Part shown: positions 1 to 64,000 of the stretch, one piece after another
How the letters are laid out: every line of letters starts with the position of its first letter
Numbering within the stretch: position 1 is the stretch's first letter
From: Parvularcula bermudensis HTCC2503
GTDB taxonomy: Bacteria; Pseudomonadota; Alphaproteobacteria; Caulobacterales; Parvularculaceae
DNA length: 64,000 bases
Assembly: GCF_000152825.2 (NCBI RefSeq)
Contig: NC_014414.1
Location: forward strand, 1,860,001 to 1,924,000
Direction: 5' to 3'
Notes under the pieces: model-generated
Told to the model about the DNA's origin: nothing
Databases searched by the model: none
Seen by the model: the letters and a program-made list of their open reading frames with translations, nothing else
Program-made: the position numbers and the translations under genes

Positions 1-9
1 CCAAAGATC

Positions 10-50
10 TAGAGGCGTTTCACGGCGCTAATTGACCTGAAACGGCTCTA
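10..50. repeat. Palindromic intergenic repeat, copy 1
   Basis: A near-perfect inverted repeat: the left arm TAGAGGCGTTTCA (10-22) is the reverse complement of the right arm TGAAACGGCTCTA (38-50) except at one position, with a 15-nt loop. Related ends occur at 10675-10775 and 55198-55314, so this is a dispersed family. The window edge hides which gene lies upstream. It could form a hairpin in RNA or act as a DNA palindrome; its function is unknown. Confidence 0.7.
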
Positions 51-182
51 ATAAGCTGCAGACATCCGCCACCCATCCTCTCGTCCCCCCTCCGCGCCGC
101 CGCCTTTCCCCGGACGACTTGGCCTGTCAGCGCCCCTCGGATAGATCTCGCCCATCGTCATCAGCGAGGGGAGAATTGGGCG

Positions 183-674
183 ATGGATGGCAATCGGATG
201 TTCGGGGGGCGCGCGCTTTTTCTCCTTGCCGCCTGTGGCCTTTGGGGGTGTGCCTCTTCGGCGCCGACCCTGCCGCCGGAGGCATTCGGCGGCCGCCCTG
301 AGATCGCGGCGAGCGAAAGCCCGGATTGGGAGAATTGGGGCCCCGATGAGAACCGCCGACGCCGCCTTGAGTCAGCGGAGGGCGAGCGGCTGTCCACGGC
401 CGCCTTGCGGGCGGAGCTGAGGGGCGGCGTACTGCGCGGCTGTTATCCGAGCGGTACCGCGTTCGCGGAGCGGCTCGCCTTGGATGGGACGTTCACCGAC
501 GAGCTCGCGGGGGGGCGGGTTCTCGGCACCTATTCGCTGGAGGATGACATGCTCTGCTTTGACTATGAGGAGGCGGATGCCGGCGGCTGCTACGCTGTCT
601 TCCGGCGGGAAGAGACACTGAATTTTTTCAACATTCAGAATGGCCGTAAAGTCGCGACGACGGCGTGTGAGTGA
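183..674 (+). CDS. Putative lipoprotein of unknown function
   Basis: A 163-residue protein with a short hydrophobic N-terminus ending in two possible lipoboxes, LAAC at Cys18 and LWGC at Cys23, so it is probably lipid-anchored in the envelope. The mature part has several cysteines and a C-terminal half rich in Gly and aromatic residues, suggesting a small beta-rich domain (my inference). I do not recognise a family. The start at 183 has GAGGGGAG about 10 nt upstream; the in-frame ATG at 198 is an alternative. The next gene follows in the same direction after about 90 nt, and nothing indicates a shared function. Confidence 0.6.
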   Translation: MDGNRMFGGRALFLLAACGLWGCASSAPTLPPEAFGGRPEIAASESPDWENWGPDENRRRRLESAEGERLSTAALRAELRGGVLRGCYPSGTAFAERLALDGTFTDELAGGRVLGTYSLEDDMLCFDYEEADAGGCYAVFRREETLNFFNIQNGRKVATTACE

Positions 675-761
675 GCTGGAGCGGTGAAACTTCGCCTCTC
701 GGCCTCGCCTTGGCGGAATTTGTGCTAAATCATAGGGATGTCGTGTTTTCAAAGGTCGAGT

Positions 762-1568
762 ATGGCGTCCCTATCTCCTCAATCCGCTCTTATCATCTTG
801 GGCGCGTCAATGGCCTTGAGTACCGCGGCCGTGGCGCAGGGGGTGACCCCGAACCCTTCGGCGGATCCCCGCAATGCGGTGGGCCTGGGCATTGGGGCGG
901 TGATGGAGGCTTATCGCGACCTCGACGAAGATACCCGCATCCTGCCGACCCCTGTTCTGCGCCTTGATGGGCGGCGGTTCAGCGTCTCGGGCACCTCGGC
1001 CAGCTACAGCCTCTTGAAAGGGGAGAAATGGGAGGCGGCGGCGACTCTCGATTATCGCTTCCAAGGCTATGATGCGGAGGACAGTCCGATCTTCCAGGGG
1101 ATGGATGACCGTGACAGTACCCTCGAGGGCGGGGGCTGGTATAGCTACAAGATTGGGCCGGCGATCCTCACCGCCTACGCCCTCACCGACCTGTTTGACC
1201 GCCATGGCGGGTATGAATTGCGCGGGGTCGCCGCCTATAAGGTCGTTGACAACCGGGCCACGAAAGTGACGCCCTATCTCGGTCTCTCCTTCCAGTCGGA
1301 GGATCTGGCGAATTATTATTATGGGGTGGAGGCCGATGAGGCCGCTACGCTCGTCATTGACGGTGAGAGTGTCACCCGCGCCCAATATGTCCCGGGGGAG
1401 ACCCTGACCCCCTTTGTCGGAATCACCGCGCGTCAAGCCCTGTCGCGCAAATGGGCGATCGCGGCCACCGGCCGATACGAGTTTTTACCCGACGAGGTGG
1501 TCGACAGTCCCTTGACCGATGCGGATAGTCGCGCCTTCTTCGCCCTTGCCCTGGCGCGCCTCTTCTAA
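762..1568 (+). CDS. MipA/OmpV family outer-membrane protein
   Basis: A 268-residue secreted protein with a signal peptide ending near AVAQG and a body of alternating amphipathic strands ending in Leu-Phe, as expected of an outer-membrane beta-barrel. The glycine and aromatic pattern and the opening VGLGIG fit the MipA/OmpV family. Members were linked to murein-synthesis scaffolding in E. coli, but most are of unclear function. ATG 762 is chosen because AAGG lies about 6 nt upstream and the signal peptide then starts sensibly; the in-frame ATG at 738 has no spaced Shine-Dalgarno. metG follows after about 60 nt. Confidence 0.75.
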
Positions 1569-1627
1569 CTTGCGGTCCGGGGCAAGTTGCGGCATCGCCG
1601 CCGCTCAGCCCATTGCAGAGTGGTTCT

Positions 1628-3355
1628 ATGGCCCGGATCCTGGTGACTTCAGCGCTGCCGTATATCAACGGCGTCAAACATCTTGGCAATCTGGTGGGGT
1701 CGATGCTGCCGGCGGATGTCTATGCCCGGTTCATGAGGGCGCGCGGGCACAATGTCGCCTTTCTCTGCGCCACCGATGAACACGGCACCCCGGCGGAATT
1801 GGCGGCGCGCAAGGCCGGTCAGCCCGTGGCTGAATATTGCGCGGCGCAGCACGAAACCCAGGCTTCTCTCGCTGCCGCCTTTGGTCTCAGCTTCGACCAT
1901 TTCGGTCGGTCGTCGAGCCCGACAAATCACGAGCTGACCCGCCATTTCGCCGACCGTCTCGAGGCGGAGGGATATCTTGAGGAACGGGTCAGCCAGCAAG
2001 TCTATTCCAACGCGGATGCCCGCTTTCTGCCCGATCGCTATGTCGAAGGGACCTGTCCCAATTGCGGCTTCGAAAAGGCGCGGGGGGATCAGTGCGATAA
2101 TTGCGGAAAGCTCCTCGACCCCACCGATCTCATCGATCCCTATTCCGCTATCTCCGGCTCAAAGGATGTCGAGATGCGGGATACCCGCCACCTTTATCTT
2201 TTACAGTCAAAACTTGAGGGCGAGGTGCGGGCTTGGGTCGATACGCATAAGGACTGGCCCCTCCTGACCCGATCGATTGCCTATAAATGGATCGACGAGG
2301 GGTTGCGCGATCGGTCGATCACGCGCGATCTCGACTGGGGTATTCCCGTCCGGCGCGACGGCTTTGAGGGCAAAGTCTTCTACGTTTGGTTCGATGCGCC
2401 CATTGAATATATCGCCGCGACCAAAGAATGGGACCCTGAGGGCTGGGAAAGCTGGTGGCGAACCGATCAGGGGGCGGACGAGGTCACTTATGTCCAGTTC
2501 ATGGGCAAGGATAATGTCGCATTCCATACGGTCTTCTTTCCGTGCACGCTGATCGGATCCCGGGAGCCCTGGAAGCGTGTCGACCATCTGAAGAGCCTGA
2601 ACTGGCTCACCTGGTATGGGGGAAAGTTCTCAACGTCCGAAGGCCGCGGGATCTTCATGGATCAGGCAATCGACCTCATGCCAGCGGATACGTGGCGGTG
2701 GTATTTGATGGCCAATGCGCCGGAGTCCGACGACACCGCTTTTACGCTCCAATCCTTTGCCGGCGCCGTGAACAAGGACCTTGCCGATGTCCTTGGGAAC
2801 CTCGTCAATCGGGTGACACGCTTCACGGCGTCAAAGTTTGAGGGACAGGTTCCGCCGGGGGGCGAGCCGGGGGAGGCCGAACAGACGCTCTATCGTGAGG
2901 TTGACGACCGTTGTGCCGCGCTCACCGGCGCCCTTGAGGCGATGGAGTTTCGGAAGGCCTTTGCTGCCTTGCGCGGTCTTTGGGCGGCGGGGAACGAGTA
3001 TTTGCAGGTCACCGCGCCCTGGACGGCGTTCAAGACCGACCCCGACGCGGCGGCCGTCAGCGTCAGGACTGCCCTCAATCTTATTATGTTGATTGCGGAG
3101 GTCTCCGCCCCGGTCATCCCCGAGACCGCCGACAAAATCCTCGGCATTTTCGGCCGCCAGGGGGAAGAGCCGCCGGCGTGGCCGACGGGACCGGCGGCGC
3201 AATTATTGACCCGCGTTCAGCCAGGGACGCCCGTCCCCGCGCCTGAGGTGTTGTTCAAGAAAATCGAGGACGAACAATTGGCCGAATGGGCGGTACGCTT
3301 CGGTGCGCCATCGGCTGGGGAGACGGGGGAGACGGCGGAGACGGCGGGCGACTGA
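1628..3355 (+). CDS. metG: Methionyl-tRNA synthetase
   Basis: Charges tRNA-Met with methionine in the cytoplasm; essential. The 575-residue protein opens with the Rossmann segment [11 protein letters not shown], whose HLGN is the HIGH signature. A four-cysteine zinc knuckle (CPNC...CDNC) follows near residues 145-160, and KFSTS takes the KMSKS position. The HLGN/KFSTS pair is, from memory, the form used by Caulobacter-like MetRS, so it is not a defect. No C-terminal tRNA-binding EMAP domain is visible, so this is the short form. ATG 1628 is chosen because homologues begin [12 protein letters not shown]; the upstream ATG at 1613 would add five unconserved residues. It converges on ychF, 25 nt away. 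Confidence 0.96.
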
Positions 3356-3380
3356 GTGTGGCCCCACCGGGGTGGGGGGA

Positions 3381-4478
3381 TCAGGCGCCGGTCCGAAAAT
3401 GCATGACGTCGCCATCCTGGACGACATACTCCTTGCCTTCGATGCGCTGTTTTCCCGCATCCTTGGCCCCTTGCTCTCCCCCCGCCGCAACGTAATCGTC
3501 GAAGGAAATTGTCTCGGCTCGGATAAAGGTTCTCGCAAAATCGGTATGGATGACCCCGGCGGCATCGGGCGCCTTGGTGCCTTGCCGAATCGTCCAGGCA
3601 CGCGCCTCTTTCGGGCCGGCGGTGAAGTAGGTTTGCAGCCCTAACAGCTCATATCCGGTTCGGATCAGTCGGTTGAGGCCGGGCTCTTCAAGCCCGAGCT
3701 CTTCGAGATATTCCTGGGTCTCCGCCTCATCCAGGGTGGCGAGTTCCGCTTCGATCTTGGCACTGATGACCACGCTGGCCGCCCCGGCTTCCGCCGCCCG
3801 GGCCTTGACCTGGTCTGCGTAGGCATTGCCGCTGGCGGCGCTCTCTTCATCGACATTGGCGACGAAAAGGACAGGCTTTTGGGTCAGCAATTGCAGCCCC
3901 ATCCATGCCTTTTCGCTCCCCTTTGGCACTTCGGCCATGCGCGCGGGGCGTCCCTCCTGCAATTCGGCGAGGGCGAGGTCCAGCAGGGGCAAGGTATCCT
4001 TGGCGATCTTGTCACCGCCGGTGGCTTTTTTCGCGAGGCTGGACCGGCGTTTTTCGAGGCTTTCAAGATCGGCGAGCATGAGTTCGGTTTCGACGATTTC
4101 GAAATCAGCAATCGGATCGACCCGTCCCTCGACATGGGTGATATCGTCGTCTTCGAAACACCGCAGGACATAGACCACCACATCGACCTCGCGAATATTA
4201 GCGAGGAATTGATTGCCCAGCCCTTCACCCTGGCTGGCGCCTTTCACCAATCCGGCAATGTCGACGAATTGGATACGGGCGGGAATGATTTCGGCCGAGC
4301 CCGCGATCTCGGCCAGCTTGGCGATCCGTGGCTCGGGCACCGCGACATCCCCGACATTGGGCTCAATCGTGCAGAAGGGATAATTCGCCGCCTGCGCGGC
4401 CGCCGTCTTAGTCAGCGCATTGAACAAAGTTGATTTGCCGACATTCGGCAAGCCCACGATACCGCACTGGAAGCCCAT
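3381..4478 (-). CDS. ychF: Redox-regulated ATPase YchF (OLA1 family)
   Basis: A 365-residue Obg-family P-loop ATPase that binds ribosomes and is linked to stress responses. The N-terminus carries the Walker A motif GLPNVGKST at about residues 8-16, a DIAGLVKGAS switch segment near 73, an inserted helical domain, and a C-terminal TGS domain ending in the HFRTGA segment typical of the family. Family length is about 363, so it is complete. It lies 73 nt downstream of pth on the same strand; pth and ychF are neighbours in many proteobacteria. The ATG has GAAGG upstream. Confidence 0.96.
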   Translation of the reverse strand: MGFQCGIVGLPNVGKSTLFNALTKTAAAQAANYPFCTIEPNVGDVAVPEPRIAKLAEIAGSAEIIPARIQFVDIAGLVKGASQGEGLGNQFLANIREVDVVVYVLRCFEDDDITHVEGRVDPIADFEIVETELMLADLESLEKRRSSLAKKATGGDKIAKDTLPLLDLALAELQEGRPARMAEVPKGSEKAWMGLQLLTQKPVLFVANVDEESAASGNAYADQVKARAAEAGAASVVISAKIEAELATLDEAETQEYLEELGLEEPGLNRLIRTGYELLGLQTYFTAGPKEARAWTIRQGTKAPDAAGVIHTDFARTFIRAETISFDDYVAAGGEQGAKDAGKQRIEGKEYVVQDGDVMHFRTGA

Positions 4479-4551
4479 GGTGCATCCCTTCTTTCCTTGA
4501 GGGGACGGGGCATAGCGCTCCGTCGTGAGGGATAGAAGGGCCTCTCCCTAT

Positions 4552-5247
4552 TTAGTCTCCCTTGAGGGATTTGAGGGCATCGAAGGGGGAGGCCGGCGCC
4601 GAGGGCCGGTTACGAGATGTCGGCGGCGTCGCAGCGGGGGGAGGGTCATCTCCCTCACGCGGTTTTGGGGCAGCGGGGGGCTGCATCACGGCGGACTGAA
4701 ACCGTCCCACCGCCGCCTCGTCCCGCGGCATGAGCAGCGGCAGCGACCTGGCCATCCGCTCGAGCAGATCATCGTAATAGTCGGTTCGCTCCGCCTTCGA
4801 AAAATTGCCCAGGACATAAGGCATCACCTTGTCCTTATGCCCCGGATGGCCAATGCCGATCCGCACCCGCCAGAAGTCAGGCCCGAGATGGGCGGCGATC
4901 GACCGCAGCCCATTATTTCCTGCAAGGCCGCCGCCTTTTTTCACGCGCACCTTACCGGGGGCCAGGTCGATCTCGTCGTGAAAAACGATGATGTCGTCGA
5001 GCGGGATTTTGTAAAATTGGCTCGCCGCAAGAACCGCGGTGCCGCTATCATTGTAATATGTGTCGGGCCGCAAGGTGAAGGCGCGGCAGGAGCCGACCCG
5101 GCCTTCGGCGAGCGCGCCGCGGAACTTGCTCCGTTCGGGGCCGAAATCATGGGCGCCGTGGATCTCCTCCACCGCGTGAAACCCCGCATTGTGACGGTTT
5201 TGGGCGTATTGGGCGCCCGGATTACCAAGGCCGATGAGCAAGATCAT
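4552..5247 (-). CDS. pth: Peptidyl-tRNA hydrolase
   Basis: Releases tRNA from peptidyl-tRNA that drops off the ribosome. The N-terminus LIGLGNPG with Asn9 and the catalytic His19 (RHNAGF) are present, and the conserved FHDEIDLAPGK and GGLAGNNGLRS segments follow in order. At 231 residues it is longer than the usual 185-200. The extra is a Pro/Ala-rich low-complexity C-terminal tail beginning near residue 190, probably disordered and common in alphaproteobacterial versions. It sits between rplY and ychF on the minus strand, about 207 nt after rplY. Confidence 0.95.
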   Translation of the reverse strand: MILLIGLGNPGAQYAQNRHNAGFHAVEEIHGAHDFGPERSKFRGALAEGRVGSCRAFTLRPDTYYNDSGTAVLAASQFYKIPLDDIIVFHDEIDLAPGKVRVKKGGGLAGNNGLRSIAAHLGPDFWRVRIGIGHPGHKDKVMPYVLGNFSKAERTDYYDDLLERMARSLPLLMPRDEAAVGRFQSAVMQPPAAPKPREGDDPPPAATPPTSRNRPSAPASPFDALKSLKGD

Positions 5248-5454
5248 CTCATGGGCCTAGCCGAGGATGGACGCGTCAGAAAGTGTTTCCGCCCGACCGT
5301 CAAGCGTCTCTCATTGCCGACAATTGCCCCCGATGAGCCGAATAGACCGGCGATCCATATTGGGGCGGCGCCTGCCGTCATCTGTGACCGGCGACCGGCG
5401 GCTTGCGGTCATCCTTCAAGCGGGGACACCGCGGACACGGTCGCCGTCAGAAGA

Positions 5455-6093
5455 TCACTCTTCGGCTTTTTGCTCGATAACCTCGGTTTCCGTCACCTCG
5501 TCGGCGTCGTCCCCTGCGGCTTTCAGGGCCGACGGCGCGGCGATGGTCGCGACGGTGAAGTCCCGATCGGTGATGGTGGGGGTGACGCCGTCGGGAAGTT
5601 TGACGGCGGAGATATGGATCGTATCCCCCACATCGGCACCGGCGAGATCGGCTTCGAGGGCCTCCGGAATATTCGTGGCGGAGGCGACGACTTCGACTTC
5701 GTGCCGCACGATGTTGAGGACCCCGCCTTTCTTCAGTCCAGGGCAGGTTTCTTCATTGAGGAACCGCATCGGGACGTTGACGGTGACCTTGGTACGGGCA
5801 TCCACCCGCATCAGATCGACATGCCGGGGCAGGTCCTTCACCGGGTCGACCTGAATATCCCGGCCGATCACCTGTTGTTCGCCGCCCTCTAGCTTGATCT
5901 TCGCCAGCACATCGATGAGCCGGCCGGTCTGATACGCTTTCAAGACTTGGTTGTAGCGAAGCTTGATATTGAGCGGTTCTTCGTCGCCACCATAGAGGAC
6001 GGCGGGGACCCAGCCATCGCGGCGGACGGCACGGCTGCCCCCGGTTCCCGCCCGCTGACGGCGTTCGCAATCGAAAACAAAAGCGTCTGACAT
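5455..6093 (-). CDS. rplY: Ribosomal protein L25 (general stress protein Ctc form)
   Basis: The 5S rRNA-binding protein of the large subunit, in its long two-domain form (212 residues). The N-terminal L25 domain (about 1-95) contains GWVPAVLYGG, and the C-terminal TL5/Ctc beta domain follows, with an acidic tail. ATG 6093 is chosen because GGAG lies 3-7 nt upstream and the protein then starts MSDAFVF; a longer reading from 6126 adds unconserved residues. It is the first gene of the rplY-pth-ychF block, whose products all act on translation. Confidence 0.93.
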   Translation of the reverse strand: MSDAFVFDCERRQRAGTGGSRAVRRDGWVPAVLYGGDEEPLNIKLRYNQVLKAYQTGRLIDVLAKIKLEGGEQQVIGRDIQVDPVKDLPRHVDLMRVDARTKVTVNVPMRFLNEETCPGLKKGGVLNIVRHEVEVVASATNIPEALEADLAGADVGDTIHISAVKLPDGVTPTITDRDFTVATIAAPSALKAAGDDADEVTETEVIEQKAEE

Positions 6094-6258
6094 AGCTCCA
6101 TTCCTTTCATTCCGCCCGCAAACCACTGGCCCTCGGACGAAGAGACCGCGTTGCCAGAGCGGGCAATACGCGGACCCGGGTTTCCTGAAGCCGCGCTGCT
6201 AGCGGTGCCGGACGCGGCGGGCAAGCGAAAACGAAAATACCGGACGGTGCGAAGCGCC

Positions 6259-6864
6259 TCAGACCTTCTCGGCCAGACTGATCGCGGCGCGGCAGCCAAA
6301 TCCGATGACCCGTTTCATCACGCTGTAGCCAAAGGTTTCCTCGGCACCCGCATCAAGGGCGGTATCGCGGTGGCCGATCTCATCGATGCGAAAGGCCTCG
6401 ACAGTTTCCTGGAGCGTGGCGTCGAGACCGTCGAGCTCGTCGATTTGCGCCCCGTAATGCCGCTCGATCTCGGTTTCGACGGCACTGGTACAGGCCATTG
6501 CGGCCTTCTCTCCCATCAGGGCTGTGACCGCGCCCAGGGTAAAGCCCGCGGCGTTCCAAACGGGGGAGAACAGGGTCGGCCTGATATTCTCCTCGGTCAG
6601 ATAGCGGTCGAAGGTCGCCAAATGATGGGCTTCGCCGTCTTCCATATGAGCCAAGGTCGCCTTGAGCTGTGCCTTGCCCTTTACCTTCTCGAACACCGCC
6701 CGTTGGCCGCGATAGATATTGACCGCTCCATATTCGCCGGCATGGTCGACCCGCAGCATTTCAGCGCGCCGCCGAGTCTTGGGCCCGGGGGAAGGGGGCG
6801 CCTTCCGCTCTTCCAGGGCCTCAGCGGTATCGGTCGGGGCGGGCAGGGGGGGGGCTTCGGTCAT
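6259..6864 (-). CDS. coq7: Demethoxyubiquinone hydroxylase family protein (Coq7)
   Basis: A di-iron ferritin-like monooxygenase that performs the C6 hydroxylation of demethoxyubiquinone in ubiquinone synthesis, peripherally bound to the inner membrane. The 201-residue protein shows MLRVDHAGEYGAV near residue 35, the MEDGEAHHL ExxH pair, and a later ETEIERHY with EIGHRD, which supply the Glu/His iron ligands. It begins 6 nt after dsbB on the same strand, so the two are probably co-transcribed. DsbB passes electrons to ubiquinone, which gives the pairing some biochemical sense. The N-terminal 30 residues are a Pro-rich extension. Confidence 0.93.
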   Translation of the reverse strand: MTEAPPLPAPTDTAEALEERKAPPSPGPKTRRRAEMLRVDHAGEYGAVNIYRGQRAVFEKVKGKAQLKATLAHMEDGEAHHLATFDRYLTEENIRPTLFSPVWNAAGFTLGAVTALMGEKAAMACTSAVETEIERHYGAQIDELDGLDATLQETVEAFRIDEIGHRDTALDAGAEETFGYSVMKRVIGFGCRAAISLAEKV

Positions 6865-6870
6865 AAGCTC

Positions 6871-7401
6871 TTATAGGTCCTTCCGACGGGGCGCGGCCAG
6901 CCTTCCGACCGAGAGCAAGGTGAGACCCAAGAGCGCGGCGGAGATAAGGGCATTGTACCCGGCCATGGAGAGCCCTGCGAGCCGCCAGGCCGCCACCTCA
7001 CAGGGCGGCCCCTCCGGGCCTGCCGTGGCGAGACTGCTGAGAAGCGCATCGGGATCCACCTCGACAAGCACGCGGCCGCCCGCGCCGCAGGCGGCCGGAC
7101 CGTCCCAATAGTCCCACTCCACCCCGGCATGAAATCCCGCAAGGAGGGTCGACCAGAGATACACCCCCGCCAGCGCGATCATCAAAGGCCCACGGGCAGG
7201 GCGCGGGCCGAGAACAAAGGCGGCAACGGTCGTGCCCGCGATGCAGAGAGCCACCCAATGCACTTCCCGCTGATCGAGACACAGAAGACAGGGGGGATAT
7301 CCGCCGACCCGCTCGAACAAATGGGCGCCTGCCAAGAGGCCGCCACTGACAAGGGCGGCGAGGCCCGCGACCAGAAGGGGGGAAAGCAGAGGGACCTTCA
7401 T
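6871..7401 (-). CDS. dsbB: Disulfide bond formation protein B (DsbB family)
   Basis: An inner-membrane quinone-dependent oxidase that re-oxidises periplasmic DsbA. The 176-residue protein has four hydrophobic segments. The first redox pair is Cys38-Cys41 in PPCLLC after the first helix, and the second is Cys105/Cys134 in the large periplasmic loop, so both active-site pairs are intact. Arg45 follows the first pair, where DsbB needs a quinone-interacting Arg. It lies 8 nt downstream of the ExoD gene and 6 nt upstream of coq7. No dsbA is in the window. Confidence 0.9.
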   Translation of the reverse strand: MKVPLLSPLLVAGLAALVSGGLLAGAHLFERVGGYPPCLLCLDQREVHWVALCIAGTTVAAFVLGPRPARGPLMIALAGVYLWSTLLAGFHAGVEWDYWDGPAACGAGGRVLVEVDPDALLSSLATAGPEGPPCEVAAWRLAGLSMAGYNALISAALLGLTLLSVGRLAAPRRKDL

Positions 7402-7409
7402 CGCCGTTT

Positions 7410-8147
7410 CTAGTTCACCGCCACGGGGGGGGAGCCCCGACCGAGGATCATCTCCTTGATGATATCGAGCGCTTCCGCCCCGAAATAGAAAAACCCGAAG
7501 ATCAGGAGGGCCACCCAGGCGAGCCCCAAGAGTAAGCCAACGATCACCAACAGGCCGTCACGTTCGATCAACCCGATACTGGCAATGGCAACCCCGATCC
7601 CCGGTGCCGTATTCGTACTGGGAAGCGGGACGAGGATCGACGCGCAGGGGATCAGCATCAGGGCGCCGACAACCCGCACGGCGGCGCCGTCGGTCAAGGT
7701 TGAGAATCTGGGCCGTGCAAACCGCTCCACCCACCCCAAATATCGGGCCGTCCGCTGCACGACGCCGCGCATGGACTGGATATCGATCCGCCGGTCACGA
7801 AGGCCATCGGGCAACCACGGTGCCTCTCTCCCGGCGGCCAATTGGGCGGCCAGGGCGAGCATGGGCAGGGCAACGATCTGAGGGATTCCCCACAGAAACG
7901 GAATGCAGCAGGGGAGGGCGAAGAACAATAAGAGGAGGCCGAAGGCGCGTTCGTCGAGGCGGTCGAGCAAGGTCGAAAGCGTGGCTTCGCCCTCTGGATG
8001 CGCCGCCCCTTCCTTGCCCTCCTTTAGGGGGGTGTCCGTGGATCGCTGATGCCGGGCAAGGTCATCCAATGTCGCCAAGAGAAGAGCGGTCACCGTGGTC
8101 GGTTGGTCCGCGGCCTTTTCCTGCGTCTCGGCGCCTGGTCCCTGCAT
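7410..8147 (-). CDS. ExoD family exopolysaccharide-synthesis protein
   Basis: A 245-residue membrane protein with an N-terminal soluble stretch (about 1-75) and then a conserved GLLLLFFALPCCIPF-type hydrophobic block and further helices. This matches the ExoD family, named for a Sinorhizobium gene affecting exopolysaccharide and nodule invasion. The biochemical role is not established, and no polysaccharide cluster is near. It is the first gene of the minus-strand trio ExoD-DsbB-Coq7 and is divergent from the tRNA-Leu gene. Confidence 0.85.
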   Translation of the reverse strand: MQGPGAETQEKAADQPTTVTALLLATLDDLARHQRSTDTPLKEGKEGAAHPEGEATLSTLLDRLDERAFGLLLLFFALPCCIPFLWGIPQIVALPMLALAAQLAAGREAPWLPDGLRDRRIDIQSMRGVVQRTARYLGWVERFARPRFSTLTDGAAVRVVGALMLIPCASILVPLPSTNTAPGIGVAIASIGLIERDGLLVIVGLLLGLAWVALLIFGFFYFGAEALDIIKEMILGRGSPPVAVN

Positions 8148-8224
8148 CGCCTGCTCCTGTTGAGAAATAAGGCGCTACCGGGATGGACAGGACGGCGCAA
8201 GCGGCTAAACGTCGACGGCTCGCT

Positions 8225-8311
8225 GCGGGTGTGGCGGAATTGGTAGACGCAGGGGATTCAAAATCCCCCGGTGGCAACACCTTGCCGGTTCGAGTCCGGC
8301 CACCCGTACCA
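8225..8311 (+). tRNA. tRNA-Leu (anticodon CAA)
   Basis: An 87-nt tRNA with the CCA end encoded (8309-8311). The acceptor stem GCGGGTG (8225-8231) pairs with CACCCGT (8301-8307), with a terminal G-U. The D-loop, anticodon stem GGGGA/TCCCC, variable arm and GGTTCGAGTCC T-arm are all visible. The anticodon CAA is at 8259-8261 and reads UUG. Size and the long variable arm agree with leucine class II tRNAs. No integrated element or duplicated 3' end follows it in this window. Confidence 0.97.
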
Positions 8312-8413
8312 TTCTTGATCTCAAGGCGCGGGGCGCCTCCGATGGGGCGGCCTCTGGCCAGAACGTGGTCGCGTGCTTTGGCGTTTTGTTATTCGCCGCT
8401 TCGTTCAAGTCCT

Positions 8414-8542
8414 GTCCTCTCATCCGCCCCATTTTTGATTGGCCTACCGCTTCGCTACTTGAGGCCCTGCGGTTCTAGGTCAGTCCTCTCACCTGCCCCA
8501 TTTAGTTTGGCTATCGCGTCGCTATTTGAGGCCGTGCGGTTC
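8414..8542. repeat. Degenerate tandem repeat after tRNA-Leu
   Basis: Two imperfect direct copies of a unit of about 60 bases at 8414-8475 and 8483-8542, period 69, roughly four-fifths identical. Both run from GTCCTCTCA through CGCCCCATTT or TGCCCCATTT to TTGAGGCC and TGCGGTTC. A weaker trace of the same pattern (CGCTTCG...GTCCTG) precedes them near 8396. The rest of the 336-nt stretch between the tRNA and the next gene (8312-8647) holds no gene I can support. The repeat may be a decayed duplication; function unknown. Confidence 0.6.
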
Positions 8543-8647
8543 GGGGGTCGCCTCGGCAAGGCGGGGGGGCGGGCTTCACCGAGCCTGTCGCGGCTTTTTC
8601 TCTCCGCCGCGCCGCCTACATCTGTAGGGCTGGAAGAGGACCGTCCC

Positions 8648-8842
8648 ATGGCCGATGACAAAGATGCCGCTTATGAAATCGACGAGGATACCCTGCGTGC
8701 GCTCATCCGGGACACGGTGGGGGGCTTGGGGGAAGTGGCGCCCGATACCCTGCCTCACCGCGTGCGGGAGCGGCTGAAGGGTCAATTGGCGGCGCATCCC
8801 GATATCGATCGTATCCTTCGGGATATTCTCAAAGAGACCTGA
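8648..8842 (+). CDS. Small acidic hypothetical protein
   Basis: A 64-residue acidic protein, MADDKDAAYEIDEDTLR..., predicted largely helical and without a membrane segment or cysteine. I do not recognise a family. The ATG at 8648 has GGAAGAGGA ending about 7 nt upstream, a strong ribosome-binding site that decides this start over longer in-frame readings running back into the repeat. It stands alone between the tRNA-linked repeat and the M23 peptidase gene. Confidence 0.6.
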   Translation: MADDKDAAYEIDEDTLRALIRDTVGGLGEVAPDTLPHRVRERLKGQLAAHPDIDRILRDILKET

Positions 8843-8988
8843 ACCACAAGGGGAGGGGGTCTCGCCACCATCCTGTTACAAAGTTCACATTTTGGCGATT
8901 TGGCGTTTTCGCCACGCCACAAGTGCGCTTTAATGAATTGGCAAGGTTTTGCATCCGCTGCAGGGCGGATGATTCGGGGATGGGGTTA

Positions 8989-10677
8989 ATGCGTGATCAT
9001 GGGCCCATGGGGCCTATCGTTCTCATGGCTATGGTGATCGGCGGTATCGCGGTCTTGACCGTCGCCGGTGGGGGCCTCTGGTCGATGGCATCGGGGTCAG
9101 GAGGCGCCGATGCTGTACGGGCCGAGGATCTTCCCCTTCCCGCCGCCTCCAGCAGATCCGCGCAGCTGTCCCTCGATCTTACCTCACCACTGTGGGAGTG
9201 GGGGGCGGCGCCGCGCGTTCGCCCTGACCCTGTACGTCTGACCTTTGGGGCGTCACGCGACGCCGCCGTCTCTCCGTCGTTGGCGCTCTCCACTGAGCGG
9301 TCTGTCCCCGCGCCAGGGCCCATCCTGGAACCGGTTGTGCGACCGCGATTGAAACCGATCTATCGGGGCGACGATATACCCGTGGTCAAGGCCATCGACC
9401 GGCGCGCCGCCCAACTCGCCCCGAGCGATGTGCTGGCCTTTGCGTCCGGCGACGATTTTACCGGCGGACGCGAGGCGCTGTTTGCGCAATATCAGCAGGA
9501 TAAAGCGGAGGAGCGGCGCGAGCGGGGGTATATGACCCTCGCGCTCAATCGCGGCGAAACCCTGAGCCAGACCTTAGAGAGCCTCGGCGGCGACCCCGAT
9601 GATATCGACGCTCTTCTCACCGCCGTGGCTGAGGTTGCCGATCCCAAACGGATAGAGGCGGGGACCGCCATTGATTACGCTCTTGAACCTGTCCTGCGTC
9701 AGGGGCTCGACGCGCAGCCGCAAACGGCGCCGATCTATGACGTCAAATTGACCCGGCTCAGATGGCGGCCCGATGACAATCACCTTGTAACCGCGTGGCG
9801 GCGGTCGGACGGGTCCTATACAGCGCGACATGAAAAGATTGATTTCGCCCGGCGCTATGCGGCGGCGGCCGGGGTGATCTCTCACTCCCTCTTCACCGCT
9901 GGCAGCCGGGCGTCCGTCCCGAACGAGGTCATGCAGCGCTTTGCGAACCTCTATCTCTACGATGTCGATTTTGCGCGAGACATCTATCGCGGCGACCGCT
10001 TCGAGGTGGTCTATGAAGTCTTCTACGATGACCATGGCCAGTATGTCGGGTCGGGGGAAATCGTGTTTGCGGCGATGACCTGGCGGGGGGGCAGCGGACA
10101 GCGCGCCTTTTATCGGTTCGAGGCCGCCGGAGACGAGGATCTCCCTTATTACGACTCAAAGGGGGAGAGCGGGGCGCGCCTGCTCATGAAAACCCCCATC
10201 GAAGGGGCGCGGGTGACCTCGAGTTTCGGACGTCGTCGGCATCCGGTTCTTGGATATACCAAGACCCATAAAGGGGTCGATTTCGGGGCCCCTTCCGGTA
10301 CCCCGATCATGGCGGCCGGGGATGGGGTGATCGAGCGGGCGGCAATGACCGGCAGCTTTGGCAATTATGTGAAAATCAAGCATCAAAAGGGGTTTGCGAC
10401 CGCCTACGCCCATCTCAAAGGGTATGGCCCCGGGATCAAGACAGGGGCGCGGGTACGGCAGGGCGACATTATCGGCTATGTCGGGACTACCGGTCGATCG
10501 ACGGGGCCTCATCTCCATTATGAGGTCCTGAAAGACGGGCAAGTGCAGAATCCGATGACCCTCAAAGTGACCGAAGGCCGGCGGTTGGAAGCCGCGCTGC
10601 AGGGCGATTTCGACAAGCGTCGCGATTTCGTCGATACGATCCGTGTGCGGCCCCTCACCGTCGCCTCCGCGAACTAG
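8989..10677 (+). CDS. M23 family metallopeptidase (murein hydrolase type)
   Basis: A membrane-anchored peptidoglycan endopeptidase of the lysostaphin type. Taking ATG 8989 (GGGGA about 9 nt upstream) gives 562 residues; a GTG at 8923 would add 22. There is a single N-terminal hydrophobic anchor, then a Pro-rich linker, an OapA/LysM-like segment (LNRGETLSQTLESLGG), and the C-terminal M23 domain. The zinc ligands are in HPVLGYTKTHKGVDFGAP (HxxxD) and HLHYEV (HxH). This architecture matches the MepM/YebA group that opens cross-links during wall growth. The TAG stop lies inside a palindromic repeat. Confidence 0.92.
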   Translation: MRDHGPMGPIVLMAMVIGGIAVLTVAGGGLWSMASGSGGADAVRAEDLPLPAASSRSAQLSLDLTSPLWEWGAAPRVRPDPVRLTFGASRDAAVSPSLALSTERSVPAPGPILEPVVRPRLKPIYRGDDIPVVKAIDRRAAQLAPSDVLAFASGDDFTGGREALFAQYQQDKAEERRERGYMTLALNRGETLSQTLESLGGDPDDIDALLTAVAEVADPKRIEAGTAIDYALEPVLRQGLDAQPQTAPIYDVKLTRLRWRPDDNHLVTAWRRSDGSYTARHEKIDFARRYAAAAGVISHSLFTAGSRASVPNEVMQRFANLYLYDVDFARDIYRGDRFEVVYEVFYDDHGQYVGSGEIVFAAMTWRGGSGQRAFYRFEAAGDEDLPYYDSKGESGARLLMKTPIEGARVTSSFGRRRHPVLGYTKTHKGVDFGAPSGTPIMAAGDGVIERAAMTGSFGNYVKIKHQKGFATAYAHLKGYGPGIKTGARVRQGDIIGYVGTTGRSTGPHLHYEVLKDGQVQNPMTLKVTEGRRLEAALQGDFDKRRDFVDTIRVRPLTVASAN

Positions 10678-10775
10678 GGCCGTTTCACTTCAACCCGGTC
10701 ATGAACCGTCTCTAGATCGTTTTTATCGCCTTCTCTTTATGCGAACCGGTGCCCACTTCGCTTGAAACGCTCTAG
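10675..10775. repeat. Palindromic intergenic repeat, copy 2
   Basis: The left arm TAGGGCCGTTTCA (10675-10687) faces the right arm TGAAACGCTCTA (10763-10774) across about 75 nt. The interior (from 10697, TGAACCGTCT...) can be aligned with copy 3 near 55230: both carry TGAACCGTCT, a T-rich TCG...TTCTT segment, CCGGT and TTCGC before the right arm. The first three bases of the left arm are the TAG stop of the M23 peptidase gene, so the repeat begins at the end of the coding sequence. Confidence 0.65.
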
Positions 10776-10868
10776 CCTCTTACCGCAACGCTTCTGTAAC
10801 CCTCTTTCGCGAGACCCGTAATACCTCCTTTGGGTGTCGCCCCGGAGGTCCATCTACAGGGAGCCGCC

Positions 10869-11495
10869 ATGACCGCGATAGAAGCCGAAGCCCTCCGCGT
10901 CAGTTCACTGATGTCCTCTCGCCTTTGTCACGACCTCGCCGGGGTCGTCGGGGCCATTAGCGCCGGTCTGGAGATGTCCGAAGACGAGGATCCGGAGATG
11001 GCGTCCCACGCCAAGCAAGTGGTGACCGAAAGTACCGATAAGGCGCTCGCCATCGTGAAGCTCGCACGCCTTGCCTACGGCTCGAGCGGCGGGTTTGAGG
11101 GCGATCTCGACATGAATGAGGCCCGCGAAGCGGCAAAGGGATTTTTCGCTCATGCCGAAGCGGAACTGGTTTGGGACCTTGAAGAGTATGCCGTCCCGAA
11201 ATGGCAGGGCCGGGCAATGCTCAACGTCCTTATCGTGATGGAGCGCGCCGTGCCGCGCTCCCCCTCGACCGTGCGCCTGTCGAGGGTGAACGGCCATTTG
11301 ACGGCGTCGGCCACAGGCAAAAAGGTCAAGGCGAAAGACCCATTGCTGGGGGCGTTTTCTGGCCAGTCGGATGACCTTGAGCCAAAGGAAATGCCCGCTT
11401 ATCTGGCCTATCTGCTGGCCCAATCGGGGGGCGCGCGGTTCGACACGCACTTCGTTCTCGACGAAGAGCTGACCGTCACCCTTGTGGCGGACTAG
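10869..11495 (+). CDS. chpT: Histidine phosphotransferase ChpT-like
   Basis: A likely phosphotransferase relaying phosphate from the CckA kinase to CtrA and CpdR in the alphaproteobacterial cell-cycle circuit. The 208-residue protein has the DHp-like helix SRLCHDLAGVVGAISAGLE near residues 17-35, whose His is the phospho-acceptor, followed by a degenerate HATPase-like domain without ATP motifs, as in Caulobacter ChpT. ATG 10869 has AGGGAG 6 nt upstream; a start at 10830 lacks one. The 3' end overlaps the convergent pncC by 20 nt. CckA and CtrA are not in the window. Confidence 0.85.
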   Translation: MTAIEAEALRVSSLMSSRLCHDLAGVVGAISAGLEMSEDEDPEMASHAKQVVTESTDKALAIVKLARLAYGSSGGFEGDLDMNEAREAAKGFFAHAEAELVWDLEEYAVPKWQGRAMLNVLIVMERAVPRSPSTVRLSRVNGHLTASATGKKVKAKDPLLGAFSGQSDDLEPKEMPAYLAYLLAQSGGARFDTHFVLDEELTVTLVAD

Positions 11496-11991
11496 AGAGG
11501 CGCGCCTGCAACGCGGTCATCAAAAGGCGAAGGGCGGTCCGTACCGTCTCGCGCCGGACATTGTGACGGTCCCTGCCGGCGAAGACCCGACGATGAACGA
11601 TCGTTCCCCGGCGGTCGCTCACTCCAAAAAAGACAAGCCCCACGGGTTTCTCCGGCGACCCGCCGCCGGGACCCGCAATCCCTGTGACGGAGAGGGTCAG
11701 ATCGGCCCCGGAAACCGATCGCGCGCCTCGCGCCATCGCCAAGGCCACGGGGGCGGAGACCGCGCCGTGCTGGGCGATAAGAGCGGCCGGTACGCCCAGG
11801 CACTGCACCTTGGCGTCGTTCGAATAGGTCACGAAACCGTGGGTAAAGACCGCCGAGGCACCGGCTATTTCCGTGAGGGCCCCGGCGATCAGCCCCCCGG
11901 TGCATGATTCCGCCGTCGCGATCTGGGTCTCTGTCTCAATGCCGAGAGCAATCAGCCGAGCGGCGAGATGCTGAAGACCGCGATCGGTCAT
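11476..11991 (-). CDS. pncC: Nicotinamide-nucleotide amidohydrolase PncC (CinA C-terminal domain)
   Basis: A 171-residue stand-alone CinA C-terminal domain that deamidates NMN to NaMN for NAD salvage. Conserved blocks are TAESCTGGLIAGALTEIAG near residue 24, with its catalytic-site Ser and Cys, FVTYSNDAK, and GIAGPGGGSPEKPVGLV. The start codon overlaps the ispDF stop (ATGA), so the pair is translationally coupled. The 3' end overlaps the convergent chpT by 20 nt. The N-terminal MoCF-like domain of full CinA is absent, as in many proteobacterial PncC. Confidence 0.92.
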   Translation of the reverse strand: MTDRGLQHLAARLIALGIETETQIATAESCTGGLIAGALTEIAGASAVFTHGFVTYSNDAKVQCLGVPAALIAQHGAVSAPVALAMARGARSVSGADLTLSVTGIAGPGGGSPEKPVGLVFFGVSDRRGTIVHRRVFAGRDRHNVRRETVRTALRLLMTALQARLSSPPQG

Positions 11992-13157
11992 GAGTCGCGC
12001 TCGACACTGAGGGTCACCACCGCCTGACAGGCAATGCCTTCCCGCCGCCCGGTAAAGCCAAGCCCCTCCGTCGTGGTGGCCTTCACCGAAATTCGGTCGC
12101 CCTCCAAGGAGAGAATATCAGCGATCCGTTCCCGCATGGCGTCGCGATGGGGCCCGATCTTCGGCGCTTCGGCGATGATGGTGAGATCCACATGCACGAG
12201 CGTTGCCCCCGCGGCCGCGACCTTCGCCATGGCGGCTTTTGCAAACAAGTCAGAGGGAGCGCCCCGCCATTTTTCGTCCGATGGCGGAAAGAACGTCCCA
12301 ATATCCCCCAAGGCAAGTCCGCCAAAGATCGCATCGCAAAGGGCATGCAGGACGACATCCGCGTCGGAATGCCCTTTGAGCTTTGCGCTATGGGGGATCG
12401 TCACCCCGCCCAAGATCACCGCGTCCCCGGGTTCGAAGGCGTGAACATCGAAGCCAAATCCCGTGCGGGTCTCGCGGGTCGCCGCGATCAAACTCTCTGC
12501 CAAGGCAAAGTCTTCCTTATACGTGATTTTGAAATTTCTGGGGTCGTCGGGGATAAGGGCGACATGGATATTCTCCGCCTCCAGCAGCGCGGCATCGTCC
12601 GTCGCGGCATCCGGTTCGGCCGAGCGGTGGGCGTTCAAGATGGTCTCAAAGCGAAACCCTTGCGGTGTCGCCGCCCGCCACAATCCGTCTCTGGGGACGG
12701 TGGCGTCGATGCCCCCTGCCGTCGACTGACGTTTGAGGGTGTCGGCCACCGGCAGGGCCGCTATCGCCCCCTCGGCGTGATCGAGAGTCTCAAGCAGGGC
12801 CGTCAGTGTCTTGTGGCTGATAAACGGACGGGCGGCATCGTGGATCAGCACTTTTTGCGGGGCTTTCGCCGCTAAGGCTTCAAGGCCCGCCCGCACGGAG
12901 GCTTGACGGCTCCTCCCCCCCGTCACCGGCGGCAACAATTTCGGCACCCCGGCCGAGGCGTCGGCATAGGCCGCAAGGTCGGGCTCGCCGATCACGCAGA
13001 GGACGGCATCGATCTGCGGATGGGCGGCGATGGCCTCCAATGTCCGGCGAAGGATCGGCCGCCCGCCAAGGCAGGCATATTGTTTGGGAATATCGGTTTG
13101 CGCCCTGACGCCGCGTCCCCCGGCGACCACAATGGCTATTGTCTCATGTGTGCTCAC
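11988..13157 (-). CDS. ispDF: Bifunctional IspD/IspF enzyme of the MEP isoprenoid pathway
   Basis: A 389-residue fusion. Residues 1 to about 225 are 2-C-methyl-D-erythritol 4-phosphate cytidylyltransferase (AIVVAGGRGVR nucleotide loop, later IHDAARPF). About 232-389 is MECDP synthase, with the metal ligands DVHAF, the GHSDADVVLHA segment, and TTTEGLGFTGR near the end. Together they turn MEP into MECDP around the IspE step. The fused form is typical of alphaproteobacteria. Translation starts at GTG 13157 with GAGGGAAGAG upstream. It is first in a two-gene unit with pncC. Confidence 0.96.
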   Translation of the reverse strand: MSTHETIAIVVAGGRGVRAQTDIPKQYACLGGRPILRRTLEAIAAHPQIDAVLCVIGEPDLAAYADASAGVPKLLPPVTGGRSRQASVRAGLEALAAKAPQKVLIHDAARPFISHKTLTALLETLDHAEGAIAALPVADTLKRQSTAGGIDATVPRDGLWRAATPQGFRFETILNAHRSAEPDAATDDAALLEAENIHVALIPDDPRNFKITYKEDFALAESLIAATRETRTGFGFDVHAFEPGDAVILGGVTIPHSAKLKGHSDADVVLHALCDAIFGGLALGDIGTFFPPSDEKWRGAPSDLFAKAAMAKVAAAGATLVHVDLTIIAEAPKIGPHRDAMRERIADILSLEGDRISVKATTTEGLGFTGRREGIACQAVVTLSVERDS

Positions 13158-13286
13158 CTCTTCCCTCTGCCAGAGGTCACCGCCCTTCGCCAGTGGGCCT
13201 TACGGAACAAATGTCAGGGAAAGGCTTTGTGACGGTACCCTCCGCGCCTATCTAGAAGGGGAGAGTGCAGGTCTTCAGGGGGAGTG

Positions 13287-14465
13287 ATGCACGACGCCAT
13301 CGAACGGGATACGGGCATTCTTGCCTTTATGATCGGCCTGATCCTCGCAGCCGGCCTTGCGGCTTTGTTGTTTTTGAGCGGTCAAAGCCTCGGGGGGCAT
13401 CTTTGTGATGGCGTGTGCAGCGTGGCGACGCCGCTACGGGATGTCTTATCCGGCGATCTCCCAGGGGGCCACTCCTGGGGCCAAGGGCGCCTTACCTGGG
13501 TGGCGCTACCGGCCATCGGGCTCACGCTGCTTCTTGGGCTGGCGATCACATGGCGGCCCCGTGCCTATCTGTCGGCCTTTCTGTTCAGCGTCCTTCTCTT
13601 TTTGCTCGGCATGATCATGTCCGGCGTCTCTCCGGCCGCCCTTGACCCCAGGCTGGACCGCCAGGGGAAGGTCAGTGGGCAAGGGGAGGAGACCCAGCCC
13701 CCGCGGCCCCCCGCCGCGCCGCCGACCCCAAACGCGACCCCGGATCTGACGCCCTCGATTGTGACAACTGAAGCCCCGCCCGCCTGCGAGACCGGCAGTT
13801 TCTGGTCCGGCGATGAGTGCCTCAGCTGCTTTGTCGAGATTACCCAGCCGAAACCGGCGGCGGTGATCCTCTCTCCCTTACCCTTTGGCTCGGCATGGGA
13901 ATATGCCGATGACAGTCACTTCGTTTCGTTGAGCGCCCCCGACGCCGAGCGTCCTCTCACTGACCTCGTGATTGAGGGCCAGGTCGCCTATGGCGGGCAG
14001 GCGGCCTGTGCGAGCCGGGCACTCTTGGTGATTGGGTCGGCCTCGAGTGATGGACCGGACGCCCGAAATATCGCCCGGGCAGCCCGTCGCGCCATCCGCC
14101 TCGGGGAAGAGGTGACGGCGCATTGCGCAGGATCCGTGCAATTGTTCAGCGCCACTATTGGGCAATCCGAAGCGGAAAAAGATACGGAAATAGATCGCGC
14201 GTTGACCGTCATCGCCATCGACACCCCCGATGGACAGCCTATTTCCGCGGAGATGATCGAGACTGAATTGAGTTACGCGATGGCTGATGGCAGCTTGGAG
14301 AGCCCGCTCCTGGCGCGGCTGTCGTATTTTCCAAGGGCTGAATGGCAATGGATGCAAGGGGCGAACGGTCCGCTGAGCCTCACCCCCCGCGCGCGACCTT
14401 TGGAAAAGGTCAAGCAGCGACGCGCTGGGGCGCCCGCTCAGTGTGGAGCAACCCCGCAATTGTGA
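13287..14465 (+). CDS. Unknown membrane protein with a secreted C-terminal domain
   Basis: A 392-residue protein. Residues about 12-34 form one hydrophobic helix, and two more follow near 72-90 and 95-115. A Pro/Thr-rich linker (about 130-165) comes next, then a cysteine-containing soluble domain of about 220 residues, probably periplasmic. The stretch with SSDGPDARNIARAARRA and a later RALTVIAID faintly recalls OmpA-type peptidoglycan-binding domains, but I would not assign it. ATG 13287 is favoured over GTG 13284 because AGGGGGA lies 3-4 nt before it. The MATE gene follows after 67 nt in the same direction. Confidence 0.6.
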   Translation: MHDAIERDTGILAFMIGLILAAGLAALLFLSGQSLGGHLCDGVCSVATPLRDVLSGDLPGGHSWGQGRLTWVALPAIGLTLLLGLAITWRPRAYLSAFLFSVLLFLLGMIMSGVSPAALDPRLDRQGKVSGQGEETQPPRPPAAPPTPNATPDLTPSIVTTEAPPACETGSFWSGDECLSCFVEITQPKPAAVILSPLPFGSAWEYADDSHFVSLSAPDAERPLTDLVIEGQVAYGGQAACASRALLVIGSASSDGPDARNIARAARRAIRLGEEVTAHCAGSVQLFSATIGQSEAEKDTEIDRALTVIAIDTPDGQPISAEMIETELSYAMADGSLESPLLARLSYFPRAEWQWMQGANGPLSLTPRARPLEKVKQRRAGAPAQCGATPQL

Positions 14466-14532
14466 TCATTCATTCGGACGGGCGTTCAGATCGCTCGGTT
14501 TTTTTCCTTAAGGTCATCCGCCGGGGGCAGGC

Positions 14533-15900
14533 ATGAGCGAGTCCCGTGGGCGGGTGGATAAGCGCAACCTGACCGAGGGGCCCGTCTGGCAGGCGTTGAG
14601 TTCCCTCGCCCTGCCGATGATCCTCGGCATTGTCGCGGTCATGTCGATCGAAATTGCCGATACCTATTTCGTCGGTCAGCTCGGCACGCTGCCCCTGGCC
14701 GCCATCAGCTTCACCTTTCCTGTCACCTTTTCCATGACCAGTCTCGCGATCGGCCTTGGGGCGGGGACGGCCAGCCTCGTTTCCCGGTCGATCGGGGCGG
14801 GGGATCGCGAGGCGGCGGCGCGACTTTCGACGGACGCGCTCTTCCTCGGATTGCTCTTGGTGTTGATTATCTCCGCCCTCGGTCTGTGGCTCAATCGCCC
14901 CCTCTATCGCCTCTTAGGGGCCGAGGGGGAGGTCTTGGACATGGCCACGGACTATATGCGGATCTGGTTTTTCTCCATGCCGCTCCTCGTTGTGCCGATG
15001 ATCGCCAATGCCATCATTCGCGCGTCGGGGGATGCTTTCTGGCCCAGCCTCATTATGGTGGTCTCGGCGGTGGTGAATATAGCCGTCACCCCCGTTTTCG
15101 TGTTCGGTCTTGGGGCGATCCCGCGTCTTGAAATCGAAGGCGCGGCATGGGGGACGGCGGTGGCCCGTTTGGTCACCCTCGCGCTCAGTCTCTTCATCGT
15201 GATTTATCGTGAAAAGCTCGTCGTGCCGTCGCTTCCCTCACCAGGGCAGATCAAGAAAAGTTGGGGCCGGGTGATCAAAATTGGCCTGCCCGCCGCGATC
15301 GGGAATGCAACGAACCCTATCGGGATCGCGGTGACGACGGCTATCCTCGCCGGCTTTGGGGCGGCGGTGGTGGCCGGTTTCGGTACGTCGGTCCGTATTC
15401 AAAGCTTTTCGTGTATCCCGATGCTGGCATTGTCCGCATCGATCGGCCCCTTGGCCGGCCAGAATTGGGGCGCGGGGCGAAAGGACCGGGTGATTGAGGG
15501 CCTCACCTTGAGTTACAAATTGGCCTTTGCCTGGTCGGCGATCCTGGGCTTGCTTTTTTTGCTCATCGCGCCGGCGGTGGTATCTCTTTTCACGGATGAT
15601 CCCACGGTCAAGGAAGAAGCGGTCCTCTATTTACGGATCATCCCCTTCACGCTCTGGGGGTATGGCGTCACCATTGTGGCTGCGGGGGCTTATAATGCCC
15701 TGGGGAAGGCCACCACCGGGCTCGGCTATTACGTGATCAGAACCGCGGTCTTTTATGTTCCCTTGTCCTATGGCGCGTCCTTACTCGCCGGATCCCGGGA
15801 AGTGTATGTCGGAATCGCCCTCGCCAATGTGCTGGCGGGGCTCGTGATCGGCTGGTTGTCCCTACGGTGGCTGTCCCGCCACAATCCTGAGACCGGGTGA
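14533..15900 (+). CDS. MATE family efflux transporter
   Basis: A 455-residue inner-membrane exporter with about twelve hydrophobic helices in two homologous halves, the MATE fold, normally driven by Na+ or H+ to expel cationic drugs or metabolites. Family hallmarks are the early PMILGIVAVMSIEIADTYFVG and the GLGAGTASLVSRSIGAG loop in the N-half, with GPLAGQNWGAG in the C-half. Length is normal for the family. The substrate cannot be read from sequence. It may be co-transcribed with the unknown membrane protein upstream. Confidence 0.92.
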   Translation: MSESRGRVDKRNLTEGPVWQALSSLALPMILGIVAVMSIEIADTYFVGQLGTLPLAAISFTFPVTFSMTSLAIGLGAGTASLVSRSIGAGDREAAARLSTDALFLGLLLVLIISALGLWLNRPLYRLLGAEGEVLDMATDYMRIWFFSMPLLVVPMIANAIIRASGDAFWPSLIMVVSAVVNIAVTPVFVFGLGAIPRLEIEGAAWGTAVARLVTLALSLFIVIYREKLVVPSLPSPGQIKKSWGRVIKIGLPAAIGNATNPIGIAVTTAILAGFGAAVVAGFGTSVRIQSFSCIPMLALSASIGPLAGQNWGAGRKDRVIEGLTLSYKLAFAWSAILGLLFLLIAPAVVSLFTDDPTVKEEAVLYLRIIPFTLWGYGVTIVAAGAYNALGKATTGLGYYVIRTAVFYVPLSYGASLLAGSREVYVGIALANVLAGLVIGWLSLRWLSRHNPETG

Positions 15901-15908
15901 TCCTGCGC

Positions 15909-16289
15909 TCAGCCGATGGGTTTGGGGAGATGCTGATCGATCAGGATCGCGTTGCCGTCGGGATCGGTGAGGGTGACATGCCCAATCCCCGTGCCGTCCG
16001 GATCGGTGGTCTCGATCAGGGTCACGCCTTGCGCCTCTAATGCCGCCTGGAGGTCGCGAATATCGGTGAAATTGTCGAGCACCTGCTGATCGTTGGTCAA
16101 ACCGGGATTAAAGGTCAGGATATTGCCCTCGAACATCCCTTCAAAGAGGCCGATGATCGTGGTGCCGTTGATCATGATGGCGTATTTCTCGTCGCCCCCG
16201 GTCCGTTCGAATCCTAGCTTTGCGTAGAACGCCTCGGAGGTCTTGAGATCCTTCACCGCAAGGCTCACCGAAAATGCGCCAAGGTCCAT
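15909..16289 (-). CDS. VOC (glyoxalase/bleomycin-resistance fold) family protein
   Basis: A 126-residue vicinal-oxygen-chelate protein: [23 protein letters not shown] opens the first beta-alpha-beta repeat and [16 protein letters not shown] closes the second. Members include glyoxalases, dioxygenases and antibiotic-binding proteins; the substrate here is unknown. The start at 16289 has GGAG 8 nt upstream, and the encoded MDLGAFSVS fits the family. A longer reading from 16400 has no support. It is convergent with the MATE gene, 8 nt apart. Confidence 0.85.
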
Positions 16290-16449
16290 ATCACGCTCCC
16301 GAATAGTCACTTTCTCCTCTGGCCTACCGATCGATGACGGGGGGCGACAACGGCGAGGTGCAGTTCGGCATTGGGGGGAACGGATGCCGGGGCGAGGCAT
16401 TCTTATCCCATAAGGCCAAATTCAGCCGCGATGACGGAGGTTCAGACCG

Positions 16450-17100
16450 ATGGTTGCCCGCCCAATCGAGCCCCCTGTCCAAGCCGGTAGGGGCGAGACC
16501 AGCAGAAAGAAAGATGGCTGGCGGCGTCGCCTGAAAGAGCGGATCGATCGCCGGCTAAAGGCGGGACAGGCCTTGCCGACGGCGGCGGTGATGGGCGTGT
16601 TCGAAGCCTCAATCGTGCCGGCGCCGATGGAGCCGCTGTTTCTTCCCATGATGGCCCATCGAAGGGCGCGGCCCTTCGCCATTGCAGGGGCTTTGACCTT
16701 AGGGAATATTATCGGGGCCCTGTTGATCTACGCCGTGGGGGTCTGGGCTAATCAGGCCCTGGTCGGTCAGATCGCCGCTTGGTTCGGCGGCGAGGCGGCA
16801 TTGGAGCGCGGGCTCGATATCCTCAAGACCAGCGGTTTCTTCTGGTTGTTGGCGGTCGCCGTCACGCCTTTCCCCTTCCAAATCGGGCTGCTGGCGGCGG
16901 GGGCCGCTGGTATTGCGGTCCCTGTCGTGGTCGCCGCCGTCGCTATTGGGCGGGGGGCGCGCTTCCTGTTCTATGCCCTCTTGGTCAAGGCCATCGGCCA
17001 TCGCGCGCGGGCGTGGCTGGAGCGACATGAAATGGGATTGTTTCTGGCGGGGATTGCGATGTTCGGCATCCTGATCCTGGCCGCTATCGTCGCGGGCTAA
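16450..17100 (+). CDS. Small inner-membrane protein, VTT/YqaA-like
   Basis: A 216-residue protein with a basic N-terminal 40 residues, then four or five hydrophobic helices. The pattern MGVFEASIVPAPMEPLFLPMM, with a Pro/Glu in the first re-entrant segment, and the later AVAVTPFPFQIGLLAAGAAG recall the SNARE-associated/VTT proteins (YqaA, DedA relatives), which include lipid scramblases. The assignment is by pattern only. ATG 16450 has GGAGG 8 nt upstream. Gene-free sequence of about 340 nt separates it from rplJ. Confidence 0.7.
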   Translation: MVARPIEPPVQAGRGETSRKKDGWRRRLKERIDRRLKAGQALPTAAVMGVFEASIVPAPMEPLFLPMMAHRRARPFAIAGALTLGNIIGALLIYAVGVWANQALVGQIAAWFGGEAALERGLDILKTSGFFWLLAVAVTPFPFQIGLLAAGAAGIAVPVVVAAVAIGRGARFLFYALLVKAIGHRARAWLERHEMGLFLAGIAMFGILILAAIVAG

Positions 17101-17172
17101 GCGCCCTTAGCCGAAAAGACGATCTGACCATGCGCGCCCTTGGGGGTTTACAAGCACGGCCTCATTCGCCAT

Positions 17173-17419
17173 AGGCCCGGTTTCCGAGAGAGATCTCGGG
17201 CCTGTCCGTGACCGTTGGCAGAGGCCCTTTTTGAAAAGGGGTTTCCGTAAGACCCACGTAGATGAGGTTAGGACCGATAAGCCGGGATCCCCGTGATCTT
17301 GCGCTGCGGCCCTCGCGCATCCGGTCAGGCTTTCGTCATTATGGCGGAGGCTTTTTTTGTCTCCGCCCCCGATAATCGCCCCGTCAGGGGCGTCAGACCG
17401 GAACCGGCGCTTCGGCGCC
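17173..17419 (+). promoter_or_regulatory. rplJ leader with a row of hairpins
   Basis: The 338 nt before rplJ hold no gene but several clean stems: AGGCCCG/CGGGCCT (17173-17203), GGCGGAG/CTCCGCC (17343-17367) with a T7 run in its loop, CGCCCC/GGGGCG with loop GTCA (17377-17392), and GGCGC-TTCG-GCGCC (17406-17419) just before the Shine-Dalgarno. In many bacteria L10(L12)4 represses its own operon by binding such a leader. That this is the L10 leader is an inference from position and structure. I see no confident promoter. Confidence 0.5.
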
Positions 17420-17438
17420 CTGAGGAGTGAGGCCGCGA

Positions 17439-17963
17439 ATGGCACTGACACGGGAACAGAAGGGCGATCAGGTCGCCTGGATTTCGACTGTCCTGAACGA
17501 CAACGAGGTGCTTGTCGTCATCGAGAACAAGGGGCTCTCCGTTGCCCAAGTGTCCGATCTCCGCAGCAAGTTGCGTGAGGTGGGGGCGGGCATGAAGGTG
17601 GTGAAGAACCGCCTTGCGAAAATCGCCCTCGCCAAGGTCGATGGCGGCAATGACGTGGCCCCGCTCTTTGTCGGCCCGACCTTTATCGGCTATTCGGAAG
17701 ACCCTGTCACGGCGCCCAAAGTGCTGGTGGAATGGGCTAAGAAAAGCGACAAGGTGGAGATTCGCGGCGGGCTCATGGCGGGCACCGCGCTCAATGCCGA
17801 CGGCATCACCAATCTCTCCAAAATGCCGTCGCGTGAAGAGATCATCGCCCAGATTGCGGGCAGCCTCACGGCGCCGGCGGCCAACATTTCCGGGGCTATT
17901 GGCGCCCCCGCGGCGAACCTCGCTGCCTGCGTCAAAACCATCGCGGAAAAAGAAGACGCGTAA
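17439..17963 (+). CDS. rplJ: Ribosomal protein L10
   Basis: A 174-residue stalk-base protein that binds 23S rRNA and carries L7/L12 dimers through its C-terminal helix. It shows the opening LTREQKGDQVAWIST, the segment MKVVKNRLAKIAL, and a hydrophobic helical tail. ATG 17439 is used; GTG 17427 in frame is weaker, and GAGG lies 7 nt before the ATG. rplL follows after 45 nt. The usual upstream partners rplK and rplA are not here; the gene upstream is an unrelated membrane protein. Confidence 0.95.
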   Translation: MALTREQKGDQVAWISTVLNDNEVLVVIENKGLSVAQVSDLRSKLREVGAGMKVVKNRLAKIALAKVDGGNDVAPLFVGPTFIGYSEDPVTAPKVLVEWAKKSDKVEIRGGLMAGTALNADGITNLSKMPSREEIIAQIAGSLTAPAANISGAIGAPAANLAACVKTIAEKEDA

Positions 17964-18008
17964 TTTTCTCTCAACACCTGACCCAAACGATCGATTAGGA
18001 GCCCTCCC

Positions 18009-18392
18009 ATGGCAGATATCAAAGCCCTCGCCGAACAAATCGTCGGCCTCACCCTCCTCGAAGCGAAAGAGCTTCAGGACCTTCTCAAAGACGAATACGG
18101 CATCGAGCCCGCCACCGGCGGCGGTGTCGTCATGGCCGGCCCGGTCGGCGGCGACGGCGGCGGCGATGCGGCCGAGGAGAAGACCGAATTCGATGTCATT
18201 CTGACCTCTGCCGGCGATAAGAAAATCAACGTCATCAAGGAAGTCCGCGGCATCACCGGCCTTGGCCTCAAGGAAGCCAAGGAATTGGTCGAAGGCGCGC
18301 CGAAGCCCGTCAAGGAAGGCGTGTCCAAGGACGAAGCCGAAGAGCTTAAGAAAAAGCTCGAAGAAGCCGGTGCCGGCGTCGAGCTGAAGTAA
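18009..18392 (+). CDS. rplL: Ribosomal protein L7/L12
   Basis: A 127-residue stalk protein that recruits elongation and release factors. The N-terminal dimerisation helices run to about residue 35 ([19 protein letters not shown]). A Gly-rich hinge follows (about 37-55), then the globular domain with [20 protein letters not shown] and the [21 protein letters not shown] helix. The start has AGGAG about 8 nt upstream. A terminator-like hairpin follows within 25 nt. Confidence 0.97.
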
Positions 18393-18415
18393 ACACCCTC
18401 TCGTTTGGAGGTGGG

Positions 18416-18448
18416 GCCGCCGTCGGCGTTTCCGGCGGCGGCCTTTTC
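18416..18448 (+). terminator. Terminator/attenuator between rplL and rpoB
   Basis: GGCCGCCG (18416-18423) pairs perfectly with CGGCGGCC (18437-18444), with further GC pairing inside, followed directly by TTTT. It lies 24 nt after the rplL stop. In E. coli an attenuator at this place keeps ribosomal stalk output above RNA polymerase output; the same role here is inferred. Confidence 0.7.
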
Positions 18449-18797
18449 TTGTCTCGGATCGGGGAAAACCGATGGGGCCTTGAGGGGGGCGTCAAGCCCT
18501 GACCTCCGGTCGAAAATCGGATAAGGAATGGGAACGGTGCTGACGGCCGAGATTTGCGTCTTTTTCCTTAACGCCCCCCTTGCCAAGGGGGACGCCAAAG
18601 CGTATTGGCACAGCCCCCGGGGTCGGCCGCCCGGGCCAGGCTGGCACGTGCAAAATATTTTCGTAGCGAACACCTAAATTTTGGCGACGCGGTTGCCGCG
18701 CTCATCCACCGATTTGCGGATGTGAGAGCGCGGCGTTCGTATTGGCGCGCGGTGGTCCGTGTGAACCAATGACGTGTTGCGAGGGAAAGGACTGTAG
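18449..18797 (+). other. Gene-free rplL-rpoB spacer
   Basis: After the attenuator, about 350 nt lead to rpoB without a supportable gene. The only clear structure is a hairpin, CCCCCTT/AAGGGGG with a 3-nt loop (18575-18591), lacking a T-run. A TGGCACG near 18650 is not followed by a correctly placed GC element, so I do not call a sigma-54 promoter. A rpoBC promoter may be here, but I cannot place it. Confidence 0.4.
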
Positions 18798-22883
<4,086 letters not shown>

Positions 22884-22970
22884 GGGCGCCCCGGCGCCCC
22901 GCCATGCCGCCCGCGACGGGGGGACGGCCTTGATGTCATCTCCCCTCGCGGACTGCCCTCATCATTCTGC

Positions 22971-27234
<4,264 letters not shown>

Positions 27235-27275
27235 GGCGCACTCGGTCAGCCGCGACAGTCGACCATCAACCATCA

Positions 27276-27309
27276 CCCCCGCGCCTCTCCTCAGAGGTGC
27301 GGGGGTTTT
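27276..27309 (+). terminator. Rho-independent terminator after rpoC
   Basis: CCCCCGCGCCTCT (27276-27288) pairs with AGAGGTGCGGGGG (27293-27305), 12 of 13 positions Watson-Crick with one central mismatch, a 4-nt loop, and TTTT after it. It closes the rplJL-rpoBC unit and isolates it from the acetyltransferase gene. Confidence 0.85.
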
Positions 27310-27479
27310 GATTCTCAGGCGACAAGCAGCGACGCTGGGGCGGAGGGATACCCTTCTGCAGCCCGTTAGCCGGAGCGCCTCTCGCCGCTCTTATGAACTC
27401 CCCCGATGCGGTCGATGACGGCGAGTTAAGTCTCATATGCGACAGTGCGCGTAGTCGAGGTCCCTAGGGGGAAGTGATT

Positions 27480-28604
27480 TTGACCATTACGGTGCGGATG
27501 ATATCAAAGGCTGAGATCACGCCCTCGCTTCGCGGGGCTTGGCGGGATCTTGCCGACAAGGCGCTGTGGCCGAATCCCTTTTTCCGTCCGGGGATGTTGG
27601 AAGCCGCGCTCATCCACCTCGATCCGACCGGTACTGTCCATTTGCTTGTCGTCGAAGAGGGGGGCGAATGGCTCGCGCTGATGCCGGTGCGGCGACGTCG
27701 GGGAATCGCGAAATTGCCCCTCGCCTATCTTAAGATTTGGCAGCCCCCCCATATGTATAATGGGACACCCCTGGTCCGTCGCGGGGCGCTCAAGCCGGTG
27801 CGAAGCGCGCTGGCCGCTTGGCTTGACGGTCGGCCCCTGGGGGCCCGTTTCTTCAGATTGACCGCGGTAACGGAGGAAGTGGCCGCCGCATGGGCGCATT
27901 TGGGGGGCAGTCCGCGCACTTACGTCCAACAACGCGTCCGTTGCCGGGCGTGCCTTGTGCCCGGCACCACCTTCGATGACCATTTAAGCGCGCGCTATTC
28001 CGGGAAGAAACGCAAGCAGTTCCGCCGTCTTGCTAAACGATTGGGGGAGGAGGGGGAGATGCGGTTCGATGAGGGGCCGCCCACCCCGGCGCTCATCGAG
28101 ACCTATCTCACCCTGGAGGCGGCGGGCTGGAAGGGCGTCAAGAGTGAGGGGCACGCCTTGTTGAGCGATCCCAACGAGGCCGCCTTTTTTCGGGCGGCCA
28201 TGGCGACAGCGGAGGAGGGGACAAGCGTCCTCACCCTGCGCCTTTCGGGGGCGCCCATCGCTCTTCTGATCATCCTGCGCCATGGCGGCGGCTGGAGCTT
28301 GTTTAAAACGACCTATGACGAAGCGTATGGTCCCTATTCACCCGGGGTCCAGCTCCTCCTCGAAGCCACCAGACGCTTCCTTATCGCAGGGGACGCGGGG
28401 GAAGGGGACCTTTACGATTCCTGTGCAAAACCAGACCACACCGTCATGAATGGAATGTGGGAGCAGCGCTTGGTCGTGATGGATCTCGAAATGTCGACTG
28501 GGGCGGTCATCGACCGGATGGCGCTCGCCTTGGCGGCCCAGCTGGGGGCGATGCGCCATCGCCTCACGACCATGATAAAGAAGCGGACCCATGGACTCCC
28601 CTGA
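27480..28604 (+). CDS. FemAB/BioF2-like GNAT acetyltransferase
   Basis: A 374-residue cytoplasmic protein. The middle and C-terminal parts (YSGKKRKQFRRLAKRLGE near 180; ALIILRHGGGWSLFKTTYDEAYGPYSPGVQLLLEA near 270-300) match the BioF2-like acetyltransferase group, a GNAT fold close to FemAB aminoacyl-tRNA-dependent ligases. Substrate unknown. TTG 27480 is preferred because AGGGGGA lies 7 nt upstream; GTG 27474 has almost no spacing. The last 14 nt overlap the cupin gene, implying coupled translation. The pair separates rpoC from rpsL. No promoter is evident in the 170 nt upstream. Confidence 0.75.
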   Translation: MTITVRMISKAEITPSLRGAWRDLADKALWPNPFFRPGMLEAALIHLDPTGTVHLLVVEEGGEWLALMPVRRRRGIAKLPLAYLKIWQPPHMYNGTPLVRRGALKPVRSALAAWLDGRPLGARFFRLTAVTEEVAAAWAHLGGSPRTYVQQRVRCRACLVPGTTFDDHLSARYSGKKRKQFRRLAKRLGEEGEMRFDEGPPTPALIETYLTLEAAGWKGVKSEGHALLSDPNEAAFFRAAMATAEEGTSVLTLRLSGAPIALLIILRHGGGWSLFKTTYDEAYGPYSPGVQLLLEATRRFLIAGDAGEGDLYDSCAKPDHTVMNGMWEQRLVVMDLEMSTGAVIDRMALALAAQLGAMRHRLTTMIKKRTHGLP

Positions 28605-29424
28605 TCTTGATCTCCTCGCGGCGGCTTATCCCGACCGCCATGCAACCTTTCCCGTGTCCCTTACCCATGGGGCGTTGACGCGGTCGGCCCTGGCTGATCT
28701 CGCCGAGGCCCTGCCTGCGGAACTGGTGGAATATAATAGTGGGGCTCTGCCTGTTGCGGTGGACCCGCAGGCTGTCGCTCCCGTGCCCATGACGGCGCGC
28801 GAGGCGATCATGGCAATGGACTCTCACAATCTGTGGATGACGTTGCGGAATATCGAACGCGATGCGACGTATCGGGCTTTATTGGAAGAGACGCTGGCAG
28901 GATTTGCGGCTGTGGCGGCGCCGTCCACCGGGCCGATGATGGATCGCCAAGGCTTCGTCTTCCTGTCCTCGCCGGGGGCGACCACCCCGTTCCATATCGA
29001 CGAAGAGCACAATGTGCTGATCCAGATCGACGGTCATAAGGAAATGACGATCTTCTCCCCGGCGGATCGGGCGGTTGTCCCCCAAGAGGCTTTAGAAGAC
29101 TTCCACAGCGGGGGACATCGCAATCAACCCCTGCCGGAGGCCCTGGCCGCTCGGGGGGAGACGATCACCCTGACCCCGGGACAGGCGGTCTATGTGCCCC
29201 CGCTTGCTCCTCATTTCGTCAAGGTGACGGGGGAGACGCCCTCATTATCGTTGAGCGTGACCTGGCGCTCGGCGGCATCGCGTCGCGCCTGTTACCTTCA
29301 CCAAATTAATCATACGCTCCGACGGTACGGTGCCCGTCCCCGCTTTCCCGGCGTCGCCCCGATAACGGACCAGTTGAAGATCTGGGGCGCTTCCGCAACG
29401 GCGCGCCTGACGGGCCGCTGGTAA
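28591..29424 (+). CDS. JmjC-like cupin (cupin_8), probable Fe(II)/2-oxoglutarate oxygenase
   Basis: A 277-residue protein with an apparently complete oxygenase site. The HxD pair is His135 and Asp137 in TTPFHIDEEHN, the likely 2-oxoglutarate-binding Lys150 is in HKEMTIFSP, and the distal His208 is in VPPLAPHFVKV. Related cupin_8/FIH-like proteins hydroxylate protein side chains, including ribosomal proteins in the YcfD and NO66 groups. The substrate here is unknown; the preceding acetyltransferase, overlapping by 14 nt, is the natural partner. ATG 28591 lies inside that gene. rpsL follows 320 nt later. Confidence 0.75.
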   Translation: MDSPDLDLLAAAYPDRHATFPVSLTHGALTRSALADLAEALPAELVEYNSGALPVAVDPQAVAPVPMTAREAIMAMDSHNLWMTLRNIERDATYRALLEETLAGFAAVAAPSTGPMMDRQGFVFLSSPGATTPFHIDEEHNVLIQIDGHKEMTIFSPADRAVVPQEALEDFHSGGHRNQPLPEALAARGETITLTPGQAVYVPPLAPHFVKVTGETPSLSLSVTWRSAASRRACYLHQINHTLRRYGARPRFPGVAPITDQLKIWGASATARLTGRW

Positions 29425-29696
29425 GCCCTCAAGCGGCGAACGGCGGACCGGGGCAAGCCCCTTGAAATGGATCCCCGGGGCGTGCCGACGGTCCGGCGCT
29501 TTCGGGGAAAAGGACGTCCCTTTACGCTTGACTAAGAGGTGGGTGAGCTGTAGCCCGCCGCTTCTGCCAATGGAGTGCAGTCGGCGCAGGCATCTTGCCT
29601 CCCCCCGAAACGGCTCCGGCACGACGGACATAATTTGTTGATAAGATGCGGTTGTCTTCACCCCGCGCGAAGGCTTCCACATCTTTTTGGGTACGT
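29425..29696 (+). other. Gene-free region upstream of rpsL
   Basis: About 270 nt with no gene I can support. TTGACT at 29528 followed 17 nt later by TAGCCC is the nearest thing to a promoter for the str cluster, but the -10 is poor. I see no terminator for the cupin gene. The last 50 nt before rpsL carry a short ORF and hairpin, listed separately. Confidence 0.3.
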
Positions 29697-29744
29697 ATGT
29701 CCGTCGTGGTAGGCGATGCCGAATTTTTGACCGACGGAACATAA
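29697..29744 (+). promoter_or_regulatory. Upstream 15-codon ORF and hairpin abutting rpsL
   Basis: ATG 29697 opens a 15-codon frame (MSVVVGDAEFLTDGT) whose TAA at 29742-29744 touches the rpsL ATG at 29745. Across it, TCCGTCG (29700-29706) can pair perfectly with CGACGGA (29732-29738), covering the likely GGA Shine-Dalgarno of rpsL. Translation of the short frame would open this stem. Coupling or autoregulation is my inference; the Shine-Dalgarno of the short frame is weak. Confidence 0.3.
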
Positions 29745-30116
29745 ATGCCGACGATTCAACAGCTGATCCGCAAGCCGCGCAAGCCGAAGCGGAAGATCAA
29801 CAAAGTCCCTCATCTGCAGGGCAACCCCCAAAAACGCGGGGTGTGCACGCGCGTCTATACGACGACCCCGAAAAAGCCGAACTCGGCGCTTCGGAAGGTC
29901 GCAAAGGTGCGTCTGACCAATGGCTTTGAGGTTATCAGCTATATTCCCGGCGAGGGGCATAACCTCCAGGAGCACTCGGTGGTGCTGATCCGCGGCGGGC
30001 GGGTCAAGGACCTTCCTGGGGTGCGCTATCACATTCTTCGCGGCGTCCTTGATACCCAAGGGGTCAAGGATCGTAAGCAGCGGCGCTCGAAATACGGCGC
30101 CAAGCGGCCGAAATAA
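29745..30116 (+). CDS. rpsL: Ribosomal protein S12
   Basis: A 123-residue small-subunit decoding-centre protein. The streptomycin-relevant lysines are in [15 protein letters not shown] and near [11 protein letters not shown], both of wild-type sequence. Family length and both ends match. It opens the rpsL-rpsG-fusA-tuf group; rpsG follows after 14 nt. The start is preceded by GGA in a possible hairpin with a 15-codon ORF ending against it. Confidence 0.98.
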
Positions 30117-30130
30117 GGGAGGGCTGAACG

Positions 30131-30601
30131 ATGTCACGTCGCAGAAGAGCCGACAAACGTCCGGTCAACCCGGATCCGAAATTTCACGATCAAACCGTGT
30201 CCAAATTCATGAACTATCTCATGCTGGACGGGCGCAAGGCTGCGGCGGAAAAGATCGTCTACGGGGCGTTCGATCGCGTCGAAGAGCGTTTGAAGCGTCC
30301 GCCGCTCGAGCTCTTTCGCGAGGCGCTCGAGAATGTGACGCCTGCGGTCGAAGTGCGCTCTCGGCGTGTCGGCGGGGCAACCTACCAGGTGCCCGTCGAG
30401 GTGCGGCCGGATCGAAAGATCGCCCTTGCCATGCGCTGGTTGATTGCCGCCGCCCGGGCCCGTAACGAGGCGACGATGGTTGAGCGCCTCTCCGGTGAGC
30501 TGATGGATGCCAGTCAGAACCGGGGCGCTGCCGTCAAAAAGCGCGAAGACACTCATAAAATGGCGGACGCCAACCGAGCGTTTTCGCACTACCGTTGGTA
30601 A
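30131..30601 (+). CDS. rpsG: Ribosomal protein S7
   Basis: A 156-residue protein that nucleates folding of the 16S 3' major domain and in E. coli represses the str operon. It begins [18 protein letters not shown] and shows the conserved [19 protein letters not shown] block and the C-terminal [15 protein letters not shown]. Full length. A GGGAGGG Shine-Dalgarno precedes ATG 30131. fusA follows after 41 nt. Confidence 0.98.
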
Positions 30602-30642
30602 CCTAAGGATTTAAAAGGGGTTTTGCCCCTGGAAAGCATGAC

Positions 30643-32736
30643 ATGGCCCGCGATTATTCCATCGAGGACTACCGCAATTTCGGTATCATGGCGCATATTG
30701 ATGCCGGGAAAACCACGACGACGGAGCGGATCCTCTATTACACCGGCAAGTCCTACAAGATCGGCGAAGTCCATGACGGCGCCGCGACCATGGACTGGAT
30801 GGAGCAGGAGCAGGAACGCGGGATCACCATCACATCCGCGGCCACGACGACCTTCTGGCCTGGCCGGGATGGGAAAAAGCGTCGTCTGAATATTATCGAT
30901 ACGCCGGGCCACGTGGATTTCACCATTGAGGTTGAGCGGTCCTTGCGGGTTCTCGACGGGGCGGTGGCTTTGCTTGATGGCAATGCGGGGGTGGAGCCGC
31001 AAACCGAAACGGTGTGGCGTCAGGGCGATAAATACAACGTGCCCCGCATGTTCTTCGTCAACAAAATGGACAAGATCGGCGCCGATTTCTATGCCTCCGT
31101 CGAGTCGATCCACGACCGTTTGGCGGCGAAAACCGTTGTTCTGCAATTGCCCATCGGGATGGAGTCGGATTTCAAAGGGGTTGTCGATCTCATCGAGATG
31201 GATGCCATTGTCTGGAATGACGAGAGCCTTGGGGCCTCGTTCGAGCGGACGGAAATCCCCGACGATCTCAAGGATAAGGCGCAGGAATACCGCGATAAGC
31301 TCATCGAGACGGTCGTTGAGGTCGATGAAGCGGCGATGGAAGCCTATCTCGAGGGCGATGAGCCGGATAATGACAAGATCCGAGAGCTGATCCGCAAGGG
31401 GACGATCGCCGTTGAGTTCCATCCGGTGCTTTGCGGGACTGCGTTTAAGAACAAGGGTGTTCAGCCTCTGCTCGACGCGGTGGTGGACTTTTTGCCGAGC
31501 CCCCTCGACATTCCGGCGATCAAAGGTGTCGTGCCGGAGACCGATGAAGAGGTGACCCGTCCGGCCTCGGACGATCAGCCGCTGTCCATGCTGGCGTTCA
31601 AGATCATGAACGACCCGTTTGTGGGCACATTGACCTTCTGCCGGATTTATTCCGGCCATCTTGAGCAGGGGGGCTCGCTCCTCAACACGGTGAAGGGCAA
31701 AAAGGAACGTGTCGGCCGTATGTTGCTGATGCACTCAAACACCCAGGAAGAGATCAAAGAGGCGTTTGCCGGTGACATTGTCGCGATTGCGGGCCTTAAG
31801 GACACGACTACGGGGGATACGCTTTGCATCTCGACCAAGCCGGTCATTCTTGAGCGGATGGAGTTCCCTGAGCCTGTGATCGAGTTGGCGGTGGAGCCGA
31901 AGACCAAAGCCGACCAAGAGAAGATGGGGATCGCCCTTAATCGTCTTGCGGCAGAGGACCCGTCCTTCCGGGTGCAGACCGATGAGGAAAGCGGTCAGAC
32001 CATTATTAAGGGGATGGGTGAGCTTCACCTGGACATCCTGGTCGATCGGATGAAGCGGGAATTTAAGGTCGAGGCGAATGTCGGCGCCCCGCAGGTGGCC
32101 TATCGTGAGACGATCACCCGCGAGGCCAATATCGATTACACCCACAAAAAGCAGTCCGGCGGCTCTGGGCAATTTGCCCGCATCAAGATGAAGATCAAGC
32201 CGGGCGAGCCGGGGACGGGCTTTGTCTTCTCGAACTCGATTGTCGGCGGTTCTATTCCCAAGGAATACATTCCGGGTGTTGAAAAGGGGCTCGTCTCGGT
32301 GCAAGAGGCGGGACTTCTCGTCGGATTCCCCATTCTCGATTTCGAGGTGGATCTTTACGACGGGGCCTTCCACGACGTCGACTCGTCCGTTCTCGCTTTT
32401 GAGATCGCGGCGCGGGCGGCGATGCGGGAGAACAAATCCGAATTGGGCATGGCATTGCTCGAGCCGGTCATGAAAGTCGAAGTGGTCACGCCGGATGAAT
32501 ATACCGGTACGGTCATCGGCGATCTGAACTCCCGTCGTGGACAGATCCAGGGACAGGAGATCCGGGGGAACGCCACTGTCGTCAATGCGATGGTGCCGCT
32601 TGCCAATATGTTCGGGTACGTGAACAATCTGCGGTCGGCCACACAGGGTCGTGCGCAGTATACGATGCAATTCGACCATTACGAGCGGGTGCCGAATGCG
32701 GTGGCCGACGAGGTCAAAGCCAAGCTGGCGGGCTGA
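30643..32736 (+). CDS. fusA: Elongation factor G
   Basis: A 697-residue translocase GTPase. G1 is [11 protein letters not shown]2 is in the [12 protein letters not shown] switch, G3 is DTPGHVDF and G4 is NKMD. Domains II-V follow, with the domain IV segment near [14 protein letters not shown] and a C-terminal domain V ending in [12 protein letters not shown]. Length is normal. It lies between rpsG and tuf in the str cluster, 41 and 53 nt away. Confidence 0.98.
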
Positions 32737-32789
32737 GCGCCCGTCCGCACTGAGTTCAACATTGTTCGTCAGATTACGGAGAGACGAGA

Positions 32790-33965
<1,176 letters not shown>

Positions 33966-33985
33966 ATTGAAGAGTGTAACCGGAA

Positions 33986-34014
33986 GGCGGGCCGCCGCGG
34001 CGTGGCCCGTCTTT
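33986..34014 (+). terminator. Weak terminator-like hairpin between tuf and rpsJ
   Basis: GGCGGGCC (33986-33993) pairs with GGCCCGTC (34004-34011) through 8 bp with one G-U, loop of 10 nt, then only TTT. It sits at the boundary between the str and S10 gene groups and may cause partial termination. Read-through is likely given the weak T-run. Confidence 0.4.
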
Positions 34015-34033
34015 CATTTCAGGACTGTCCGAC

Positions 34034-34345
34034 ATGCAACAAAATATCAGAATACGGCTCAAAGCATTTGACCATCGCGTGCTCGACAGTTCCGCCGTCG
34101 AGATCGTGAACACGGCCAAACGAACCGGCGCGCGGGTTCGTGGACCCATTCCGTTGCCGACTCATATTGATCGGTACACGGTGTTACGTTCGCCCCACGT
34201 GAACAAGAAGTCGCGTGAGCAATTCGAGATGCGCACTCACAAGCGCGTTTTGGACATTCTTGAGCCGACCCCGCAAACGATCGATGCGTTGATGAAACTC
34301 GATCTCTCCGCGGGTGTCGATGTCGAGATCAAGTTGGGAGCCTAA
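34034..34345 (+). CDS. rpsJ: Ribosomal protein S10
   Basis: A 103-residue small-subunit protein that also acts as NusE in antitermination. It shows [17 protein letters not shown] at the start and [20 protein letters not shown] in the loop. It is the first gene of the S10 cluster, 68 nt after tuf. rplC starts one base after its stop. Confidence 0.98.
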
Positions 34346-34346
34346 G

Positions 34347-35303
34347 ATGAGCGCTACGGGACAAACCCACCGGGTGTCGCCGGCCAAGCTCGGTCGGCCC
34401 AACCACAATCCTCAGCCTTTGCCCGCTCAGCGGCTTGGCGCGCGGACGGGGGTTATCGCCAAGAAACTTGGGATGACTCGTGTCTATACCGCTGAAGGTA
34501 CGCATGTGCCGTGCACGGTTGTCAGCCTTGAAAACTGTCAAGTGGTCAGTCACCGGACAGAAGAGCGTGATGGCTATTCGGCGCTGCAGCTTGGGGCTGG
34601 TGAGTATCTGAATCGCAAAGGCGAGGCGAAGCTGGGACGCGTCAGCAAGGCGGCACGCGGGCATTTCGCGAAGGCGAATGTCACACCGAAGCGGAAGCTC
34701 GCTGAATTCCGTGTCGAGACGGACTATCTTATCGAGATTGGCGCCAGTCTGACGGCTGAACATTATGTCCCCGGTCAACGGGTGGACGTCGTCGGCACGT
34801 CGATCGGTAAGGGCTTTGCGGGCGGCATGAAGCGGCACAATTTCGGCGGGCTTCGCGCCTCCCACGGGGTGTCGATCAGCCACCGATCGCATGGCTCCAC
34901 TGGACAGTGTCAGGACCCTGGCAAGGTCTTTAAGGGCAAGAAGATGGCTGGCCATATGGGCGATGTCCGGGTCACCACGCAAAATCTCGAAGTGATCCGA
35001 ACCGATGTTGCCCGCGGGCTTATTCTCCTCAAGGGCGCCGTTCCCGGGTCGAAGGGCTCCTGGATTCTGATCCGCGACGCGGTGAAGAGAGTACGGCCGG
35101 AAGAGGCGCCGATGCCCGGTGCTTTCGTCGAGGCCGGCGAGGACATCGAGGCAGAAGAGCCTGAAAGCACGCTGGCCGAAGCTGGGGAGAAAACCCCCGT
35201 CGGCGCCCACGGCGTCGAAGTGCCGGCGGACGCGGCCGGTGACGACGCGGCGGGCAATGATGGTCAGCAGGCTGATGATGCCCCCGAAGGAGGGAAGGAA
35301 TAA
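34347..35303 (+). CDS. rplC: Ribosomal protein L3, extended at both ends
   Basis: An early-assembly large-subunit protein lying at the exit tunnel and peptidyl-transferase region. The L3 core starts at [15 protein letters not shown] (about residue 32) and includes [15 protein letters not shown] and [16 protein letters not shown]. At 318 residues it is far longer than the usual 205-240. About 31 residues precede the core, and an acidic Ala/Glu/Asp-rich tail of about 75 follows it. The start has GGGAG 7 nt upstream, and no in-frame ATG lies at the core start, so the N-extension appears real. It overlaps rplD by one base. Confidence 0.95.
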
Positions 35304-35965
35304 TGCAGATCGACGTTTTGACCCTCGATGCGTCGAAGGCCGGCGATCTCGATCTCCGGGACGATATTTTCGGGCTCGAGCCGCGGGCGGATATTTTGCA
35401 TCGCTATGTCGTTTGGCAACAGGCCAAACGGCAGCAAGGGACGCATAAGGCCAAAGAGCGTGGAGAAGTTACCGGCACAACGAAGAAATTCGTTCGGCAA
35501 AAAGGCTCCGGCGGCGCCCGTCACGGGAATAGGAAGGCCCCGCAATTCGTTGGGGGCGGCAAAGCCCATGGTCCGCGGGTACGCAGCCACGCCCATGATC
35601 TGCCGAAGAAAGTGCGTCGCTTGGCGTTGCGTCACGCCCTCTCGGCGAAACAGGGCGCGGCGGAGCTGATCATTATCGATGAAGCTACTGTTGCCGATGT
35701 GAAAACCAAGGTGCTGGCCGAAAAGCTTCAAAAGCTTGGTGTTCGGAACTCACTCGTGATCGATCAGTCTGTGGATGAAGGATTTGCCCGCGCGGCGCGT
35801 AACCTCGACGGAGTCGATGTGCTGCCGGTGATTGGGGCGAATGTGTACGATATTCTGCGGCACGACAAATTGATCCTGACCCGGGCGGCGGTCGAGGGGC
35901 TGTATGCGCGTCTCGATGGATCGGCGGCCGTTCAGTCGGCGGCGCAAGAAGAGGCGGCTGAGTGA
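35303..35965 (+). CDS. rplD: Ribosomal protein L4
   Basis: A 220-residue tunnel-lining protein, and in E. coli the repressor of the S10 operon. The loop segment [25 protein letters not shown] is present, with the globular domain after it. Its ATG shares the A of the rplC stop (TAATG) and its TGA overlaps the rplW ATG, so the three are translationally chained. The C-terminus has a short Ala/Glu tail. Confidence 0.97.
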
Positions 35966-36270
35966 TGGCGGATATTAAGGAACAACATTACGACACGATC
36001 GTGTCCCCGGTGATCACGGAAAAGTCGACGATTGCCGCTGAGCACGATCAGATTGTTTTCCGTGTCGCACGGGCGGCCACGAAGCCTCAAATCAAAGAGG
36101 CGATCGAAGCGCTGTTTGATGTGAAGGTGAAGGCCGTGAACACCCTTGTCACCAAAGGCAAGAACAAGCGGTTTCGCGGTCGTCCCTACACGCGGTCCGA
36201 CGTCAAAAAGGCCGTCGTGACCCTTGAGGCCGGCCACTCGATCGACGTCACCACCGGATTGGGGAGGTAG
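35965..36270 (+). CDS. rplW: Ribosomal protein L23
   Basis: A 101-residue tunnel-exit protein that docks SRP and trigger factor. It shows [11 protein letters not shown] near the start and [22 protein letters not shown] 35965 overlaps the rplD TGA; a GTG at 35962 is in frame but less likely. rplB begins 6 nt after the stop. Confidence 0.97.
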
Positions 36271-36276
36271 GACGCC

Positions 36277-37116
36277 ATGGCTTTGAAAACATATAATCCC
36301 ACCTCGCCGGCGCGGCGCCAATTGGTGACCGTTGATCGCGCCGACCTCCATAAGGGGCGCCCGGAGAAGTCCTTGACCCAGGGGCTCACTAAAAGTGGTG
36401 GGCGGAACAATACCGGTCGGATTACGGCGCGACGCATCGGCGGCGGGGCGAAGCGGCTCTATCGGATCATCGATTTCAAACGGAATCGGAGCGATGCCAT
36501 CGCTGAGGTCAAGCGGATCGAATATGATCCCAACCGGACGGCGTTCATTGCGCTGATTGAATATGGTGATGGTGTTAAGGCGTATATCCTCGCCCCCCAA
36601 CGGTTGACGGTCGGGGACAAGGTCGTTTCGAGCGAGCGGGCGGATATCAAGCCCGGCAACGCCATGCCTTTGCGCAACATGCCGCCCGGCACGATTGTCC
36701 ACAATGTCGAGCTGAAGCCCGGCAGAGGGGGACAGATGGCGCGTTCGGCCGGTGCCTATGCGCAACTCGTGGGGCGTGATGGCGACTATGTGCAGCTTCG
36801 GCTGAAATCCGGCGAAGTGCGTCGGGTTCACGGGACCTGCCTGGCGACGGTCGGGGCGGTTTCCAATCCCGATCACGCAAACCGCAATCTTGGCAAGGCC
36901 GGGGCGACCCGCCTTAAGGGCAAACGCCCCGCGGTCCGCGGCGTCGCCATGAACCCGATCGATCACCCCCATGGGGGCGGAGAAGGTCGGACTTCCGGCG
37001 GTCGTCACCCTGTTTCGCCATGGGGGCAGCCCACCAAGGGCAAGCGCACCCGGAGTAACAAGAAGACCGATAAGATGATCATCCGTTCGCGTCATGCGAA
37101 GAAGAAGGGACGCTGA
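36277..37116 (+). CDS. rplB: Ribosomal protein L2
   Basis: A 279-residue protein needed for subunit association and peptidyl-transferase assembly. The conserved C-terminal [20 protein letters not shown], with the functionally important His, is intact, as are [19 protein letters not shown] and the central SH3/OB barrels. Normal length. rpsS starts 2 nt after the stop. Confidence 0.98.
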
Positions 37117-37118
37117 GG

Positions 37119-37397
37119 ATGCCCAGAGCAGTTTGGAAAGGCCCGTTTGTCGATCGCTATCTGTTGAAGAAAGCGTCGGACGCGCAAGATGGCAGTCACA
37201 AGGGGGGGATCAAAACCTGGTCTCGCCGCTCGACGATCCTGCCGCAATTCGTCGGCCTCACCTTCAATGTCTATAACGGGCAGAAATTCATTCCCGTGCA
37301 TGTGACCGAGGATATGGTCGGTCACAAGCTGGGCGAGTTTTCTCCCACCCGGACCTATTACGGTCATGGGGCGGACAAGAAAGCGAAGCGGAAATAA
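37119..37397 (+). CDS. rpsS: Ribosomal protein S19
   Basis: A 92-residue head protein of the small subunit, bound near S13. It begins [18 protein letters not shown] and has [15 protein letters not shown] and the C-terminal [13 protein letters not shown]. It is tightly packed between rplB and rplV, with 2 nt on each side. Confidence 0.98.
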
Positions 37398-37399
37398 CC

Positions 37400-37780
37400 A
37401 TGGCACAGAGCAAAAACGCCCGCCGTGTCGCCGAAGATCAGGCGATGGCCAAAGGCCGGATGATCAAGACGAGCCCGCAAAAGCTCAATCTCGTGGCTCA
37501 AATGATCCGTGGGAAGAAAGTTCAGCGCGCACTGGACGAGCTTGAATTCTCGCGCAAGCGTGTGGCCCTCGATGTGCGGCGGGTCTTGCAAAGTGCGATT
37601 GCCAATGCGGAAGAGAATCACGATCTCGACGTCGACAGCCTGATCGTCGATCAGGCCTTTGTCGGCAAGAATATGGTGCTGAAACGGTGGCACGCTCGGG
37701 CACGCGGACGTATCGGGCGGATCCGTAAGCCATTCTCGGAAATTACGATTGTCGTCCGCGAAGTTGAGGAGGCCGCCTGA
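37400..37780 (+). CDS. rplV: Ribosomal protein L22
   Basis: A 126-residue protein whose beta-hairpin lines the exit tunnel. It has [19 protein letters not shown] and the hairpin segment [20 protein letters not shown], typical of macrolide-site L22. Its TGA overlaps the rpsC ATG by one base. Confidence 0.97.
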
Positions 37781-38505
37781 TGGGTCAGAAAGTCAGTCCG
37801 ATTGGCCTTAGGCTCGGGATCAACCGCACCTGGGACAGCCGCTGGTTCGCCAGCAAGGGAAACTATGGCGATCTCTTGCATGAAGATCTCCGTATTCGGA
37901 ATTTTCTTCAAAAACGCTTGAAGAATGCCGGTGTCAGCCGGATCGTCATCGAGCGGCCGCATAAAAAGTGCCGTGTGACGATCTATACGGCGCGGCCCGG
38001 CGTGGTCATCGGCAAAAAGGGCGCGGATATCGAAAAGCTGCGTCAAGAACTGCAAAAGATGTCGTCGTCGGAGACGGTCCTCAACATTGTCGAGATCCGT
38101 AAGCCTGAGGTCGACGCGACCCTTGTCGCGGAGAATATCGCCCAGCAGCTTGAGCGTCGGGCGTCGTTCCGCCGCGCGATGAAGCGCGCGATGCAGACCG
38201 CGATGCGGATGGGGGCGCTCGGGATCCGCGTGAATTGTTCGGGCCGTCTCGGCGGCGCCGAAATTGCCCGGATGGAATGGTATCGTGAGGGGCGGGTGCC
38301 GCTTCACACGCTCCGCGCGGATATCGATTACGGGATCGCCACGGCGCGCACTACCTATGGGGCCATCGGCATCAAGGTCTGGATTTTCAAGGGCGAAATT
38401 CTCGATCACGATCCCATGGCCTCCGAACGCCGTCTTGTTGAAAGCCAGACCGGCGCGCCGTCCAATCAAGGCCGGGATCGTCGTCCGCGTCGTGAAAACG
38501 CCTGA
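37780..38505 (+). CDS. rpsC: Ribosomal protein S3
   Basis: A 241-residue protein at the mRNA entry site with helicase activity together with S4. The KH motif [18 protein letters not shown] is near residue 70, and the C-terminal domain has [26 protein letters not shown]. It begins with [14 protein letters not shown], which fixes the start. rplP follows after 12 nt. Confidence 0.98.
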
Positions 38506-38517
38506 GGGATATGAGTC

Positions 38518-38931
38518 ATGCTTCAGCCGAAACGCACAAAATACCGTAAGCAGCATAAAGGCCGGATCAAAGGCCTGGCGAAGGGCGGTACCGATCTCAA
38601 CTTCGGGTCCTACGGCCTCAAAGCTGTTGAGCCGGAGCGGATTACCTCGCGTCAGATCGAGGCAACCCGCCGGGCGATTACGCGCCATATGAAACGGGCG
38701 GGACGCGTCTGGATCCGGATTTTCCCTGACGTGCCCGTGACCGCCAAGCCGACGGAAGTGCGGATGGGGAAAGGGAAGGGCTCTGTCGACCGCTGGGTCT
38801 GCAAGGTGAAGCCCGGGCGGATCATGTTCGAAATCGATGGGGTGCCTGAGGCGCTGGCCCGTGAAGCTCTCGAGCTTGGCGCGGCGAAGCTGCCGATCAA
38901 GACCCGTATCGTCAAACGGATCGGAGACTAA
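38518..38931 (+). CDS. rplP: Ribosomal protein L16
   Basis: A 137-residue protein contacting A-site tRNA and 5S rRNA. It shows [16 protein letters not shown] at the start and [17 protein letters not shown] in the middle. The Arg in VRMGKGKG corresponds to the residue hydroxylated by YcfD in E. coli, so the target site is conserved. rpmC follows 3 nt later. Confidence 0.97.
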
Positions 38932-38934
38932 GCG

Positions 38935-39156
38935 ATGAAATCGAACGACGTTCGTGATCTGAGCGACGATGAGCTGAAAGATCGCCTTCTTGAACTGAAG
39001 CGTGAGCAATTCAATCTACGCTTCCAAGGGGCCTCCGGGCAGCTTGAAAAAACCGCGCGCATCAAAGAGGTGCGCCGGGACATCGCCCGTATCAAGACGA
39101 TCCAGACCGAGCGGCAATTGACGGCCGCCGGCGAGATGGAGGGCACTGATGCCTAA
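38935..39156 (+). CDS. rpmC: Ribosomal protein L29
   Basis: A 73-residue coiled two-helix protein at the tunnel exit. It shows [22 protein letters not shown] followed by the second helix [13 protein letters not shown]. The 3' end overlaps rpsQ by 8 nt, indicating coupled translation. Confidence 0.96.
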
Positions 39157-39430
39157 ACGTATTCTTCAAGGACCGATCGTGTCCGACAAAGGAGAAAAGA
39201 CGGTCGTGGTCCGTGTGGATCGGGCGTTCAAGCACCCCTTGTTGGCCAAGGTTGTGCGGCGTTCCAAGCGGTATCACGCCCATGACGAGAGCAATGAGTT
39301 GAAGGTGGGGCAGCGGGTCTTGATCCGTGAGTGTCCGCCCAAATCGAAGCTCAAGCGGTGGGAAGTGGTCACTGAGGAGCAGGTGGCGGCGGATGCGGCC
39401 TCGGCCCAGCAGGGTGAGGCGGCGGAATAA
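39149..39430 (+). CDS. rpsQ: Ribosomal protein S17
   Basis: A 93-residue OB-fold primary 16S binder. [25 protein letters not shown] starts it, and [23 protein letters not shown] is the strand pair near the end, followed by an Ala/Glu tail. It overlaps rpmC by 8 nt. A 66-nt gap without visible structure precedes rplN. Confidence 0.97.
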
Positions 39431-39496
39431 CGTCGCTTAGATAGTTTAACGGCGGGATCCGGTTTCCCCGGGCCTGCAAATTTGGAGGGATCGCAT

Positions 39497-39865
39497 ATGA
39501 TCCAGATGCAAACGAACCTGGACGTCGCCGATAATTCCGGCGCGAAGCGGGTCCAGTGCATCAAGGTGCTCGGCGGCGCCAAGCGGAAATATGCCGGCGT
39601 GGGCGACATTATCGTCGTCTCCGTCAAAGAGGCGATGCCGCGTGGCCGGGTGAAAAAGGGCCAGGTGATGAAGGCCGTGGTCGTGCGCACCGCTAAGGAC
39701 ATTAAGCGTCGTGACGGATCGGTGATCCGTTTCGATTCCAATGCGGCTGTGCTGATCAACAACAACAAAGAGCCGATCGGCACACGGATCTTTGGGCCGG
39801 TGACGCGGGAGCTGCGTCGCGCCAATCACATGAAGATCGTGTCGTTGGCACCGGAGGTGCTCTGA
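39497..39865 (+). CDS. rplN: Ribosomal protein L14
   Basis: A 122-residue intersubunit-bridge protein beginning [24 protein letters not shown] 39497 is chosen over ATG 39482 because GGAGG lies 8 nt before it and family members start MIQ. The C-terminal [24 protein letters not shown] is canonical. rplX follows one base after the stop. Confidence 0.98.
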
Positions 39866-39866
39866 G

Positions 39867-40193
39867 ATGGCGGCGAAGATTAAAAAGGGTGATCGCGTGA
39901 TCGTTCTCGCTGGCCGCGATCGCGGGGCCGAGGGCGAAGTGGTCAAGGTCGATCCGAAGGCGGCGCGTGTAACGGTTCAGGGCGTGAACATGATCAAACG
40001 CCACCAGAAGCCGAGCCAGGCCTCCGCTGGGGGGATCATCACGCGCGAAGCGCCGATCCATGTGTCGAATGTGGCCATCAAGGACCCCAAGGACGGCAAA
40101 CCGACCCGGGTTGGGTTCAAATTCGTGGGCGAGGGCGAGGACCGCAAGAAAGTGCGAGTCGCCAAACGCTCAGGGGAGGTGATCGATGTCTGA
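39867..40193 (+). CDS. rplX: Ribosomal protein L24
   Basis: A 108-residue assembly-initiator protein of the large subunit with a KOW motif ([20 protein letters not shown]) at the N-terminus. The C-terminal part has [20 protein letters not shown]. The last 8 nt overlap rplE. Confidence 0.97.
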
Positions 40194-40755
40194 GGCTGCT
40201 GTCGCGGAAGACTACAAGCCGCGCCTGAAGACCAAATATGAGCAGGACATTCGCAAGGCGATGCAGGAGCAATTCTCCTACGGCAATGTGATGCAGATCC
40301 CCAAGCTCGAGAAAGTGGTCATCAATATGGGCCTCGGCGATGCGGTCAATGACCGGAAGGTCGTCGATCAAGCCCTCGATGAGCTGACCCGCATTGCCGG
40401 ACAGCGTCCGGTGGTGACGAAGGCGAAGAAATCTATCGCCGGGTTTAAGGTCCGCGAGGAGATGGCGCTTGGCGTGAAAGTCACCCTGCGGAAGGACCGA
40501 ATGTTTGAGTTTCTCGACCGTCTCATCACCATCGCCTTGCCGCGGGTGCGAGATTTTCGCGGGCTCAATCCGAAGAGCTTTGACGGGCGTGGTAACTACG
40601 CCATGGGGCTTAAGGAACATATCGTCTTCCCTGAGATCGATTACGACAAGGTCGAGGGGCAGCGGGGCATGGACATCGTCGTCTGCACGACGGCGACCAA
40701 TGACGAAGAAGCGCGCGCCCTGTTAAAGGCATTCAATTTCCCCTTCCGCAAATAG
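40186..40755 (+). CDS. rplE: Ribosomal protein L5
   Basis: A 189-residue 5S rRNA-binding protein. It shows [37 protein letters not shown], and near the end [23 protein letters not shown]. It overlaps rplX by 8 nt; 67 nt separate it from rpsN. Confidence 0.97.
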
Positions 40756-40822
40756 CGAAGGGTTAGGAGGCTAGGTTCGTGTCCGGAGGATGCGGAAACC
40801 GGCCCTCGAGGAGAAACGAAAA

Positions 40823-41128
40823 ATGGCGAAAAAAGCGATGATCGAGCGGGACGTCAAACGACGCAAGCTGGCCGCTAAATATGAAAATAAGCGGCAGTCG
40901 CTCAAGGCGATCATGCGTTCCGATGAGGCAAGCCCCGAAGATAAGTTCAAGGCGGCGCTAAAATTGGCGGAGATCCCCCGTAACGCGTCCAAGACGCGCA
41001 TTCGGAACCGGTGCCTCGTCACCGGTCGGCCGCGGGGATATTACCGTAAGCTGAAAATGTCGCGGATCGCCCTTCGGGAGCTTGGCTCTCAGGGCAAGAT
41101 CCCCGGTCTTGTGAAATCGAGCTGGTAA
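40823..41128 (+). CDS. rpsN: Ribosomal protein S14, zinc-free type
   Basis: A 101-residue head protein of the small subunit. It is the long form without the CxxC-CxxC zinc site. [17 protein letters not shown] starts it and [23 protein letters not shown] ends it. ATG 40823 is chosen over ATG 40790 because the family begins MAKKA and GAGGAGAAA lies upstream. Confidence 0.97.
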
Positions 41129-41143
41129 GGGAGGGTATCGACC

Positions 41144-41542
41144 ATGGCGATCAATGATCCGATCGGCGACATGCTGACCCGTATCCGGAATGCGCAAATG
41201 CGGGGGATGAATCGGGCAACGACCCCGGCCTCAAAGCTCCGCCAGCGCGTGCTCGACGTTTTGCGGGATGAGGGATATATTCGCGGATACACGCGGGTTG
41301 AACATGACAAGGGGAAGGCGGACCTCGAGATCGAATTGAAATATTTCGAGGGCGAGCCTGTCATCTCCAAGATCAAGCGGGTTTCGAAACCCGGTCGGCG
41401 TGTGTACTCGTCGGTCAAGAATATTGAGCCTGTGCGCAACGGCCTCGGTATTTCTATTTTGTCGACCCCCAAAGGGGTCATGTCGGACGCATTGGCGCGC
41501 GAGCACAATGTGGGCGGCGAAGTTCTCTGTCACGTCTACTAA
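41144..41542 (+). CDS. rpsH: Ribosomal protein S8
   Basis: A 132-residue primary 16S binder, and in E. coli the repressor of the spc operon. It has [17 protein letters not shown] at the start and [31 protein letters not shown] at the end. Normal length; rplF follows after 17 nt. Confidence 0.97.
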
Positions 41543-41559
41543 AAGGGAGGCGATCCATT

Positions 41560-42093
41560 ATGTCACGTATCGGCAAACGGCCCGTCCCCGTCCCTAAGGG
41601 TGTCGACGCCAAAATCGACGGTCAGACCGTCACGGCCAAGGGCCCCAAGGGGGAGATGGCGTTCGTGGTGAACGAACTCTGCCTCGTCGAAATGGGCGAG
41701 AATGGCGTTACGGTTACGCCAAAGGACAAGTCTAAACCCGCCCGCTCCATGTGGGGGATGTCCCGTACCCAGATTTCCAATCTGTTTGAGGGCGTATCGA
41801 ACGGCTTCACCAAGAAACTGGAACTGGTTGGGGTCGGCTACCGCGCTCAGATGAAGGGCAAGACCCTGGTCCTGGCCCTTGGCTATTCCCACGATGTTGA
41901 ATTTGATCCGCCCGAAGGCATCGATATCAAGGTGGGCAAACCCACCGAGATTGAGATCACCGGCCGCGACAAGCAGGTCGTCGGTGAGGTGGCCGCCAAG
42001 ATCCGGGGGTTCCGTCCGCCCGAGCCTTATAAAGGCAAAGGGGTTCGGTATGAGGGTGAATATATCTTCCGGAAGGAGGGCAAGAAGAAATAA
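41560..42093 (+). CDS. rplF: Ribosomal protein L6
   Basis: A 177-residue protein near the sarcin-ricin loop made of two similar halves. [15 protein letters not shown] starts it, and [24 protein letters not shown] is the C-terminal signature. AGGGAGGCG lies upstream of ATG 41560. rplR follows after 30 nt. Confidence 0.98.
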
Positions 42094-42123
42094 GGCTGTG
42101 CGCTTTGTTTTCTTGTGGTGCTT

Positions 42124-42489
42124 ATGACCAAGACAAATGTTGAAAAACGCCGCCGGCGCGCCGGTCGGACCCGGGCGTCTCTAGCCCGTAAAGCCAACGG
42201 GAAATTGCGCCTGTCGGTGTTCCGTTCGGCAAAGAATATCGCCGCGCAGATCATCGACGATCGGGCGGGCAAGACCCTCGCTGCCGCGTCGAGCCTTGAG
42301 AAAGATTTCAAGGCCGAGCAGGCCAAGGGGTCCGATATTGATGCGGCCGCCAAGGTGGGGGCGCTGATCGCGGCCCGCGCCAAAGAGGCAGGGATCGAGG
42401 ATGTCGTCTTTGACCGAGGCGGCTACATTTTTCATGGCCGGGTGAAAGCCCTGGCGGATGCTGCCCGTGAGGGCGGCCTGAAATTCTAA
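42124..42489 (+). CDS. rplR: Ribosomal protein L18
   Basis: A 121-residue 5S rRNA-binding protein with a basic N-terminus ([23 protein letters not shown]) and the C-terminal [28 protein letters not shown] 42124 is preferred, although its Shine-Dalgarno is weak; a GTG at 42115 would add three residues. rpsE follows after 12 nt. Confidence 0.96.
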
Positions 42490-42501
42490 AGGGCTGAATT
42501 T

Positions 42502-43095
42502 ATGGCAAAGGAACCGCAACAGGGCGGCCGGGGCCGCGGCCGCGGCAAGGGGCGCGACGAGGAACGGGACGAGTTCACCGACCGCCTTGTGGCCATCAAT
42601 CGGGTCTCGAAGACGGTGAAGGGCGGCAAGAATTTCGGCTTCGCCGCGCTTGTGGTCGTCGGCGATCAAAAGGGGCGTGTGGGCTTCGGCAAGGGCAAGG
42701 CGCGCGAAGTGCCTGAAGCCATTCGCAAGGCGACCCAAGAGGCAAAGCGGAGCTTGGTTCGGGTGCCCTTGCGGGACGGTCGGACTCTCCATCACGATGC
42801 CTATGGACGGCATGGGGCGGGGAAAGTGGTTCTTCGTACGGCGCCGCCGGGAACCGGTGTGATCGCCGGGGGGCCGATGCGGGCGGTGTTCGAGATGCTT
42901 GGCGTCCAAGATGTCGTGGCAAAATCCCTCGGGACGTCAAATCCTTATAATATGGTGCGGGCCACCGTGGATGCGCTGAAGAACCAGCACAACCCTCGGT
43001 CAGTGGCGGCGAAGCGCGGCATGAAAGTGTCTGAGCTGGTCAATCGCCGGGCGGCCGTTCAGCCCGATGCCGCCGCGTCGGCGGATGCGGCCTAA
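42502..43095 (+). CDS. rpsE: Ribosomal protein S5
   Basis: A 197-residue protein of the mRNA entry tunnel. The double-stranded-RNA-binding domain ([34 protein letters not shown]) is followed by the C-terminal domain with [26 protein letters not shown]. The N-terminal 20 residues are a Gly/Arg-rich extension, and the C-terminus has an Ala-rich tail. rpmD follows after 12 nt. Confidence 0.98.
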
Positions 43096-43107
43096 GGAGG
43101 CAGGGGC

Positions 43108-43296
43108 ATGGCAGACAAGAAAACGCTTAAGGTACGTCAGACCGGCAGTCCGATCCGGCGTCCCAAGGATCAAGCCGCAACGCTCAAAGGGTTGGGACTT
43201 GGCAAAATCGGTCGCGTGCGCGAACTCGAAGACACCCCTGCCATTCGGGGGATGATCGCGAAGGTCAGCCACATGGTCGAGGTCGTCGGCGAATAG
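43108..43296 (+). CDS. rpmD: Ribosomal protein L30
   Basis: A 62-residue large-subunit protein: [30 protein letters not shown] and a C-terminal helix ending VVGE. An AAGGAGGCA ribosome-binding site precedes ATG 43108. A 151-nt spacer, unusually long for this cluster, follows before rplO; I see only short weak stems in it. Confidence 0.96.
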
Positions 43297-43447
43297 GCAC
43301 CGGCGGACGGAAAGGGGCTTTCCCTCCGAGGGGGACAAGTTGCGGCGGGCCGGCGCCTTCCTTTCCAGGATCAGGGTCCTCAGGGGCCCACCGGCACAGG
43401 CGAGGCGTCGGCATCGGGTCGGCGCCGCTCAGTCGAAAGGATGACAA

Positions 43448-43954
43448 ATGAAACTCTCAGATCTCAGGGACAATGAGGGCGCCCGCAAGTCCCGTACGCG
43501 CGTGGGTCGGGGCATCGGCTCCGGCAAGGGCAAGACCGGTGGCCGCGGTGTCAAAGGACAAAAATCCCGCTCGGGTGTGGCCATCAAAGGCTTCGAAGGC
43601 GGGCAAATGCCGTTGCATATGCGGCTTCCCAAACGCGGTTTCCTTGCCCCAGGGCGGCTTTCTTTTGCCGAAGCGAATCTGTCCGATGTGCAAAAGCTGG
43701 CTGAGGCAGGGACCACAATGGTCTCAGAAGAGACCCTGCTCTCCGCTCGCTCGCTCAATCGGACAAAGGTGGATGGCGTTCGCCTGTTGGGATCGGGCGA
43801 GCTCTCGGCCAAAGTCGATGTAACGGTCACCTACGCCACGAAATCGGCGCGAGACGCGATCGAAAAAGCTGGCGGCACGGTGACCATGACGCGGCCTGAA
43901 AAGAAAAAACGCCTGCGGGGGCCGCACAAAGAGGCGGCGAAGAAGGGCAAGTAA
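43448..43954 (+). CDS. rplO: Ribosomal protein L15
   Basis: A 168-residue late-assembly large-subunit protein. It shows [39 protein letters not shown]-type basic loops, then [23 protein letters not shown] lies 7 nt before the ATG. secY follows after 125 nt, a spacer with a run of nine G near 43989. Confidence 0.97.
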
Positions 43955-44079
43955 TCAGAAGAGCGCCCCTGTCGACCGGATCGGTTGAGGGGGGGGGCGT
44001 TCAGGTGATGTTGCGGTTACCGAAAAAGACGGCCACGGTCACGACCGCGAGGAAGCTTTGGTGGCAGTAGGAACAGCGC

Positions 44080-45435
44080 ATGGTATCGGCGGCCGAACAA
44101 TTCGCATCCAACATCAATCTCAGCTCATTTGCGAAAGCCGATGAGCTGAAAAAGCGTCTATTGTTTACGATCGGTGCCCTCATCGTCTACCGAATCGGCA
44201 CGTTCATCCCGATCCCCGGGGTCAATCCGGACGCGTTTCGCGATTTGTTCAGCCAACAGACCGGCGGTCTTCTCGGCACCTTCAACCTGTTTTCGGGCGG
44301 GGCGACGGAACGGATGGCGATCCTGGCCCTCAATATCATGCCCTATATCTCGGCGTCGATCATCATGCAGATGATGTCGGCGGTGGTGCCTTCGCTTGAG
44401 GCCATCAAGAAAGAAGGGGAAAGTGGGCGCCGTCAGATCAACCAGTATACGCGGTATCTGACAGTGCTGCTCGCGACGGTGCAGGGCTATTTCATCGCGG
44501 CCACGATTGCGGGGACGACCGGCACGATCGCCGGGCAGACGGTGCCGGTGGTGCAAAACCCCAATGCGATCTTTTATATCACTACAACGGTGACGTTGGT
44601 TGGCGGCGTCATGTTCCTGGTGTGGTTGGGGGAACAAATTACCGCAAGAGGGATCGGCAATGGGATCTCCTTGATTATTTTCGCCGGGATCGTCGCAGAG
44701 CTGCCGCGGGCCGCCGCCGGATTGTTCGCCAGTGGGCGCACGGGCGCCATGAGCGCCTCTGTCATTGTGGGCGTGATCTTGGGGGCCATCGCCATCATTG
44801 CCTTCGTGGTCTTTATCGAACGGTCCCAGCGCCGCCTCGTGGTTCAGTATCCCCGGCGCCAACAAGGCAATCGAATGGTGCAGGGGGAGAAATCCCATCT
44901 GCCGCTGAAGCTCAATACGGCCGGCGTGATCCCCCCTATCTTCGCCTCGAGTATTCTCCTGCTGCCCGCGACGGCTCAGGCGGCGGTTGGCCAGGATAGC
45001 CCTCTGTGGCTGCAAAATATCCTGATTTATGTGGCGGTGGGCCAACCCCTTTATTTCGCGCTCTACGCGGCGGGGATCATTTTCTTCTGCTTTCTCTACA
45101 CCTCGATTGTCTTCAATCCCGAGGATACGGCTGACAATCTCAAGAAATATGGCGGCTACATCCAGGGCTATCGTCCCGGCACCCGGACCGCGGAATATAT
45201 CAATTATGTGCTCACCCGCATCACCGTGATCGGCGCGGCGTATTTGACTTTTGTCTGTCTGGTGCCGGAGTTTCTGAGGGCGCAAAATCCGGCGATTCCG
45301 ATTACGCTCGGGGGGACATCACTGTTGATCGTCGTCACGGTGACCCTCGACACGGTGCAACAGATTCAAGGACATCTCTTGGCCCAACAATATGAGTCGC
45401 TAATCAAGAAATCGAAACTGAGAGGGGCGCGCTGA
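44080..45435 (+). CDS. secY: Protein translocase subunit SecY
   Basis: A 451-residue channel of the Sec translocon in the inner membrane, with ten hydrophobic helices. Typical segments are RIGTFIPIPGVNP after the first helix, GGATERMAILALNIMPYISASIIMQ, the ribosome-docking loop KGGYI-type region near NLKKYGGYIQGYRPG, and a cytoplasmic tail ending IKKSKLRG. Its TGA overlaps the adk ATG by one base. SecE and SecG are not in the window. Confidence 0.98.
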   Translation: MVSAAEQFASNINLSSFAKADELKKRLLFTIGALIVYRIGTFIPIPGVNPDAFRDLFSQQTGGLLGTFNLFSGGATERMAILALNIMPYISASIIMQMMSAVVPSLEAIKKEGESGRRQINQYTRYLTVLLATVQGYFIAATIAGTTGTIAGQTVPVVQNPNAIFYITTTVTLVGGVMFLVWLGEQITARGIGNGISLIIFAGIVAELPRAAAGLFASGRTGAMSASVIVGVILGAIAIIAFVVFIERSQRRLVVQYPRRQQGNRMVQGEKSHLPLKLNTAGVIPPIFASSILLLPATAQAAVGQDSPLWLQNILIYVAVGQPLYFALYAAGIIFFCFLYTSIVFNPEDTADNLKKYGGYIQGYRPGTRTAEYINYVLTRITVIGAAYLTFVCLVPEFLRAQNPAIPITLGGTSLLIVVTVTLDTVQQIQGHLLAQQYESLIKKSKLRGAR

Positions 45436-46022
45436 TGATTGTTATTTTCCTAGGACCGCCAGGCGCCGGCAAGGGAACCCAGGCGGCGTATATCGCAAAG
45501 AGCCGCGGAATTCCGCAATTGTCCACTGGGGACATGTTGCGCGCGGCGATCAAGGCCGAAACCCCCGTGGGCCTCCAGGCGAAGGCGATTATCGAACGCG
45601 GCGACCTGGTCTCCGATGATGTTGTCGCTGGGATTGTGGCGGAACGGATCGACGCGCCGGACTGCAAGCCGGGGTTTTTGTTGGATGGGTTTCCCCGCAC
45701 CCTCGGCCAAGCGCAGATGCTCGATGATATCGTCAAAACGAAATCCTGCGATATCGACGTCGTGCTTGAATTGAAGGTCGATGAGGGCGCGCTGGTCGAT
45801 CGCCTCAGGACCCGGATTGAAGAGACAAAGGCCCGCGGCGAGCCGGTGCGCAGCGATGATAACGAAGAGGCGTTCCGGAATCGTCTGGAGGTCTATCGCG
45901 AGCAGACGGCGCCGCTTATTCCTTTCTACAAGGAGAAGGGTCTGTTGCGGGAAATCGACGGAATGCAGCCAATCGATCAGGTTTCTGCAGAGATCGACAA
46001 GGTTCTTGACAGCTTGTCTTGA
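45435..46022 (+). CDS. adk: Adenylate kinase
   Basis: Interconverts AMP+ATP and 2 ADP. The 195-residue protein has the P-loop GPPGAGKGTQ at 7-16, the AMP-site STGDMLRAAI, and GFLLDGFPRTLGQA. The LID region is short and lacks the four-cysteine zinc site, so this is the short form common in alphaproteobacteria. It is coupled to secY by a one-base overlap, and 148 nt separate it from rpsM. Confidence 0.97.
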   Translation: MIVIFLGPPGAGKGTQAAYIAKSRGIPQLSTGDMLRAAIKAETPVGLQAKAIIERGDLVSDDVVAGIVAERIDAPDCKPGFLLDGFPRTLGQAQMLDDIVKTKSCDIDVVLELKVDEGALVDRLRTRIEETKARGEPVRSDDNEEAFRNRLEVYREQTAPLIPFYKEKGLLREIDGMQPIDQVSAEIDKVLDSLS

Positions 46023-46124
46023 CGCCTGACCCTTAGGCTTTATAGATCCCGACTTCGCTCGAATTTCACCCGTGGTTTCGTGCGGCCCTCCCGAAAAGGG
46101 GCGCGCGCTGGAAAGTCACCCGCT

Positions 46125-46142
46125 GGTGCGGACCGCCGCACC
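46125..46142 (+). promoter_or_regulatory. Hairpin upstream of rpsM
   Basis: A perfect 7-bp stem, GGTGCGG (46125-46131) with CCGCACC (46136-46142) and loop ACCG, ends 28 nt before the rpsM GTG. In E. coli the alpha operon is repressed by S4 through a structured leader just here. Whether this stem plays that part is unknown. Confidence 0.4.
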
Positions 46143-46170
46143 CGCCCAAAGCATTGAGAGGCCAAATCAC

Positions 46171-46539
46171 GTGGCGCGTATTGCAGGGGTCAATATCCCC
46201 AACAACAAGAGGGTGCACATCGCCCTGACCTATATTCATGGAATCGGTCCGTCCCTCGCGAAGGAGATTACCGACCGCGTCGGGATCGCCGAAGAGCGTC
46301 GCGTCCAGGAGCTGTCGGATGCGGAAATTCTCCGTATCCGGGAGGCTATCGACGAGGGCTATACGGTTGAGGGCGATTTGCGCCGTGAAACCGCCGTCAA
46401 CATCAAACGTCTGATGGATCTTGGGTGTTATCGCGGCCTGCGTCATCGTCGAGGCCTCCCCGTGCGCGGTCAGCGAACCCATACCAATGCGCGGACCCGT
46501 AAGGGCCCCGCCAAACCGATCGCCGGGAAGAAGAAATAA
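46171..46539 (+). CDS. rpsM: Ribosomal protein S13
   Basis: A 122-residue small-subunit head protein. It starts at GTG 46171 (encoding [15 protein letters not shown]) with GAGAGG about 9 nt upstream; longer in-frame readings from 46072 run through a hairpin and are not conserved. Signature: [25 protein letters not shown]. Its TAA overlaps the rpsK ATG by one base. Confidence 0.97.
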
Positions 46540-46934
46540 TGGCACGCCAACCGCAACGTCAGGCCGTCCGCCGTCGCGAACGGAAGAATATCGTCAATGG
46601 CGTCGTTCATGTGAACGCGTCCTTCAACAACACGATGGTGACCATCACCGACGAGCAGGGCAATGCTGTGTCGTGGTCGTCCGCTGGGCATATGGGCTTT
46701 AAGGGGTCGCGCAAATCGACGCCCTTTGCGGCACAGATGGCCGCTGAGGATGCCGCGAAAAAGGCAATGGACCACGGCCTCAAATCGGTGGACGTTCTGG
46801 TCCGGGGTCCGGGGTCTGGTCGGGAGAGCGCTCTTCGGGCGTTGCAGTCCGCGGGCCTGACCGTCACCAATATTCGTGACGTGACGCCGATTCCCCATAA
46901 TGGTGTCCGGCCGCGCAAGCGTCGTCGGGTCTGA
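46539..46934 (+). CDS. rpsK: Ribosomal protein S11
   Basis: A 131-residue platform protein. It shows [38 protein letters not shown] and the C-terminal [18 protein letters not shown]. It overlaps rpsM by one base, and rpoA follows after 58 nt. rpsD (S4), which joins this cluster in some bacteria, is not here. Confidence 0.98.
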
Positions 46935-46992
46935 CGCTCATCGCGTTATTGCAGGGCGACCTCCTTGGGGGAGGCCTGTCCGAGGAGAAATT

Positions 46993-48009
46993 ATGCTCGA
47001 AAAGAATTGGCAGGAACTGATCAAGCCGCAAAAGCTTGAGGTGGTGTCGTCATACGATCCGCAACGGAAGGCGACGATCGTCGCTCAACCTCTCGAGCGG
47101 GGCTTCGGCCTGACTCTGGGCAACAGTCTGCGGCGAATTCTGATGTCTTCCCTTCAGGGGGCAGCGGTGACCGCGATCCAGATCGATGGCGTTGTGCACG
47201 AATTTTCGTCGATCCCCGGGGTTCGCGAGGACGTGACGATCATCGTGCTCAATATCAAACAGCTGGCCTTACGGATGCATGTTGACGGCCCCCGTCGGTT
47301 GACCCTCAAGAAACAGGGGCCTGGGATTGTGACCGCCGGCGACATTCAAGAGACCGCCGACATCGAAATCCTCGACAAGGATCACGTTATCTGCACCCTC
47401 GATGAGGGCGCTGATTTGCGGATGGAAATCACGGTTCAGACCGGTAAAGGCTACGTGCCCGCCGATCGCAACCGACCCGAGGATGCGCCGATTGGGCTGA
47501 TCCCCGTGGATAGCCTTTACTCGCCGGTGCGCCGGGTGAGCTATAGTGTCGAGAATACCCGGGAGGGACAGGTCCTCGACTATGACAAACTCATCCTCGA
47601 AGTGGAGACAAATGGGGCCGTGACCCCGGAGGATGCGGCGGCCTTTGCGGCGCGCATTCTTCAGGATCAGCTCCAAATCTTCGTCAATTTCGATGAGCCC
47701 AAGCGCGACGATCAGGGGGGTGCCGATGAAGAATTGCTCTTCAACGCCGCGCTTCTGCGCAAGGTCGATGAACTTGAATTGTCCGTCCGGTCGGCGAACT
47801 GTCTGAAGAACGATAACATCGTCTATATCGGTGACCTCATTCAGAAGACCGAAGCTGAGATGCTGCGGACTCCGAATTTCGGTCGGAAATCGCTGAACGA
47901 GATCAAAGAAGTGCTCGCGACCCTCGGCCTGCATCTCGGCATGGATGTGCCGGATTGGCCGCCGGACAATATAGAAGAACTCGCGCGTAAATTCGAAGAT
48001 CAGAACTAA
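46993..48009 (+). CDS. rpoA: RNA polymerase alpha subunit
   Basis: A 338-residue dimer-forming subunit. The N-terminal domain has [23 protein letters not shown]. The C-terminal domain (from about residue 250) has [20 protein letters not shown], with the UP-element-binding Arg, and [26 protein letters not shown] 46993 has GAGGAGAAA upstream and gives the normal length. It is followed by a terminator-like structure before rplQ. Confidence 0.98.
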
Positions 48010-48029
48010 TATTGGGAGGCGGCATCAAG

Positions 48030-48085
48030 CCGTCCCCCGGAGGTTCTGAAAAGGGGGAAGGGGGACGGTTCGCCCTTCCTTTTTT
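48030..48085 (+). promoter_or_regulatory. Attenuator-like structure between rpoA and rplQ
   Basis: Terminator form: GGAAGGG (48056-48062) pairs with CCCTTCC (48073-48079), followed by six T (48080-48085). Alternative form: CCGTCCCCC (48030-48038) pairs perfectly over 9 bp with GGGGGACGG (48060-48068), which uses the terminator's 5' arm and loop. A third weak stem CGGC/GCCG (48020-48032) would compete with the alternative form. Such exclusive pairings are the layout of an attenuator. What might switch it is not visible. Confidence 0.55.
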
Positions 48086-48165
48086 GTTCTCGCTGTGGCA
48101 GACGCTGCGGCTCTACCTTGTTCCAAACCATCCGGGCCCGTCCCCGGAGCAGTGGAGACTTTCTT

Positions 48166-48591
48166 ATGCGCCACGGAAAAGCGCACCGTCGCCTGAACCG
48201 CTCCGCCTCCCACCGGAAGGCGATGTTTGCGAATATGGCTGCCTCGTTGATCAAGCACGAGCAGATCACGACGACGCTGCCAAAGGCGAAGGAATTGAAA
48301 CCGATCGCCGATAAGCTGATCACGCTTGCCAAGCGGGGCGATCTGCACGCTCGGCGTCAGGCGATCAGCCAGATTCGCGACGTCGCGATGGTCGGCAAGC
48401 TGTTTGAGACCCTCGGGCCGCGCTACAAGGACCGCAATGGCGGCTATACCCGCGTGATGAAGGCGGGCTTCCGCTTCGGCGATAATGCCCCGCGCGCTGT
48501 CATCGAATTTGTGGACCGCGATGAAACCGCCAAAGGCGTGGATTCCGGTCCGACGGCGGACACGCACGTCGAAGAGTTCGCCGAAGCGTAA
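48166..48591 (+). CDS. rplQ: Ribosomal protein L17
   Basis: A 141-residue tunnel-exit-side protein of the large subunit: [24 protein letters not shown] starts it and [15 protein letters not shown] lies near the end, with an acidic tail. ATG 48166 has GGAG 8 nt upstream. It is last in the ribosomal series and is separated from rpoA by the attenuator-like element. Confidence 0.97.
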
Positions 48592-48660
48592 GGTTTCGCT
48601 GCTTGAACCGTTGGGTCGCTTGCCCGATATCGCTTTGGGGATAAGCGAGGTTATGACCCT

Positions 48661-50073
48661 ATGAAGCGTTTGTGGCCCCCCACCGGCGTCATTTTGGCGT
48701 TAGGCCTCGGTTTTGCCCACCCGGTCGCCGCGCAGGAGCCGACGTTTCAACCGGCAACCGATGCGGGGCTCCGCGCCACTTACGCGCCGGTTGTCGAAAA
48801 AACGGCGCCTGCGGTGGTCAATATCTACACTGAGCGCACTGTTACCCGACAGATGCGCTCTGTTTTTGACGATCCGTTTTTCCGCGATTTTTTTGGGGGG
48901 GTGCCGGGGGGGGCTCGGACCCGCCGCGAGAGCTCCCTCGGATCGGGGGTCATCGTGGATCAATCGGGGATCGTTGTTACGAACAATCATGTCGTCGAGA
49001 ATGCCGGCGCGATCAAGGTGGTGCTGGCCGACCGTCGTGAGTACGAGGCCGAGATCCTTTTGACCGATCCGCAGACGGATCTCGCGATATTAAGCATCGA
49101 CGCAGGCGCGCCATTGCCGGCGCTGTCCTTTGCCGACTCAGACACCGCCGCGGTGGGGGATATTGTCCTTGCCATCGGCAATCCGTTTGGGGTCGGTCAG
49201 ACGGTGACGAGTGGTATCGTCTCGGCCCTCTCCCGGACCGCTGCATCGGTATCGGACTATCAATTCTTTATACAGACGGATGCCGCCATCAATCCGGGAA
49301 ATTCCGGCGGGGCGCTTGTCGATGTCGACGGCAATTTGCTCGGTGTGAACACCGCCATTTATTCCCGGTCGGGAGGATCGAACGGGATCGGTTTTGCAAT
49401 CCCCGGTAATCTCGTCCGTCAGGTGGTCGACAGTGCCGTCGGTGGGCAAATGACGGTCCGCCGTCCCTGGTTAGGGGTTGAGGGACGATCCGTTGACAGT
49501 CGGTTGGCCGCAGCTGTGGGGCTCGACCGGCCGATCGGGGCGATACTCGAAGCGCTTTATCCAGGCGGTCCCGCCGACCTTGCCGGGCTGAAGGAAGGCG
49601 ATGTCGTTCTGGCCATTGGGGGCCAGGATGTCCTCAGCGCCGAGGCCTTGAAGTATCGGCCCGGGACCCGTCGCGACGGCGAAAGGGTGGCTGTCCGGTA
49701 TCTTCGCGATGGTCGAGAGCGGGAAACCCAGGTCCGCTTGGCGCTCCCGCCTGAAACACCAGCACGAGAGACCACGACGATTGGCGGAAGCTCCCCCTTC
49801 ACCGGAGCGACGGTCGCTAATCTCTCCCCGGCTTTGGCCGAAGAGATCGGCTTTCCCCCCCTGACCGAAGGGGTCGTTATTCTCGAAACGGTCCGTGGGT
49901 CGATCGCCAGTCGCTACCGCTTGGGCCGCGGCGTGATTATCCTCTCCGTCAACGGGGAGCCGATTGAGCGCGTGCGCGACCTCACCGCCGTCCTTAAGAC
50001 GTCTGCTCCTGGTTATCTTATTCAGGTGACGAACCGATCGGGACGGGTGTCGACTTTGAGGATAGGGCGATAG
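48661..50073 (+). CDS. DegP/HtrA-type periplasmic serine protease
   Basis: A 470-residue secreted S1C protease for envelope quality control. The signal peptide ends near AAQEP. The catalytic triad is His110 (VVTNNHVV), Asp140 (DPQTDLAIL) and Ser215 (NPGNSGGALVD). Two PDZ domains follow, about 255-345 and 385-465. It lies 69 nt after rplQ, and its TAG (50071-50073) overlaps the likely first codon of rarA. Which member of the DegP/DegQ/MucD group it is cannot be settled from sequence. Confidence 0.93.
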   Translation: MKRLWPPTGVILALGLGFAHPVAAQEPTFQPATDAGLRATYAPVVEKTAPAVVNIYTERTVTRQMRSVFDDPFFRDFFGGVPGGARTRRESSLGSGVIVDQSGIVVTNNHVVENAGAIKVVLADRREYEAEILLTDPQTDLAILSIDAGAPLPALSFADSDTAAVGDIVLAIGNPFGVGQTVTSGIVSALSRTAASVSDYQFFIQTDAAINPGNSGGALVDVDGNLLGVNTAIYSRSGGSNGIGFAIPGNLVRQVVDSAVGGQMTVRRPWLGVEGRSVDSRLAAAVGLDRPIGAILEALYPGGPADLAGLKEGDVVLAIGGQDVLSAEALKYRPGTRRDGERVAVRYLRDGRERETQVRLALPPETPARETTTIGGSSPFTGATVANLSPALAEEIGFPPLTEGVVILETVRGSIASRYRLGRGVIILSVNGEPIERVRDLTAVLKTSAPGYLIQVTNRSGRVSTLRIGR

Positions 50074-51395
50074 CAGGGGCGGGCGACGATCTGTTTTCCG
50101 CGTCGGGCCTTGCCGATGCGGCACCGCGACCTCTGGCGGATCGCCTTCGGCCACGCCAGCTGTCCGAGATTGTCGGGCAGGATCACTTGCTGGGGATCAG
50201 AGCGGCGTTCAGGCAACGGATCGAAGCGGGGCATCTGCCGTCACTCATCTTATGGGGGCCCCCGGGGGTCGGGAAAACCACGCTGGCCCGGCTTCTTGCG
50301 GGGGCCGTGGATCTCGAATTCGTCTCGATCTCTGCGATATTTTCGGGCGTTGCTGATCTCAGGAAAGTTTTCGAGGCCGCGGAGGGCCGCCGTCAAACGG
50401 GGCAGGGCACCTTGCTGTTTGTCGACGAAATTCACCGCTTCAACCGCGCTCAACAGGATAGTTTCCTGCCGGTGATGGAAAAGGGGACGATCACCTTGGT
50501 GGGGGCAACCACGGAAAACCCCTCCTTTGCCCTCAATGCGGCCCTTCTCTCCCGTGCGCAGGTGGTGACACTTCATCGTCTCGACGAGGCTGCCCTCGAG
50601 CAATTGCTCCAGCGGGCGGAGAAGGATATCGGCGCGCCGCTCCCGCTCACCCCCGCCGCGCGCGCCCAGCTTCTCGTCGCGGCGGACGGCGATGGTCGCT
50701 TCCTCTTGGGGATGGCCGAAGAAATTGCCGGTCTGTCTCTTGACGACGTCCTTGATGAGATGGGCTTGGCCGAGGCTATTCAACGGCGGATGCCGGTTTA
50801 CGATGCGAAGCAAGACGGCCATTACAATCTCGCCAGCGCGCTTCAAAAATCCGTACGCGGTTCCGACGTCGATGCGGCCCTCTATTACACCGCCCGGATG
50901 CTGGAGGCGGGGGAGGATCCGTTGTTCGTTCTGCGGCGCTTGGTGGTCATCGCCAGCGAAGATATCGGCAACGCGGATCCGGCCGCCTTATCCCTCGCCA
51001 TTGCGGCCAAGGACGCCTATCAATTTCTTGGCGATCCAGAGGGACATATCGCCATCGGCCAATTGGTCAGCTATCTCGCCACTGCTCCGAAATCAAATGC
51101 CGCTTATCGCGCGCTCAAAGACGCAAAGCGGCTCGCGCGGGAAGGGGGCTCCCCAATGCCGCCGCCCCATGCGGTGAACGCGCCCTCGCGCCTGATGAAG
51201 GCGCAAGGCTACGCCAAAGGCTATGTCTACGATCACGATACGGAGGAGGGCCATGCCGGGCTCGATTATTTCCCCGAAGGTCTTGAGCGGCGTGCCCTCT
51301 ATCAGCCGACCGATCGCGGGGCCGAGCGCGCCATCCGTGAGCGGAAAGCCGCTTATGACAGGCGGCGCGGAACGGCGGCGGAGACCAAGCCCTGA
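50070..51395 (+). CDS. rarA: Replication-associated recombination protein RarA (MgsA)
   Basis: An AAA+ ATPase that acts at stalled forks with SSB and RecA. Walker A is GPPGVGKTTLAR, Walker B is LLFVDEIHRFN, and the C-terminal tetramerisation region has ASEDIGNADPAALSLA and KSNAAYRALKDA. The family N-terminus (DLFSASGLADAAPRPLADRL) is encoded from about 50085, but no ATG, GTG or TTG precedes it in frame after a stop at 49995. The first usual start, TTG 50187, would lose about 39 residues. ATA 50070, with GAGG 8 nt upstream and overlapping the degP stop as ATAG, gives 441 residues, the normal length; CTG 50091 is the other option. Confidence 0.88.
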   Translation: MAGAGDDLFSASGLADAAPRPLADRLRPRQLSEIVGQDHLLGIRAAFRQRIEAGHLPSLILWGPPGVGKTTLARLLAGAVDLEFVSISAIFSGVADLRKVFEAAEGRRQTGQGTLLFVDEIHRFNRAQQDSFLPVMEKGTITLVGATTENPSFALNAALLSRAQVVTLHRLDEAALEQLLQRAEKDIGAPLPLTPAARAQLLVAADGDGRFLLGMAEEIAGLSLDDVLDEMGLAEAIQRRMPVYDAKQDGHYNLASALQKSVRGSDVDAALYYTARMLEAGEDPLFVLRRLVVIASEDIGNADPAALSLAIAAKDAYQFLGDPEGHIAIGQLVSYLATAPKSNAAYRALKDAKRLAREGGSPMPPPHAVNAPSRLMKAQGYAKGYVYDHDTEEGHAGLDYFPEGLERRALYQPTDRGAERAIRERKAAYDRRRGTAAETKP

Positions 51396-51496
51396 CATTT
51401 GCTTCGTGCGGTTAGGGGAAAGGACATCGCCGATCCCGAGGCGTTGAAGACCAGGCCAGCACAAGTTAAATAAAGTAAGGGGAATAGGGCAGAGAG

Positions 51497-51622
51497 ATGA
51501 AATTCGCGATTTTTATCGGGTTCTTGGTCCTTTTCACTCTCGGTTTGCTATACGTGGTCGGAGATCGTCGCGTACCGGCACAGAGCCTGGTTGAGAAGGA
51601 GGTCGAGCTGACCGCTCGATAG
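51497..51622 (+). CDS. Small single-helix membrane protein (41 residues)
   Basis: A 41-residue protein, MKFAIFIGFLVLFTLGLLYV... followed by a short hydrophilic tail with GDRRVPAQSL. One hydrophobic helix (about residues 3-21) suggests an inner-membrane peptide with its charged end outside the bilayer. AGGG and AGAGAG precede ATG 51497. The next ORF starts 6 nt after its TAG, so the two are probably co-transcribed. I do not recognise the family. Its coding status rests on the strong helix and the tight spacing. Confidence 0.5.
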   Translation: MKFAIFIGFLVLFTLGLLYVVGDRRVPAQSLVEKEVELTAR

Positions 51623-51627
51623 GATGG

Positions 51628-53184
51628 ATGCGTAAGACATTTCTGGGGGTTCTCGGGGCCGCCCTCCTGCCCATGGGGGCCGCTGCACAGATGGAGCGGG
51701 TGGCCGTCGATGACAGTGCCTTCGCGCTTGGCACGCTGAATGCCGACCAGGGGGCCTTGCCCGAAACGCTCTGGCAGGGGGCTGATCGCGACGAGGTCGA
51801 GACCCTGTTGATGGCCGTGCCGGACACATTTTCCGAGCCGCTTTATCGCGAGCTTTTAAGGCGGGTTCTTCTCTCCCCCGGCGCCGGACCGGAAAGAGCC
51901 GATAATGCCCTGGCCGGGCAAAAATTCCTGAAGGTGGCGCGCGCCGGCTATTATCGCGATGCGGCCAGTCTTGCGGGGATCGTCAGCGGCAGCGGGCAGG
52001 ACCCCGCGCTCAGTCAGGTTGTGGCGTATAAGGAGCTTCTCGACGGCGAAGTGGACCAAGCCTGCGCCCGGGGAGAGGCCCTGCGCGAGGGGCGTTCGGA
52101 CCCGTTTTGGATCACGCTGCGCTATGTCTGCTACGCCCATGCGGGTGAGGACGCGGCGGCTGATCTGACCTTGGGCCTCCTCCGTCGACAGGGGACATTG
52201 ACGACGGAACAAATCGAGCGGCTCGCGGCCTTTGCCGGCGGCGAGAGTCTTGGGGTGCCCCCCGGAACGCCCTCGGTCTTTGACTGGACAATCATGCAGT
52301 TGCGCGGCGTCCGCCCGGATGCCTCTTTTTTGATGCGGGCCGGTCCGGCGATCACGGCCGCAGCGGCGCGATCCGACTTCGTTCCCGACTCCGTGCGAGA
52401 GCGCGCCCTGTTGATGGCCTTGGCCGGAAATATGATTGGCGCGGAAGAAGCGGTGCGATTGGTTGATGGCATGGAGGCAAGTGGGCTTGCCAATAGTCTC
52501 GTCATCTTGACCTCGTTACCGCCGCAATCCCTTGAACAGGCCGAAGAACTCGGGCGCGCCCTGGCCGCCGGGGGCACGGATTACGAAGAGAGACTTGCCC
52601 GGGCGCGGCTCTATTCCCGCTGGTTGGGCGTGGTGGCGCCGGTGGATAATTACGCCCCTTATGCCGCCGAAATTGCCCTTGCGGCCATGATGGTCGATCA
52701 GGACCGGGTGGCTGAGCGGTGGATTTTGGCCCTGGCCGCTGATGCAACAAGCGGCCAGGGGCGCGCCGTCGCCGAACGGCTCGTTCAGGTCTATGCCGAA
52801 CGGGATCCGAATGCCGCCCGCCGCATCGCCTCCTATCTGGAGATGGAGATATCGGTGGAGTCCCCGACGCCTTTTCTCGCGATCGCCCGTGAGCCGGAAT
52901 TGCCCGTAGCGTCCTTAGTCGCGCGCGCGCTGGAGACGGCGGATGCCGAGGGTCAAGCCCTTCCGGCGCTTATCTATCTCGCCGGCACCAACACCCGCGC
53001 CGAGGGCGAGGGCGATATCCGAGCGACCGTCCTCGATTGGTCGCGTCAGCACGCCGATCTGTCGTGGCTCGACCGATATGCGAGCTTCCGGGCCGAGGCC
53101 GAAGCGTTTCTCGCAGGTGATCGTGGTGGGGCTGGCCGTCCGCCGGAAGGTTCCCGCACGCCGAGCCTCAAGCCGCGTCAATGA
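51628..53184 (+). CDS. Secreted helical-repeat protein of unknown function
   Basis: A 518-residue protein with a cleavable signal peptide (MRKTFLGVLGAALLPMGAAAQ) and a long Ala/Leu/Glu-rich body predicted to be helix pairs, as in Sel1- or TPR-like repeats. No catalytic motif is seen, and four or fewer cysteines are present (for example CARG, CYAH). It is likely periplasmic. It follows the 41-residue membrane peptide by 5 nt and precedes xerD by 10 nt, so it may be in one transcript with both. I cannot name a function. Confidence 0.65.
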   Translation: MRKTFLGVLGAALLPMGAAAQMERVAVDDSAFALGTLNADQGALPETLWQGADRDEVETLLMAVPDTFSEPLYRELLRRVLLSPGAGPERADNALAGQKFLKVARAGYYRDAASLAGIVSGSGQDPALSQVVAYKELLDGEVDQACARGEALREGRSDPFWITLRYVCYAHAGEDAAADLTLGLLRRQGTLTTEQIERLAAFAGGESLGVPPGTPSVFDWTIMQLRGVRPDASFLMRAGPAITAAAARSDFVPDSVRERALLMALAGNMIGAEEAVRLVDGMEASGLANSLVILTSLPPQSLEQAEELGRALAAGGTDYEERLARARLYSRWLGVVAPVDNYAPYAAEIALAAMMVDQDRVAERWILALAADATSGQGRAVAERLVQVYAERDPNAARRIASYLEMEISVESPTPFLAIAREPELPVASLVARALETADAEGQALPALIYLAGTNTRAEGEGDIRATVLDWSRQHADLSWLDRYASFRAEAEAFLAGDRGGAGRPPEGSRTPSLKPRQ

Positions 53185-53194
53185 GGAGGGGACG

Positions 53195-54166
53195 ATGACC
53201 GCCATAGGGCCGACCGACCGCCGACCCCTCGATTTGTTTTTAGATATGATGGCGGTGGAACGGGGGGCTTCTCCGCGCACTTTGCGAAATTACGGTCGCG
53301 ATCTTGAACGGGTTTCGGTTTTTCTCTTTCAGCGAGGCACGTCCCTTCTCAGGGCCACTGCGGCGGATCTGTCCGCCTATATCGATCATCTGCATGGTCA
53401 GGGGCGCAGCGCGGCTACTGCCGCATTGTGTCTGTCGGCTCTTCGGCAGTTCTATCTTTTTGCGTATACGGAGGGAATGAGAGAAGATAATCCCGCCGAA
53501 TTGGTGGACCGGCCGAAGGCGCGCCGACCATTGCCGAAGATCCTCTCCATCGACGAAGCGGCGAGCCTCCTCGATCTGGCACGGGATGAGGCGGCATGCA
53601 TGAAACCGGGGCCCTTGCGGCTGCATGCCCTTCTTGAGGTTCTCTACGCGACGGGACTGCGGGTGTCGGAGCTGTGCAGCCTCCCCCGAGGCGCCGTTCG
53701 GGCGGGGGAGCCGTGGATGACGGTCTTGGGCAAGGGGCAAAAGGAACGCTTGGTGCCCCTGACCGATGGCGCTGTCATGGCGGTCAGCCATTATGTCGCC
53801 GTCCAGACCGACGCCGAGCGGGCCTCGGCCTTTCTCTTTCCGTCGCGCGGCAAAACCGGGCACATCACGACCGCGCGGGTCGCCCAATTACTCAAAGAGC
53901 TGAGCGCCAGGGCGGGGATCGATCCGACACGGGTCAGCCCCCATGTCCTTCGCCACGCCTTTGCCTCTCACCTGCTTGAGGGGGGCGCCGATCTCCGTAT
54001 CGTGCAGCAATTGCTCGGTCATGCCGACATCTCAACGACCCAGATCTATACCCATATCGGGTCAGGTAGTTTGGCGAAAACGCTCGAACACCGTCACCCA
54101 TTGGGCAATACTGGCAACCGACAACAGACCCGCTATGGTATGGGACCTGCAAAACGATTGGGCTAA
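53195..54166 (+). CDS. xerD: Tyrosine recombinase XerD
   Basis: Resolves chromosome dimers at dif together with XerC. The 323-residue protein has an N-terminal SAM-like core-binding domain (RTLRNYGRDLERV) and the catalytic set Arg156 (TGLRVSEL), Lys180, His250 and Arg253 (HVLRHAFASH), His276 (LLGHADIS) and nucleophile Tyr285 (TQIYTHI), all intact. ATG 53195 has GAGGAGGGG upstream; longer readings from 52943 overlap the preceding gene. XerD fits better than XerC by resemblance, but I cannot exclude XerC. Confidence 0.9.
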   Translation: MTAIGPTDRRPLDLFLDMMAVERGASPRTLRNYGRDLERVSVFLFQRGTSLLRATAADLSAYIDHLHGQGRSAATAALCLSALRQFYLFAYTEGMREDNPAELVDRPKARRPLPKILSIDEAASLLDLARDEAACMKPGPLRLHALLEVLYATGLRVSELCSLPRGAVRAGEPWMTVLGKGQKERLVPLTDGAVMAVSHYVAVQTDAERASAFLFPSRGKTGHITTARVAQLLKELSARAGIDPTRVSPHVLRHAFASHLLEGGADLRIVQQLLGHADISTTQIYTHIGSGSLAKTLEHRHPLGNTGNRQQTRYGMGPAKRLG

Positions 54167-54236
54167 GATCGGCTTGTGGGGCTGAAGGCAACGAGGCTCC
54201 GCCCAGCGGAGATTGTGGGACAATAGGGGACCGTTC

Positions 54237-55202
54237 ATGCGCAGTTACCTTGAATTCGAACGTCCAATTGCGGAACTCGAAGGAAAAATCGACGATTTGC
54301 GCGCCCTTGCGGGGGACCAGAAGGTCGATGTCGCCGACGAAATCTCTCGGCTGGAAGGCAAAGCCGAAAAGCTTCTCGGCGATACCTATGGTCATCTCTC
54401 CCGCTGGCAAAAGACACTGGTCGCGCGACATGCGGCTCGGCCGCATTTCTCCGATTATGTCGAGCAATTGACGACGGAGTTCACCCCCCTTTCGGGGGAC
54501 CGTAATTTCGGTGAGGACAGTGCCATCATCGGTGGCCCGGCGTTCTTCCGTGGCCGCTCGGTGATCATCATGGGACACGAAAAGGGCTCCGATACGCAGA
54601 GCCGGGTGACCCATAATTTCGGCATGGCGCGCCCCGAAGGATATCGGAAGGCGATCCGCCTCGTCGAGCTTGCGGAGAAATTCGGCCTTCCCATTGTCAC
54701 GCTGGTCGACACGCCCGGCGCCTATCCTGGCCTTGGGGCTGAGGAGAGGGGCCAGGCCGAGGCGATTGCCAGCTCGACGGCGAAATTCCTGGATGCGTCG
54801 GTGCCCACCGTATCGGTCATTGTGGGGGAGGGCGGGTCAGGCGGGGCCGTGGCGCTGGCGGCAACCGATAAGGTGCTGATGTTTGAGCACTCGGTTTACA
54901 GCGTCATCTCGCCCGAGGGCTGCGCGTCCATTTTGTGGAAAGGCGATAAGGACGGGGGCAAGCCGTCCGACGCCGCCGAGGCAATGAAAATCTCGGCCCA
55001 GGATCTCCTCGAACTCAAAGTGATCGACGAGATCGTCCCCGAGCCGCTTGGCGGGGCCCATCGCCATCCGCACGACGCGATCAGCAATTTGGGCGACGCA
55101 ATCGCAAGGGCGCTTGGCGCTGTGGAAGATATGTCGTCTCAAGAGCGGCGCCTGGCGCGGCGTGAGAAGTTCCTGGCCATCGGTCGCCACGGTCTCACCT
55201 AG
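54237..55202 (+). CDS. accA: Acetyl-CoA carboxylase carboxyltransferase subunit alpha
   Basis: A subunit of the carboxyltransferase that makes malonyl-CoA for fatty-acid synthesis. The 321-residue protein has the coiled N-terminus (FERPIAELEGKIDDLRAL), then the crotonase-like fold with TLVDTPGAYPGLGAEERGQAEAIA and VIVGEGGSGGAVALA. ATG 54237 has AGGGGA 7 nt upstream; ATG 54213 is less likely. Its TAG stop lies in the left arm of a palindromic repeat. AccD is not in the window. Confidence 0.96.
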   Translation: MRSYLEFERPIAELEGKIDDLRALAGDQKVDVADEISRLEGKAEKLLGDTYGHLSRWQKTLVARHAARPHFSDYVEQLTTEFTPLSGDRNFGEDSAIIGGPAFFRGRSVIIMGHEKGSDTQSRVTHNFGMARPEGYRKAIRLVELAEKFGLPIVTLVDTPGAYPGLGAEERGQAEAIASSTAKFLDASVPTVSVIVGEGGSGGAVALAATDKVLMFEHSVYSVISPEGCASILWKGDKDGGKPSDAAEAMKISAQDLLELKVIDEIVPEPLGGAHRHPHDAISNLGDAIARALGAVEDMSSQERRLARREKFLAIGRHGLT

Positions 55203-55314
55203 AGAGAGCCCTATCGATCAATCGGCGCCGTGAACCGTCTTGAGCTCTTTGTTCTGTCGATTTTTCTTCACAACGGCCCGGTTCCGTTCCCCCTTCGCGT
55301 GAATAGGCTCTAAG
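55198..55314. repeat. Palindromic intergenic repeat, copy 3
   Basis: The left end CCTAGAG (55198-55204) contains the accA stop. The right end has GTGAATAGGCTCTAA (about 55299-55313), whose reverse complement begins TTAGAGCCTAT, matching the left arm loosely. The interior from 55230 (GTGAACCGTCTTGAG) aligns with copy 2. The stop codon of the upstream gene again comes from the repeat. The O-glycosylation ligase stop lies at 55310, so the right arm also touches a coding end. Confidence 0.6.
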
Positions 55315-56635
55315 GGCGCTGCCTCTCCGATCGATCCAGCGTCGCGGCTGTCACGCGCGCTTTGATACGCGCCGCGCTCGGGGCGGATCCGGTGTTGCCG
55401 CGTGCGTCGGTGGCGGTGCCTTCGGCCAATCGTGGCAGGGCCGCCACGAGGATCAGCACGATCAGATAGCCCTCCCACATTTCCATGGAGACGCTGGCCC
55501 CCCCCACGGCAAAAGCAATGAGCGAGATTTCGGCAAATTTGGCGAAATCCGCTCGCCAGTTCTGTCTTCCGGCTTTGGCCGCACGTCGCCAGAGATGTCT
55601 TGCCGTCCACACCCCAAACAGGATCATGCCGAGGTAAAAGAAGAGGCCGATAAAGCCCGTGCCGCCCAAGACCTCGAAATAGATTGAATGGGCCGCCAAA
55701 GGGGGCCGGTTCGACACCAGGGCGACGACATCCTCCTCATAGGCGGCACGCAACCCTGCCCCCGTAAAGGGATTGTCGAGGGCCAAGCGCCAATTGACCT
55801 CCCACGCGCCTAGTCGTCCCTGAAAGCTCGCATCCTCATCAGCTTCAGCGATGGTGGCCATGCGCTCCACCCAATCGCTGGGGAGTAAAGCGAGGCCAAG
55901 CAGCGCCGCCCCCACACCGGCGAGGGCACCGGAAATCTTGAACCGTGAGCGCCACCAAAGGGCGATCAACGCGACCACCAACGTGATGAAGGCCCCCCTT
56001 GAATGGGTGGCGAGGACGGCGCCGATGCACAGCCCCGCAACGCCCACGGCACCCCATTTCAGGATCGAGTTGGGAGCCCGGGCGGCGAGATAGAAATAGA
56101 GCGGCAGGGTCGCGGCCAGGGCGATGCCGATATGGTTGTTATCGTAAAGGATCGTCTCGTCGAGACCGTAATAGATCTCGCTTGGATAAAGCAGGCCAAA
56201 GGCCGCGCCCTTGGCGGCATAGAGCGCCATGACAAGCAGATAGACCCACAATAGGGCGTGAAACCGCAGCCTGTCGCTGGTGCCGATCGCGGTCAGGACG
56301 ACAAACAGCATGATTTTCCAGAAACGATCATGGGCCACCGCTGTAGCGCCGGGGGCGAGGCTGAAGGTCTGGGCCACAAACAACCATGCCATAAAGAGCA
56401 ACGCGAAGATCAAGAACGTCGTCGCTTGGAACCGTCGGTATTCCGTATGGAGAAAAAAAGCGAAAATCGTCCCCGCGGCAATCAACAGATTGAGCGGCAA
56501 CTGATCCGCCGCATAGGCCGCCTGTTGAGGGGTGGCGAGAACGAACCACGCCCAAAGGAGAAGACCCGCATAGGGATAGCGGATCACCGTGAGGAGGGCG
56601 CCCCCGAGGAAGAGAAGAAGAAGAGCGTCACGCAT
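55310..56635 (-). CDS. Exosortase A-type O-glycosylation ligase (Wzy-like)
   Basis: A 441-residue inner-membrane protein with about ten helices and a large periplasmic loop, of the O-antigen ligase/polymerase superfamily. The opening RYPYAGLLLWAWFVLATPQ, the block TILYDNNHIGIALA, THSRGAF, the loop RLGAWEVNWRLALDNPFTG and AHSIYFEVLGGTGFIGL match the group described as exosortase-A-associated O-glycosylation ligases. Such genes usually serve PEP-CTERM protein sorting. No exosortase or PEP-CTERM protein is in this window. It follows mutL by 40 nt on the same strand. Confidence 0.8.
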   Translation of the reverse strand: MRDALLLLFLGGALLTVIRYPYAGLLLWAWFVLATPQQAAYAADQLPLNLLIAAGTIFAFFLHTEYRRFQATTFLIFALLFMAWLFVAQTFSLAPGATAVAHDRFWKIMLFVVLTAIGTSDRLRFHALLWVYLLVMALYAAKGAAFGLLYPSEIYYGLDETILYDNNHIGIALAATLPLYFYLAARAPNSILKWGAVGVAGLCIGAVLATHSRGAFITLVVALIALWWRSRFKISGALAGVGAALLGLALLPSDWVERMATIAEADEDASFQGRLGAWEVNWRLALDNPFTGAGLRAAYEEDVVALVSNRPPLAAHSIYFEVLGGTGFIGLFFYLGMILFGVWTARHLWRRAAKAGRQNWRADFAKFAEISLIAFAVGGASVSMEMWEGYLIVLILVAALPRLAEGTATDARGNTGSAPSAARIKARVTAATLDRSERQRP

Positions 56636-56675
56636 CGACGACCATCAGATCGGGGACCACCACAACGACGCCTTA

Positions 56676-58574
56676 TCAGCGCCGACCGAACAAACGTTCG
56701 ATATCGGCAAGCTTGAGTTCCACATAGGTCGGGCGGCCGTGATTGCACTGTCCCGAATGGGGGACGGCCTCCATGTCCCGCAACAGGCGATTCATTTCCT
56801 CGGCGGTCAGACGGCGTCCTGATTTGATGGCCCCCCGGCACGCCATATTCCCCGCAATGTCGCCCAGCCGGGTCTCAAGCGCGGCCGACCCATCAAGGGT
56901 GACAAGGTCGGCGGCGATGTCGCGGATCAGGCCCGCCACATCGCCGTCGCCGAAGAGACAGGGCACTTCTCGGACAAGGACCGCCGTCCCGCCAAAGGCT
57001 TCGACGACAAGGCCGAGGGCTGCCAGCTCTTCGGTCCTGTCGATGAGGAGTTCCGCTTCCTCCTGTGGCAGGTCGACCACTTCGGGGATGAGCAACGTTT
57101 GTCGTTCTATCCCCCGGTCCCGCTGACGGGACTTCATGGCTTCGTAAATCAGACGCTCATGGGCCGCATGCTGATCGACGATGACGATCCCGTCGGTGGT
57201 TTGGGCGAGAACATAGGTCTCATGCAGTTGGGCCCGTGGCACGCCGAGCGGAAAGGACGGGCCCTCTTCCTCATGCGCCTGCGAAGGATCCTCGATCGTC
57301 TGGGCGCTTGGGGCTTCACCTCTGAACAAGGTCGTCCCCTCGGCGGCAAAGGGGGGAGCCTGACGGGGCGGCAGGATCGGGCGCTCCCGATGGGCGCCAT
57401 GGACGAAGGTGGTCGGCGCGTTGGGGCCTTGGGGAGGCGGCGCCTCCGCCCCCTCGAACCGCGATAAGGCGCTGGCGGCTATGGTGGTGGAGGCACGATG
57501 ACCAGCAGCCGCCAGCATATGACGGAGGCCCGAGACGATCATTCCCCTGATCGCCGCCGCGTCCCGAAACCGGACTTCGGTTTTCGCCGGGTGCACATTG
57601 ACGTCAACTTGCTGGAACGGCAGGTCGATATAGAGGGCCAGCAAGGGATGCCGATCCCGTGCCAGGAAATCGGCATAGGCGCCGCGGACCGCCCCCACCA
57701 TCAACCGATCTTTGACGGGCCGTCCGTTGACGAACAGATATTGGCGGTCGGGTTGCCCCCGGTTGAGGGTCGGGACGCCGGCAAAGCCGTGCAGACGGGC
57801 CCCCTCCCGGTCGATATCGATGGCAAGGGCATTATCCTCGAACTCTTTGCCCATAATGTGGCCAAGTCGCCGCAGCGCGCCCTCCGGCCCCTCACCCTCA
57901 GGCGGATAGGAGAAACGCTGCCGTCCGTCGGCGATCAGGGTAAAGCCTATCTCAGGCTGCGCCATGGCCAGGGCTTTGAGGGTTTCGGACACGGCCCGGG
58001 TTTCGGCGCTGTCGGCCTTGAGGAATTTCAGACGGGCGGGGGTCGCAAAGAACAGGCGTTTGACGCTGACCTTTGTGCCGACGCCGACAAAGGGATGGGG
58101 CCGGGGCGGGTCGATGACCCCGGCGCGGCAGGAGATTTTGATCCCATCCCCCCCATGGCATCGCGAGGCGATGTCGAGTTCAGCCACGGCCCCGATGGAG
58201 GGCAAGGCTTCACCCCGAAAGCCCAAGGTCGCAATATCGAGGAGATCGACGCATCCCGTCTCGTCGGCCGCGAGCTTTGAGGTGGCATGGCGCTCCAGCG
58301 CGAGGATCAGATCCTCTGCGCCCATGCCGCACCCATCGTCCTCGACATCGATCAGCGCCTTACCGCCTTGGTCAATGCGGACGGTGATGGTGCGAGCCCC
58401 GGCATCGATGGCATTTTCCACCAGCTCCTTCACCGCGGCGGCGGGGCGCTCGATCACTTCACCGGCGGCGATGCGATTGACCGCCACCGCGGGCAGCCGA
58501 CGAATGCGCGGGGACAGTCGCGCGTCTGGCCGATGGCCTGAAAGGTCGATCGAATGAGGGTGGGTGGCAGACAT
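56676..58574 (-). CDS. mutL: DNA mismatch repair protein MutL
   Basis: A 632-residue GHKL ATPase linking MutS to strand excision. The N-terminal domain has ELVENAIDAGA and DDGCGM, then GFRGEALPSIG. A Pro-rich linker of about 100 residues follows. The C-terminal domain carries DQHAAHERLIYE, the DQHAxxExxxxE endonuclease motif that E. coli MutL lacks, so this protein probably makes the incision itself, as in bacteria without MutH (inference). Start codon at 58574. Confidence 0.96.
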   Translation of the reverse strand: MSATHPHSIDLSGHRPDARLSPRIRRLPAVAVNRIAAGEVIERPAAAVKELVENAIDAGARTITVRIDQGGKALIDVEDDGCGMGAEDLILALERHATSKLAADETGCVDLLDIATLGFRGEALPSIGAVAELDIASRCHGGDGIKISCRAGVIDPPRPHPFVGVGTKVSVKRLFFATPARLKFLKADSAETRAVSETLKALAMAQPEIGFTLIADGRQRFSYPPEGEGPEGALRRLGHIMGKEFEDNALAIDIDREGARLHGFAGVPTLNRGQPDRQYLFVNGRPVKDRLMVGAVRGAYADFLARDRHPLLALYIDLPFQQVDVNVHPAKTEVRFRDAAAIRGMIVSGLRHMLAAAGHRASTTIAASALSRFEGAEAPPPQGPNAPTTFVHGAHRERPILPPRQAPPFAAEGTTLFRGEAPSAQTIEDPSQAHEEEGPSFPLGVPRAQLHETYVLAQTTDGIVIVDQHAAHERLIYEAMKSRQRDRGIERQTLLIPEVVDLPQEEAELLIDRTEELAALGLVVEAFGGTAVLVREVPCLFGDGDVAGLIRDIAADLVTLDGSAALETRLGDIAGNMACRGAIKSGRRLTAEEMNRLLRDMEAVPHSGQCNHGRPTYVELKLADIERLFGRR

Positions 58575-58744
58575 CCCTCTTCTTTAGCTGAGTCTGGGGG
58601 GGCGCGAACCCCGGCGGGGAAAACTCACATGCCGAAGGCGACGGCGCCCATCACGGCAAAGGGTATCGGTGCGGAGGTCGCTTTTTCGGGACGATGGGAA
58701 CAAGTCAGCCGGGCTGGCGCTGTGCCTTGTGCAGGAGGACGCCC

Positions 58745-59263
58745 ATGGATCCCGTCATCTTTGACTGTGCCGCGTCACTCGGGCGCGTCGCGGTGTCCGG
58801 TCTCGCCACCTTTGTCGGCGTGGTGGCAATTCTTCGCCTGTCCGGCGCGCGGACACTCGCCAAACTGAACCAGTTCGACTTCGTCATCACCATCGCCCTG
58901 GGATCGATCTTTGCGTCGACCGTGTTGTCCACCAGCGTGACCATCGCCGAGGGACTGGCGGCAACGATTGTGCTTGTCGGCTTGCAGTGGAGCATCACAA
59001 AGCTCTCCGTCCTGTCGCCACGCTTCCGCCAGATCGTCACCACCGCGCCGGAACTCTTGTTTTATCAAGGCGCGTTTCAGGAGCGGACGATGCAGCGCGC
59101 GCGGGTCACCCGGGATGAGCTTCGATCGGCGACCCGGGACAGCTCCATTGGCTCAATGGCCGACGTGGCCGCGATGGTGCTGGAATCTGATGGGACGATC
59201 AGCATCATCCCCCATACGAAGGTCGGTGATGGCGAGGTCGTTCCCCCGCGGGAGCAAGAATGA
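58745..59263 (+). CDS. DUF421 (YetF-like) membrane protein
   Basis: A 172-residue protein with three hydrophobic segments near the N-terminus and a C-terminal cytoplasmic domain, matching the DUF421/YetF family: ILRLSGARTLAKLNQFDFVITIALGSIFAS is the signature, and the later LLFYQGAFQERTMQRARVTRDEL fits the soluble part. Biochemical role unknown. ATG 58745 has AGGAGG 6 nt upstream; the longer reading from 58694 is not conserved. It is convergent with parE. Confidence 0.85.
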   Translation: MDPVIFDCAASLGRVAVSGLATFVGVVAILRLSGARTLAKLNQFDFVITIALGSIFASTVLSTSVTIAEGLAATIVLVGLQWSITKLSVLSPRFRQIVTTAPELLFYQGAFQERTMQRARVTRDELRSATRDSSIGSMADVAAMVLESDGTISIIPHTKVGDGEVVPPREQE

Positions 59264-59291
59264 GGGCGAAGCTAAGACGTCGAAGGCTTCG

Positions 59292-61289
59292 TCAGAGGTC
59301 CAGATCGTCGGTGACGAATTGGGCGTTGTCCTGAATGAAGCGAAAGCGCGGTTCGGCATTCCGGCCCATCAAGCGATCGACCAGATTGTTGATATCCTCA
59401 ATTTCGTCAGTGGTTAGACGGACACGGGCGAGAATCCGTGTGGCGGGGTCCATGGTCGTTTCCTTGAGGTCCTTCGCATTCATTTCGCCAAGCCCCTTGA
59501 ACCGGCCCACATCCACCTTTGACCCGGATTTGAATTCCGCTTTGATCTTCGCCTCGCGGTCCGCATCGTCGAGGGCGTAGACGGTCTTCCCCCCCTGACT
59601 TAGGCGATAAAGAGGCGGTTGTGCCATGTAGAGGCGACCTGCCTGGATCAAGCCCGGCATGGAGATATGGAAAAAGGTGATAAGCAGTGCCGCGATATGG
59701 GCGCCGTCGACATCCGCATCCGTCATAATGACGATCTTGTCATAGCGAAGATCATCAAGCTCAAAGCGGCTCCCCAGGCCTACCCCCATGGCAAGGGCGA
59801 TATCGGTGACTTCTTTGTTCTGCGTGATCTTATCCTTGGTTGAGGAGGCAACGTTCAGGATTTTCCCCCTTAGGGGCAAGATCGCCTGGGTTTCGCGGCG
59901 CCGCGCTTGTTTGGCGCTACCTCCTGCCGAATCGCCCTCCACCAAGAAGAGCTCCGTGCCCGTCCGGTCTTTCGCGGTACAATCGGCGAGTTTTCCGGGG
60001 AGCCGCAATTTTTTCATCGCCGAGGCGCGTTGAACTTCTTTTTCCTTTCGGCGGCGGATCCGGTCTTCGGCCCTATCGATCACCCATTCAAGGAGCTGAT
60101 CTGCCTGCTGCTTATGCCCGGCAAGCCAGTGATCGAAGGCGGGACGGATCGCCGCCTCGGTCAGCTTTTGGGCTTCTGCGGTGGCGAGCTTATCTTTCGT
60201 CTGGCCCTGAAATTCGGGGTTCGAGACAAACACCGACAGCAGAACGCCGGCCGTGCCCAGAACATCTTCGGCGGTGATATTGGCGGCCTTTTTTTGGCCG
60301 GCCAGTTCGGCATAGGCCTTAAGACCCCGTGACAGCGCGGCCCGCATCCCCTGCTCGTGGGTGCCGCCCTCAGGCGTGGGGACGGTGTTACAGTAGGAGT
60401 TTGTGAAGCCGTCGGCCATTTGTCCCGCTGGGGTCTGGAAACCGGCCCGACCCCACACGATCGCCCATTCGACGGTGCCGTGCCCGCCTTCTTTTTCGAT
60501 TTTGCCGGCGAAGACTTCTCCCGTCACAGTCGGCCGTTCACCAACAACATGGGTGAGATAGTCCTTAAGCCCCCCCGCGAAATGCAACACTTCCTTTTGG
60601 GGGGTGGGATCGTCGTCGGCGAGGAGGCTTGGGTCGCAGGACCACCGGATCTCAACCCCTCCGAACAGATAGGCTTTGGAGCGGGCCATACGGAACAAGC
60701 GCGCCGGCTTGAAGGACGCGCCCTTTCCGAAGATCTCCGGGTCGGGATGAAATGTAACGGTCGTGCCGCGCCGACTGGGGGCGGCGCCTACCTTCCGCAA
60801 CTTGGAAGTGGGCAGTCCCTTTGCATAGGTTTGGCGATAGAGGTCACGGTTCCGCGCAACCTCGACCACGAGATCGTCCGATAACGCATTGACGACCGAT
60901 ATGCCGACGCCGTGCAGGCCGCCGCTGGTCGCATAGGCCTTGTTGGAGAACTTGCCGCCGGAATGGAGGGTGGTGAAGATGACTTCTAACGCGGATTTGG
61001 TCTTGAACTTCGGATGTTTGTCAATCGGAATGCCGCGGCCGTTATCGGCGACGGTCAGTTTTCCTTCCGCATCGAGATGGACCTCAATCCGGCTCGCATG
61101 GCCGGCCACAGCTTCGTCCATCGAGTTGTCGAGCACCTCGGCGAAAAGGTGATGAAGGGCGCGCTCATCGGTGCCGCCAATATACATGCCCGGACGCTTC
61201 CGAACCGGTTCAAGCCCTTCGAGGACTTCGATATCCTTAGCGGTATAGTCACCACTGTCGAAAAGATCGGCTTTTTGCGCTTTGCTCAT
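59292..61289 (-). CDS. parE: DNA topoisomerase IV subunit B
   Basis: A 665-residue ATPase subunit of topoisomerase IV, which decatenates daughter chromosomes. It shows EDIEVLEGLEPVRKRPGMYIGG, EVLDNSMDEAVAGHA and TVADNGRGIPID (GHKL), and the TOPRIM segment LVEGDSAGGSAKQARRRETQ with ITQNKEV and MTDADVDGAHI. The N-terminus and length favour ParE over GyrB. parC is not in this window. It lies convergent with the DUF421 gene. Confidence 0.95.
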   Translation of the reverse strand: MSKAQKADLFDSGDYTAKDIEVLEGLEPVRKRPGMYIGGTDERALHHLFAEVLDNSMDEAVAGHASRIEVHLDAEGKLTVADNGRGIPIDKHPKFKTKSALEVIFTTLHSGGKFSNKAYATSGGLHGVGISVVNALSDDLVVEVARNRDLYRQTYAKGLPTSKLRKVGAAPSRRGTTVTFHPDPEIFGKGASFKPARLFRMARSKAYLFGGVEIRWSCDPSLLADDDPTPQKEVLHFAGGLKDYLTHVVGERPTVTGEVFAGKIEKEGGHGTVEWAIVWGRAGFQTPAGQMADGFTNSYCNTVPTPEGGTHEQGMRAALSRGLKAYAELAGQKKAANITAEDVLGTAGVLLSVFVSNPEFQGQTKDKLATAEAQKLTEAAIRPAFDHWLAGHKQQADQLLEWVIDRAEDRIRRRKEKEVQRASAMKKLRLPGKLADCTAKDRTGTELFLVEGDSAGGSAKQARRRETQAILPLRGKILNVASSTKDKITQNKEVTDIALAMGVGLGSRFELDDLRYDKIVIMTDADVDGAHIAALLITFFHISMPGLIQAGRLYMAQPPLYRLSQGGKTVYALDDADREAKIKAEFKSGSKVDVGRFKGLGEMNAKDLKETTMDPATRILARVRLTTDEIEDINNLVDRLMGRNAEPRFRFIQDNAQFVTDDLDL

Positions 61290-61415
61290 CAGCTCTCGGA
61301 AGAAACGACGTCGGGGAGGATGGCTATAGCTTGCTTACCGATCAGCGCCAAGACCGGGGATCCTGCGCCGGGAGGGGCTTTGGGGGCGGGCACCGCCGAC
61401 ACCGATGTCCACGCC

Positions 61416-61856
61416 TCAGGATAAGCGTTGCGGCGGGCGACGAGCCGGGGGCGGCGGCGATGGCAGGTCACGGGGATAGGTGGGGGCACGGGTCAGCATG
61501 GCGGGAGCGGCCTTCTGTCGGTCTTGAGGGGGGGGACGCACCGCCGCCGAACCTGTCCGCCGTTCCGCCGGCATCAGGTCGGCATCGGTTTCCTCATCGG
61601 GGCAGTCTGGGCGGGTCCGGTTCAGCACATCCGCATAGCGCTGGGGCAATTTTGCCGCCGCCATGTCGAGCCAACGATCGATTCGCGCATTCCGACGCCT
61701 CAGCCATTTGACGAGGTGACGAACCGACAGGCTGGAGGACAGCATAATGAACAGCCCAACCGCCATCAATATCAGGCCGAAGGGGATCGGCATGAAGGCC
61801 AAGATGACCCCCAGCAAGAAGATGATCGCCCCAATGAGACTGGCGATAAGGCGCAT
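61416..61856 (-). CDS. Small membrane protein with a proline-rich tail
   Basis: A 146-residue protein with a hydrophobic N-terminal half that probably forms two helices around MPIPFGL (residues 3-22 and 26-45), resembling the small PGPGW-type putative membrane proteins. A basic helix (RHLVKWLRRRNARIDRW) follows, then a disordered Pro/Arg-rich tail. Function unknown. It lies 126 nt upstream of parE and 60 nt downstream of sfsA on the same strand. Confidence 0.6.
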   Translation of the reverse strand: MRLIASLIGAIIFLLGVILAFMPIPFGLILMAVGLFIMLSSSLSVRHLVKWLRRRNARIDRWLDMAAAKLPQRYADVLNRTRPDCPDEETDADLMPAERRTGSAAVRPPPQDRQKAAPAMLTRAPTYPRDLPSPPPPARRPPQRLS

Positions 61857-61916
61857 GGCGGTCCCCTTTCGGCTGCTCCCTCCCTGCCTAAGCGAGCTTA
61901 GCCGTTTTTCGGTCCG

Positions 61917-62672
61917 CTAGCCATTCATCGAGTCGCTTGGGGCGAAAAAGGGGAGGGGGCGTGTCGGGGTGATCGCCTCGGGGGTGAGGCGACACTGGAC
62001 GGCCAGGATCTCAACCCCGGCATTGGCGGCGGTGAGAAGGCCGCGGGCATAGGCCGGATCGAGATCGGCGGCGATCGAGACCGCTTTCGCATCGGCCCGC
62101 TGTACGACGAACAAAAGGACCGCTCGGTGTCCAGCGGCGATCACGCCCATGAGTTCCCGTAAGTGTTTCAGCCCCCTGGCGGTGACGCAATCAGGGAACT
62201 CCGCCACCGCATCCGGGCGGCGGAGCAAGTGGCAATTCTTTACCTCAAGATAGATCGCCCCCTGCGTCTCGCCTTTGTGGAAAAAATCGATACGGGAGTT
62301 TTCCTGGCCGTAGCGCACCTCCCGCGCCCACCCTTCAAGGGGAAGATCGGGCAGGAGCCCCATCGCCAAGGTTTCGGCCGCCAGCGTGTTGGGGTGCATG
62401 GTGTTGATGCCGACGAGGGTTGTTGCCGCCTCGTCGGGAGGGCGGCCTGGGACCGGGCACTCCACCAGCTCAAGCGTATAGGGCAGCTTTCGCGTTTTGT
62501 TGGGGGATCGGCTCACAAAGGCCCTGGCCCCCGCCGGTGCCACGCCCATCATGGCGCCGGGATTGGGGCAATGCACGGTGATCTCCGTGCCGTCGGGAAA
62601 TCGGACATCGGCGAGGAAGCGCTTATATCGACGCAGGAGAACGACTTCTTCGAGGGGACTGGCGAACTGCAT
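61917..62672 (-). CDS. sfsA: DNA/RNA nuclease SfsA family protein
   Basis: A 251-residue protein of the SfsA family, named for sugar-fermentation stimulation in E. coli and now annotated as a nuclease with a PD-(D/E)XK-like core. Signatures are RFLADVRFPDGTEITVHCPNPGAMMG near residue 18 and IYLEVKNCHLL, whose E-x-K is the nuclease-like motif. Full length. It is divergent from the DUF3253 gene, with only 42 nt between the starts. Confidence 0.9.
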   Translation of the reverse strand: MQFASPLEEVVLLRRYKRFLADVRFPDGTEITVHCPNPGAMMGVAPAGARAFVSRSPNKTRKLPYTLELVECPVPGRPPDEAATTLVGINTMHPNTLAAETLAMGLLPDLPLEGWAREVRYGQENSRIDFFHKGETQGAIYLEVKNCHLLRRPDAVAEFPDCVTARGLKHLRELMGVIAAGHRAVLLFVVQRADAKAVSIAADLDPAYARGLLTAANAGVEILAVQCRLTPEAITPTRPLPFFAPSDSMNG

Positions 62673-62714
62673 CGGTGCCCCCTAGGCGAGACATTCGGCG
62701 ATGACGAGGGACAG

Positions 62715-62981
62715 GTGAGCGGCGCATCGATGGCGGATGAAAGAAACGCAGCAGGGGAGGCGGCGATCCTCGCGCTGTTGTCAACAAGGCGGCAAGGCGC
62801 AAGCATTTGTCCGTCAGAGGCCGCGCGCGTGCTCTCCGACCAAGACTGGCGCGATCCCATGGAAAGGGGACGCGAAAGCGGGCGCCGCCTGTCTGAGGAT
62901 GGGAAGATTGAGATCACGAAGGGCGGTGTGCCGGTATCTGCCGACGCAAGCGGCCCCATTCGCTATAGATTGAGTTCATGA
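62715..62981 (+). CDS. DUF3253 domain protein (winged-helix type)
   Basis: An 88-residue protein. ILALLSTRRQGASICPSEAARVL is the DUF3253 hallmark, ahead of GRRLSEDGKIEITKGGVPV, consistent with a small winged helix; the role is unknown. GTG 62715, with GAGGGACAG just upstream, is preferred; ATG 62730 would give 83 residues but lacks a spaced Shine-Dalgarno. Its TGA overlaps the next gene's ATG by 4 nt, coupling translation. Confidence 0.75.
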   Translation: MSGASMADERNAAGEAAILALLSTRRQGASICPSEAARVLSDQDWRDPMERGRESGRRLSEDGKIEITKGGVPVSADASGPIRYRLSS

Positions 62982-63784
62982 CACCGAGCCTGATTGAGAC
63001 CGTCGACCACCTGTTGCGAGAGGCCAGCGCCGACTTTGTGCTGCCGCGATTTCAGTCCTTGTCAGCGGCGGACATCGAGACGAAATCGGGGCCCAACGAT
63101 TTGGTGACCGTGGCCGATCGCGAGGCGGAGGCGTGGCTGACGCCGCGGCTGGCAGCCTTGGTGCCGGGGTCGACCGTGATCGGAGAAGAGGCGGTGGCGG
63201 CCGACCCCGCCAGGCTGCGCCATCTTGAAACCGCGGGGCCGGTCTGGCTGGTCGACCCCGTCGACGGCACCGCGAATTTCGTCAAAGGCCAGCCGCAATT
63301 CGGTCTGATGGTGGCCCTTATCGACGAGGGGGTGACCAAAGCTGGCTTTATTTTCGCGCCGATTGAGGATGCGATGGCCGTCGCGATCAAGGGCGAGGGG
63401 GCACGCCTTAACGGTGCGCCGCTCTCGGCCAGGCCGCAGCGGCAATTCAGTGAGGCCGTTGGGGATTATTCCTCCCGCTATGTGCGGGCGCCTTTGCGGC
63501 AAAAACTGACCTGCGCGGTCGAGCGGGCGCAAGCGACGCGACAGGGGCATTGTTCCGCCTACGCCTATCTCGATACGGCGCGGGGCAAGATTGATTTTGT
63601 CCTGCAATATTTGATGAATCCGTGGGATCACGCTGCCGGTGCGCTGCTCGTCGAGGAAGCGGGCGGGGCGGTCCGCTTTCTACAGGACGGCCGCCCCTAT
63701 ACGCCCGAGAATAGGGCACCCGAGGCCATGCTGGCGGTCGGCGTGGCGGAGGATTGGTCCGATTACAGCGAGTGCCTAAAATGA
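62978..63784 (+). CDS. Inositol monophosphatase family phosphatase
   Basis: A 268-residue Mg2+- and Li+-sensitive phosphatase fold. Metal ligands are Glu70-Glu71 (GEE), Asp93 and Asp96 (DPVDGT) and Asp217 (WDHAAG), all present. The family covers inositol-1-phosphatase, CysQ-like 3'-phosphoadenosine phosphatase and HisN; the sequence does not separate them. It is joined by 4-nt overlaps to the DUF3253 gene before it and the metallopeptidase-like gene after it. Confidence 0.88.
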   Translation: MTPSLIETVDHLLREASADFVLPRFQSLSAADIETKSGPNDLVTVADREAEAWLTPRLAALVPGSTVIGEEAVAADPARLRHLETAGPVWLVDPVDGTANFVKGQPQFGLMVALIDEGVTKAGFIFAPIEDAMAVAIKGEGARLNGAPLSARPQRQFSEAVGDYSSRYVRAPLRQKLTCAVERAQATRQGHCSAYAYLDTARGKIDFVLQYLMNPWDHAAGALLVEEAGGAVRFLQDGRPYTPENRAPEAMLAVGVAEDWSDYSECLK

Positions 63785-64000
63785 TCGATACGAGCCCGGA
63801 CGGGTTTGCCGAGATTGCGCGACAGACCTATCAATCTCTCCCCAAGGCGTTCAGGCAGCTGAGCGCCGATGTGGTGATCCGTATTGCCAATGTCGCTGAA
63901 TTGGCCGTCCTGGAAGATTTGGGCATTCAGGATCCGATGGAGTTGCTCGGTCTCTATCAGGGGATCGACGTAACCCAAAAAAGCGGCTTCGATGTCATTC
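63781..64000 (+). CDS. Metallopeptidase-family protein, N-terminal part
   Basis: The coding start overlaps the phosphatase stop (ATGA). The 73 residues before the window edge include LPKAFRQLSADVVIRIANVAE and DLGIQDPMELLGLYQG, which fit the start of the small zincin-like metallopeptidase family (COG3824/DUF1025) that is common next to such genes in alphaproteobacteria. The zinc motif would lie beyond the edge, so the call is by N-terminal resemblance only. Confidence 0.6.
   Translation, partial: MIDTSPDGFAEIARQTYQSLPKAFRQLSADVVIRIANVAELAVLEDLGIQDPMELLGLYQGIDVTQKSGFDVI

Follow-up and report, generated by a model that had tools for sequence, protein, structure and literature searches.

The window analysed here is a stretch of 64,000 nucleotides of the marine bacterium Parvularcula bermudensis HTCC2503 (G000:C1:1860001-1924000) in a one-contig genome of 2,902,643 bases. 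Its gene order around the region of interest is rpsK, rpoA, rplQ and a serine protease-like gene (names assigned by eye). Both rpoA and rplQ are essential genes. A spacer of 156 nt separates the rpoA stop at 48009 from the rplQ start at 48166, and it contains two groups of RNA structures, one at each end. The features of the region are as follows.

46993-48009, plus strand: rpoA, RNA polymerase alpha, an open reading frame starting at ATG 46993, with 79-93% identity to its relatives.
48000-48007, plus strand: 5′ arm of an anti-antiterminator outer stem, made of the last rpoA codons and the first base of the stop, from folds with the rpoA end.
48012-48040, plus strand: inner hairpin (48012-48023/48029-48040) that contains the upstream arm of the rival stem, seen in the minimum free energy fold once the rpoA end is included.
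48030-48038, plus strand: 5′ arm of the rival, antiterminator-like stem (9-bp pairing).
48042-48049, plus strand: 3′ arm of the anti-antiterminator outer stem, from folds with the rpoA end.
48056-48085, plus strand: terminator-like hairpin (stem 48056-48062/48073-48079) with T6 at 48080-48085, found by scan, arms read directly.
48060-48068, plus strand: 3′ arm of the rival stem (9-bp pairing).
48092-48111, plus strand: G-U rich middle hairpin, from folds; hairpins of other sequence occupy the same place in some relatives.
48123-48158, plus strand: RNA hairpin conserved in the genus (stems 48123-48125/48153-48155 and 48131-48136/48143-48148), present in 9/9 Parvularcula spacers.
48152-48158, plus strand: Shine-Dalgarno sequence of rplQ, GTGGAGA, with TGG supplying the 3′ side of the outer stem in the conserved hairpin, from sequence and folds.
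48166-48591, plus strand: rplQ, ribosomal protein L17, within an open reading frame, with relatives in 58/62 family genomes.

For comparison we used a family set of 62 genomes, of which 58 had an rplQ match (absent from G002, G014, G042 and G058) and yielded 58 rpoA-rplQ spacers. Spacer length was 54-213 nt in the genus (n = 9) vs. a median of 36 nt in the 49 family genomes of other genera, counts that include one spacer of 146 nt (L039) that is overlong since its rpoA match ended early. The preliminary description of this locus had remarked that ribosomal operons usually run straight on here; in this comparison the long Parvularcula spacer is unusual. The scan gave no terminator-like site at 48592-48660, between rplQ and the protease-like gene, and the operon may therefore continue past rplQ. 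The spacer between rpsK and rpoA (46935-46992) has a G+C-rich inverted repeat of its own, and inverted repeats of other sequence were seen by eye at this place in some relatives.

The preliminary description had proposed that a terminator hairpin with six T and a perfect 9-bp alternative stem share GGGGG in an attenuator arrangement. Both stems are present where it had placed them: the terminator core pairs GGAAGGG (48056-48062) with CCCTTCC (48073-48079), and the rival stem pairs CCGTCCCCC (48030-48038) with GGGGGACGG (48060-48068) through 9 Watson-Crick pairs. The two are mutually exclusive, because their cores overlap at GGG 48060-48062 and the remainder of the rival arm falls within the terminator loop; the core overlap amounts to three of the five G that had been named. 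Dinucleotide shuffling of 48010-48090 (2000 sequences) yielded a terminator under the strict rule 20 times and any perfect stem of at least 9 bp 54 times; no sequence combined a strict terminator with an overlapping rival of at least 9 bp. The strict rule found 11 terminator-like sites on both strands of 464 kb (the window and 20 further stretches, of 2.90 Mb), and the rival was longest here (9 bp), with 8 bp at one other site and at most 6 bp elsewhere. A loose rule gave 800 sites in the same 464 kb, too many for use as a control. In that run the native terminator scored 0.726 when folding the spacer alone and 0.998 once rpoA sequence was added, which shows that the fold depends strongly on the chosen start.

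A third exclusive stem, absent from the preliminary description, runs through the rpoA stop. Here UCAGAACU (48000-48007) pairs with 48042-48049 through 7 Watson-Crick pairs and one G-U, enclosing the hairpin that carries the 5′ arm of the rival. We folded the RNA at successive nascent lengths, at equilibrium only and with an outcome that depends on the start point chosen. From starts no later than 48000 (ten of them, beginning at 47930), the terminator had a probability (P) of 1.00 at ends 48082-48087. With the free RNA starting between 48004 and 48030, the rival stem had P 0.97-1.00 at ends 48072 and 48078 and 0.64-0.97 at 48082, was mixed at 48084 (0.17-0.91), and at 48087 the terminator was back at P 0.80-0.98 for most starts (0.46-0.50 from 48016 and 48020). 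The energies were -47.0 for the stop-codon stem with the terminator vs. -37.1 for the rival. The computed folds thus look like the logic of a translation-sensitive attenuator, and the third stem is a plausible candidate for its sensor.

In the relatives, the upstream halves of the spacers were hardly alignable across Parvularcula, and in G056 merely 12 nt precede the conserved hairpin. By a rule of -9 kcal and 5 T, terminator-like hairpins occurred in 5/9 genus spacers vs. 1/49 spacers of other genera, where the longer genus spacers offer more room. The five (P. bermudensis, G057, G054, G050 and G053) are unrelated in sequence. Those of G057, G054 and G050 begin 2-9 nt past the rpoA stop, with P 0.999-1.0, and have no upstream rival of at least 6 bp. 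In G053 there are rivals of 8-10 bp, unrelated in sequence, and other folds outcompete the terminator, which had P 0.0 in context. Positions 1-128 of this last spacer (L007) contain repeated complementary blocks, ACCTCTCCC and GGGAGAGG, that can form several exclusive stems of 8-10 bp and are perhaps an inserted repeat. Rivals in two of the five spacers, made by different sequences, lend weak support to a recurrent theme and none to a conserved element.

One account of the 5′ half is a plain leaky terminator, or an mRNA 3′-end hairpin past rpoA, that lowers or protects transcripts, with the rival stem arising incidentally from runs of G and C. The rival-free hairpins just past the rpoA stop in three relatives argue for it, as do the hairpin-rich intercistronic spacers before rpoA (by eye) and the lack of conservation of this rival stem. 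Against it stand the nine perfect pairs of the rival, the longest among the 11 strict sites, and the occurrence of rivals in G053 too. We judge this account evenly poised between right and wrong.

The attenuator account assigns the rival a function. A ribosome at the rpoA stop would melt 48000-48007/48042-48049, the freed 48030-48038 would pair with 48060-48068 and so block the terminator, and transcription would read through into rplQ; with no ribosome, the terminator would form. The folds with the rpoA end free or masked and their energies, the lack of any shuffle with both elements, and the similar combination of terminator-like hairpin and rivals in G053 are in its favour. Several results weigh against it. 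In 1000 shuffles of the 45-nt middle that kept the terminator and the rpoA tail, 24 passed a threshold for switch-like behaviour (terminator P of at least 0.9 free and at most 0.3 masked, at end 48082), a threshold looser than the native values of 1.0 free and 0.02-0.05 masked. Even a free rpoA end does not keep the rival from leading at 48072, the short end, when the RNA starts at 47930-47960. The rival is already mixed at 48084 and the terminator regains its majority at 48087, so that an effect of the switch would need kinetics. Lastly, this 9-bp rival was found in 0/8 other Parvularcula spacers, three of which have the terminator-like hairpin with no rival of at least 6 bp. Conservation of the alternative pairing was the test that the preliminary description had set itself, and on this point its proposal fails: a conserved attenuator is rejected. 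What is left of it, and in this sense partly supported, is the exclusive stems, the attenuator-like anatomy and a plausible sensor in this species, and we consider sensing of rpoA-end translation unlikely. Were it to hold in this species, the stop codon of a core gene would form part of a translation-sensitive switch.

About 40 nt downstream of the terminator lies the 36-nt hairpin, likewise absent from the preliminary description. Directly upstream of rplQ, all nine genus spacers read CCAAACC[AG]TCCG, a variable stretch and GGAG[TC]AGTGGAGA, with 23 invariant bases ahead of the rplQ ATG across the nine Parvularcula spacers. The asymmetric internal loop AACCR/GYAG, which adjoins the short outer stem, is conserved. 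RNAalifold returned 9 pairs, identical to those set by hand, and 2/9 pairs were changed on both sides. Paired cells made up 98.8% in register vs. 27-49% when the arms were slid by 1-3 columns. The covariation score was reached by 0/500 shuffles and the number of two-sided pairs by 78/500; covariation is uninformative for the outer stem, because its three pairs never vary. Taken alone, the hairpin of P. bermudensis has a stability that is unremarkable given its composition (z -1.26, with 25/200 shuffles as good). In the control, the rpsK-rpoA spacers of the same nine genomes had no conserved block besides the Shine-Dalgarno sequence; shared descent is thereby only partly answered, all nine being of one genus. 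Within rplQ itself, 2/7 fixed residues in the first 10 codons used a single codon, and 13/99 did so overall; extra codon-level constraint at the rplQ start would appear to be little.

The UGG of GUGGAGA lies in the outer stem, as in an expression platform, and its masking is partial. In folds extended by 33 nt of rplQ, both G of UGG had an unpaired P of at most 0.06 in 9/9 sequences, while the U had 0.47 in P. bermudensis and at most 0.04 in the other eight. With the same 33 nt, the minimum fold was not the conserved one in 4/9: that of P. bermudensis retains the inner stem only, and G057, G053 and G050 fold otherwise. The mean unpaired P of the Shine-Dalgarno core was 0.33 in the genus (n = 9) vs. 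0.58 in the 49 spacers of other genera (one-sided Mann-Whitney p 0.0007, in a test that ignores relatedness and compares differing Shine-Dalgarno cores with overlapping distributions). In 6/9 genus sequences the core is about half open (0.43-0.48), inside the range of the other genera.

We built a covariance model from the nine sequences and searched the genus genomes with it, scoring 150 candidates per genome. One strong site per genome (52-67 bits) was found in 9/10 genus genomes, the next match being at 18.7 bits, and among the candidates scored all nine strong sites lay upstream of rplQ. The tenth genome (G058) counts neither way, because no rplQ was detected in it and its best match had only 15.8 bits. 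In an order-wide sample of 398 genomes, searched with stricter filters, only those nine exceeded 23 bits. The exact pattern, written from these same sequences, matched once in each of six stretches of the genome contigs, from Parvularcula mediterranea, P. maris, P. lutaonensis, P. oceani, P. dongshanensis and one Parvularculaceae MAG.

Several other identities for the element were rejected. Model R1, run on 55 loci of other genera, gave at best 14.2 bits, and the three alignments shown cover mainly the Shine-Dalgarno sequence and start codon, so that the motif is not common to other genera. The 13-base 5′ piece has no second exact genomic copy; there are three matches with one mismatch, of which that in L061 falls in what we take to be pheT. 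The conserved pieces matched 2331 bases of 23S rRNA no better than shuffles did, and mimicry of rRNA by primary sequence was set aside; r-leaders do not all mimic the rRNA site. As to described families, Rfam 15 had no relevant match in the window, and the 60 rplQ loci searched in relatives (4 from the genus) gave none that reached the gathering score; besides tRNA, all matches in the window and these loci were below that score. The sole match at gathering score within the window is a tRNA gene at 8225-8308.

The conserved hairpin at 48123-48158 is best read as a translational leader of rplQ that is specific to the genus and to which L17 may bind. As the 3′ part of the spacer, it places the rplQ Shine-Dalgarno sequence in a short outer stem beside the conserved internal loop, and it most likely sets rplQ translation. 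We infer that L17, or another ribosomal protein, would bind the internal loop, keep the outer stem closed and so repress its own synthesis. In the 5′ part (48000-48085), the fast-changing terminator-like hairpin probably reduces transcription into rplQ and, given the rival stem and the additional stem that reaches into the rpoA stop, may in this species respond to translation of the rpoA end. On balance we regard it as slightly more likely than not that the Parvularcula rpoA-rplQ gap is a two-part control region of rplQ, made up of a translational hairpin and a terminator-like hairpin. What the genus conserves of this control is the hairpin that covers the ribosome-binding site; an attenuator may exist in this species, but its pairing is not conserved.

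Rather than being a target of L17, the conserved hairpin could act at the DNA level as a promoter of rplQ, or serve rplQ as a processing site. Its position directly past terminator-like hairpins, like a restart point, and the room for a promoter in several spacers would fit; the compensatory changes point to RNA, no sigma-70-type match (the one promoter type sought) was found on the plus strand of 45000-51000, and G056 has only its 12 nt ahead of the hairpin. We consider this quite improbable. A dual switch, in which the rpoA stop within the anti-antiterminator lets the finishing of alpha license rplQ transcription while the L17-bound hairpin trims translation, would tie ribosome output to polymerase output, and we think it very improbable indeed.

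The translational leader that we favour has a counterpart in the literature. Eckert and Weinberg (2020) predicted an L17 r-leader for members of the Actinobacteria and Proteobacteria, mentioned Alphaproteobacteria when discussing it, and assigned a motif upstream of a single ribosomal protein gene to the product of that gene (PMC7247131). As in Parvularcula, the structured RNA lies ahead of rplQ, the sole gene regulated, and was identified by comparative genomics, with L17 as presumed ligand (PMC7247131). Going by that description, the Parvularcula hairpin may be a divergent form of the motif. L17 as the ligand of the Parvularcula hairpin would be a guess from position, of the kind made there (PMC7247131). 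A second motif, L17DE, is also associated with rplQ and lies downstream of L17 genes in Firmicutes, whereas the Parvularcula element is upstream (PMC7247131). Among the literature matches listed, no RNA element of rplQ was noticed besides L17DE and the predicted L17 r-leader, both from one paper (PMC7247131). Internal termination has been described in operons of Methanococcus maripaludis that include ribosomal protein and RNA polymerase genes, and was linked there to differential expression (PMC10450193). The P. bermudensis terminator-like hairpin is likewise internal to such an operon; that study concerns archaeal machinery and rests on read data, whereas ours rests on sequence (PMC10450193).

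Attenuators of the trp type, coupled to translation, consist of successive exclusive stems with the ribosome as sensor on a leader peptide. The 5′ part of the P. bermudensis spacer shares the successive exclusive stems and the ribosome as possible sensor, and differs in that sensing would fall to the final part of a large gene instead of a leader peptide, and in that the pairing is not kept in relatives.

RNA control of rplQ is little described. At class level we extracted 69/290 spacers and inspected them by eye only. Another conserved hairpin stands before rplQ in family f81 of the class. Its core, GCCGGCNGTAGCCTNGAGCGACCGGC, was found in 4/4 sampled genomes with one base differing in L146 (sites L146:1421-1466, L150:1420-1466, L153:1927-1968 on the minus strand, and L199), ending 23-36 nt before rplQ. 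A model of this hairpin scored 55.3 bits in G553, one of the four genomes but not used for the model, and matched 6/290 genomes in all, including two weaker matches in other families that were not on the rplQ contig. It may be the L17 r-leader already published, or one more of the kind. A leader candidate limited to one genus would support the idea that rplQ control has been reinvented lineage by lineage, and the f81 hairpin points the same way.

Other spacers of the family also have structure. Three members of genus g7 (L051, L052 and L053) have in common an rpoA-rplQ spacer of 122-144 nt with long conserved stretches, most of g7 having about 35 nt. In several family members of other genera (L021, L023, L028, L041 and L049 among them), short variable hairpins such as CTGAC..GTCAG and CCGGC..GCCGG were seen by eye, downstream of the rpoA stop and ahead of the rplQ Shine-Dalgarno sequence.
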